Assembly: GCA_021771695.1 (NCBI GenBank)
Contig: JAETON010000022.1
Coordinates: 1-41,114, forward strand
Length of the DNA stretch: 41,114 nt
Origin: Lachnospiraceae bacterium
GTDB taxonomy: Bacteria > Bacillota > Clostridia > Lachnospirales > Lachnospiraceae
Direction: 5' to 3'
Below are positions 1 through 41,114 of the stretch, one piece after another (positions within the stretch are counted from its first letter, which is position 1; every line of letters begins with the position of its first letter). A program made the translations under genes and the position numbers. The notes beneath the pieces are model-generated. The model did not search any database. It had not been told where the DNA came from and saw only the letters and a list, made by a program, of their open reading frames with translations.

Positions 1-116
1 GCCAACGAGCGAAAGCGAGTCTGGCAGGATGGCTTGTAGTCGGAACAGGATAGTATTGAACAGGCGACAGCCGTGCCAACGAGCGAAAGCGAGTCTGGCA
101 GGATGGCTTGTAGTCG
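1..116. repeat. 42-bp direct repeat, two copies, period 74
   Basis: Positions 1-42 and 75-116 are identical over 42 bp, separated by 32 bp of different sequence. Each copy can fold as GCCA-ACGAGC-GAAA-GCGAGT-C-TGGC: outer and inner Watson-Crick pairs, two G/A mismatches in tandem, and a GAAA tetraloop. The first copy touches the window edge, so more copies may lie to the left. It lies just past the 3' end of the minus-strand ABC operon. Function unknown. Confidence 0.85.
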
Positions 117-130
117 AAACAGATGTGAAC

Positions 131-1021
131 TTATTCAGGATTTAAAATGTTTTTCACTACGTCAGCATCACTGAAATATACCATTTTGGAATCCTTCAAT
201 TTTACATAATAATTCTTTTTGTCTTTGTCTGTTTTTCCGATGTAAAGTGTTAGATTCTTCTTTTTGTTTGTGTCGGTATCTTTATAGGAGATTTCTACAG
301 TGATACGTGAATCAGTATCGAATCCGTATTTGGCTAGTTCCGTGCTTTTTACAGAATAGTTTTGGCAGTCTCCAAATGTGAAAACTCCCAAACCTCCGGC
401 AATACCGTCTAATCCTTTTTTGGATTTGGAAGTATAAGTGGTTTTTTTACCACTTTTTGTGACAATCACTTTTTTCAGATTGCCAGTACTTAAAGAAGGG
501 AAGGTATCTGTTTCAATCATATCGTCCAGTGAGTAGGAGAGGCTGGATAAAATATTGGAAGATACGGTATAAATCTTGGATTTATTATCCAGAGTCAGAT
601 AATAGTTTTCACCTGCAGCATTTCCAATATAATAGGTAGTTTCTATACCTTTTTTGTCTTTTACTTTTAAAGTGTAAGAAGGCTGTTCAAGACCATAATC
701 TGAAAGACTGTCCCCATCTTTTAACTCTCGGACAGCTTCGACTTTTTGAAATTGAGCTGCCAGTTCTTTTAGATAAGACTGTGTAATTGGATAGTCTTTG
801 TTTTTTGTATAATACCAAGTTCCATTTTCTTTTACAAAACTTAAATCTTCTCCATTATTATAAGAAATGGAGGTAAGGGAAGATAGTTTCTTTACTATGA
901 TTGTATTTTCAGAATCTTTTTTTGCAGATTGATGTTTTTGATATATTCTAATTCCGGTATAAAAGGTAAGAAGCCCTGTAAATATCAAAATTAAAAGTAT
1001 AAGAGTTTTTCTTTGTTTCAT
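131..1021 (-). CDS. DUF4340-type lipid/ABC-associated membrane-anchored protein
   Basis: About 296 aa. The reading frame is open further upstream, but the start was placed at the ATG at 1021 because AGGCAGC-like purines (GGAGGCAGCT) sit just before it and the upstream extension would run into the neighbouring gene. The N-terminus is basic followed by one hydrophobic segment (about residues 5-25), so a membrane anchor with the rest outside the cell is likely. The body is rich in Ser, Thr, Lys and Tyr and shows repeated beta-type segments such as WYYTKNKDYPI and YYIGNAAGENYYL, which fit the DUF4340 family commonly found beside GldG-like proteins. It is the last gene of the four-gene minus-strand operon, 10 bp after the GldG-like gene. 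The exact role is not known. Confidence 0.75.
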   Translation of the reverse strand: MKQRKTLILLILIFTGLLTFYTGIRIYQKHQSAKKDSENTIIVKKLSSLTSISYNNGEDLSFVKENGTWYYTKNKDYPITQSYLKELAAQFQKVEAVRELKDGDSLSDYGLEQPSYTLKVKDKKGIETTYYIGNAAGENYYLTLDNKSKIYTVSSNILSSLSYSLDDMIETDTFPSLSTGNLKKVIVTKSGKKTTYTSKSKKGLDGIAGGLGVFTFGDCQNYSVKSTELAKYGFDTDSRITVEISYKDTDTNKKKNLTLYIGKTDKDKKNYYVKLKDSKMVYFSDADVVKNILNPE

Positions 1022-1031
1022 AGCTGCCTCC

Positions 1032-2444
1032 TTATCTTCTTCTGCGGCCAAACCATACGATAAAACCACCAATGACAATTGCAAGAGGAATGACAAAAAT
1101 AATCAAAAGGCTGAAGATTCCTGGATGAGCAATGGTGTTGTAAGATACTTCCAGACTTTTTGGAGAAATGGAAATATTGTCAGCATCGTCTAGATTTTCA
1201 GTTACCGCATTGGTAAATAGAGTCAGGTTTTCCAAAGAGGAGAAAGAAGATGTCACTTGTTCGTCAATCAGCATATTTCCTCCGAAAACAGTCCATCGGC
1301 TTTCTTTTTTCTCTTTTTTGCCGTTTTCATTTTTTATAGTAACAGTTTCTGTTGCATAAGCACCCAGTACATAAGTGCCTTGTGTCTGCTTTTTATCCGT
1401 TACTGCATATCCATTTTCAGATGTTGTCATGAAACTGGTTGTTGTAATGGTATCTCTTACAGGATCTGTTTGCGTCATACCTTTAGAATTTATTATCAGT
1501 ACAGAATTGGAGCTGATTCCAGAAGCCAAATCTCCGCTGACAGAAAGGTTTGGAATCAAATAATAATAATTACCCTGATAGCATTGCTGGGTATCAGCAA
1601 TATATCCATTAGAGACTTTCATTCCGTAATCTTCTAAAAGATTATAGAGATTTGTCATTTTTTTATCTGTATAGGCCAGAAGTGTTACCACTTTCCCTCC
1701 GTTTTTCAGATATTTGGATAATACGTTTGTTTCATCTGATGTCAGATCGCTGGTTGGACCGTTTAAAATCAGCAAGTCACAATCTTTCGGAATAGAAGAT
1801 GTGGTTAACAGATTTAATTCAGCAGAAGAAATTCTGGATTTTTCCAACAGGCTGGTGACAGAGGAGGAAAGTGCAGTTTCTCCATGTCCAGAAGTATAGT
1901 AAGCTTTATATTCTTTTGAATTTGTAACATAATTTACAGCACTGGTGAACTGTCCATCCCCATCAAATTGAGAGGCAGAAGTGGATGTACTGTAATAAGA
2001 TGATCCGGAAACTAAAATGTCATCAAAAGAGACGGCTGTCTGCCGGTCTGTACTTTTGCAGGATATCACAATACTGTTTTCTTCAGTGTTATATTTGGTA
2101 AGTGCAGAAGGGTGAAGCACCGGATCAATCCATTGCACTTTTATTTTACCGGATAAAGATGCGTATTTGTTGATAAAAGTTTTGATACGGTCATCTGCAG
2201 AGCTTTTTTCGGCAATTACATAAAAAATCACTTCATCATCTAGGTTCTTGATAAGTTTTTTACTTTTTGACGATATGTCGTAAATATTTGTGTCGCTGAT
2301 GTCAAACTGCCGGATGTTTTGGGGCAGCTGGCTGATAATTAGATTAAAAATAAAGATGATTCCCAAGACGATAACAGTCATTGCAACACTGTAAGAGCCT
2401 TTTTGGGAATGGGTTGTCTGAAATATTTTTTTGATTTTTTCCAC
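1032..2444 (-). CDS. GldG-like ABC transporter auxiliary protein
   Basis: 470 aa, starting with GTG at 2444 behind the ribosome site AGGAGGAAT. One N-terminal membrane helix (about residues 20-41) is followed by a large extracytoplasmic domain, a C-terminal helix (about 443-465) and the basic tail FGRRRR. The layout and the segments around FDISDTNIYDIS and YYTSGHGETALSSS are those of the GldG / ABC-type_uncharacterized family, first named from gliding bacteroidetes but widespread in non-gliding Firmicutes. It lies between the permease gene (12 bp away) and the DUF4340 gene, so it probably acts with that ABC complex at the membrane. The substrate cannot be read from the sequence. Confidence 0.8.
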   Translation of the reverse strand: MEKIKKIFQTTHSQKGSYSVAMTVIVLGIIFIFNLIISQLPQNIRQFDISDTNIYDISSKSKKLIKNLDDEVIFYVIAEKSSADDRIKTFINKYASLSGKIKVQWIDPVLHPSALTKYNTEENSIVISCKSTDRQTAVSFDDILVSGSSYYSTSTSASQFDGDGQFTSAVNYVTNSKEYKAYYTSGHGETALSSSVTSLLEKSRISSAELNLLTTSSIPKDCDLLILNGPTSDLTSDETNVLSKYLKNGGKVVTLLAYTDKKMTNLYNLLEDYGMKVSNGYIADTQQCYQGNYYYLIPNLSVSGDLASGISSNSVLIINSKGMTQTDPVRDTITTTSFMTTSENGYAVTDKKQTQGTYVLGAYATETVTIKNENGKKEKKESRWTVFGGNMLIDEQVTSSFSSLENLTLFTNAVTENLDDADNISISPKSLEVSYNTIAHPGIFSLLIIFVIPLAIVIGGFIVWFGRRRR

Positions 2445-2456
2445 GTGAAATTCCTC

Positions 2457-3323
2457 CTAACTCCATCGTCTCTTTTGAAATGTTTGTATCGTTAAAAAGA
2501 TAAACAAGACTATGATGGAAAGATAAAATAAAAGTCCTCCAAGGTCGAAAATATAGTTTTGAGCAAAATTATAAAATACATCAGTCAAAACAAAATGTTC
2601 TAAAATATTAGGAACAAGATTTTCAAAAAGAGTTTTTTTCATAAGATAAATAGTAATAGCTGTAATGAAACCAATGCCTTCCATACTGCCTGCAATGACT
2701 GGATTTTTAGTCATCTGAAATACAATGGCAGAAATAATTGTCAAAACAACAAGGATTACGATGAGACCGCTAATGGCACTGGTTGGAATGTAATTTAAAA
2801 GGTTATCCAGCATATAGAGCAGGAACAAAGCACCACAGGTGCTGACGGCTGCGATTACAGGACTTTCTGTTAATGAGGATAGAAACATTCCAATAGCAAT
2901 ATAAACACATCCCAGCAGGAAAAATGCAAGTATGGAAGAATAATCAACCAGTAAATGTGCATTTCCTTGAAATTTAATAATGATTGGAAACAGACAATAA
3001 ATGAAGCAGGGAACTGCAAAAACAGTAGTCATTGCCAAATACTTTCCTAAGATAATTTGAAAAAGAGGAACCGGGGAAGTCAGCAGGAGCTGATCCGTTT
3101 TATTTTTACGTTCTTCTGCAAAAGATTTCATAGATAAAACCGGAACAGAAAATAGAAGCATAAAAATAACTCCGGAAAGCGAATAAGAAAAAAATGGATA
3201 GCCGCTGTTCAGATTATATACCATGAAATAAATTCCACCGATAACAATTAAAAATGCTGCAAAGATACATCCAATCATGGATGTAAAATAGGAACGAAGC
3301 TCTCTTTTATAAATTGCGGTCAT
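2457..3323 (-). CDS. ABC-2 family permease (GldF-like)
   Basis: 288 aa with about six hydrophobic segments, beginning MTAIYKREL, a typical cytoplasmic start that leads directly into the first helix. The loop KSFAEERKNKTDQLLLTSPV after the second helix is the hallmark of ABC-2 permeases of the GldF/NosY type, in which an amphipathic segment contacts the ATPase. The gene overlaps the end of the ATPase gene by 17 bp, which indicates translational coupling. With the ATPase and the GldG-like protein it forms an export-type ABC complex. What it moves is unknown. Confidence 0.85.
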   Translation of the reverse strand: MTAIYKRELRSYFTSMIGCIFAAFLIVIGGIYFMVYNLNSGYPFFSYSLSGVIFMLLFSVPVLSMKSFAEERKNKTDQLLLTSPVPLFQIILGKYLAMTTVFAVPCFIYCLFPIIIKFQGNAHLLVDYSSILAFFLLGCVYIAIGMFLSSLTESPVIAAVSTCGALFLLYMLDNLLNYIPTSAISGLIVILVVLTIISAIVFQMTKNPVIAGSMEGIGFITAITIYLMKKTLFENLVPNILEHFVLTDVFYNFAQNYIFDLGGLLFYLSIIVLFIFLTIQTFQKRRWS

Positions 3324-4284
3324 GCTTTTTGACTCCTTTCTTCGGTTGAGGGACTGTTTTAGTTAATTCTAGGAAAACATCTTCCAAGGTTGTCTTTGAA
3401 ATAGATAAATGTGTGATAGGAATTCCTTGATGAGCAAATGCCAGAGAAATATTTTCACATACTCTTTGTACATCTGTTGAGGTATCGATTAGAATATCGC
3501 AGGAATCTTCTGATTCATGCTTCCAAGTAATCCTATGGAGATTGGAAATGTTTTTTAAAACCGATAAGATTTTGCTGCGGTCTGCCTTTATGGTAAGTTC
3601 AATGGATTCCTTGCCATGTGCCAGTTCTTCCAGATGTCCGGGTGTACCGCTGGCTGCTAAGGCTCCATTGGAAATAATTAAAATGTAATCGCAGATTTCC
3701 TGTACTTCTGCTAAAATGTGGGAACTTAAAATCACGGTATGCTCTTTTGCAAGAGTACGAATAAATTGACGGATTTCTATGATCTGTTTTGGATCCAGCC
3801 CAACCGTTGGTTCATCTAAAATGATAATTTCCGGGAAGCCTAGTACAGCAGAGGCAAGTCCGGTCCGCTGTTTATAGCCTTTGGAAAGATTACGGATCAG
3901 ACGATGAGAAATATCTTCAATTTTTAAAAGGGAACAAACTTTTTGGATTTCCTTTGTCCGCTGCTTCTTTGGAATATGTTTTAATTCTGCTGCGAAAGAA
4001 AGATACTCCCATACTGTCATTTCCGGATAAAGGGGTGGGATTTCTGGAAGATATCCAATTGATTTTTTCGCATCCTCTGGTTCTTCCAAAATATTGTGTC
4101 CATGGATAAGGACTTCACCGCTGTCGGCTCCAATATATCCGGTTAAAATATTCATTGTAGTGGATTTTCCTGCTCCGTTGGGACCAAGAAAACCGTAGAT
4201 TTGATTTTCCTTGAGTGTAAATGATAGATGGTCAAGAGCCGTACGGCTTCCATATTTTTTTACAAGATTTTTTACTTCTATCAA
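3307..4284 (-). CDS. ABC transporter ATP-binding protein (GldA-like)
   Basis: 325 aa from the TTG at 4284. This start was chosen because AGGAGG lies seven bases before it and the protein then begins L/M-IEVKNLVKKYG as in the family; the longer frame to 4335 translates the ribosome site itself. Motifs: Walker A GPNGAGKST (residues 34-42), signature LSKGYKQR rather than LSGGQ, Walker B IIILDEPTVGLDP, and an H-loop in ILSSH. The LSKGY signature is normal for the ATPases that pair with GldF/GldG. A C-terminal domain of about 100 residues follows. It is the first gene of the minus-strand operon and powers the permease encoded next to it. Confidence 0.92.
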   Translation of the reverse strand: MIEVKNLVKKYGSRTALDHLSFTLKENQIYGFLGPNGAGKSTTMNILTGYIGADSGEVLIHGHNILEEPEDAKKSIGYLPEIPPLYPEMTVWEYLSFAAELKHIPKKQRTKEIQKVCSLLKIEDISHRLIRNLSKGYKQRTGLASAVLGFPEIIILDEPTVGLDPKQIIEIRQFIRTLAKEHTVILSSHILAEVQEICDYILIISNGALAASGTPGHLEELAHGKESIELTIKADRSKILSVLKNISNLHRITWKHESEDSCDILIDTSTDVQRVCENISLAFAHQGIPITHLSISKTTLEDVFLELTKTVPQPKKGVKKHDRNL

Positions 4285-4308
4285 TTTGCTTCCTCCTTTG
4301 ATTTGGTT

Positions 4309-4335
4309 TTTATACAATTTAAACGAAAAAGTCAA
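4309..4335 (-). promoter_or_regulatory. possible promoter of the ABC operon
   Basis: On the minus strand TTGACT (4335-4330) is followed after 15 bp by TATAAA (4314-4309), about 25 bp before the TTG start of the ATPase gene. The spacer is shorter than the usual 17 bp, so the call is tentative. Confidence 0.4.
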
Positions 4336-4419
4336 AAGAAGTGTGATAAAACTATGATTATTTTGTGAAATGTATTAAAAAAGTAAGGAAGACTGTGGAA
4401 ATTCGGCGGATATATTTAC

Positions 4420-4448
4420 TTGCATATTTCGTGGTTGTTTCGTATAAT
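4420..4448 (+). promoter_or_regulatory. sigma-A-type promoter P1 of acpP
   Basis: TTGCAT (4420-4425), a 17-bp spacer and TATAAT (4443-4448). Transcription would begin near 4455 and give a leader of about 90 nt before acpP. Confidence 0.75.
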
Positions 4449-4472
4449 ATAGGAGTAAATCTACAGGAAAAC

Positions 4473-4502
4473 TTGACAAGTAGCATGAAAAGAATGTATA
4501 CT
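4473..4502 (+). promoter_or_regulatory. sigma-A-type promoter P2 of acpP
   Basis: TTGACA (4473-4478), an 18-bp spacer and TATACT (4497-4502). The expected start near 4509 falls inside the TTTGA-N3-TCAAA palindrome at 4502-4514, so a bound repressor would cover the start site. Confidence 0.75.
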
Positions 4503-4516
4503 TTGAGAATCAAACT
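4500..4516 (+). promoter_or_regulatory. FabT-like operator O1
   Basis: A-N-TTTGA-GAA-TCAAA-N-T, a palindrome with perfect 5-bp inner arms that matches the general form of FabT sites known from streptococci (TTTGA-N3-TCAAA). It starts inside the -10 box of promoter P2 and spans the expected transcription start. No fabT gene is in the window, so the binding protein is inferred. Confidence 0.65.
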
Positions 4517-4544
4517 AATTAGGATGTTATGAAGGAGAATGATT

Positions 4545-4778
4545 ATGTTAGAGAAGATGAAAGAAATCATTGCAGAGCAGCTAGATGTAAGTGAAGATGA
4601 AGTTACTTTAGAAGCTTCTTTCAAAGATGACCTTGATGCAGATTCATTAGACTTATTTGAGATGGTTATGGCTTTAGAAGACGAATATGACGTTGAAATT
4701 CCGTCTGAAGATCTGACAGAACTGAACACCGTAGAAGATGTTATCAATTACTTAAAAGACAAAGGTGTTGAAGACTAG
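4545..4778 (+). CDS. acpP: acyl carrier protein
   Basis: 77 aa, highly acidic. The start at 4545 was preferred over an in-frame ATG at 4539 because GGAG at 4534-4537 gives a 7-bp spacing to 4545 but only 1 bp to 4539. The motif DADSLDLFE holds the serine (Ser34) that receives 4'-phosphopantetheine; helix II follows it. ACP carries the growing acyl chain for every Fab enzyme encoded downstream. It is the first gene of the fatty acid cluster and is separated from fabD by a terminator and a second operator, so it can be made in excess over the enzymes. Confidence 0.96.
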   Translation: MLEKMKEIIAEQLDVSEDEVTLEASFKDDLDADSLDLFEMVMALEDEYDVEIPSEDLTELNTVEDVINYLKDKGVED

Positions 4779-4790
4779 AAAATTATGAGA

Positions 4791-4825
4791 TTGGCTTATA
4801 ACGATATGTTATAAGTCAATTTTTT
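4791..4825 (+). terminator. terminator/attenuator between acpP and fabD
   Basis: A 12-bp stem (4791-4802 with 4808-4819, one G-T pair) with the 5-base loop GATAT and a run of six T. It would end much of the acpP transcript and let only part read into fabD, in line with the high need for ACP. Confidence 0.85.
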
Positions 4826-4833
4826 GAAGATAA

Positions 4834-4852
4834 TATTTTGAGATTCAAAATA
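4834..4852 (+). promoter_or_regulatory. FabT-like operator O2
   Basis: TATTTTGA-GAT-TCAAAATA is a perfect palindrome with 8-bp arms and shares the TTTGA-N3-TCAAA core with O1. It lies 26 bp before fabD. I could not see a clear -35/-10 pair here, so either a weak promoter is present or the site acts as a roadblock to read-through from acpP. Confidence 0.65.
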
Positions 4853-4877
4853 AATTGCAGATCAGTGAGGTAAAACT

Positions 4878-5804
4878 ATGGGTAAGATCGTATTTATGTT
4901 TCCAGGGCAGGGAGCACAGTATGTTGGAATGGGAAAGGACTTTTATGATTCTTTTTCATGCAGTAAAGAGGTTTTTGAAAAAGCCAATGAAGTGCTGGAT
5001 ATTGACGTAAAAGCACTTTGTTTTGAAGAAAATGACGATATTCATATTACAGAATTTACACAGGCAGCAATGGTGACAGCAAGTACAGCCATTTTAAAGA
5101 AACTGGAAGAAATGGGCATAAAGCCGGATATGACAGCGGGATTGAGCCTTGGAGAATATTGTGCATTGACAGCCAGCGGTGTTATGAGTTTTGAAGATGC
5201 TGTCAAGGTAGTACGCCAGAGAGGAATTCTGATGCAGGATACAGTGCCTGCCGGCAAAGGAGCTATGTCTGCGGTTCTTGGAATGAAAAAAGAAGATATT
5301 GAAGCGGTTTTACCTAATATTGAAGGAGTAGTTACAATCGCTAACTATAACTGTCCGGGACAGATTGTTATATCTGGAGAAACTGCTGCGGTAGCAAAAG
5401 CCGGAGATGCATTAAAAGAGGCTGGAGCAAAGCGTGTGCTGCCTTTGAAAGTCAGCGGGCCATTTCATTCTCCAATGTTAAAACCTGCCGGAGAGAAACT
5501 TTTGGATGTACTGAGGGATGTAGAAGTTTGTAATCCAAAAGTACCATATGTTTCAAATACGACGGCGGAGTTTGTAACGTCAAAAGACGATGTAAAAGAA
5601 CTGCTGGGCAGACAGGTTTATTCTTCTGTGTGTTGGGAACAATCTATAGAAAGAATGATTGCTGATGGAGCAGATACTTTTATTGAGATTGGACCGGGAA
5701 AAACTTTATGCGGATTTATGAGAAAGATTGACCGCAAAGTAAAAGCAATCAATATTGCAAAAGTAGAAGATTTGGAAAAAGTAAAGGAGATTCTCGAATG
5801 TTAG
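4878..5804 (+). CDS. fabD: malonyl-CoA:ACP transacylase
   Basis: 308 aa, normal length. It moves malonyl from CoA to ACP to provide the extender unit. Visible motifs: the N-terminal GQGAQ loop (residues 10-14), nucleophile elbow GLSLGEY with Ser90, QRG with Arg115 that binds the malonyl carboxylate, and GPFHSPM with His197. These match Ser92/Arg117/His201 of the E. coli enzyme. The stop overlaps the fabG start by 7 bp (ATGTTAG arrangement), so the two are translationally coupled. Confidence 0.97.
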
Positions 5805-6538
5805 AAAGAAAAACAGCAGTAGTTACCGGAGCCAGCCGCGGGATTGGGAAAGAAGTTGCATTGACACTTGCAGGATATGGAGCAACAGTGATTGTAAATT
5901 ACTGCGGTTCAAAAGATAAAGCAGAGGCTGTAGTAGAGGAAATTATTGCGGCGGGCGGTAAGGCGAAAGCATATCAGGGTGATGTGTCTGATTTCGAGAC
6001 AGCCAAAGAAATGATGACTTCTGTAAAGAAAGAATTTGGTTCCATTGATATTCTTGTAAATAATGCGGGAATTACGAAAGATAATTTGATTTTAAAAATG
6101 AGCGAAGAAGAATTCGATAAAGTCATTGAGGTAAATCTAAAAGGTGCATTTAACTGTATGAAACATGTATCAAGGATTATGCTTCGACAGAAGTATGGAC
6201 ATATCATTAATATGTCTTCTGTATCCGGAGTTATGGGAAATCCGGGACAGGTAAATTATTGTGCATCAAAGGCAGGAATTATCGGTATGACAAAATCTTT
6301 GGCGAGAGAACTTGGTTCCAGAGGAATTACGGTAAATGCCATTGCACCGGGATACATACAAACAGAAATGACGGATGTACTTCCTGAGGAGGTTAAAGAA
6401 AGCATTTTAAGTACAGTTCCATTAAAAAGAATGGGACAAACAAAAGATATTGCGGAAACGGTTGCATTTTTGGCATCCGATAAGGCGGCATATATTACAG
6501 GACAGACCATTAGTGTTGATGGCGGAATGGGAATGTAA
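5798..6538 (+). CDS. fabG: 3-oxoacyl-ACP reductase
   Basis: 246 aa short-chain dehydrogenase. The Rossmann glycine motif TGASRGIG lies at residues 10-17 and NNAG at 88-91; the catalytic set is Ser141, Tyr154 and Lys158 in the SSVSG and YCASK segments. It reduces 3-ketoacyl-ACP with NADPH in the elongation cycle. The segment GNPGQVNY before the tyrosine is typical of true FabG rather than other SDRs. It starts inside the end of fabD and is followed 11 bp later by fabF. Confidence 0.97.
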
Positions 6539-6549
6539 AGGAGATAGAC

Positions 6550-7794
6550 ATGAGAGAAATGAAAAGAGTTGTTGTAACCGGTATGGGAGCCATTACTCCA
6601 TTGGGAAACAGCGTGGAAGATTTCTGGAGTGGTGTAAAAGAGCAGAAAATTGGGTTTGCACCAATTACACATTTTGATGCTGCAGAATATAAATCTCATC
6701 TGGCAGCGGAAGTAAAAGATTTCAAGGCGAAAGATTATATGAGTCCAAAAGCTGCGAGACGCATGGAGCTGTTTTCACAGTATGCAGTGGCGGCGGCAAA
6801 AGAAGCCATTGAAGATTCGGGATTAGATTTAGAGAAAGAAGATACAGCAAGAATCGGGGTATCTGTAGGATCTGGAACCGGAAGTCTTCAAATCGTAGAA
6901 CAGACAACAAAGACTATCGAGGAAAAAGGTCCGAAAAGAGTGAAACCATTGGTGGTTCCAATGATGATTTCTAATATGGCAGCAGGAAATATTTCCATTG
7001 CCTTTGGACTTCGAGGAAAAAGTATTAACGTTGTAACTGCATGTGCAACAGGAACACAGTCTATAGGAGAGGCTTATCGTTCCATTCAGGTTGGAGAGGC
7101 AGACGTTATGGTTGCTGGAGGAACAGAAGCTGCCATTACACCTGTTGGTGTAGCAGGATTTGGTTCTTTGACAGCATTGAGTGCATCCGATGATCCCAAA
7201 AGAGCATCTATTCCTTTTGATAAAGAACGTGACGGCTTTGTGATTGGAGAAGGTGCAGGAATTGTTGTATTAGAAAGTTTGGAACATGCACAGGCAAGGG
7301 GTGCAGAGATTTTAGCAGAATTAGTGGGATATGGTGCAACCAGCGATGCTTATCATATTACTTCTCCGGCAGAAGATGGGGAAGGAGCAGCCAGAGCAAT
7401 GGAATTTGCAATGGAAGAAGCAGGGGTAAAACCAGAAGAAATTGACTATATCAATGCCCATGGAACAAGCACCCATGCAAATGATTTATTTGAAACAATG
7501 GCAATAAAAAAAGCATTGGGAGAACATGCATATAATGTAAAAATAAGTTCTACAAAGTCTATGATTGGACATGGACTTGGAGCAGCAGGAGCGATTGAGT
7601 TTATTACCTGCGTAAAATCCATTGAGGAAGATTATATTCATCCAACGGTAGGTTTGAAAGTGCCGGATGAAGAATGTGACTTGGATTATACACTGGAGCC
7701 TGTGACAGACCGTAAAGTAAATTATGTATTAAGTAACTCTCTTGGATTTGGAGGACATAATGCAGCACTTCTTGTAAAGAAGTATGAGGGCTAG
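6550..7794 (+). CDS. fabF: 3-oxoacyl-ACP synthase II
   Basis: 414 aa, the usual KAS II length. The catalytic triad is visible as Cys165 (TACATG), His304 (NAHGTSTHAND) and His341 (SMIGHGLGAAG). The start at 6550 lies 6 bp after AAAGGAG. It condenses malonyl-ACP with acyl-ACP. This is the only condensing enzyme in the window; no FabH for chain initiation is encoded here, so it must be elsewhere or another enzyme starts the chain. Confidence 0.97.
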   Translation: MREMKRVVVTGMGAITPLGNSVEDFWSGVKEQKIGFAPITHFDAAEYKSHLAAEVKDFKAKDYMSPKAARRMELFSQYAVAAAKEAIEDSGLDLEKEDTARIGVSVGSGTGSLQIVEQTTKTIEEKGPKRVKPLVVPMMISNMAAGNISIAFGLRGKSINVVTACATGTQSIGEAYRSIQVGEADVMVAGGTEAAITPVGVAGFGSLTALSASDDPKRASIPFDKERDGFVIGEGAGIVVLESLEHAQARGAEILAELVGYGATSDAYHITSPAEDGEGAARAMEFAMEEAGVKPEEIDYINAHGTSTHANDLFETMAIKKALGEHAYNVKISSTKSMIGHGLGAAGAIEFITCVKSIEEDYIHPTVGLKVPDEECDLDYTLEPVTDRKVNYVLSNSLGFGGHNAALLVKKYEG

Positions 7795-7804
7795 GAGGAT
7801 TCAT

Positions 7805-8245
7805 ATGAAAATCGAAGAAATGAAAGAACTGATACAGGCAGTATCAGAAGCAAATGTAGATGAATTTGAATTTGAGAATGACGACTATTCCATTCGTATA
7901 GCAAAGAACGAAGCAAAAGTGGTAACGGCAGAAGCAATCCCGGCGGCAACAGCACCGGTTATGCCGGCTGCGCCTGAGACTCAGACAGATGATCAAGAGG
8001 AAAAAATACAGGGAAATGAAGTGAAAGCTCCATTAGTGGGAACTTTCTATGCAGCTCCGTCAGAAGGAGCAGAGCCGTTTGTGTCTGTTGGAGATACTGT
8101 GAAAAAAGGACAAGTCATTGGAATTGTGGAAGCGATGAAGCTGATGAATGAAGTGGAAAGTGAATTTGATGGAACTGTAGAAGCTGTTTTAGTAGAAAAT
8201 GGTGAAATGGTAGAATACGGACAGCCTTTGGTTGTAATTCGATAG
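7805..8245 (+). CDS. accB: biotin carboxyl carrier protein of acetyl-CoA carboxylase
   Basis: 146 aa from the ATG at 7805 (AGGAGG at 7794-7799); the longer open frame overlaps fabF and has no ribosome site. The N-terminal region MKIEEMKELIQAV is the BCCP dimer segment, an Ala/Pro-rich linker covers about residues 45-65, and the biotinyl domain ends the protein. Biotin attaches to Lys112 in EAMKLMNEVE. It shuttles carboxyl groups from AccC to the AccA-AccD transferase. Confidence 0.96.
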   Translation: MKIEEMKELIQAVSEANVDEFEFENDDYSIRIAKNEAKVVTAEAIPAATAPVMPAAPETQTDDQEEKIQGNEVKAPLVGTFYAAPSEGAEPFVSVGDTVKKGQVIGIVEAMKLMNEVESEFDGTVEAVLVENGEMVEYGQPLVVIR

Positions 8246-8258
8246 AAAGGACGCAGTT

Positions 8259-8681
8259 ATGTTAGACATTAAAGAAATCATGAATGTGATTCCTCATAGA
8301 AGTCCCTTTTTATTAGTGGACCGTGTAGAGGAAATGGAAGTAGGAAAACGTATTAAGGCAAAAAAATGTGTCAGTTATAATGAACCGTTTTTTGCAGGGC
8401 ATTTCCCTCAGGAACCAGTGATGCCGGGGGTTTTGATTATGGAAGCCTTGGCACAGGCAGGAGCAGTTTGCGCACTTTCCGCAGAAGAAAATAAAGGAAA
8501 GATTGCATTTCTTGGCGGAATTAATAAAGCAAAGTTTCGTGGAAAGGTTGTTCCGGGAGATGTACTGACATTGGAAGTTGAAATGATTAAAATCAAAGGA
8601 CCAGTCGGTGTTGGAAAAGGAACAGCATCTGTAGATGGAAAAGTTGTTGCGTCTGGTGAAATCACATTTATGATTGGATAA
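8259..8681 (+). CDS. fabZ: 3-hydroxyacyl-ACP dehydratase
   Basis: 140 aa hot-dog fold protein. Catalytic His48 in GHFPQEPVMPG and Glu62 in MEALAQ are both present, and HRSPFLLVDRV is near the N-terminus as in FabZ rather than FabA. It removes water from 3-hydroxyacyl-ACP to give the trans-2-enoyl form. It sits between accB and accC, the same order as in streptococcal fab clusters. Confidence 0.97.
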   Translation: MLDIKEIMNVIPHRSPFLLVDRVEEMEVGKRIKAKKCVSYNEPFFAGHFPQEPVMPGVLIMEALAQAGAVCALSAEENKGKIAFLGGINKAKFRGKVVPGDVLTLEVEMIKIKGPVGVGKGTASVDGKVVASGEITFMIG

Positions 8682-8697
8682 GAGAGGGTGTATCTTA

Positions 8698-10062
8698 ATG
8701 TTTAAAAAGATATTAATTGCAAACAGAGGAGAAATCGCAGTTCGTATTATCCGTGCGTGTCGTGAAATGGATATTTTATCTGTGGCGATTTGTTCTGAAG
8801 CGGACAAAGAAGCACTACATGCACAGCTTGCTGATGAAACTGTTTGTATTGGTCCGGCACCTGCGAAAGATAGTTATTTGGATATGGAACGTGTCATTGG
8901 TGCAGCCCTGGCAGTTGGTGCGGATGCTATTCATCCGGGATTTGGATTTTTATCAGAAAATAGTAAGTTTGTAAGAATGTGCGAAAAGTGTAATATAACA
9001 TTTATTGGACCATCAGCAGAAATTATTGATAAAATGGGAAATAAATCTGCTGCGAGAAAGACAATGATGGATGCAGGTGTGCCAGTCGTTCCGGGAACAA
9101 AAGATGCAGTATATGAAGCAGAAGAAGGACAAGAAATTGCAGACAGCATGGGATATCCGGTAATGATTAAGGCTTCTGCAGGAGGCGGTGGAAAAGGTAT
9201 GCGCGTATGTTATTCCTCTGAGGAATTTGTACATACTTTTGAAACTGCAAAGCTGGAAGCAGAAAATGCTTTTGGCGACGGCACTATGTATATTGAAAAA
9301 TATATCGAAGACCCGCGGCATATTGAATTTCAGATTCTTGCAGATAAGTTTGGAAATGTGGTCCACTTGGGTGAAAGAGACTGTTCTATTCAGAGAAGAC
9401 ATCAGAAACTGATTGAAGAATCACCATCTCCGGCAATTAACGAAGAACTGCGTGAGAAAATGGGGGCAGTTGCAATAAAAGCGGCGAAAGCAGCAGGATA
9501 TTACAGTGCCGGTACCATAGAGTTTTTGAAGGATAAACATGGAGATTTCTACTTCATTGAAATGAATACAAGAATCCAGGTAGAACATCCGGTAACAGAG
9601 TGGGTAACTGGAATTGATTTGATTCGTGAGCAAATCCGCATTGCAGCAGGACAGCATTTAACATATGGTCAGGATGAAATCAGTGTCCGTGGGCATGCAA
9701 TTGAAGTAAGAATTAATGCAGAGGATACAGAACATGATTTCCGCCCAAGTCCGGGAACAGTTACGAATGTACATTTTCCAGGAGGAAAAGGAGTTCGTAT
9801 TGATTCTGCATTATTTTCTGGATATGCGATACCGCCATATTATGATTCGATGGTAGCAAAATTGATTGTGTATGATAAAAACAGGGAGCTGGCATTGCGG
9901 AAACTCCGAAATGCATTGGGAGAGCTGGTTTTGGAAGGAATAAAAACCAATATTGATTATCAGTATGAGATTATTAATAACGAAGAATTTCTAAAAGGTG
10001 AGGTAGATACTGGATTTATCGAAAGATTCCAAAAACTTAGAGAGCAACAGGAAGAGGAATAG
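8698..10062 (+). CDS. accC: biotin carboxylase subunit of acetyl-CoA carboxylase
   Basis: 454 aa from the ATG at 8698, chosen because the protein then opens MFKKILIANRGEIA as in AccC and GAGAGGG lies upstream; the extra in-frame codons overlap fabZ. It has the N-terminal biotin-carboxylase domain, the ATP-grasp glycine loop GGGGKG at residues 162-167, and the metal/bicarbonate segment EMNTRIQVEHPV (Arg292, Glu296). It carboxylates the biotin on AccB using ATP and bicarbonate. It lacks a BCCP domain of its own, as expected for a multi-subunit enzyme. Confidence 0.97.
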   Translation: MFKKILIANRGEIAVRIIRACREMDILSVAICSEADKEALHAQLADETVCIGPAPAKDSYLDMERVIGAALAVGADAIHPGFGFLSENSKFVRMCEKCNITFIGPSAEIIDKMGNKSAARKTMMDAGVPVVPGTKDAVYEAEEGQEIADSMGYPVMIKASAGGGGKGMRVCYSSEEFVHTFETAKLEAENAFGDGTMYIEKYIEDPRHIEFQILADKFGNVVHLGERDCSIQRRHQKLIEESPSPAINEELREKMGAVAIKAAKAAGYYSAGTIEFLKDKHGDFYFIEMNTRIQVEHPVTEWVTGIDLIREQIRIAAGQHLTYGQDEISVRGHAIEVRINAEDTEHDFRPSPGTVTNVHFPGGKGVRIDSALFSGYAIPPYYDSMVAKLIVYDKNRELALRKLRNALGELVLEGIKTNIDYQYEIINNEEFLKGEVDTGFIERFQKLREQQEEE

Positions 10063-10089
10063 GAGACAAGGGAAGCCAGGTGAGAAAAT

Positions 10090-10971
10090 ATGCCATTAAA
10101 AGAAATGTTTAAAAAGAGGACATTGACGCCGCAGGAAAAGAAACAGGCGGAAAGAGTCCGAAAAGCAAAAGATACGTTGTTGGAATTTCAAGTTCCAGAC
10201 GGATTGTTTCAGAAATGCACTCATTGTGGAAAAACAGTATATAACGAAGATATTATTGAAAATTATTATGTATGTCCATATTGTGGAAGTTATTTTAGAG
10301 TACGGCCAAGAACGAGGATTGCCATGGTGCTTGATAAAAATACATTTCAAGAATGGGATGAAAAAATGGAGACCAGTGATCCATTGAAATTTCCAGGATA
10401 TAAAAAGAAACTAGAACGGCAGCAGGCAGTCACCAATCTGGATGAAGCAGTTATTACAGGAAAAGGAAAAATTTGTGGAAAAGATGTAGTGATTGCTGTC
10501 ATGGGTGCAGATTTTATGATGGGAAGCATGGGAGAAGTTGTAGGAGAAAAGATTACCCGTGCAGTAGAAAAAGCAACAAAATTAAGACTTCCAGTGATTA
10601 TTTTTACCTGTTCCGGCGGTGCCAGAATGCAGGAAGGAATTATATCTTTGATGCAGATGGCGAAAACCTCGGCAGCATTAAAGAAACACGACGAAGCAGG
10701 GCTGCTTTATATTACTGTTTTGACAGACCCGACAACTGGAGGCGTTACAGCCAGTTTTGCAATGCTTGGTGATGTGATTTTAGCAGAACCGGGGGCATTG
10801 ATTGGATTTGCAGGTCCTAGGGTGATTGAACAAACCATTGGACAGAAACTGCCGGAAGGATTTCAAAGTGCAGAGTTTTTATTGGAACATGGATTTGCAG
10901 ATAAGATCGTAGAACGTAAAAATCTGCGGAAAGTATTAGCCACTGTAATAAGGAGTTGTGAGTATGAGTAA
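10090..10971 (+). CDS. accD: acetyl-CoA carboxylase carboxyltransferase beta subunit
   Basis: 293 aa. The N-terminal zinc ribbon is complete: Cys43, Cys46, Cys62 and Cys65 in CTHC and CPYC. The carboxyltransferase core follows, with [11 protein letters not shown] and the oxyanion-type segment [10 protein letters not shown]. With AccA it transfers the carboxyl group from biotin to acetyl-CoA. The end overlaps accA by 8 bp, in line with equal production of the two subunits. Confidence 0.97.
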
Positions 10972-11755
10972 TAATTTTACGCCTTGGGAAAGGGTTGAAA
11001 TATCAAGATCATCAGAACGTCCAACAAGCCTTGATTATATTACTGCTATTTTTGATCGATATATGTCTTTGCATGGTGACAGACTTTTTGGGGATGACAA
11101 AGCGATTGTAGGGGGACTGGCATCCATTGCCGGAAGACCTGTAACTGTCATTGGACAGCAGAAAGGGCGTTCAACGAAAGAAAATATTAAGAGAAATTTT
11201 GGTATGCCTTCTCCAGAGGGATATCGAAAATCTCTAAGATTAATGAAACAGGCAGAAAAATTCCATCGTCCGATTATTCTATTTGTCGATACACCGGGGG
11301 CTTTCTGCGGAATTGAAGCAGAAGAAGGCGGAGTTGGAGAAGCAATTGCGAAAAATTTATTTGAAATGTCAAATATCAAGGTGCCGATTCTTTCTATTAT
11401 GATTGGAGAAGGCGGGAGCGGAGGAGCTCTTGCTATGGCAGTTGGAAATGAAGTATGGAGTTTGGAGAACTCTACATATTCTATCCTTTCTCCGGAAGGG
11501 TTTGCTGCAATTCTTTGGAAAGATGGAAACCGTGCATCAGAAGCTGCAAAAGTTATGAAAATCACAGCACAAGATTTAAAAGAACTGGGAATCATTGAGC
11601 AAATTATAGAAGAACCAGAACCTGCATGTCTTGACAATATTATGGATATTTCTGAAAAGATGCGGACAATGATTTGTGGATTTTTAAATAAATATGACCA
11701 AAAAACCCAGGAGGAGATTGTAGACGAGCGCTATGACCGTTTCCGCAAATTTTAA
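10964..11755 (+). CDS. accA: acetyl-CoA carboxylase carboxyltransferase alpha subunit
   Basis: 263 aa from the ATG at 10964, 8 bp after AGGAG; a GTG two codons earlier is possible but too near the ribosome site. It is shorter than E. coli AccA (319 aa) because the N-terminal extension is reduced, which is common in Firmicutes. Typical segments are [29 protein letters not shown] and [11 protein letters not shown]. It pairs with AccD. Confidence 0.96.
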
Positions 11756-11767
11756 AGGAGGAAACCT

Positions 11768-12820
11768 TTGAAAGAATTAAAAATAGGAAATTTAACAGCT
11801 AAAATTCCCATTATCCAAGGAGGTATGGGGATTGGAGTCAGTCTAAGTTCTTTAGCAGGAGCTGTAGCAAAAGAAGGCGGAATCGGGGTATTGTCTGCTG
11901 CCCAGATCGGCTATCAGGAACCGGACTTTAAAGAGAATCCTGAAAAAGCAAATTTACGTGCCATAGGAAAACACATTAAGCGGGCACGAGAGATTGCGGG
12001 CGGCGGAATTCTTGGAATAAATATTATGGCTGTGACGAGAAATTATGCGGCCTATGTAAAAGAAGCCATTGCCAATGGGATAGATATGATTATTACCGGA
12101 GCAGGACTTCCAACGGAACTGCCGGCTATTGCCAAAGGTTCTGCAGCTAAATTGGTGCCGATTGTGTCACCTGCAAAATCAGCCAGAGTGATTTTAAAAT
12201 TATGGGATAAAAAACATCACACAGCACCGGATGCATTGATTATTGAAGGTCCGAAAGCAGGAGGGCATTTGGGCTTTAAATATGATGACTTGATGGATCC
12301 TCAGGTAGACGAAAAGCACGATGAGGATGTTCAGAAGATTCTTCAGATGGTAAAACCGTATGAAGAAAAGTATGGAAAAGAAATCCCTGTTATTGTAGCA
12401 GGTGGTATTTCAGGGAAAGAGGAAATGAATCATTATATGGATATGGGAGCTTCCGGTATCCAAATTGCGACACCTTTTGTAGTTACACAAGAGTGTGATG
12501 CAAGTCAGGCATACAAAGACACTTATTTAAATTGTAAGCAGGAAGATATTATGATTGTAAAGAGTCCGGTGGGAATGCCGGGACGTGCGATCCGGAATAA
12601 ATTTATGGATTTGGTGAAAGAAAAAGGACGGATTGCACCAAAGCAGTGTTACCGATGTATGGAAAGGTGTAATGCAAAGGAAACGATTTACTGTATCTCT
12701 CAAGGTTTAATCAATGCAGTAGAAGGAAAAATAGATGATGCTTTGTTATTCTGTGGTGCAGATGCATGGAAATATAATAAGATGTCAACGGTAAAAGAAG
12801 TCATAGAACGATATATATAA
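11768..12820 (+). CDS. FabK-like flavoprotein, probable enoyl-ACP reductase (nitronate monooxygenase family)
   Basis: 350 aa, TTG start 9 bp after AAGGAGG. The TIM-barrel features of the FabK / nitronate monooxygenase family are present: IIQGGMGIGVS (residues 15-25), ITGAG (109-113), EGPKAGGHLG with His167 at the position of the FabK catalytic His, and VAGGISG. Its place at the end of a cluster without fabI or fabL makes enoyl-ACP reduction the best guess. Unlike classical FabK it has a C-terminal set Cys294-x2-Cys297-x3-Cys301-x7-Cys309, plus Cys329, which could bind a metal or Fe-S cluster. A nitronate monooxygenase or another FMN oxidoreductase is the alternative. Confidence 0.75.
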   Translation: MKELKIGNLTAKIPIIQGGMGIGVSLSSLAGAVAKEGGIGVLSAAQIGYQEPDFKENPEKANLRAIGKHIKRAREIAGGGILGINIMAVTRNYAAYVKEAIANGIDMIITGAGLPTELPAIAKGSAAKLVPIVSPAKSARVILKLWDKKHHTAPDALIIEGPKAGGHLGFKYDDLMDPQVDEKHDEDVQKILQMVKPYEEKYGKEIPVIVAGGISGKEEMNHYMDMGASGIQIATPFVVTQECDASQAYKDTYLNCKQEDIMIVKSPVGMPGRAIRNKFMDLVKEKGRIAPKQCYRCMERCNAKETIYCISQGLINAVEGKIDDALLFCGADAWKYNKMSTVKEVIERYI

Positions 12821-12831
12821 AAATGTTTCAT

Positions 12832-12871
12832 AAAAAAAGATTCAGATGCGAAAGTGTCTGAATCTTTTTTT
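12832..12871. terminator. bidirectional terminator, fab cluster / deoR-type gene
   Basis: A7-GATTCAGA, a 10-base apex and TCTGAATC-T7 form a stem that has a T-run on both strands. It ends the fatty acid cluster coming from the left and the DeoR-type gene coming from the right. Confidence 0.92.
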
Positions 12872-12885
12872 GTACAACTATTTGA

Positions 12886-13653
12886 TTAAATATCTACTAA
12901 AATAACATCGGTCATTTCTTTGATGGAATCGTAAATTGGTTTTGGCAGATTACTGTCTGTTATGAAATGATCAATGTCCCTCCAGCTGGCATATTGAACT
13001 AAGGCAGAAGTGGAAGCTTTGGAGCTGTCGGAAATGACAACATTCATCTTAGAATTTGGAACAATCGCTTGTTTTACCTGAGCATCTGCAAAAGCGGAGA
13101 CTGCCGGACCCTTATGCTGCTCAAAACCATTCGTACCTAAAAATGAAACAGCAACTTTTAAATTGTTGATAAAATTGGTTGTCTGAAATCCTTCTGCTGA
13201 CATATTAGAAGCATTTAATTGTCCGCCGGTAATAATCGTTGTATTATCACTATTGATTAAAACATTGGCAGCACTTAAAGAAGATGTAACAATGGTATGA
13301 TTGGAACGCTGGCTTAATAACTTTGCAAGGTGTACAATAGTGCTTCCGGCATCTAAATAAATAACACCTTTCTGTGGAACGAATTCTAAAGCTTTTTCAC
13401 AAAGTTTAATTTTGATATCAGCATCTTTGTTAATTCTAGGTTCGATTGGAACGTTGCCGAACTCATAAATGGATGTTGCACCTCCATGGCTTCTTTGCGC
13501 AGCTCCAATATCATTTAAATAGGATAAATCTCTTCGGATTGTTTCTCTGGATACTTGAAAGGTTTCCGCTAATTGTCCGATTTTTACGCTTCCATTGTCA
13601 TGAAGCAGTTTTAATATTTCTTTTTGCCGTTCTGCAGCAATTAATTTTCCCAT
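12886..13653 (-). CDS. DeoR-family transcriptional regulator
   Basis: 255 aa from the ATG at 13653 (GGAGGAGA upstream). The frame stays open to 13887, but that part is A/T-rich promoter DNA and gives an implausible Cys/Leu-rich leader. The N-terminus ERQKEILKLLHDNGSVKIGQLAETF with VSRETIRRDLSYL is the DeoR helix-turn-helix. The C-terminal DeoRC sensor domain has the sugar-phosphate-type segments YLDAGSTI and VTSSL. It is transcribed divergently from the sugar-phosphate operon and very likely controls it, with a phosphorylated intermediate as effector. Confidence 0.93.
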   Translation of the reverse strand: MGKLIAAERQKEILKLLHDNGSVKIGQLAETFQVSRETIRRDLSYLNDIGAAQRSHGGATSIYEFGNVPIEPRINKDADIKIKLCEKALEFVPQKGVIYLDAGSTIVHLAKLLSQRSNHTIVTSSLSAANVLINSDNTTIITGGQLNASNMSAEGFQTTNFINNLKVAVSFLGTNGFEQHKGPAVSAFADAQVKQAIVPNSKMNVVISDSSKASTSALVQYASWRDIDHFITDSNLPKPIYDSIKEMTDVILVDI

Positions 13654-13681
13654 GGTGAATCTCCTCCCTGTGTATATATTT

Positions 13682-13710
13682 ATTTTACAATATGAAATGT
13701 AATTCGTCAA
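13682..13710 (-). promoter_or_regulatory. promoter of the DeoR-type gene
   Basis: On the minus strand TTGACG (13710-13705), a 17-bp spacer and TAAAAT (13687-13682), about 29 bp before the ATG. Confidence 0.7.
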
Positions 13711-13734
13711 TGTACAAGAAACACAAAAAAACTC

Positions 13735-13753
13735 AAAAATCCACAAAAATGCA
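13735..13753 (+). promoter_or_regulatory. upstream operator-like repeat pair
   Basis: AAAAATCCA (13735-13743) and AAAAATGCA (13745-13753) lie one helical turn apart, just upstream of the -35 box of the sugar-phosphate operon. The same word recurs twice downstream of the start. Binding by the neighbouring DeoR-type protein is inferred. Confidence 0.55.
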
Positions 13754-13762
13754 AAATACATA

Positions 13763-13791
13763 TTGACAAATAAGCGATATAATAATAAAAT
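13763..13791 (+). promoter_or_regulatory. promoter of the hexulose-phosphate/polyol operon
   Basis: TTGACA (13763-13768), a 17-bp spacer and TAAAAT (13786-13791). The expected start is near 13798, giving a leader of about 80 nt. Confidence 0.75.
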
Positions 13792-13807
13792 AACATCATA
13801 AAGCAAC

Positions 13808-13828
13808 AAAAATGCACATAAAAATGCA
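13808..13828 (+). promoter_or_regulatory. downstream operator-like repeat pair
   Basis: AAAAATGCA occurs at 13808-13816 and again at 13820-13828, 12 bp apart, inside the early transcribed region. Together with the pair at 13735-13753 it brackets the promoter, an arrangement suited to repression by looping. Confidence 0.55.
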
Positions 13829-13877
13829 ACATTCAGAACAGTAACACCACAAATACATAGCGAGGAGGCCGCAGAGC

Positions 13878-14441
13878 ATGGAAGCAAAAAAATTAAGGAT
13901 TATTACCGATGAATTATCAAAATTCTCAGGAATGGTACAGGAAGAAGAAGTACAGGCGCTGGCAGATGCAATTAAAGAAGCAAACAAGATTTTCTTAGCA
14001 GGCGCAGGACGATCAGGACTTGCTGCAAGAGCATTTACAAACCGCTTGCTGCATATGGGATTTGATGTACATTTTGTTGGAGAAATTTCTTGTCCGCCAA
14101 TCAAAGAAGGAGATTTGATTATCCTTGGTTCTGGTTCTGGAACAACACAGAGTTTGATTGTTATGGGAGAAAAAGCAAAAGGAGTTGGAGCCAAAATTGC
14201 AACAGTTACAATGTTCCCAACACATACCATTGGACAGATGGCAGATGTTATTGTCACAGTTCCGGGTTCCACACCAAAGAAAGCAGAAGGAGAAAAGAAT
14301 CTGGCAGAATCTAATCAGCCAATGGGAAATCTGTTTGAACAGATGAGCTGGCTGACATATGACAGCATTATTATGGTTTTGATGGATGATTTAAATCAGA
14401 CCAGTGAAGAAATGGTGGCACGTCATACCAATTTAGAGTAA
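13878..14441 (+). CDS. SIS-domain protein, 6-phospho-3-hexuloisomerase-like (copy 1)
   Basis: 187 aa, start behind GAGGAGG. A single SIS domain with GAGRSGLAARAF (about residues 42-53) and SGSGTTQSL (about 84-92) matches the small PHI/HxlB family, which interconverts 3-hexulose-6-phosphate and fructose-6-phosphate. The C-terminal part FEQMSWLTYDSIIM is also typical. It opens the DeoR-linked operon and is followed 12 bp later by dhaK. A clearly related second copy lies at 17344. The enzyme class is fairly sure; the true sugar phosphate is not, since a C5 or other ketose phosphate is possible. Confidence 0.82.
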   Translation: MEAKKLRIITDELSKFSGMVQEEEVQALADAIKEANKIFLAGAGRSGLAARAFTNRLLHMGFDVHFVGEISCPPIKEGDLIILGSGSGTTQSLIVMGEKAKGVGAKIATVTMFPTHTIGQMADVIVTVPGSTPKKAEGEKNLAESNQPMGNLFEQMSWLTYDSIIMVLMDDLNQTSEEMVARHTNLE

Positions 14442-14453
14442 AAGGAGAAAAAA

Positions 14454-15452
14454 ATGCAGAGATTTGTGAATGATCCGGATTATATTGTAGAAGATATGGT
14501 CAAAGGATTTGTAAAAGCTCATGATGATTTGATTGTACGCTCAGAGAACAATGACCGTGTAGTAAAATACAAAAATGCTCCGGTAGAAGGGAAAGTTGGA
14601 TTGGTAACCGGCGGAGGAAGCGGACATGAGCCGGCATTTCTCGGATATGTTGGAAAAAATATGATGGATGCAGTTGCCGTCGGTGAAGTATTTTCATCAC
14701 CATCTGCACAGGCATTTTATGATGCATTCATGGAAGTTGACGCAGGAAAAGGTGTTGCATGTTTGTTTGGAAATTATGCCGGAGACAACATGAATGTAAA
14801 AATGGCAGTCCGTAAAGCAAAAAAACAGGGAGTTACCGTAAAATATGTTGTTGCAACGGATGATGTGGCATCTTCACCAAAAAAAACAAAAGAAAAACGC
14901 CATGGAATTGCCGGCGGAGTCTTTATGTGGAAAATCGGTGGAGCCAAAGCAGCATTGGGCGGAACACTGGATGAAGTCATTGAGACTGCACAGAAGGTTG
15001 TAGATAACACAAGAAGTATTTGCGTGGGATTGGAACCATGTGCAATTCCTGCGGTTGGACATCCAAATTTCCAAATCGCTGACGGTGATATGGAAGTCGG
15101 TATCGGGCATCACGGAGAACCGGGAATCAATGTGCAGAAATTAAAACCTGCCAAAGATATTGCAAGAAATATGGCAAAAGCAGTCATTGATGATTTGGAG
15201 CCGGACAGCGGTGATGAAGTAGCAGTATTACTTTCTGGATTAGGGGCAACACCGATTATGGAACTGTATGTTTTATACGATGATATTGAAGCGTATTTAA
15301 AAGAGCAGGGATTGTCTATTTACCGGGTATTTGTAGGCGACTATGTTACTTCTTTAGATATGAACGGGGCAGCGTTGACCGTGATGAAATTGGATGATGA
15401 GCTGAAAGAATTATTAGATTATGAAGCAAAATCACCAGGAATAGAAATATAA
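14454..15452 (+). CDS. dhaK: dihydroxyacetone kinase subunit DhaK-like
   Basis: 332 aa, full length for DhaK. The family marks are present: GGGSGHEPAFLGYVG (residues 53-67), GNYAGDNMN, and GIGHHGEPG with His220 at the place of the histidine that binds the substrate carbonyl covalently. DhaK only binds the ketose; phosphoryl transfer needs DhaL (ATP or PTS-linked DhaM). Neither dhaL nor dhaM follows, so the partner is elsewhere or the protein has another job, such as binding a different short ketose (erythrulose-type). It lies between the isomerase and mtlD in one operon. Confidence 0.88.
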   Translation: MQRFVNDPDYIVEDMVKGFVKAHDDLIVRSENNDRVVKYKNAPVEGKVGLVTGGGSGHEPAFLGYVGKNMMDAVAVGEVFSSPSAQAFYDAFMEVDAGKGVACLFGNYAGDNMNVKMAVRKAKKQGVTVKYVVATDDVASSPKKTKEKRHGIAGGVFMWKIGGAKAALGGTLDEVIETAQKVVDNTRSICVGLEPCAIPAVGHPNFQIADGDMEVGIGHHGEPGINVQKLKPAKDIARNMAKAVIDDLEPDSGDEVAVLLSGLGATPIMELYVLYDDIEAYLKEQGLSIYRVFVGDYVTSLDMNGAALTVMKLDDELKELLDYEAKSPGIEI

Positions 15453-15481
15453 GCAAAAATTAGTTTTATGGAGGAAATAAA

Positions 15482-16639
15482 ATGAAAGCAGTACATTTTG
15501 GTGCGGGGAAAATCGGAAGAGGATTTATTGCAGACCTTCTTTGCGACACGGGGTATGAAATTATTTTCGTTGATGTCAATGAAAAATTAAATGAAGAACT
15601 GAATAAATATCACAATTACTATTTGTATGTGATTGAAGAAGATTATAAGAGAAAAGAAATCGACAAGGTTTCTGCATTATCTCCAATTACACAGCCGGAC
15701 GAAGTCGTACAGGCAATTGTAGATGCAGATTTAGTAACTACAGCAGTTTTAGCAGACAACTTTCCGAAAATCGCAGGAAATCTTGCAAAAGGATTAAAAG
15801 CAAGATTAGATGCAGGAAAAGAAAGAATGAATGTCATTCCATGTGAAAATGCATTATTCTGCGGAGATATGCTGAAGAAAGAATTAGTAAGCACTGGATT
15901 GATTACAGAAGAAGAATTAGATCAGATCGCAGCAGTACCAAACACAGCAGTAGACCGTATGGTATTCGGGACTGACCGTGATGGCAGAGACGGAATTGAA
16001 ATAGGAAAGGATCACGAACTGGCAGTAGAAGTAAATAAACTGACAGATCCGGAGAACCCGCCAATCAAAGGTGCAGAATATACAGACAATCTTCAGAAAT
16101 TCTTAGAGAGAAAACTTTATACAATTAACTGTGGACATGCATGGTCTGGATATATGGCTCATTTAATGGGATATGAAATTATTCAGGATTATTTTGCATC
16201 TGAAGAAAATGTACAGATGACAAAAGACGTTATGTTTGAAGTTGCAGCATTATTAGAGAAGAAACACGGATTTACACACCAGGAAATGGCAGATTATATT
16301 GAATTTGCAGTAAATAGATTCTTGACACCTGGAATTATAGATACCGTATCACGTATTTCCAGAGCACCAATCCGTAAATTAGGACCAAGCGACCGCTTAG
16401 TAGGACCTGCTTCCCAGTGTGAAGAAGCCGGACTTGCAAATGCAATGTTATTGAAAGGAATTGCAGCAGCATTTTTATTTGATGTAAAAGATGATGAGCA
16501 GTCTGTAGAATTACTTGCATATGTGGAGGAAAATGGAATTGAAAAAGCTGTACCTTATTATACAGGAATTGAGGCAGGAAGCAGAATGTTTGAAGAAATT
16601 GTAAAAAATTATAATGAATTAAAAGCACAGTATAAATAG
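15482..16639 (+). CDS. mtlD: mannitol-1-phosphate 5-dehydrogenase
   Basis: 385 aa, the length of MtlD. The NAD-binding loop HFGAGKIGRGF (residues 5-15) and the catalytic segment ERKLYTINCGHA (Lys211, His219) agree with the polyol-phosphate dehydrogenases. It oxidises mannitol-1-phosphate to fructose-6-phosphate with NAD. No PTS mannitol permease (mtlA/mtlF) is nearby, so its substrate either comes from a transporter encoded elsewhere or is another hexitol phosphate. Fructose-6-phosphate is also the substrate of the flanking isomerases, which ties the gene to its operon. Confidence 0.9.
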   Translation: MKAVHFGAGKIGRGFIADLLCDTGYEIIFVDVNEKLNEELNKYHNYYLYVIEEDYKRKEIDKVSALSPITQPDEVVQAIVDADLVTTAVLADNFPKIAGNLAKGLKARLDAGKERMNVIPCENALFCGDMLKKELVSTGLITEEELDQIAAVPNTAVDRMVFGTDRDGRDGIEIGKDHELAVEVNKLTDPENPPIKGAEYTDNLQKFLERKLYTINCGHAWSGYMAHLMGYEIIQDYFASEENVQMTKDVMFEVAALLEKKHGFTHQEMADYIEFAVNRFLTPGIIDTVSRISRAPIRKLGPSDRLVGPASQCEEAGLANAMLLKGIAAAFLFDVKDDEQSVELLAYVEENGIEKAVPYYTGIEAGSRMFEEIVKNYNELKAQYK

Positions 16640-16695
16640 AAATAAGAAATATAAAACAACCATGTATATTTTATAAAATTTTAGGAGGAAGAATC

Positions 16696-17322
16696 ATGAA
16701 ATTACAATTGGCTTTGGATGAAATGAAAATGGATGCAGCAATGGAATTAATGGAGAAAGTAAAAGATTATGTAGATATTATCGAGATTGGAACTCCATTT
16801 TGTCTGGATGCTGGAAATAGTGCAGTAGAAGCATTTAAGAAGGCATATCCTGATAAAGAAGTTTTGGCAGACTGCAAGATTATGGATGGCGGATATCTGG
16901 AAACAGAAAATGCTATTAAAGCTGGAGCTGATTATGTAACAGTATGTGCAACTGCTGATTTATTAACAGTAAAAGGTGCTTTTAAAGCAACACAGGATTA
17001 TGGAAAACAATTAGTCGTTGATATGATTACAATTGAAGACATTCCTGCAAAAGTAGCAGAATTAGAAGAAGTTGGAGTTGATGTACTGGCTGTACATACA
17101 GGAGCAGATGCACAAGCAGTTGGCAGAGAACCAATTCAGGATTTAGAAGTTATGGTTGGATGTGCTAAAAAATCTAAGATTGCAGTAGCTGGAGGAATCA
17201 ACAGCAAGACAATCGGTAAATATGCAGCATTAAAACCAGACATTGTAATTGTAGGTTCTGCAATCGGACGTGCAGAAGATCCAGTTGCAGAAGCAAAAGC
17301 AATCAAAGAGGCTATGTTATAA
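16696..17322 (+). CDS. 3-hexulose-6-phosphate synthase-like (OMP decarboxylase superfamily)
   Basis: 208 aa, start behind AGGAGG. The motif D-x-K-x-x-D appears as ADCKIMDGG (Asp59, Lys61, Asp64); VDIIEIGTPF, VHTGAD and VAGGI complete the HPS/KGPDC barrel. HPS joins formaldehyde to ribulose-5-phosphate or, in reverse, cleaves hexulose-6-phosphate. Association with two PHI-like genes favours HPS over 3-keto-L-gulonate-6-phosphate decarboxylase, but both share this motif and the choice is not certain. Confidence 0.82.
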   Translation: MKLQLALDEMKMDAAMELMEKVKDYVDIIEIGTPFCLDAGNSAVEAFKKAYPDKEVLADCKIMDGGYLETENAIKAGADYVTVCATADLLTVKGAFKATQDYGKQLVVDMITIEDIPAKVAELEEVGVDVLAVHTGADAQAVGREPIQDLEVMVGCAKKSKIAVAGGINSKTIGKYAALKPDIVIVGSAIGRAEDPVAEAKAIKEAML

Positions 17323-17343
17323 GAGACGGGAGGAAGTTAAATC

Positions 17344-17901
17344 ATGACAGAATGTAAAAATATTTTTGCAATTCTTGATGAATTAAAAGAAAATGCAGCA
17401 CAGATAAATGATGATGATTTAAAAGCAGTGGAAAAACTGATTACAGAAGCAAATAGAATTTTTATCGGCGGAGCAGGACGTTCCGGATTTGCTGCAAGAG
17501 GATTTTCCAATCGTTTGATGCATCTTGGATATACCGTGTATTTTGTTGGAGAGCCGACAACTCCATCGATTCAGGAAGGAGACTTATTGATTGTAGGTTC
17601 TGGTTCAGGAAATACAGCAAGCCTTGTATCAAACTCTAAAAAAGCAAAAGAACAGGGAGCTAAAGTTGCAACACTTACCATGTTCCCGGAAAATACCATT
17701 GGTTCTATGTCAGATGCTGCAATTAAGATTCCAGGTGAAACTGAAAAGGTAAAAGGAAAAGGAAAAGCATCCGTACAGGCTTCTGGTTCATCTTTTGAAG
17801 AATTATGCTGGATTACATATGATGCAATGGTTATGGATTTAATGAAATTAACCAATCAGACAAATGAGGATTTGTTTAAACGCCACGCAAATATGGAATA
17901 G
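17344..17901 (+). CDS. SIS-domain protein, 6-phospho-3-hexuloisomerase-like (copy 2)
   Basis: 185 aa. It shares with copy 1 the GAGRSGFAARGF loop, SGSGNTASL, and the TMFP and PG-T segments, with many differences between them, so it is an old duplicate rather than a recent one. It directly follows the HPS-like gene (21 bp), the pairing seen in known hps-phi operons, and is therefore the better candidate for the true isomerase partner. The next gene starts 19 bp after it. Confidence 0.84.
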   Translation: MTECKNIFAILDELKENAAQINDDDLKAVEKLITEANRIFIGGAGRSGFAARGFSNRLMHLGYTVYFVGEPTTPSIQEGDLLIVGSGSGNTASLVSNSKKAKEQGAKVATLTMFPENTIGSMSDAAIKIPGETEKVKGKGKASVQASGSSFEELCWITYDAMVMDLMKLTNQTNEDLFKRHANME

Positions 17902-17920
17902 CACAACATAGGGGGAAGAA

Positions 17921-19129
17921 ATGAACAATTTTACATTTCTTAGTCCGACAAGATTAATTGTTGGAAAAGATGCAGAAAAAGAAACTGGGAAATGGATTAA
18001 AGAATTTGGCGGAACGACAGTTTTGGTTCATCATGACAGCGGTTTTGTAAAGCAGAATGGATTCGTAGATAAAGTAATTGATATGCTTTGTGCAGATGGA
18101 CTAAAAGTAGTAGAGCTTGGCGGAGTTGTCCCGAATCCACATTTGGATTTGGTATATGAAGGAATTGAGCTTTGTAAAAAGGAAAAGGTAGACTTCCTTT
18201 TGGCAATTGGCGGCGGGAGTGTCATTGACTCTACAAAGGCAATTGCAATGGGACTTCCTTATGAAGGAGATGTATGGGATTTCTTTATTGAAGAAGATGG
18301 AATTCCACATGATGTGCCAACAAAAAGTACCCCTCTTGGTGTTATTTTGACGATTGCTGCCACAGGAAGCGAAGCTTCTAACAGCTGTGTTATTACAAAA
18401 GCGGATGAAAATTTGAAACGTTTTTGCGATAATGATATTAACCGTGCGGTATTTGCTATTGAAAATCCAGAATTAACAATGACACTGCCTCCTTTCCAAA
18501 CTGCTTGTGGAATTATCGATATTATGTCACATTCTTTTGAAAGATATTTCACACCGGAAAAAGAAAATGACATTTTAACAGATTATCTTTGTGAAGCAAT
18601 TTTCCATACTTGTATGGAATGTGGAAGAATTTTGTCAGATGATCCTGAAAATTACGATGCAAGAGCAAATATTATGGTTGCATCAACATTATCTCATAAC
18701 GGATTAACTGGAATGGGAAGAACTGGTGACTGGGCATCTCATTTTATTGAACATGAATTGTCTGGGGAATATCAAAGCGTAACACATGGTGCAGGATTGG
18801 CGGTTATTACTCCGGCATGGATGAAATATGTGTACAAAGATAATATGAAACTTTTCCTGAAATGGGCAACAAGAGTTATGGGAGCTGCGATGGATTATGA
18901 AAATCCGGAACGTACCGTATTAGAAGCCATTGACCGTTTGGAATTATTCTTCCAAAGTTTAGGGGTTCCTACAAAATTAAGCGAAGTTCCAGGAGTAGAA
19001 AATTTGGATGAAGCTGTTATGGAGAAAATGGCGAAACGTGTCCGTGTTGTTCATGAGGACGGAAGCATTGGATGGGTGAAAAAATTATATACAAAAGATA
19101 TTGTTGAGATTTTCAAACTTGCGATGTAG
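17921..19129 (+). CDS. iron-containing alcohol dehydrogenase (BdhA/YqhD type)
   Basis: 402 aa. The NAD(P) loop is AIGGGSVIDS (residues 95-104). The metal ligands are visible as Asp200 and His204 in GIIDIMSHSFE, His274 in GDWASHFIEHEL and His289 in THGAG. It reduces aldehydes or ketones to alcohols, or the reverse; closest in character are butanol dehydrogenases and YqhD. As the last gene of the operon it could dispose of an aldehyde made by the pathway (formaldehyde if the HPS-like enzyme runs in the cleavage direction). That role is inference. Confidence 0.88.
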   Translation: MNNFTFLSPTRLIVGKDAEKETGKWIKEFGGTTVLVHHDSGFVKQNGFVDKVIDMLCADGLKVVELGGVVPNPHLDLVYEGIELCKKEKVDFLLAIGGGSVIDSTKAIAMGLPYEGDVWDFFIEEDGIPHDVPTKSTPLGVILTIAATGSEASNSCVITKADENLKRFCDNDINRAVFAIENPELTMTLPPFQTACGIIDIMSHSFERYFTPEKENDILTDYLCEAIFHTCMECGRILSDDPENYDARANIMVASTLSHNGLTGMGRTGDWASHFIEHELSGEYQSVTHGAGLAVITPAWMKYVYKDNMKLFLKWATRVMGAAMDYENPERTVLEAIDRLELFFQSLGVPTKLSEVPGVENLDEAVMEKMAKRVRVVHEDGSIGWVKKLYTKDIVEIFKLAM

Positions 19130-19153
19130 TATATGCAAAATAAAATTGAATTT

Positions 19154-19191
19154 AAAAAGGTGTACTGTATGAGAAGGCAGTACACCCTTTT
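19154..19191 (+). terminator. terminator of the sugar-phosphate operon
   Basis: GGTGTACTG (19159-19167) pairs with CAGTACACC (19178-19186), with A-rich 5' flank and CTTTT after the stem. The T-run is short, so some read-through into the aldo/keto reductase gene is possible. Confidence 0.7.
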
Positions 19192-19214
19192 CGTATCAAA
19201 AGGAGGATGCTGAT

Positions 19215-20162
19215 ATGATTCCTGTAAAAAAATTAAGTAATGGTGTAGAAATGCCTGTTTTAGGATTTGGGACATGGAAATTGAAAGATGAAAAGTGTAC
19301 AGAGATGGTAAAATATGCTTTGGATATAGGGTATCCGGCGATTGATACAGCACAGGTATATTTAAATGAAGAAGCAGTTGGAGAGGGGATTCGGCAATCC
19401 AGCAGGAAACGAGAAGATGTATTTTTTACATCCAAAATAAGAAACCGTTTTCAAGGATACGATCATACTTTACAGGCAGTAGAGGCAACATTAACAAGAA
19501 CGGGATTGGATTATATAGATTTATTTTTGATTCATTGGCCGGGAGAGAACATGTATGTACCCACTTGGAAAGCATTGGTGCGTATGTGTGAAGAAGGAAT
19601 GATTCGCTCCATTGGAGTCAGCAATTTCTATCCGGAACATATGGAAACCTGTGCACAAGAAACGGGAGTTATGCCAATGGTGAATCAGATTGAAATGCAT
19701 CCATATCTTATGCAGTATGAAGTGGTGGATTACTGCCGTCAGAATGGGGTTTTCCTTGTTTCGTGGAGTCCGTTGTCTGCAGGCGGTCAGACGAGACAGG
19801 ATCCAAAAACCAGTGCACTGGGAAATACAGGAAAGATACCGAGCGGAAATGTCATGGAAGATCCGGTTATTTGTGAGATTGCAAAACATCATGGGAAGAC
19901 ACCTGCCCAGACGGTGCTGCGGTGGCATGTACAGAATGGTTTTGGTGTTGTTCCAAAATCTTCAAATCCAGACCGTATCCGTCAGAATATGGAGTTATTT
20001 GATTTTGAATTAACGTTGGATGAAATGGATCAGATTCGGGAATTAACAAAAAAGCAGATTCGAATTGGAGATGATGGAAGAACTTATCGTTTTCTTTTGC
20101 TAGATGAATTGATTGCAGCAGGAAAAGAACCAAAAAGGGATCGCTTTGGAAATTATTTGTAA
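19215..20162 (+). CDS. aldo/keto reductase
   Basis: 315 aa, start 6 bp after AAAGGAGG. The catalytic tetrad is complete: Asp44 and Tyr49 (AIDTAQVYLNE), Lys74 (FFTSKI) and His107 (LFLIHWPG). IGVSNF and VVPKSSNPDRI (cofactor phosphate-binding region) are also present, which fits an NADPH-dependent member of the AKR5-like (2,5-diketo-gluconate reductase type) group. It follows the sugar-phosphate operon after a terminator and may share function with it. The physiological substrate cannot be told from sequence. Confidence 0.9.
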   Translation: MIPVKKLSNGVEMPVLGFGTWKLKDEKCTEMVKYALDIGYPAIDTAQVYLNEEAVGEGIRQSSRKREDVFFTSKIRNRFQGYDHTLQAVEATLTRTGLDYIDLFLIHWPGENMYVPTWKALVRMCEEGMIRSIGVSNFYPEHMETCAQETGVMPMVNQIEMHPYLMQYEVVDYCRQNGVFLVSWSPLSAGGQTRQDPKTSALGNTGKIPSGNVMEDPVICEIAKHHGKTPAQTVLRWHVQNGFGVVPKSSNPDRIRQNMELFDFELTLDEMDQIRELTKKQIRIGDDGRTYRFLLLDELIAAGKEPKRDRFGNYL

Positions 20163-20201
20163 TGGAGAGGGTGCTGCAAATAAGGAAGGAGAGAAGAACA
20201 T

Positions 20202-20312
20202 ATGGATATATTGATGAAATGTGCAGAGCTGTTCGGTGATGATGAGAAAGTAGAATATTTTGTAAAGTGCCAAGAACCGAAAAAAGCACTCGGATTATTG
20301 AACATGAATTGA
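20202..20312 (+). CDS. hypothetical 36-residue protein
   Basis: An open frame of 36 codons (starting MDILMKCAEL, ending LGLLNMN) begins 8 bp after AAGGAGAG and ends just before a strong terminator. It has two cysteines and no membrane segment. Position between an aldo/keto reductase gene and its terminator, together with the good ribosome site, supports translation, but length and the lack of any recognised family keep it uncertain; it may be a remnant of a longer gene. Confidence 0.45.
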   Translation: MDILMKCAELFGDDEKVEYFVKCQEPKKALGLLNMN

Positions 20313-20313
20313 T

Positions 20314-20366
20314 AAGAGAACGAGTTTCTTCTATAATAATATAGAGGGAACTTGTTCTTTTGTTTT
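20314..20366 (+). terminator. strong terminator before the S10 operon
   Basis: A 17-bp stem (20317-20333 with 20342-20358, three G-T pairs) with an 8-base A/T loop, extended by A/T pairs into TTTT and followed by a further T-run. It insulates the ribosomal superoperon from upstream transcription. Confidence 0.88.
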
Positions 20367-20403
20367 TATTTTTGTGCATGGATTAAAAATTTGAAAAAAT
20401 GTC

Positions 20404-20432
20404 TTGCAATTCAAGAATAGTTCGTATATAAT
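20404..20432 (+). promoter_or_regulatory. promoter of the S10 ribosomal operon
   Basis: TTGCAA (20404-20409), a 17-bp spacer and a perfect TATAAT (20427-20432). The expected start is near 20439. Confidence 0.82.
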
Positions 20433-20438
20433 CAAATC

Positions 20439-20683
20439 GTTGTGACCTTGATAGCGTTGAAGCGTGAGGTTGCTGTATCGGTAAAAGCCGATGCAGGTTT
20501 TCCGTGGAGCGAATGTCAAGTTGTTAAAACTGGCGACAAGTCACTGTACGAATTACAATCTATTGATGAAGACATGCGATAGAGACGCAGTGTGTAGATT
20601 TCACGATACACACGGAGGAGTGTACAGTCACCACTTGTCGTGCTACAAGAAAATTATAGTGCGAAAAGGAGGCGGCTTTTTTT
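20439..20683 (+). promoter_or_regulatory. structured 5' leader RNA of the S10 operon
   Basis: The 371-bp gap before rpsJ holds a terminator, the promoter and this leader of about 245 nt. Three foldable parts are visible. (1) 20447-20453 pairs with 20514-20520 and encloses a 9-bp hairpin, 20473-20481 with 20488-20496. (2) A long stem joins 20534-20541 with 20633-20640 and 20543-20549 with 20622-20628. (3) Inside it is a 7-bp hairpin, 20590-20596 with 20607-20613. AAGGAGG before rpsJ lies at 20666-20672. By analogy with L4-controlled S10 leaders of other bacteria it may be a feedback site; no equivalence to a named family is claimed. Confidence 0.65.
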
Positions 20684-21004
20684 ATGGCAGCAAGTCAAGT
20701 AATGAGAATTACATTGAAAGCGTATGATCATCAGTTAATCGATGCAAGCGCAAAGAGTATTATCGAAACAGTTAAAAAGACAGGGTCTAAGGTGAGTGGA
20801 CCGGTACCTATGCCAACTAAGAAAGAAATTATTACAATTCTTAGAGCAACACATAAGTACAAAGATTCCAGAGAACAGTTCGAGCAGAGAACTCATAAAA
20901 GATTGATTGATATCATTACACCAACACAGAAAACAGTTGATGCTTTATCTAAATTAGAAGTACCAGCTGGTGTGTACATCGACATCAAGATGAAGACAAA
21001 ATAG
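20684..21004 (+). CDS. rpsJ: ribosomal protein S10
   Basis: 106 aa with the family opening [16 protein letters not shown] and the conserved [20 protein letters not shown]10 is part of the 30S head and also takes part in antitermination with NusB. The N-terminus MAASQ is a few residues longer than in many S10 proteins. First gene of the superoperon; its ribosome site AAGGAGG is 11 bp upstream, a little far, with a T-run between that could be part of the leader structure. Confidence 0.97.
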
Positions 21005-21062
21005 TAATCCCAAAGGGTTATGAGTAAATGAGGTATCCCCTTAAGCTTGTAGCGTCTAGGAT

Positions 21063-21087
21063 GATTACAACGTAACACGTTATAATC
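21063..21087 (+). other. hairpin in the rpsJ-rplC spacer
   Basis: GATTA-c-AACG-TAACA-CGTT-a-TAATC gives nine base pairs with one mismatch, in the 114-bp gap between rpsJ and rplC. There is no T-run, so it is not a terminator; it may be a processing or translation-control element. Confidence 0.5.
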
Positions 21088-21118
21088 CGCTGTAGATTAA
21101 ATAGGAGGAACAATCAAA

Positions 21119-21748
21119 ATGAAAAAAGCGATTTTAACAACAAAAGTCGGAATGACTCAGATCTTCAATGAAGATGGAGTGTTAACTCCAGTAACTGTAT
21201 TACAGGCAGGACCTTGTGTCGTTACTCAGGTAAAGACAGTTGAAAATGATGGATACAGTGCAGTTCAGGTTGGATTTGTTGATAAGAAAGAAAAAGGAAT
21301 CAACAAACCTCAGAAAGGACATTTCGATAAAGCTGGAGTATCTCCAAAAAGATTCGTGAGAGAATTCAGATTTGAAAATGCAGAAGAATATACAGTTGGT
21401 CAGGAAATCAAGGCTGACATCTTCGCGGCAGGAGATAAAATTGATGTTACAGCAACATCAAAAGGTAAAGGATATGCTGGTGGTATCAAACGTCACGGTT
21501 TGAAATCAGGTCCATCTGCCCATGGTTCTAAATATCATCGTCATGCAGGTTCCAATGGTTCTGCTTCTGATCCTAGCAAAGTTTTCAAAGGAAAGAAAAT
21601 GCCGGGACATATGGGAGCTGAAAGAGTTACCATTCAGAATCTGGAAGTAGTAAAAGTTGACGCTGACGCAAACATTATTTTAGTAAAAGGTGCTGTACCA
21701 GGACCTAAGAAATCTTTAGTAATGTTAAAAGAATCAGTAAAGGCGTAG
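21119..21748 (+). CDS. rplC: ribosomal protein L3
   Basis: 209 aa, beginning [16 protein letters not shown] as usual for L3. The loop that reaches the peptidyl-transferase centre is recognisable around [17 protein letters not shown], and KKMPGHMG follows. L3 is an early 50S assembly protein. AGGAGGAAC stands upstream; 114 bp separate it from rpsJ, more than the other gaps in this part of the operon. Confidence 0.98.
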
Positions 21749-21777
21749 GTCTTTAGAAGAAAGGAGGACTATATAAG

Positions 21778-22398
21778 ATGGCAACAGTATCTGTATTAAA
21801 TATGGAAGGCAAAGAAGTTGACAAATTAGATCTTAACGACAGCATCTTTGGCGTAGAAATAAATGAACATTTAGTACATCTGGCAGTCGTAAGCCAGTTG
21901 GCAAATAATCGTCAGGGAACTCAGAAAGCCAAAACACGTTCTGAAGTCCGCGGCGGTGGAAGAAAACCTTGGAGACAGAAAGGAACAGGTCATGCAAGAC
22001 AGGGATCTATCCGTGCTCCACAGTGGACAGGCGGCGGAGTTGTATTTGCTCCAACACCAAGAGAATACACAAAGAAATTAAACAAAAAAGAAAGACGTTT
22101 AGCATTGAAATCTGCATTAACATCCAGAGTACAGGCTGACAAATTTATTGTAGTCGATGAATTTAAATTTGATGAAATCAAGACTAAGAATGTGAAAAAC
22201 ATGTTAGACAGCTTTAATGTAAAGAAAGCATTAGTTGTTATGGGTGATAAGAACGATAACTTAATCTTATCTGCTAGAAACATTCCTGGTGTAAAAACAG
22301 CATTGACAAACACAATTAATGTGTATGATATTTTGAAATATGACACTGTAGTTGTTTCTAAGGAAGCAGTTGCAAATATTGAGGAGGTATATGCATAA
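21778..22398 (+). CDS. rplD: ribosomal protein L4
   Basis: 206 aa. The exit-tunnel loop is clear as [20 protein letters not shown] and [20 protein letters not shown]. In enterobacteria L4 also represses its own operon by binding the S10 leader; whether this one does is open, but a structured leader is present upstream. The stop codon overlaps the rplW start by one base (TAATG), so the two are coupled. Confidence 0.98.
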
Positions 22399-22697
22399 TG
22401 GCAAATATTAAATATTATGACGTTATCTTAAAGCCAATCGTAACTGAAAAAAGTATGAATGCCATGGCAGAAAAGAAATATACTTTTTTAGTTCATCCAT
22501 CTGCAACGAAATCCCAGATTAAAGAAGCAGTGGAAAAAATGTTTGAAGGAACAAAAGTAGCAAAAGTCAACACGATGAACTATGATGGAAAAACAAAGAG
22601 ACGTGGAATGACTTTTGGAAAAACTGCTAAGACAAAGAAAGCAATCGTTCAGTTGACAGCAGAAAGTGCTGATATCGAAATTTTTGAGGGGCTATAA
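22398..22697 (+). CDS. rplW: ribosomal protein L23
   Basis: 99 aa; [21 protein letters not shown] and [14 protein letters not shown] are family segments. L23 lies at the tunnel exit and is the docking point for trigger factor and SRP. It begins on the last base of rplD. A 67-bp gap follows before rplB. Confidence 0.98.
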
Positions 22698-22764
22698 GAA
22701 TTAGCAGCTAAAAACTATACGCAGTATAAGCGTGATAATAAATCAGATTTGAAAGGAGATAAAA

Positions 22765-23607
22765 ATGGGAATCAAATCATATAACCCATATACACCTTCT
22801 AGAAGACATATGACCGGATTAGATTTTGATGTAATTACAAAATCAACTCCAGAAAAATCTCTGGTAACTTCTTTAAAGAAGAACGCTGGTCGTAACAATC
22901 AGGGTAAAATTACAGTAAGACACCGCGGAGGCGGAGCTAGAAGAAAATACAGAATTATTGATTTCAAGAGAAATAAGGATGGTGTTCCAGCAACAGTAAC
23001 AGCAATCGAATACGATCCAAACAGAACAGCAAACATCGCATTATTAACATATGCAGATGGTGAAAAAAGATATATCATTGCACCGAACAAGTTAGCAGTT
23101 GGAACAACTGTTATGAATGGTCCGGAAGCAGAAATCAAAGTAGGAAACTGCCTTCCATTGGCAAACATTCCGGTTGGTACAGAAATCCACAATATTGAAA
23201 TGTATCCTGGAAAAGGTGGACAGCTGGTACGTTCCGCAGGAAACTCAGCACAGTTAATGGCAAAAGAAGGAAAATATGCAACACTTCGTTTACCATCTGG
23301 TGAAATGAGAATGGTACCTGTTGTTTGCAGAGCTACTATCGGTCAGGTTGGAAACATCGAGCATGATCTTGTGAACATTGGTAAAGCAGGTCGTAAACGT
23401 CACATGGGATTCCGCCCAACAGTCCGCGGTTCTGTTATGAACCCGAATGACCATCCACATGGTGGTGGTGAAGGTAAAACTGGTATCGGACGTCCGGGAC
23501 CATGCACACCTTGGGGTAAACCTGCATTAGGATTGAAGACCCGTAAGAAAAATAAACAATCTAACAAGATGATCGTAAGAAGAAGAGATGGTAAAACTGT
23601 TAAATAG
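22765..23607 (+). CDS. rplB: ribosomal protein L2
   Basis: 280 aa, normal length. [16 protein letters not shown] opens the protein. The conserved GVAMNP-like region appears as [15 protein letters not shown], which includes the histidine close to the peptidyl-transferase centre. L2 binds domain IV of 23S rRNA and bridges the subunits. Start behind AAAGGAG. Confidence 0.98.
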
Positions 23608-23623
23608 TACAAGGAGGTAACTT

Positions 23624-23902
23624 ATGGCTCGTTCACTTAAAAAAGGACCATTTGCAGATAAGAGTCTGCTGAAAAAAGTAGACGCTATGAACGAATCAGG
23701 AGACAAAAGCGTTATCAAAACATGGTCTCGTCGTTCTACAATCTTCCCATCATTTGTAGGGCATACAATTGCTGTCCATGATGGAAGAAAACATGTGCCA
23801 GTATACATTACAGAAGATATGGTTGGACACAAGCTTGGAGAGTTCGTAGCAACAAGAACTTTCCGTGGGCATAAATCTGAGAAAAAATCCGGAATGAAAT
23901 AA
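23624..23902 (+). CDS. rpsS: ribosomal protein S19
   Basis: 92 aa with [48 protein letters not shown] and [15 protein letters not shown], all standard S19 segments. It forms part of the 30S head with S13. AAGGAGG stands 6 bp before the start. Confidence 0.98.
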
Positions 23903-23929
23903 TCAAGTTTGGAAGGAGGTTTCATTTAA

Positions 23930-24319
23930 ATGGCTAAGAAATATAGCAGATCTCAGTATAAAAAAGAGAGAAATGCAAACAAAGATACAAGACCAAAAGC
24001 TACATTAAGAAATGCTAGAGTTTCTACAACAAAAGCAGCTTTCGTATTAGACGCAATCAGAGGAAAAGATGTAGAAACAGCGCTTGGAATTTTACTTTAC
24101 AATCCAAGATATGCTTCAACATTAATTGAAAAGTTATTAAAATCTGCAATTGCAAATGCAGAAAATAATAACGGATTGGACCCAGAAAACCTTTACATTG
24201 CAGAATGTTATGCAAATAAAGGACCTACAATGAAGAGAGTAAAACCTAGAGCACAGGGTAGAGCTTATAGAATTGAACACAGAATGAGCCACATCACACT
24301 GGTGCTTGATGAAAGATAG
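23930..24319 (+). CDS. rplV: ribosomal protein L22
   Basis: 129 aa. The tunnel hairpin is seen at the C-terminal part (GPTMKRVKPRAQGRAYRI), where macrolide-resistance changes occur in other species; nothing unusual is apparent. The basic N-terminal extension KKYSRSQYKKERNANKD is longer than in E. coli L22 (110 aa) and explains the extra length. Confidence 0.97.
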   Translation: MAKKYSRSQYKKERNANKDTRPKATLRNARVSTTKAAFVLDAIRGKDVETALGILLYNPRYASTLIEKLLKSAIANAENNNGLDPENLYIAECYANKGPTMKRVKPRAQGRAYRIEHRMSHITLVLDER

Positions 24320-24331
24320 AAGGAGGCAAAC

Positions 24332-24982
24332 ATGGGACAGAAAGTAAATCCTCATGGTCTGAGAGTCGGAATTATTAAAGATTGGGATTCTAGATGGTAT
24401 GCAGAAGATGATTTTGCAGATAACCTTGTAGAAGACGATGAAATCAGAAAATATGTAAAGAAAAAACTGTACAGTGCTGGAATTTCAAGAATTGAAATTG
24501 AAAGAGCATCTGACAGAGTAAAATTAATTGTTTATACAGCAAAACCTGGAGTAGTGATTGGTAAAGGCGGTTCATCTATTGAACAGCTGAAAAAAGAAAT
24601 CCAGAAAATGACAGATAAAAAGTTACTGATCGATGTTAAGGAAGTTAAGAGACCAGACAAAGATGCTCAGTTAGTTGCAGAAAATATTGCACAGCAGCTG
24701 GAAAACCGTATTTCTTTCAGACGTGCAATGAAATCATGCATGCAGCGTACAATGAGAGCTGGTGCTTTAGGAATTAAGACTGCTGTTTCTGGACGTTTAG
24801 GCGGAGCGGATATGGCTCGTACAGAGTTCTACAGCGAAGGAACAATTCCTCTTCAGACACTCCGTGCAGATATTGATTACGGATTTGCTGAAGCAGATAC
24901 AACTTATGGTAAAGTCGGAGTTAAGACTTGGATTTATCATGGTGAAGTACTTCCATCAAAAAAGGAAGGGGGAAATAAATAA
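24332..24982 (+). CDS. rpsC: ribosomal protein S3
   Basis: 216 aa beginning [14 protein letters not shown]. The KH-domain loop [16 protein letters not shown] and the C-terminal domain segment [17 protein letters not shown] are clear. S3 lines the mRNA entry site with S4 and S5. The stop shares a base with the rplP start. Confidence 0.98.
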
Positions 24983-25419
24983 TGTTAATGCCAAAAAGAG
25001 TAAAACGTCGTAAACAGTTCCGTGGAAGCATGCGCGGAAAAGCATTACGCGGAAATAAAATTACTTACGGTGATTACGGTATCGTAGCATGTGAACCAGC
25101 ATGGATCACAGCAAACCAGATTGAAGCAGCCCGTGTTGCTATGACTCGTTATATTAAACGTGGTGGTAAAGTTTGGATTAAAATTTTCCCTGATAAACCA
25201 GTTACAGCACAGCCTGCTGAAACTCGAATGGGTAAAGGTAAAGGTAACTTAGAATATTGGGTAGCAGTTGTAAAACCAGGAAGAGTTATGTTTGAAATTG
25301 CTGGCGTAAGCGAAGAAATCGCAAGAGAAGCTTTACGTCTTGCTGTACACAAACTACCTGTAAAGTGTAAAATTGTTTCTCGTGAAGCTTTAGAAGGCGG
25401 TGACAACAGTGAAAACTAA
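24982..25419 (+). CDS. rplP: ribosomal protein L16
   Basis: 145 aa, [20 protein letters not shown] at the N-terminus; [24 protein letters not shown] and [19 protein letters not shown] are the hallmark segments of L16, which helps place tRNA in the A site. It overlaps rpsC by one base and the rpmC start by 11 bp, so the three are tightly coupled. Confidence 0.98.
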
Positions 25420-25612
25420 AGATTTTGTAAAAGAATTAAATAATAAGTCATTAGACGAATTAAACAATGAGCTAGTAGCTGCGAAAAAGGAATTATTCAA
25501 TTTAAGATTCCAGAATGCAACAAATCAGCTTGAGAATACAAGCAGAATCAAAGAAGTAAGAAGAAATATTGCACGTATTCAGGGTGCAATTACAGCAAAA
25601 GCAAATGCTTAG
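25409..25612 (+). CDS. rpmC: ribosomal protein L29
   Basis: 67 aa from the GTG at 25409. A second GTG at 25400 lies in the ribosome site (GAAGGCGG), so the later one is preferred; the protein then starts [14 protein letters not shown], as L29 does. [25 protein letters not shown] is the coiled two-helix core. It starts within rplP. Confidence 0.95.
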
Positions 25613-25636
25613 TAAATTCGAAAGGAGGAATTTGTT

Positions 25637-25891
25637 GTGGAAAGAAATTTAAGAAAAACCCGTGTAGGGAAAGTTGTTAGTGATAAAATGGATAAGACAA
25701 TCGTAGTTGCAATCGAAGACAACGTAAAACATCCTTTATATAAGAAAATCGTTAAGAGAACTTACAAATTAAAAGCTCATGACGAAAAGAATGAATGTAA
25801 CATTGGAGACAGAGTAAAGGTTATGGAAACAAGACCTCTTTCTAAAGACAAGAGATGGAGACTTGTAGAAATTATCGAAAGAGCAAAATAA
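25637..25891 (+). CDS. rpsQ: ribosomal protein S17
   Basis: 84 aa, GTG start behind AAAGGAGG. The OB-fold segments [41 protein letters not shown] and [18 protein letters not shown] identify S17, a primary 16S-binding protein. Confidence 0.97.
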
Positions 25892-25922
25892 TCTTTTTGT
25901 TCAGTTGGAAAGGAGAAAAAGC

Positions 25923-26291
25923 ATGATCCAGCAGGAATCAAGACTTAGAGTAGCCGACAACACAGGAGCAAAAGAAATTCTCTGCATCCGTGTGTTAGGG
26001 GGATCTACTAGAAGATATGCTAACATCGGTGATGTGATTGTCGCTACGGTTAAAGATGCAACACCAGGCGGTGTTGTAAAAAAAGGTGACGTAGTAAGAG
26101 CAGTTGTAGTTCGTACAAAGAAAGGTGCTCGTCGTAAAGATGGTTCTTACATCAGATTTGACGAAAATGCTGCTGTAATTATCAAAGATGATATGAATCC
26201 AAGAGGAACTCGTATCTTTGGACCAGTGGCAAGAGAGCTTAGAGACAAGAAATTTATGAAGATTGTTTCATTAGCACCAGAAGTATTATAA
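25923..26291 (+). CDS. rplN: ribosomal protein L14
   Basis: 122 aa from the ATG at 25923 (AAAGGAG 6 bp or so before); six more in-frame codons upstream only translate the ribosome site. [18 protein letters not shown] is the invariant start of L14, and [15 protein letters not shown] and [24 protein letters not shown] follow. L14 contacts L19 and the 30S subunit. Confidence 0.98.
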
Positions 26292-26303
26292 GGAGGAAAC
26301 ACT

Positions 26304-26615
26304 GTGTCAGCAATTAGAATTAAAAAAGGCGATTTAGTAAAAATTATCGCTGGTAAAGATAAAGACAAAGAAGGAAAAGTAATTGCTGTTGATCAGAAAA
26401 AAGGTACTGTCATTGTTGAAGGTGCCAATATGATCACAAAGCATACAAAACCTAGTCCTGCAAACCAGCAGGGTGGAATCGTAAGCCAGGAAGGACCAAT
26501 GGATGTTTCCAATGTAATGTATGTGCATAATGGAAAAACAACAAAGATTGGCTACAAAGTAGTTGATGGTAAAAAAGTTCGTGTTGCACGTGCAACCGGA
26601 GAAGTCATTGACTAA
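26304..26615 (+). CDS. rplX: ribosomal protein L24
   Basis: 103 aa, GTG start 7 bp after AAGGAGG. The KOW motif GDLVKIIAGKDKDKEGKVIAV is near the N-terminus, and the segment HTKPSPANQQGGIVSQEGPMDVSNVM is that of bacterial L24. It is an assembly-starting 50S protein. Confidence 0.97.
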   Translation: MSAIRIKKGDLVKIIAGKDKDKEGKVIAVDQKKGTVIVEGANMITKHTKPSPANQQGGIVSQEGPMDVSNVMYVHNGKTTKIGYKVVDGKKVRVARATGEVID

Positions 26616-26637
26616 TTAGGAAAGGAGGTTTACGCAG

Positions 26638-27177
26638 GTGAGTAGATTACATGATAAATATAGCAGCGAAATTAAAGATGCTATGATGAAAAAATTCGAA
26701 TATAAGAATATTATGCAGGTACCAAAGCTTGATAAAATCGTTATCAATATGGGCGTTGGTGAAGCAAAAGAAAATAAAAAGCTTTTAGATTCTGCGATTG
26801 CTGATCTTGAAAAGATTTCAGGACAGAAAGCAGTTGTAACAAGAGCAAAGAAATCTGTTGCTAACTTTAAGTTAAGAGAAGGTATGCCGATCGGATGTAA
26901 AGTTACATTACGTGGAGAAAGAATGTATGAATTTGCTGATCGTCTGATTAACTTAGCTTTACCTCGTGTACGTGACTTTAGAGGAGTTAACCAGAACTCT
27001 TTCGACGGAAGAGGTAACTATGCATTAGGTATTAAGGAACAGTTAATTTTCCCAGAAATCGAATACGATAAAGTAGATAAAGTCAGAGGTATGGATGTCA
27101 TCTTCGTTACAACAGCGAATACAGATGAAGAAGCTCGTGAATTATTAACTTTATTTGGTATGCCGTTTAAGAAATAG
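26638..27177 (+). CDS. rplE: ribosomal protein L5
   Basis: 179 aa, GTG start behind [49 protein letters not shown] and [30 protein letters not shown] are standard L5. It binds 5S rRNA and contacts P-site tRNA. Confidence 0.98.
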
Positions 27178-27192
27178 TTAGGAGGGTTTCCC

Positions 27193-27378
27193 ATGGCTAA
27201 GAAGTCAATGGTTGCAAAACAAAAAAGAAAAGCAAAATTCTCAACAAGAGAATATAGCCGTTGTAGAATCTGTGGACGTCCACATGCATATTTAAGAAAA
27301 TACGGAATTTGCAGAGTTTGCTTCCGTGAATTAGCATACAAAGGACAGATTCCAGGTGTCAAGAAGGCAAGCTGGTAA
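27193..27378 (+). CDS. rpsZ: ribosomal protein S14, zinc-binding type Z
   Basis: 61 aa. Four cysteines (Cys24, Cys27, Cys40, Cys43) in CRICG and CRVC form the zinc site, so this is the short C-plus form. Many Firmicutes also keep a longer zinc-free S14 for zinc shortage; none is in the window. Start behind AGGAGGG. Confidence 0.97.
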
Positions 27379-27402
27379 GAATTAGGAAGGAGGAACATAG
27401 AA

Positions 27403-27804
27403 ATGACAATGAGCGATCCTATTGCAGATATGCTTACAAGAATCCGTAATGCAAATACTGCAAAACATGATACAGTAGAAATTCCTGCTTCTAAGATGAA
27501 GACAGCGATTGCTGAAATCTTATTAAAAGAAGGTTTCATCAAAGCTTATGACATCAAAGAAGAAGGTTCATTCAGTACAATTGTAATCACATTAAAATAT
27601 GGTGCTGATAAAAACGAAAAAATCATTACAGGACTTAAAAGAATTTCAAAACCAGGTCTCCGTGTATATGCTGGAGCAGAAGATCTTCCAAAAGTATTAG
27701 GAGGGCTTGGAATTGCAATTATCTCAACAAACAAAGGACTGTTAACAGATAAAGAAGCAAGACAACAAAACGTGGGTGGAGAAGTATTAGCATTTGTATG
27801 GTAG
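27403..27804 (+). CDS. rpsH: ribosomal protein S8
   Basis: 133 aa with [18 protein letters not shown], and the C-terminal [31 protein letters not shown]. In E. coli S8 represses the spc operon by binding near rplE; no equivalent site was worked out here. A 219-bp non-coding insert follows before rplF, which is unusual inside this operon. Confidence 0.98.
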
Positions 27805-27811
27805 GCATTGA

Positions 27812-28001
27812 GCACTTAGAGAAAGCAAGTCCGCAGGACGCAGCTTGAACTTAGTGCGAAAGCCCTTCCCGAACCTTAGCAAATCCAAGCCTACGGCGAA
27901 GGATGTGCTTAGTTGAGGAAAGATACCTGTGACTACTTAGATGTATTATATAAAAGCATAATACTCGGACCATTCTGAAAACAGAAAGGGCAAGCCCTTT
28001 C
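27812..28001. repeat. palindromic repeat DNA between rpsH and rplF
   Basis: The 219-bp rpsH-rplF gap contains five copies of CTTAG (27815, 27850, 27875, 27908, 27936). GCACT (27812-27816) pairs with AGTGC (27853-27857), enclosing CAAG/CTTG and GTCC-GCA-GGAC. A second imperfect palindrome spans about 27875-27912 (10 of 12 pairs). A third, GAAAGGGC-AA-GCCCTTTC, lies at 27984-28001 just before the rplF ribosome site. No protein is encoded. It resembles REP-like mobile palindromes. Confidence 0.6.
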
Positions 28002-28023
28002 CGACAATTTAAGGAGGTAACCT

Positions 28024-28566
28024 ATGTCTCGTATAGGTAGATTGCCAATCGATATCCCTGCAGGAGTAGAGGTAAAGATTGAAGAAGAAAACAAAGTGAC
28101 TGTAAAAGGTCCAAAAGGAACACTGGAAAAGAATTTACCAGTAGAAATGACAATCAAAGTTGAAGATAATCAGGTTGTTGTTACAAGACCAAATGATTTA
28201 AAGAAAATGAAATCATTACATGGTCTGACAAGATCATTAATTGCCAACATGATTACAGGTGTATCTGAAGGATATGAAAAGAAACTGGAAATCAACGGTG
28301 TTGGTTACAGAGCACAGAAAAAAGGAAAAGAAATCACTTTTAACCTTGGTTTCTCTCATCCAGTAGTAATGGCTGATCCGGAAGGAATTGAAACAGTCAT
28401 GGAAGGACAGAACATTATTATTGTAAAAGGTATTGACAAAGAAAAAGTTGGACAGTACGCAGCTGAAATCAGAGAACTTAGAAAACCAGAACCTTACAAA
28501 GGAAAAGGTATCAAGTATGCTGATGAAGTTATTAGACGTAAAGTTGGTAAAACCGGGGCAAAATAA
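28024..28566 (+). CDS. rplF: ribosomal protein L6
   Basis: 180 aa; [17 protein letters not shown] at the start and the C-terminal rRNA-binding segment [23 protein letters not shown] are standard L6. It supports the sarcin-ricin loop region. AAGGAGG lies 7 bp before the ATG and after a perfect 8-bp hairpin. Confidence 0.98.
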
Positions 28567-28580
28567 AGGAGTGATATAGG

Positions 28581-28949
28581 ATGATTAGAAAAGAATCAAG
28601 AAGTAAGATTCGTGCGAAAAAACATTATAAGCTTCGTAACCGAATCAATGGAACAAGCGAAAGACCTCGCTTAAGTGTATTTAGAAGTAATGATCATATG
28701 TACGCTCAGATTATTGACGACACTGTTGGAAATACATTAGTATCTGCTTCAACAACTCAGAAAGACGTAAAGGCAGAACTGGAAAAAACAAATGATGTTG
28801 CCGCAGCCAGCTACTTAGGAAAAGTTATCGCTGAAAGAGCTTTGGCAAAAGGTATTACAGAAGTTGTCTTTGACAGAGGCGGATTTATTTATCATGGTAA
28901 AATTGAAGCATTGGCAGATGCAGCTCGTGAAGCTGGTCTGAAATTCTAA
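28581..28949 (+). CDS. rplR: ribosomal protein L18
   Basis: 122 aa with [35 protein letters not shown]-type sequence and the end [27 protein letters not shown]18 binds 5S rRNA together with L5. AAAGGAG stands upstream. Confidence 0.98.
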
Positions 28950-28963
28950 TAGGAGGAAGTCAA

Positions 28964-29473
28964 ATGAAGCATACACTTATTGACCCTAGTCAGTTAGAGC
29001 TGGAAGAAAAAGTTGTATCCATCAAACGGGTTACAAAAGTTGTAAAAGGTGGACGTAACATGAGATTCGCAGCATTAGTTGTTGTAGGGGATAAAAATGG
29101 TCATGTTGGTGCTGGATTAGGAAAAGCTGCTGAAATTCCTGAAGCTATCCGCAAAGGAAAAGAAGCTGCAATGAAAAAATTAATTGCAGTACCAATCGAT
29201 GAAAAGGGAACAACACCACACGACTTTACAGGTCACTTTGGTGGAGCGTCTGTATTATTAAAGACATCTCCAGAAGGTACTGGTATCATCGCCGGAGGTC
29301 CTTCTCGTGTTGTACTTGAACTTGCAGGATATACAAACATTCGTTCAAAATCTTTAGGTTCTAACAATAAACAGAACGTTGTACTTGCAACAATTGAAGG
29401 ATTAAAGAACTTAAAGACTCCGGAACAGGTAGCAAAACTACGTGGTAAATCAGTAGAAGAGCTATTAGGATAG
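28964..29473 (+). CDS. rpsE: ribosomal protein S5
   Basis: 169 aa. The double-stranded RNA-binding-like N-terminal domain is seen in [18 protein letters not shown] and [20 protein letters not shown], and the C-terminal fold in [23 protein letters not shown]5 affects decoding accuracy with S4. Confidence 0.98.
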
Positions 29474-29486
29474 GAGGAAATCGAAA

Positions 29487-29669
29487 ATGGCAGATAAATT
29501 AAAAATTACTTTAGTAAAATCAACAATTGGTGCAATTCCAAAACATAAGAAAACTGTAGAAGCTTTAGGATTGAAAAAACTTCACAAAACAGTTGAGCTG
29601 CCGGATAACGCAGCAACACGCGGAATGATTCACCAGGTGAAACATTTAGTAAAAGTAGAAGAAATCTAA
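29487..29669 (+). CDS. rpmD: ribosomal protein L30
   Basis: 60 aa, LKITLVKSTIGAIPKHKKTVEALGLKKLHKTVELPDN with the closing VKHLVKVEEI, all typical for L30. AGGAGGAAA upstream; 13 bp after rpsE. Confidence 0.97.
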   Translation: MADKLKITLVKSTIGAIPKHKKTVEALGLKKLHKTVELPDNAATRGMIHQVKHLVKVEEI

Positions 29670-29697
29670 ATTATTCGGCAAGGAGGTGTGCTAAGGA

Positions 29698-30141
29698 ATG
29701 GAATTATCAAACTTACGCCCTGCAGAAGGTTCTAAACACAGCGATGCGTTTAGAAGAGGCCGTGGACATGGTTCAGGAAACGGAAAAACTGCAGGTAAAG
29801 GACATAAAGGACAGAAAGCTCGTTCAGGCGGTGGAGTAAGACCAGGTTTTGAAGGTGGACAGATGCCTTTATACAGACGTATTCCAAAGAGAGGTTTCAC
29901 TTGCAGAAACTCTAAAGAAATCGTTGGAATTAATGTATCTGTTCTGGAAAGATTTGAAGATGGTGCAGAAGTAACCGTAGAAACATTAATCGAAACAGGA
30001 ATCGTAAAAAATGCCAGAGATGGCGTAAAAATCTTAGGAAATGGAGAACTGACGAAAAAACTGAATGTAAAAGCAAATGCATTCAGCGCAAGTGCAAAAG
30101 AAAAAATCGAAGCACTGGGTGGAAAAGCTGAGGTGATCTAA
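29698..30141 (+). CDS. rplO: ribosomal protein L15
   Basis: 147 aa; the Gly/Arg-rich N-terminal extension ([24 protein letters not shown] pattern, residues about 20-44) that threads into 23S rRNA and the C-terminal fold are both present. It ends 1 bp before the secY start, the usual coupling in bacteria. Confidence 0.97.
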
Positions 30142-30142
30142 T

Positions 30143-31459
30143 ATGTCAAACGCTGTAGTCAGCGCTTTTAAAAATAAGCAATTAAGAAATAAACTAATAT
30201 TTACGACACTTATTTTAATTGTAGTACGTTTTGGATCACAATTACCAATACCGGAAATTGATAGTGCACAAATTAGTGCATATTTAAAGAGTACATTAGG
30301 CGATTCATTCAGCCTTTTGAACTCTTTCACCGGTGGTTCTTTTATGCAGATGTCAGTATTTGCATTGAGTGTAACTCCATATATTACATCTTCTATTATT
30401 ATGCAGTTGATGACCATTGTCATTCCGGCATTGGAGGAAATGCAGAAAGATGGAGAAGATGGAAGGAAAAGAATGGCAAAGATTACAAGATATGTAACAG
30501 TTGTTCTTGCGGTGATTGAAGGTGCCGGATTAGCGATTGGTTTTGCTAATAAAGGAGCCTTAGGAACCGATTATACAAACTTTACCATCGTCACCATGGT
30601 AATTGCCCTGACAGCAGGAGCAGTTCTCGTTATGTGGCTTGGTGAAAGAATTACAGAAAGCGGAATTGGAAATGGTATTTCTATTATTCTGTTAATCAAT
30701 ATTGTATCTGGTATGCCTGGAGACCTTGCAGCTCTTTACAACCAGTTTATGAAAGGAAAACAGATTGGTCCTGCACTGATTGCAGGCTGCGTAATCGCAG
30801 GAGTAATCCTTGCAATGGTTGTATTTGTTATTATTTTATCTGATGCGGAAAGACATATTCCGGTACAGTATTCTAAAAAAATGCAGGGAAGAAAGCTGGT
30901 TGGCGGACAACAAAGCAATATTCCTTTAAAAGTTAATACAGCAGGGGTAATCCCGATTATCTTTGCTTCATCCATTATGCAGTTTCCAGTAATGCTGCAA
31001 AATTTGTTCCGTTATGAGAATAATGGATTTATTGGAAAAGTATTAACAAGTTTGAACTCGTCTACCTGGTTTGATGCAGCCCATCCAAAAAGATCACTGG
31101 GATTGGTGATTTATATTGCGTTAGTCATTTTATTTGCATATTTCTATACATCTATTACATTTAATCCGTTGGAAATTTCAAATAACATGAAAAAGCAGGG
31201 CGGTTTTATTCCGGGAATCCGACCGGGAAAACCTACAGTGGATTACTTGAATAAAATATTAAAATATATTATATTTATAGGAGCTGCAGGACTAACAATT
31301 ATTGCAATTGTACCATTTTTCTTTAATGGAGTATTTGGTGCAAGCGTTTCATTTGGAGGAACATCCATCATTATCGTAGTAGGTGTTATTCTTGAAACAA
31401 TCAAACAGATTCAATCACAATTGTTAGTACAGAATTATTCTGGTTTTTTAAGTGAGTAA
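30143..31459 (+). CDS. secY: preprotein translocase channel SecY
   Basis: 438 aa, ten membrane helices by eye. SecY signature regions: FTGGSFMQMSVFALSVTPYITSSIIMQ, the cytoplasmic loop YSKKMQGRKLVGGQQSNIPLKVN, and GGFIPGIRPGKPT in the C-terminal half. It forms the SecYEG channel for export and membrane insertion. Placed after rplO as in most bacteria, and followed by a hairpin before adk. Confidence 0.97.
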   Translation: MSNAVVSAFKNKQLRNKLIFTTLILIVVRFGSQLPIPEIDSAQISAYLKSTLGDSFSLLNSFTGGSFMQMSVFALSVTPYITSSIIMQLMTIVIPALEEMQKDGEDGRKRMAKITRYVTVVLAVIEGAGLAIGFANKGALGTDYTNFTIVTMVIALTAGAVLVMWLGERITESGIGNGISIILLINIVSGMPGDLAALYNQFMKGKQIGPALIAGCVIAGVILAMVVFVIILSDAERHIPVQYSKKMQGRKLVGGQQSNIPLKVNTAGVIPIIFASSIMQFPVMLQNLFRYENNGFIGKVLTSLNSSTWFDAAHPKRSLGLVIYIALVILFAYFYTSITFNPLEISNNMKKQGGFIPGIRPGKPTVDYLNKILKYIIFIGAAGLTIIAIVPFFFNGVFGASVSFGGTSIIIVVGVILETIKQIQSQLLVQNYSGFLSE

Positions 31460-31466
31460 GTATAAA

Positions 31467-31497
31467 AAATAAGCTGTAGTTTCACTACAGCTTATTT
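31467..31497 (+). terminator. hairpin between secY and adk
   Basis: A 13-bp perfect stem (31467-31479 with 31485-31497) with a 5-base loop. The T residues are inside the stem and no long T-run follows, so it is a partial terminator or a processing/stability hairpin rather than a full stop. Confidence 0.65.
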
Positions 31498-31536
31498 GCG
31501 TACAATGTAAATGTTATGTAGTAAAGGAGGGTTATT

Positions 31537-32181
31537 ATGAAAATTATTATGTTAGGTGCTCCGGGAGCAGGAAAGGGAACTCAGGCAAAACAGATTGCAG
31601 AGGCTTACGGCATTCCACATATTTCCACAGGAGATATTTTCAGAGCTAACATTAAGGAAGGGACAGAATTAGGGAAGAAAGCCCAAGAATATATGGATCA
31701 GGGGCTTTTGGTACCGGATGAATTGGTTTGTGATTTGGTAGTTGACCGCATTCATAAAGATGATTGTGAAAAGGGCTTTATTTTAGATGGATTCCCTAGA
31801 ACAATTCCACAAGCAGATGCTCTGGATGGTGCTTTAGCAAAAGAAGATGCAAAGATTGATTTTGCAATTGATATTGAAGTTCCTGATGAAAATATTGTGA
31901 AAAGAATGTCTGGAAGACGTTCATGCAAAGACTGTGGAGCAATTTTCCACATTGTATATAATCCTCCGAAAAAAGACAACAGCTGTGATGCCTGCGGCGG
32001 AGAATTAGTTCTTCGAGATGATGATAAAGAAGAAACTGTAAAGAAACGTCTGGATGTATATCATGAACAGACTGCTCCGCTGATTACACATTATAAAGAA
32101 GCAGGTTCTTTATATGAAATTGATGGAACACAGGATATTAAGGTTGTTTTTGATGAAATTAAATCTATTTTAGAGGCATAA
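31537..32181 (+). CDS. adk: adenylate kinase
   Basis: 214 aa long-lid form. P-loop GAPGAGKGT at residues 7-15, GFPRT at 85-89, and a zinc-binding lid with Cys130, Cys133, Cys150 and Cys153, as in many Gram-positive enzymes. It balances AMP, ADP and ATP. Start behind AAAGGAGGG. Confidence 0.98.
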
Positions 32182-32183
32182 AA

Positions 32184-32939
32184 ATGGCAGTCACGATAAA
32201 ATCAAAAAAAGAAATTTCATTGATGAGAGAAGCAGGGAAGATTCTTTGCGATGTACATAATCAACTGGCCGAGATTATTCGGCCGGGGATTTCTACATTA
32301 GAGATTGACCAATTTGGTGAAAAAGCCATCCGTGCTTATGGATGTATTCCAAATTTTCTGAATTATAATGGATATCCGGCATCAATCTGTGTATCTGTAA
32401 ATGATGAAGTAGTTCATGGAATTCCAAAAAGAAATCGTATTTTACAGGAAGGCGATATTGTAAGCCTGGATGCCGGCTTAATTTATGAAGGATATCATTC
32501 AGATGCCGCAAGAACTTATGGCGTGGGGAATATATCAAAAGAAGCTGCTCATCTGATTAAAGTAACAAAAGAAAGCTTTTTTGAAGGTATTAAATTTGCA
32601 AAACCGGGAAATCATTTATTTGATATTTCGGAAGCAATTCAAAAACATGTTGAAAGCAATGGATATTCCATTGTAAGAGATTTAGTCGGACATGGAATTG
32701 GAACGCATCTCCATGAAGATCCGCAGATTCCGAATTTTAAGGAAAGAAGACGGGGAATCAAATTGAGACCGGGAATGACCCTTGCCATTGAGCCAATGGT
32801 AAATGCCGGAATGTTTGATGTAGCATGGTTAGATGATGATTGGACCGTTGTTACGGAAGATGGAAGCTTATCCGCACACTATGAAAATACCATCGCAATT
32901 ACAGAAGATGGATATGAAATATTGACGTTATCTGAATAA
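32184..32939 (+). CDS. map: methionine aminopeptidase type I
   Basis: 251 aa. The active-site set matches the E. coli enzyme almost number for number: His79, Asp96, Asp107, His170, Glu203, Glu234. There is no N-terminal SH3-like extension. It removes the initiator methionine co-translationally. It starts 2 bp after adk. Confidence 0.98.
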   Translation: MAVTIKSKKEISLMREAGKILCDVHNQLAEIIRPGISTLEIDQFGEKAIRAYGCIPNFLNYNGYPASICVSVNDEVVHGIPKRNRILQEGDIVSLDAGLIYEGYHSDAARTYGVGNISKEAAHLIKVTKESFFEGIKFAKPGNHLFDISEAIQKHVESNGYSIVRDLVGHGIGTHLHEDPQIPNFKERRRGIKLRPGMTLAIEPMVNAGMFDVAWLDDDWTVVTEDGSLSAHYENTIAITEDGYEILTLSE

Positions 32940-32951
32940 GGAGGATGAAAA

Positions 32952-33170
32952 ATGGCAAAATCAGAAGCAATTGAAGTTGAAGGAATCGTATTGGAAAAGT
33001 TACCAAATGCAATGTTTAAAGTTGAAATCGAAGGCGGACATGTAATCTTGGCACATATCAGCGGAAAGCTGCGTATGAATTATATTAAAATTTTACCTGG
33101 AGACAAAGTTACATTAGCATTATCTCCATATGATTTATCAAAAGGAAGAATTATTTGGAGAGACAAGTAA
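32952..33170 (+). CDS. infA: translation initiation factor IF-1
   Basis: 72 aa OB-fold protein: [39 protein letters not shown] and [13 protein letters not shown] are IF-1 signatures. It binds the A site during initiation. AAGGAGG stands before it. Confidence 0.98.
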
Positions 33171-33178
33171 AAAAAGTC

Positions 33179-33207
33179 TTGAAAAATATAAAACATGATG
33201 ATATAAT
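33179..33207 (+). promoter_or_regulatory. promoter upstream of rpmJ
   Basis: TTGAAA (33179-33184), a 17-bp spacer and TATAAT (33202-33207), in the 70-bp infA-rpmJ gap. It would feed rpmJ and the alpha operon independently of the S10 promoter. Confidence 0.75.
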
Positions 33208-33240
33208 CGAATACGAACGTTTTTTGAAAGGAGAATTCAA

Positions 33241-33354
33241 GTGAAGGTTAGAGCATCTGTAAAACCTATTTGCGAAAAATGCAAGGTTATTAAGAGAAAA
33301 GGATCTGTCAGAGTAATCTGTGAGAATCCAAAACACAAACAGAGACAGGGATAG
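33241..33354 (+). CDS. rpmJ: ribosomal protein L36
   Basis: 37 aa, GTG start 6 bp after AAAGGAG, too short for usual ORF thresholds. [20 protein letters not shown] with Cys11, Cys14, Cys27 and His32 is the zinc form of L36. It sits between infA and the alpha operon, its normal place. Confidence 0.97.
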
Positions 33355-33628
33355 TTTGCAGTTTGTTGATGAATTGTAAACTCTCTGTTTCATTGTAATT
33401 CACCGGTATGCTGAAGTTTGGCAGACATGGTGTTTTTGTGGTGTATAGGAATATACACACATTTATTTAGGCGGCTGCAGTGTGAGTACAGGTACGCTCA
33501 TACTGATATTTATATAGATAGAAAAAGATGATTAAGGAAGAGACATATATGTCATTTCACCGTACGCGGATATATGGATTGCCCTTAATGTGACAACGTA
33601 ATTATTTATTTTTGGAGGAAGAAAAAAC
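33355..33628 (+). promoter_or_regulatory. structured spacer/leader before rpsM
   Basis: The 274-bp rpmJ-rpsM gap has no gene. GTGTATA (33441-33447) pairs with TATACAC (33452-33458) around a GGAA (GNRA) tetraloop. CAGTGTGAGT (33478-33487) pairs with GCTCATACTG (33496-33505), with two G-T pairs. rpsD (S4), the known regulator of alpha operons in enterobacteria, lies in the operon downstream, so an S4-responsive leader is a possibility. The GGAGGAA before rpsM ends the region. Confidence 0.55.
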
Positions 33629-33997
33629 ATGGCTCGTATTTCAGGTGTTGATTTACCAAGAGAAAAGCGTGTAGAGATTGGACTTACTTATATTTATGGA
33701 ATTGGTCTTTCCAGCTCTAAACGTATTTTGGCAGAAGCTAACGTTGATCCTGATACACGTGTTCGCGATTTAACTGACGATGAAGTAAAAAGATTAAGTG
33801 CAGTTATCAACGAAACACAGGTAGTAGAAGGTGATTTAAGAAGAGAAATCGCTCTTAACATTAAGAGATTAAAAGAAATTGGATGCTACAGAGGAAAACG
33901 TCATAGACAGGGACTGCCTTGTCGTGGACAGAAGACTAAGACAAATGCAAGAACACGTAAAGGTCCTAAGAAAACAGTAGCAAATAAGAAAAAATAA
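33629..33997 (+). CDS. rpsM: ribosomal protein S13
   Basis: 122 aa; [26 protein letters not shown], the helix-two-turn-helix part and the C-terminal [19 protein letters not shown] tail are standard. S13 contacts P-site tRNA and the 50S subunit. First gene of the alpha operon proper. Confidence 0.98.
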
Positions 33998-34050
33998 GGA
34001 ATAAAGAAACCTTATTGAAATGAAATGAAAAAGGAAAGGTATACGTAATT

Positions 34051-34443
34051 ATGGCTAAAGTTACAAAGAAAAGTGCAAAAAAACGTGTGAAGAAGAATGT
34101 ACAGCACGGACAGGCACACATTCAGTCATCTTTTAATAATACAATTGTTACATTAACAGATGCACAGGGAAATGCTCTTTCTTGGGCAAGTGCAGGTGGA
34201 TTAGGATTTAGAGGATCTAAAAAATCTACACCATACGCAGCTCAGATGGCAGCAGAAACTGCTACAAAGGCAGCATTAGTGCATGGATTAAAAACAGTAG
34301 ACGTAATGGTTAAGGGACCTGGTTCAGGAAGAGAAGCAGCAATCCGTGCTTTATCAGCAGCAGGATTGGAAGTCACAAGTATTCGTGACGTAACACCTGT
34401 TCCACATAATGGATGTCGCCCGCCAAAACGCAGAAGAGTTTAA
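34051..34443 (+). CDS. rpsK: ribosomal protein S11
   Basis: 130 aa; [43 protein letters not shown] and the end [18 protein letters not shown] identify S11, which forms part of the mRNA exit region. The spacing of 53 bp to rpsM is a little wide. Confidence 0.98.
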
Positions 34444-34461
34444 TTAGGAGGATATGAAAAG

Positions 34462-35055
34462 ATGGCAATTGATAGAACTCCAGTCTTAAAGAGATGCAGA
34501 TCCTTAGGTTTAGATCCGGTCTTTTTAGGAATTGATAAAAAATCAAATAGATCTTTAACAAGAGCAAATAGAAAGAAAAGCGAATATGGACTTCAGTTAA
34601 CAGAAAAACAGAAAGCGAAGTTCATTTATGGTGTATTAGAAAAACCTTTCAGAAACTACTATGCAAGAGCAGAAAGGATGAAAGGCCAGACAGGTACAAA
34701 CCTGATGACATTATTAGAGCTTCGTCTTGATAATGTAATGTTCCGTCTTGGATATGGAAGAACAAGAAAAGAATGCAGACAGATTGTAGATCACAAACAT
34801 GTACTTGTAAATGGAAAACAGGTAAATATTCCATCTTATCAGGTAAAAGTTGGTGATGTGATTGAAATCAAAGAAAAACATAGGAATTCTCCAAGATATA
34901 AAGAAATCTTAGAGATTACTGATGGTAGAATGGTTCCATCATGGTTAGAAGCTGACCATGAGAACTTTACAGGAACTGTAAAAGAACTCCCTGCAAGAGA
35001 TGAAATCGACGTACCAGTTAATGAAACATTAATCGTCGAGTTATATTCTAAATAA
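34462..35055 (+). CDS. rpsD: ribosomal protein S4
   Basis: 197 aa. The S4 RNA-binding domain lies at about residues 90-150 (MTLLELRLDNVMFRLGYGRT, HKHVLVNGKQVNIPSYQVKVGDVIEI). The N-terminal zinc cysteines of C-plus S4 proteins are lacking, so this is a zinc-free form. In some bacteria S4 represses its own operon. Confidence 0.97.
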   Translation: MAIDRTPVLKRCRSLGLDPVFLGIDKKSNRSLTRANRKKSEYGLQLTEKQKAKFIYGVLEKPFRNYYARAERMKGQTGTNLMTLLELRLDNVMFRLGYGRTRKECRQIVDHKHVLVNGKQVNIPSYQVKVGDVIEIKEKHRNSPRYKEILEITDGRMVPSWLEADHENFTGTVKELPARDEIDVPVNETLIVELYSK

Positions 35056-35094
35056 TAACCCTCAAGTCAATCCTAAGCCAAAAGGAGGGCCCAT

Positions 35095-36051
35095 ATGTTT
35101 GAATTTGAAAAACCAAATATTGAGATTAGTGAGATTTCAGAAGACAATCGTTTTGGACGCTTTGTTGTAGAACCTTTGGAAAGAGGTTATGGTACAACTC
35201 TTGGGAATTCCTTAAGACGTATCATGCTTTCTTCTTTACCGGGAGCAGCAGTAAGTTCTGTAAAAATTAAAGGTGTATTGCATGAATTCAGCTCAATTCC
35301 AGGAATCAAGGAAGATGTGCCTGAAATCATCATGAATATTAAGTCAATGGCAATTAAAAACAACAGCTCATCCATGGAACCAAAACAGGCTTATATTGAG
35401 TTCTCAGGAAAAGGAGTTGTTACTGCCGGAGATATCAAGGCTGATAGTGATATTGAGATTTTAAATCCAGACTTGGTTATCGCTACTTTAAGTGATAGCA
35501 GCAGCAAGCTGGATATGGAACTTACGATTACAAAAGGCCGTGGATATGTTGGAGCTGATAAAGCAGACAAAGAAGGAAAAGCTATCGATGAGATTGCAGT
35601 TGATGCAATTTATACACCGGTAGAAAGAGTGAACTTGAAAGTGGAAAATACACGTGTAGGTCAGATTACAGACTATGATAAGCTGACATTAGATGTATTT
35701 ACCAATGGAACATTGACTCCGGATGAGTCTGTCAGCTTAGCTGCAAAAGTATTATGTGAGCATTTGAACTTATTTGTTGATCTTTCTGAAAATGCCAAGA
35801 CTGCTGAAGTTATGGTAGAAAAAGAAGATGACGAAAAAGAAAAAGTTCTGGAAATGAGCATTGATGAATTAGAATTATCTGTTCGTTCATACAACTGCTT
35901 GAAGAGAGCCGGCATTAATACTGTAGAAGAATTAACAAATAAAACTTCTGAAGATATGATGAAAGTCCGCAACCTTGGACGTAAATCATTAGAAGAAGTT
36001 TTAGCAAAATTAAATGAACTTGGATTATCTTTGAGTTCAGGAGACGAATAA
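35095..36051 (+). CDS. rpoA: RNA polymerase alpha subunit
   Basis: 318 aa. The N-terminal dimerisation domain ([23 protein letters not shown]) occupies about residues 1-230; a charged linker ([10 protein letters not shown]) leads to the C-terminal domain with [23 protein letters not shown] and [11 protein letters not shown], which touches UP-elements and activators. Normal length and order. Confidence 0.98.
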
Positions 36052-36116
36052 TAACCAGACCCGCCTAGGCTGAAGGAAGAAGTAAGCATGGCGAAAAAAC
36101 ACAGGAGGTCATTGAA

Positions 36117-36653
36117 ATGGCAAAGTATAGAAAATTGGGAAGAACTTCTTCTCAGAGAAAAGCACTGATTCGTGCAGAAGTAACAAATCTTTTACACTAT
36201 GGAAAGATTGTTACAACAGAAGCAAAAGCAAAAGAAATCCGTAAAGTAGCTGAAAAACTGATTGCTTTAGCAGTAAAAGAAAAAGATAACTTTGAAACAG
36301 TAACTGTTGATGCAAAAGCTGCAAAGAAAGATAAAGACGGAAAACGCGTGAAAGAAGTTGTAGATGGTAAAAAAGTAACTGTTTATGAAACAGTTCAGAA
36401 AGAAATCAAAAAAGATATGCCATCCCGCTTACATGCAAGAAGACAGATGTTAAAGGTATTATATCCTGTAACTGAAGTTCCGGAAGAAGCAGCAGGAAAG
36501 AAAGCTAATACAAAGAAAGTTGACTTAACACAGAAATTATTTGAAGAGTATGCACCAAAATACGCAGACCGTAACGGTGGTTACACAAGAATCGTTAAGA
36601 TTGCACAGCGTAAGGGTGATGCAGCTTTAGAAGTATTACTTGAATTAGTTTAA
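36117..36653 (+). CDS. rplQ: ribosomal protein L17, long form
   Basis: 178 aa against about 115-130 in most bacteria. The core ([52 protein letters not shown]) is normal. Two Lys-rich insertions lie at about residues 60-100 (beta-hairpin-like, [18 protein letters not shown]) and 120-137. Similar long L17 proteins occur in Lachnospiraceae (from memory). Last gene of the superoperon. Confidence 0.96.
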
Positions 36654-36680
36654 TTAATATTCCAAATCGACAACACAATG

Positions 36681-36714
36681 AAAAGATGTTCCTTGAACTG
36701 GGAGCATCTTTTTT
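36681..36714 (+). terminator. terminator of the alpha operon
   Basis: A 13-bp stem (36681-36693 with 36700-36712, two G-T pairs) with a 6-base loop, ending in a T-run (to 36714). The next promoter is built into it. Confidence 0.88.
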
Positions 36715-36721
36715 GTATAAT
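36693..36721 (+). promoter_or_regulatory. promoter of the ecf operon
   Basis: TTGAAC (36693-36698), a 17-bp spacer and a perfect TATAAT (36716-36721). The -35 box is the loop side of the rplQ terminator and the -10 box follows its T-run. Start expected near 36728, 21 bp before the gene. Confidence 0.75.
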
Positions 36722-36748
36722 AGTATCCAATGAGTTAAGGAGAAATCA

Positions 36749-37600
36749 ATGTCAATATTACAGGTTAAAAATTTAGTACACAAATATATTACAGTTGGAG
36801 ATTCGGAAGAAGATAAGCAGGAAGTTACAGCGATTGATGATATAGATATTTCGGTAGAAAAAGGTGAATTTATTGCCATTCTTGGAAAAAATGGTTCTGG
36901 AAAATCTTCGCTGGCAAAGCATATCAATGGATTGCTGATGCCGACAGAAGGTGCAGTTTATGTAAAAGGTATGGATACGAGGGATAAAAGGAATTTATTG
37001 AATATTCGTCAAAATGCTGGAATTGTTTTTCAAAATCCAGACAATCAAATTGTTGGAACGATTGTAGAAGAGGACGTAGCTTTTGGACCAGAGAATATGG
37101 GGATGCCTGTGGAAGATATATGGGATCGCGTGACCAGTGCATTGGAAGGTGTTGGAATGACCGCTTATAAAGAAGCCAGTCCCAATCATTTATCTGGAGG
37201 ACAGAAACAGAGGATTGCCATTGCAGGTATTATGGCAATGGAGCCGGAATGCATTATATTGGATGAACCTACAGCGATGCTTGATCCGAAAGGAAGAAGA
37301 CATGTGCTGTCGCTGGTAAAGGCATTGAATAGAGAAAAGAAAATTACGATGTTGATGGTGACCCATCATATGGAGGAAGTTTTATTGGCAGATCGAATCA
37401 TTGTAATGGATCATGGAAGGATTGCTATGGATGGGACACCTAAGGAAGTATTTTCTAAAGTAGATGAAATGAAACAGTTAGGATTAGAAGTTCCTTATGC
37501 TGCAGAGCTTGCATGGCAGCTTCGGCAAGAAGGAGTTCCATTGTCTGAGACAATTACAACAAGAGAAGAACTTGTGGAGGAATTATGTCAATTCGTTTAG
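36749..37600 (+). CDS. ecfA1: energy-coupling factor transporter ATPase EcfA1
   Basis: 283 aa. Walker A GKNGSGKSS (46-54), Q-loop FQNPDNQ (Gln95), signature LSGGQ (148-152), Walker B CIILDEPTAMLDP. The N-terminal insertion in YITVGDSEEDKQEV and the C-terminal EcfA extension are normal. With EcfA2 and EcfT it drives uptake of vitamins through separate S components. It overlaps ecfA2 by 16 bp. Confidence 0.95.
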   Translation: MSILQVKNLVHKYITVGDSEEDKQEVTAIDDIDISVEKGEFIAILGKNGSGKSSLAKHINGLLMPTEGAVYVKGMDTRDKRNLLNIRQNAGIVFQNPDNQIVGTIVEEDVAFGPENMGMPVEDIWDRVTSALEGVGMTAYKEASPNHLSGGQKQRIAIAGIMAMEPECIILDEPTAMLDPKGRRHVLSLVKALNREKKITMLMVTHHMEEVLLADRIIVMDHGRIAMDGTPKEVFSKVDEMKQLGLEVPYAAELAWQLRQEGVPLSETITTREELVEELCQFV

Positions 37601-38439
37601 AACATGTGGATTATATATATGAGGATAACTCCAACCAGAAGAATTATGCCCTAAAAGATGTAAATCTTGAAATTAATCCGGGAGAATTTATCGGAATTGC
37701 AGGACATACAGGATCAGGGAAATCAACATTAATTCAGCATTTTAATGGATTAATGCAGCCAACAAATGGAAACGTGTATTTTGACGGGAAAAATATTTAC
37801 GAAAATGATTTTGATTTACGGGGACTGAGAGGAAAAGTTGGAATTTGTTTCCAGTATCCGGAACATCAGCTGTTTGAAGTAACGATTTTGGATGATGTAT
37901 GTTTTGGACCAATGAATTTTGGAAAGACAAGAGAGGAAGCAGAAATAATTGCGAAAAAAGCACTCCTTGATGTGGGAATGTCAGAAGAAATGCTTCAGAA
38001 GTCTCCATTTGAATTATCTGGAGGCCAGAAGCGGAGAGTTGCCATTGCCGGAATTCTTGCAATGGAACCGGAATACTTTATTTTAGATGAACCGACAGCA
38101 GGTCTCGATCCTGTAGGACGCGGACAGATTTTAAATTTATTAAAAAGACTTCATGAAACAAAGAAAATGACAATTATATTTGTTTCCCACAGTATGGAAG
38201 ATGTTGCATCTTATGTACAGAGAATGATTGTAATGAATCATGGAGAAGTTTTATTTGACGGAGATAAAAGAGAAGTTTTTTCTCATCAAAAGGAATTAGA
38301 AGAGGTTGGATTGTCTGTACCATTTTACCGTTATTTGGCAGAGGATTTGAATCAACGGGGATTTACGGTTTCAAAAGACATATTGACGATGGAAGAAGCA
38401 AAAGAAGCAATTTTGAAAGTATTAAGAAAGAAGCGTTAG
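37585..38439 (+). CDS. ecfA2: energy-coupling factor transporter ATPase EcfA2
   Basis: 284 aa. Walker A GHTGSGKST (40-48), FQYPEHQLFE Q-loop (Gln90), which is the typical EcfA2 form, LSGGQ (144-148), and Walker B YFILDEPTAGLDP. It pairs with EcfA1 as a heterodimer that docks on EcfT. The coupling with the genes on either side is by overlap. Confidence 0.95.
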   Translation: MSIRLEHVDYIYEDNSNQKNYALKDVNLEINPGEFIGIAGHTGSGKSTLIQHFNGLMQPTNGNVYFDGKNIYENDFDLRGLRGKVGICFQYPEHQLFEVTILDDVCFGPMNFGKTREEAEIIAKKALLDVGMSEEMLQKSPFELSGGQKRRVAIAGILAMEPEYFILDEPTAGLDPVGRGQILNLLKRLHETKKMTIIFVSHSMEDVASYVQRMIVMNHGEVLFDGDKREVFSHQKELEEVGLSVPFYRYLAEDLNQRGFTVSKDILTMEEAKEAILKVLRKKR

Positions 38440-38441
38440 TG

Positions 38442-39251
38442 ATGCTGAAAGATATTACAATTGGACAATATTATAAGACAGATTCAATGATTCACCGTTT
38501 AGATCCGCGTGTGAAATTATTTGGAACGCTGGTATATGTAGTAACATTGTTTTTACATAAATCTCCAGTTAGTTATGTGATGTCTCTGCTGTTTTTAATT
38601 GCGGTAATCGGAATATCGAAAGTTCCAGTGAAGTTTATTGTAAGAGGGTTGAAAGCAGTTGCGGTAATTTTGGTGTTTTCTGTGGGAATTAATATATTTT
38701 TCATTCCAGGGGAACCTTTGGTTAAAATAGGTGTTTTGCGAATTTCCAGAGCAGGAATAAAAACAGCAGTATATTTGGGCAGCCGCTTAATTATGCTGGT
38801 ATTGGGAACCTCACTTTTAACTTTTACGACAACACCAAATGAGTTGACAGATGGGTTAGATAAATCGTTAGGATTTTTCAATAAAATTAAAATTCCTGTC
38901 CATGAAATTGCAATGATGATGTCCATAGCCCTACGGTTTATACCAATTTTAACAGAGGAATTGGATAAGATTATGAAAGCGCAAACTGCCAGAGGAATTG
39001 ATTTTGAATCTGGCGGACTGCTGAAAAGGATGAAAAGTATGGTGCCGATTATTGTGCCATTGTTTGTAGCTGCAGTGCGCCGCGCCAACGATCTTGCTCT
39101 TGCGATGGAATCCAGATGTTATCATGGGGGACAGGGGCGGACGAAAATGAAGCCGTTAATTTATGAAACAAGAGATTTTATTGCTTATTTGATTCTATTG
39201 GTATTTTTAGCGGCAATGATATATTTGGGATTTTTCAGTCCTTGGAGATAG
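38442..39251 (+). CDS. ecfT: energy-coupling factor transmembrane protein EcfT
   Basis: 269 aa from the ATG at 38442; a GTG one codon earlier overlaps the ecfA2 stop and is equally possible, because only a weak AAGAAAG ribosome site is present. About five to six membrane helices. The two coupling-helix motifs are seen: AQTARGIDFESG and AMESRCYHGG, which contact the ATPases. No S component is encoded next to it. Confidence 0.94.
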   Translation: MLKDITIGQYYKTDSMIHRLDPRVKLFGTLVYVVTLFLHKSPVSYVMSLLFLIAVIGISKVPVKFIVRGLKAVAVILVFSVGINIFFIPGEPLVKIGVLRISRAGIKTAVYLGSRLIMLVLGTSLLTFTTTPNELTDGLDKSLGFFNKIKIPVHEIAMMMSIALRFIPILTEELDKIMKAQTARGIDFESGGLLKRMKSMVPIIVPLFVAAVRRANDLALAMESRCYHGGQGRTKMKPLIYETRDFIAYLILLVFLAAMIYLGFFSPWR

Positions 39252-39254
39252 AAG

Positions 39255-40007
39255 ATGAAACGAATAAAATTAGAAGTAGCATATGATGGAACAAATTACT
39301 GCGGCTGGCAGATTCAGCCGGAGGATATTACAATTGAGGCGGTATTAAATCAACATTTGTCAGGGCTTTTAGGGGAGGATATTCATGTGATTGGAGCCAG
39401 CAGAACAGATTCCGGAGTACATGCATTGGGGAATGTTGCGGTATTTGATACAGAAAGCCGGATACCGGGAGAGAGGATGGCAAAGGCATTAAATGCCAGA
39501 CTGCCAAAGGATATTGTGATCCAGTCATCAAAAGAAGTACCGCTGGATTTCCATCCAAGACACCAGGATACAAGAAAAACATATGATTACACATTTTATC
39601 ATGCGCATTATGATAATCCGGTAACCAGCAGGCATCACCATTTTGTATATGTACCATTGGATGTGGAAAAAATGAATCAAGCAGCAGGATATTTTGAAGG
39701 AAAACATTGTTTCATTAGCATGTGCAGCAGCAAAGCACAGGTAACGTCCTATGTAAGAGAAATTTATGACTGTCATGTAACACAGAATGGACCATATATT
39801 ACCATGAGAGTTACTGGAAGCGGTTTCCTTTATAATATGGTACGCTTCATGGCAGGAACGATATTGGAAGTAGGACGAGGAAAAAAAGAACCGGAATGGA
39901 TAAAAGAAATCTTATCCAGCGAAGAACGAGTACCCGTTGGACCAAAACTGCCTGCTAAAGGTTTGACATTGATCGGAATTGAATATATGGAAGAAACAGA
40001 GGATTAA
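39255..40007 (+). CDS. truA: tRNA pseudouridine(38-40) synthase
   Basis: 250 aa. The catalytic aspartate is Asp52 in GASRTDSGVHALGNV; DGTNYCGWQIQP at the start and GSGFLYNMVRFMAGT near the end are TruA marks. It modifies the anticodon stem-loop of many tRNAs. It follows ecfT after 3 bp, the same order as in many Firmicutes. Confidence 0.96.
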   Translation: MKRIKLEVAYDGTNYCGWQIQPEDITIEAVLNQHLSGLLGEDIHVIGASRTDSGVHALGNVAVFDTESRIPGERMAKALNARLPKDIVIQSSKEVPLDFHPRHQDTRKTYDYTFYHAHYDNPVTSRHHHFVYVPLDVEKMNQAAGYFEGKHCFISMCSSKAQVTSYVREIYDCHVTQNGPYITMRVTGSGFLYNMVRFMAGTILEVGRGKKEPEWIKEILSSEERVPVGPKLPAKGLTLIGIEYMEETED

Positions 40008-40016
40008 AGAAAGAAG

Positions 40017-40946
40017 ATGGAAAACAGTATTATTATTTTTCAAAAACTTTTAGTGCTTTTTGGATTTATATTCATTGGGTACATTGCATATAGAAAGCAG
40101 TGGGTAACAGATAAAGGATCCAGCCAGATTTCCAGTTTGATTGTAAATGTGTTTAATCCGCCATTGATTATTGCAACAGTGATTGGAACGCAGCATCGTC
40201 CATCTGTAGAATTGGTATTGATGGATGCATTTTTAGCTGTTTTTATGTTTGCGGCCTTAATTGCAATTAGTCCGTTATTTGTAAGAATTCTTCGGATTGA
40301 GCCAAGAAACCGGATGATTTATTCAATCATGCTGATATTTTCAAATTTAGGATTCATGGGAATCCCTTTAACGCAGGCATTATATGGAAAAGAGGCAGCC
40401 TTTTATGTGGCAATGTATATGATGACATATAATATATTGTTTTATTCTTATGGAATCTATGTATTTGAAAAAGAAAAATCTTCTGGAAATGAATATCATT
40501 TTCAATTAAAGAAGATGTTGAATCCCGGAATGATTTCGTGTATGATTGCATTGTTTTTATTTCTAGTACCAATTCCTGTTCATGGAATGGTTGTAGATTT
40601 TATCGTTTCTCTTGGAAATGCGGCGGTGCCATTATCTATGATGATTACCGGGATATCCTTGGCACGGGGAAACTTAAAAGAAATATTTACGGATTGGAAA
40701 CTGTATCAGTTTACTTTTTTAAAAATGCTGGTGATTCCAGTGGCAGCAGCATTTCTAATCAGAAATTTTCATTTAGACACGGTAGTAGCCGGGGTTATGG
40801 TTTTGATGTTTGGAATGCCCAATGGGAGTATGCCTGTTATTTTGGCAGAAGACTACGGATTAGATAGTTCCGTATGCAGCAGAGGAGTTGCATTGACGAC
40901 TATTTTATCATTGATTACTTTGCCGGTTATTACTTATTTGATATAA
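40017..40946 (+). CDS. AEC-family (auxin efflux carrier-like) transporter
   Basis: 309 aa, about ten hydrophobic segments in two halves, with the GFMGIPLTQALYGKEA segment after helix three to four and FGMPNGSMPVILAEDYG in the second half, both typical of the AEC/malonate-transporter-like family. Substrates of bacterial members are mostly unknown (organic acids suggested). Last gene of the ecf-truA unit, 9 bp after truA, and followed by a terminator. Confidence 0.85.
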   Translation: MENSIIIFQKLLVLFGFIFIGYIAYRKQWVTDKGSSQISSLIVNVFNPPLIIATVIGTQHRPSVELVLMDAFLAVFMFAALIAISPLFVRILRIEPRNRMIYSIMLIFSNLGFMGIPLTQALYGKEAAFYVAMYMMTYNILFYSYGIYVFEKEKSSGNEYHFQLKKMLNPGMISCMIALFLFLVPIPVHGMVVDFIVSLGNAAVPLSMMITGISLARGNLKEIFTDWKLYQFTFLKMLVIPVAAAFLIRNFHLDTVVAGVMVLMFGMPNGSMPVILAEDYGLDSSVCSRGVALTTILSLITLPVITYLI

Positions 40947-41041
40947 TAAAAAATGAATTTTTATATTGGAAAAACTGCGAATTTTCGTTGGTTTTGCTAT
41001 GTCAACCGTTTTTGAAAATGTCCCAAAATAATTGAAACATT

Positions 41042-41066
41042 AGCCCCGGCTTTTTGCTGGGGCTTT
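41042..41066 (+). terminator. terminator after the AEC gene
   Basis: AGCCCCGGC (41042-41050), loop TTTTT, GCTGGGGCT (41056-41064), one G-T pair, then TT. G/C-rich 9-bp stem with a short T-run. Confidence 0.8.
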
Positions 41067-41091
41067 CGTAGGTCTAAAGCGGTATTTTGTT

Positions 41092-41113
41092 CTTAGGCAC
41101 TCCCTTGTCTAAG
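41092..41113. repeat. small CTTAG-type palindrome at the window edge
   Basis: CTTAGGCA (41092-41099) pairs with TGTCTAAG (41106-41113), eight pairs with one G-T, loop CTCCCT. It shares the CTTAG word with the repeat DNA at 27812-28001 and is probably cut by the window end. Confidence 0.45.
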
Positions 41114-41114
41114 C

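Follow-up and report, generated by a model that had tools for sequence, protein, structure and literature searches.

A DeoR-linked Anaerostipes operon joins HPS and PHI genes to a divergent MtlD homologue: a possible route from hexitol phosphate to pentose phosphate

We analyzed a 41,114-nucleotide stretch of contig JAETON010000022.1 (the window) and confirmed an operon that unites 3-hexulose-6-phosphate synthase (HPS) and two 6-phospho-3-hexuloisomerase (PHI) genes with a divergent mannitol-1-phosphate 5-dehydrogenase homologue (MtlD2), a DhaK-type subunit, and an iron-containing alcohol dehydrogenase (Adh). We established the identities of these genes, their linkage, its conservation in relatives, and the residue signatures of the encoded enzymes. 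The operon may serve as a DeoR-controlled shunt that turns hexitol phosphate into pentose phosphate and disposes of the aldehyde, a reading drawn from the sequence to which we give slightly less than an even chance.

Gene identities and layout

Six + strand open reading frames follow one another in the order PHI1-DhaK-MtlD-HPS-PHI2-Adh, separated by gaps of 12, 29, 56, 21, and 19 bp (Table 1). The tight six-gene unit divergent from a DeoR-type gene, as given in the preliminary description, was thus borne out, and profile scans agreed with its family calls. Its six-gene extent is less secure: the six frames are as named, but an aldo-keto reductase gene comes next. Such a gene lies directly behind PHI2 in three relatives (G001, G004, and G010) and is a possible extension of the operon.

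Table 1. Features of the operon and its flanks, in window coordinates
Feature	Position	Strand	Evidence
DeoR-family regulator, 256 aa	12886..13656	-	divergent; HTH_DeoR and DeoRC domains
Promoter-like TTGACA-17-TAAAAT	13763..13791	+	11/12 consensus matches
Candidate DeoR operator CATAAAGCAACAAAA-NNN-CACATAA	13797..13821	+	some columns invariant in 7/7 aligned regions
PHI1, 6-phospho-3-hexuloisomerase-type SIS protein	13878..14441	+	TIGR03127 217.3 bits, above cut-off of 160
DhaK-type subunit (Dak1)	14454..15452	+	Dak1 382 bits; DhaL not adjacent
MtlD2, divergent mannitol-1-phosphate 5-dehydrogenase homologue	15482..16639	+	profile matches; HPS-linked MtlD clade
HPS, 3-hexulose-6-phosphate synthase	16696..17322	+	TIGR03128 253.7 bits, above cut-off of 200
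PHI2, 6-phospho-3-hexuloisomerase-type SIS protein	17344..17901	+	TIGR03127 224.5 bits, above cut-off of 160
Adh, iron-containing alcohol dehydrogenase (butanol dehydrogenase/YqhD type)	17921..19129	+	best solved match NADH-dependent butanol dehydrogenase
Terminator-like hairpin	19159..19186	+	10 pairs, T-rich tail
Aldo-keto reductase, DkgA-like	19215..20162	+	258.7 bits, below cut-off of 425

The two PHI proteins are 50% identical, and the best solved match of PHI2 is YckF, which we take to be the PHI of B. subtilis. For the HPS-like enzyme, 3-keto-gulonate-6-phosphate had been raised as an alternative substrate. Its active site carries D109, A137, and A165 where the keto-gulonate-phosphate decarboxylase type has E112, R139, and T169, and it is therefore an HPS according to the residue table separating the two enzymes in the available part of PMC5980557. 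Residues of the HPS kind were present in all 16 HPS-type proteins aligned and in neither of two ascorbate-type controls, both of which retain R and T at the positions of A137 and A165. On these residues and the profile scores, we rejected a keto-gulonate-phosphate decarboxylase.

The DhaK-type protein scores under the DhaK equivalog cut-off (358 versus 406); the His, Asp, and His that presumably form its active site line up with those of solved DhaK chains. It had been called an orphan, and DhaL is indeed absent from the operon, but stand-alone DhaL genes at two other places in the genome are possible partners. In G005 and G003, DhaL lies within the module cluster. Adh was rejected as a methanol dehydrogenase, its best score being 303 bits against butanol dehydrogenase/YqhD chains and 84 bits against methanol dehydrogenases. 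A 92% identical homologue lies behind MtlD2-HPS-PHI in G008 and G009; compared with 66–77% identity for its neighbours, Adh looks laterally exchanged. Among the 13 HPS loci of the genus, only 5 have DhaK and only 3 have Adh.

Regulators 75–90% identical to DeoR stand divergently before the module in G001, G002, G004, G005, G006, and G010. TTGACA is unchanged in every DeoR-side intergenic region aligned, the alignment comprising seven of the eight DeoR-fronted loci (all but that of G006). The operator-like pattern, with up to three mismatches, occurs at a single site genome-wide (reversed-pattern control, 0), and DeoR would bind this candidate operator. There was no sign of a DeoR regulon extending to the mtl operon, the pattern occurring once in the genome. 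Scan counts showed no clear excess over shuffles, either for promoters (30 versus 27.6, sd 5.5) or for terminators in the window (6 versus 4.4, sd 2.3); the operon stands above chance because the module is kept in relatives.

MtlD2 and its neighbourhoods in other genomes

MtlD2 fell below every mannitol-1-phosphate 5-dehydrogenase cut-off (best 315.5 versus 356) and missed all nine PRK02318 models. The same genome holds a canonical mtl operon elsewhere, and its canonical MtlD passed four PRK02318 models (best 515.6, cut-off 368). The HPS-linked MtlDs group in one clade (support 99/99), to which the canonical MtlDs encoded in those genomes do not belong. Fixed differences between 13 MtlD2 rows and 10 canonical rows comprise substitutions in 12 columns and a deletion in one. 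The Lys-x4-Asn-x2-His pattern of polyol dehydrogenases appears in MtlD2 as KLYTINCGH at 211, aligned with 3h2z. It is kept in 13/13 MtlD2 rows and likewise in 32/32 MtlD-family rows, so it cannot separate substrates.

Gene neighbourhoods were compared at 12 of 14 places of the order-level sample outside the window's own genome (all but G201 and G424), at 22 of 26 places in the phylum sample (all but G801, G646, G678:C5, and G670:C1:266850), and at 11 of the 22 places found in the family of G670. HPS neighbours were labelled by reference proteins chosen by hand and by scans for selected families, not by a systematic count. Ten of the 11 Anaerostipes genomes carry MtlD2, in 12 copies; 11 stand immediately before HPS, and the twelfth, in G005, is ∼6 kb away. 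Outside the genus, the clade was found once, in G670 of another Bacillota family, where MtlD2 also adjoins HPS, and linkage of MtlD-type, HPS, and PHI genes is thus kept in Anaerostipes and beyond with a single MtlD clade. MtlD is beside HPS in only 1 of the 11 loci inspected in that family. A plasmid search with the G670 MtlD matched 26 records, all below 60% identity, with 20 among the matches listed.

The preliminary description had noted the lack of a transporter, which holds for the present arrangement only, since relatives carry the module inside or beside PTS genes. In G003, G008, G009, and G670, one strand encodes an mtlA-type IICB, a PRD regulator, EIIA, MtlD2, HPS, and PHI, placing the module within a mannitol-type PTS operon (mtlA-mtlR-mtlF-mtlD-hps-phi); these linked PTS/IICB proteins score under mannitol cut-offs. 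The G005 module lies beside a sorbose-type PTS, sorbitol-6-phosphate dehydrogenase, and DhaKL. Other HPS/PHI loci carry a sorbose-type PTS and a glucosamine-6-phosphate deaminase that exceeds its cut-off (G106), a PTS with a GPI-family protein and an ascorbate-named PTS IIC (G093), or, in some E. coli and Salmonella, PTS-GPI-hxlB-hxlA, with a glucose-type PTS and a GPI-family protein by annotation. G003 has a second arrangement, PHI1-DhaK-HPS-DhaL, without MtlD. Some loci adjoin PfkB/ribokinase-like kinases, two of them also having ribulose-phosphate epimerase.

A possible shunt and its rivals

We infer the substrate, the direction of HPS and PHI, the fate of formaldehyde, and the role of DhaK as follows. 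A mannitol PTS encoded elsewhere would supply mannitol-1-phosphate or a closely related hexitol phosphate, which MtlD2 would oxidize to fructose-6-phosphate (F6P). PHI would convert F6P to 3-hexulose-6-phosphate, and HPS would cleave this to ribulose-5-phosphate (Ru5P) and formaldehyde. Adh would reduce formaldehyde to methanol with the NADH from MtlD2, so that the step would be redox-neutral and pulled forward; where Adh is lacking, the aldo-keto reductase of relatives perhaps takes its place. DhaK and a DhaL encoded elsewhere may phosphorylate dihydroxyacetone made by transketolase or an FSA-type aldolase.

Of the interpretation in the preliminary description, the gene calls, the HPS assignment by residues, and the conserved linkage are supported. 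Several loci pair uptake and an F6P-forming enzyme with PHI and HPS, which fits the proposed route, and the recurrence of Adh behind MtlD2-HPS-PHI counts for it. The rationale given for it, a missing oxidative pentose route, proved weak. Neither zwf nor gnd was found in the genome, which thus combines HPS and PHI with their absence, as in archaeal-type reverse RuMP; zwf is absent from all 11 Anaerostipes genomes. However, G007, one of these 11, lacks both zwf and HPS; of nine HPS-bearing genomes checked outside Anaerostipes, six (G670 among them) have zwf; and the families sought included transketolase N-terminal half-genes and transaldolase/FSA-family genes, which the genome has. As a driver, loss of the oxidative branch neither suffices nor is required in the genomes tested. 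Further points count against the shunt: F6P enters glycolysis without HPS and PHI; the HPS equilibrium favours condensation; the kinase- and epimerase-flanked loci fit pentose feeding equally well; and MtlD-HPS pairs in the family of G670, and DhaK and Adh in the genus, are sparse. The ascorbate-named PTS IIC in G093 and the MtlD-free arrangement in G003 also count against it.

That MtlD2 and its linked IICB score under mannitol cut-offs beside a canonical mtl operon also counts against the shunt and favours catabolism of a rarer hexitol such as allitol or altritol, which we regard as unlikely. MtlD2 and the PTS would yield a 2-ulose-6-phosphate other than F6P, PHI would form 3-hexulose-6-phosphate through a 2,3-enediol, and HPS would release Ru5P and formaldehyde. 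The separate clade and fixed columns agree with this, and it would account for the need for PHI and HPS at all; the GPI-, deaminase-, and sorbitol-6-phosphate-linked loci, however, all converge on F6P. The retained Lys-x4-Asn-x2-His pattern would also speak against a different substrate but, being family-wide, is uninformative. A somewhat less likely alternative is formaldehyde capture, with HPS and PHI running forward from Ru5P and formaldehyde to F6P. Sugar uptake and MtlD2 would then either provide sugar phosphate or draw it off, and Adh would either reduce formaldehyde or be its source. The forward direction is thermodynamically favoured, loci with a ribokinase-like kinase and ribulose-phosphate epimerase exist, and B. 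subtilis HPS/PHI are formaldehyde-induced and dissimilate formaldehyde (available part of PMC8879981). Yet the regulators among the neighbouring genes are of DeoR or PRD type, the module sits inside operons for PTS uptake, and MtlD would pull the product off to polyol phosphate. A loose set of sugar-phosphate enzymes sharing a promoter without a single pathway would suit the variable presence of DhaK and Adh and the apparent exchange of Adh, but is improbable given MtlD2-HPS linkage across two families in a single MtlD clade.

The shunt predicts C1 release and pentose labelling from hexitol, a clear test. More speculatively, and on balance doubtfully, the operon could be the polyol form of an unnamed class of catabolic cassettes in at least two bacterial phyla, in which dedicated sugar uptake and an F6P-forming enzyme (MtlD2, GPI, glucosamine-6-phosphate deaminase, or sorbitol-6-phosphate dehydrogenase) feed PHI and HPS, splitting hexose carbon into pentose phosphate and formaldehyde as a C1 unit or, as methanol, an electron sink. 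If the shunt reading is right, HPS/PHI would serve sugar breakdown in bacteria and not only methylotrophy or defence against formaldehyde, and members of Anaerostipes, a butyrate-forming gut genus, would give off formaldehyde or methanol during growth on a sugar alcohol.

Comparison with known systems

Formaldehyde is a by-product of archaeal reverse RuMP. That pathway likewise uses PHI and HPS to take F6P to Ru5P, in genomes that lack the oxidative branch (available part of PMC12651746). Here the host is a bacterium with transketolase/transaldolase-family genes, which lean against an incomplete non-oxidative branch, and the pair is tied to DhaK, Adh, and a hexitol-phosphate dehydrogenase next to a DeoR gene. 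The hxlAB genes of B. subtilis (PMC8879981) encode the same HPS and PHI families, YckF being the nearest solved chain to PHI2; in contrast, the adjacent regulator here is DeoR rather than HxlR, with polyol neighbours and, in relatives, PTS neighbours. Two candidate matches were rejected on the available parts of the papers: the B. methanolicus arabitol operon has another dehydrogenase, and HPS was not seen in it (PMC6685057), and PMC7702098 covers sorbitol, sucrose, and lactate in Anaerobutyricum with no mention of hexulose. The preliminary description had not recognised the gene set as a described pathway, and we found no paper describing such a set in the openly licensed literature.

The mannitol PTS operon has the gene order mtlA-mtlR-mtlF-mtlD. 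G003, G008, G009, and G670 repeat this order with the same families, but with MtlD and IICB divergent and under cut-offs, and with hps and phi following. The ptsG-like-GPI-hxlB-hxlA cassette of E. coli and Salmonella likewise combines uptake, a putative F6P-forming enzyme, PHI, and an HPS 55–56% identical to ours; it has a glucose-type PTS, GPI, and an SgrR-family regulator, whereas the Anaerostipes side has a mannitol-type PTS and MtlD.

Synthase and operon setting

The preliminary description had named one of the operon's enzymes a 3-hexulose-6-phosphate synthase (HPS), and comparison with family models bore this out: the protein scored over the curated HPS cut-off and far under the cut-offs for keto-gulonate-phosphate decarboxylases. 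One study tabulates E112, R139 and T169 for the decarboxylases and D109, a non-arginine residue and A164/165 for HPS (PMC5980557); unlike the decarboxylases, the window protein aligns with D109, A137 and A165. The D, non-R, A pattern recurred in 16/16 aligned HPS proteins (13 from Anaerostipes, with those of G670, from another Bacillota family, and of the non-genus carriers G093 and G106), and both control proteins from ascorbate-type loci (n = 2) had Q, R and T. Judged by its sequence, the operon enzyme is an HPS. Because it is 92, 90 and 89% identical to proteins of Candidatus A. excrementavium, Candidatus A. avistercoris and A. butyraticus loci, respectively, we assign the host to Anaerostipes.

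The tight operon described earlier was recovered as six same-strand genes with intergenic gaps of 12–56 bp, divergent from a DeoR-type gene. On one side lies a fatty-acid cluster, two genes of which we take to encode an AccA-like protein and an enoyl reductase of the FabK-like kind, and on the other lie ribosomal protein genes; the module has the same two neighbors in G001 and G004 (both Anaerostipes). An aldo-keto reductase gene directly follows the second 6-phospho-3-hexuloisomerase (PHI2) gene in G001, G004 and G010. Adh and a hairpin separate these two genes in the window, as if adh had been inserted there.

A promoter-like site upstream of the operon is conserved in 7/7 aligned regulator-side intergenic regions (an eighth such locus, in G006, was left out). 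Downstream of it, the same seven regions also share parts of a motif, CATAAAGCAACAAAA-NNN-CACATAA. As this motif occurs only once in the 2.85-Mb genome, it suggests a regulator that acts locally.

Coordinates of the loci and features discussed
Feature	Location	Content
Promoter-like site	window:13763	
Six-gene operon	window:13878-19129	PHI1-DhaK-MtlD2-HPS-PHI2-Adh
Aldo-keto reductase gene	window:19215-20162	
DhaK paralogue locus, window genome	L053:9546-17278 (G000:C87)	galactitol-type PTS, DhaK paralogue, PRD regulator, class II aldolase, second DhaK, DhaL
DhaL-DhaK locus, window genome	L052:8321-14301 (G000:C32)	DhaL, DhaK, xylose-isomerase-like TIM barrel, RpiB-family, HAD, cupin, PTS IIC
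Transketolase N-terminal halves, window genome	G000:C43:54212-55563; C104; C68	separate genes at three places
Second HPS locus of G003	L070:6126-10044 (G003:C44)	DeoR | PHI1-DhaK-HPS-DhaL, without MtlD
Divergent second MtlD-family genes	L046:6372-7526 (G009); L057:5721-6875 (G008)	next behind PHI in mtl-type operon
E. coli 118UI cassette	L113:4748-10237	ptsG-like glucose-type PTS IIBC, GPI-family protein, hxlB, hxlA
Salmonella plasmid cassettes	L108, L110, L111	ptsG-like glucose-type PTS IIBC, GPI-family protein, hxlB, hxlA

MtlD2 and operon variants

We found PHI in all 13 HPS loci seen in the genus. Conservation of gene order among relatives, proposed earlier as a check, held for the operon's mannitol-1-phosphate 5-dehydrogenase homologue (MtlD2), present in 12/13 loci and directly before HPS in 11, but not for DhaK (5/13: the window, G004, G010, G005 and the second G003 locus) or Adh (3/13: the window and the second loci of G008 and G009). 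The aldo-keto reductase occurs in four (the window, G001, G004 and G010). In G003, G008 and G009, genes for an mtlA-type IICB, a PRD regulator, EIIA, MtlD2, HPS and PHI share one strand, an order also present in G670, and no MtlD was seen in the ten other HPS loci inspected in G670's family. PTS genes lie on the far side of the divergent DeoR gene in G002 and G006, and G005 has the order MtlD2, an opposite-direction GntR gene, sorbitol-6-phosphate dehydrogenase, sorbose-type PTS, DhaL, DhaK, HPS and PHI. In the second G003 locus, HPS and PHI are accompanied by both members of a DhaKL-type pair.

In a search of 80 genomes, MtlD2 copies of at least 70% identity numbered 12, in 10/11 Anaerostipes (all except G007) and in none of the 69 others. 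A tree of 32 MtlD-type proteins joined these 12 and the G670 protein, a long branch of the kind that the tree program flags, in one clade (99/99) and placed 10 canonical MtlDs in another (98/98); both types occur together in the window genome and six other Anaerostipes genomes. Of the nine MtlD models, the window genome's canonical MtlD passes four. The PTS belonging to this canonical MtlD exceeds the IICBA cut-off (728 vs 589) and falls 0.1 bit short of the IIC cut-off (468.3 vs 468.4). MtlD2 passes no MtlD model, and the MtlD2-linked IICB of G009 and G002 likewise passes none of the PTS models. By sequence relationship, the operon's MtlD is a dedicated subfamily. The second MtlD-family genes of G008 and G009 are very divergent in sequence, being 25–27% identical to MtlD2.

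Proposed route and the pentose phosphate argument

The MtlD2 step would yield one NADH and aldehyde reduction would consume one, so that conversion of a hexitol phosphate to ribulose-5-phosphate (Ru5P) and methanol would be redox-neutral. The task of DhaK is the weakest part of this model. In alignment, the window DhaK keeps the residues that we assume to form the active site, and a 93% identical paralogue lies in a galactitol-type PTS locus. The DhaL-DhaK locus on C32 appears to serve a tetrulose or a rare sugar.

The preliminary description had considered the proposed route useful if the oxidative pentose phosphate route is absent. We found zwf in 0/11 Anaerostipes genomes, and gnd was not found in the window genome; among eight Anaerostipes tested, G001 and G004 have gnd, and G005 has a partial match that scores above the cut-off. 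As a reason for the operon, however, this absence fails, because G007 has neither zwf nor HPS, zwf is present in 6/9 HPS carriers tested outside the genus (one of the nine, G310, being only 61% complete), and the window genome has transketolase N-terminal half-genes and TAL/FSA-family genes. One of these half-genes adjoins a short transaldolase-family gene (198 aa).

Comparison with other HPS/PHI loci

HPS is rare: with E-value limits of 1e-20 and 1e-25, respectively, it occurs in 14/392 genomes from the order and in 20/398 from the phylum, the window's own genome being counted in each. Several HPS/PHI loci pair uptake with an enzyme whose product would be fructose-6-phosphate (F6P): G106 has glucosamine-6-phosphate deaminase with a sorbose-type PTS, G093 has a PTS with an IIC annotated as ascorbate-type beside a GPI-family protein, and E. 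coli and Salmonella have the tabulated cassette. The cassette occurs in 132/5,426 E. coli genomes, every copy chromosomal, and on all three Salmonella plasmids read; an annotated SgrR-family regulator is divergent from it in L110, L111 and L113. The glucose-type IIBC protein of a Salmonella plasmid exceeds its family cut-off. The GPI-family protein is so annotated in two records and as “cytoplasmic protein” in two others, and had no NCBIfam match. At the G843 locus, a sorbose-type PTS accompanies HPS and PHI, and no F6P-forming enzyme was identified.

The cleavage direction is favored by those loci that combine uptake with an F6P-forming enzyme. PfkB/ribokinase-like kinases stand in five other HPS loci (L058, L059, L066, L067 and L100), two of them also with ribulose-phosphate epimerase, which speaks against a single reading of the pair. 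The pair may be an F6P-Ru5P bridge able to work in either direction.

In the open-licence literature we found no paper describing HPS/PHI in a mannitol-type operon or in Anaerostipes, or the PTS-GPI-hxlBA cassette; the window's gene set, not recognized earlier as a described pathway, was likewise not found there. Two papers state a use of HPS/PHI from F6P to Ru5P in archaea (PMC12651746) and a formaldehyde role in Bacillus (PMC8879981).
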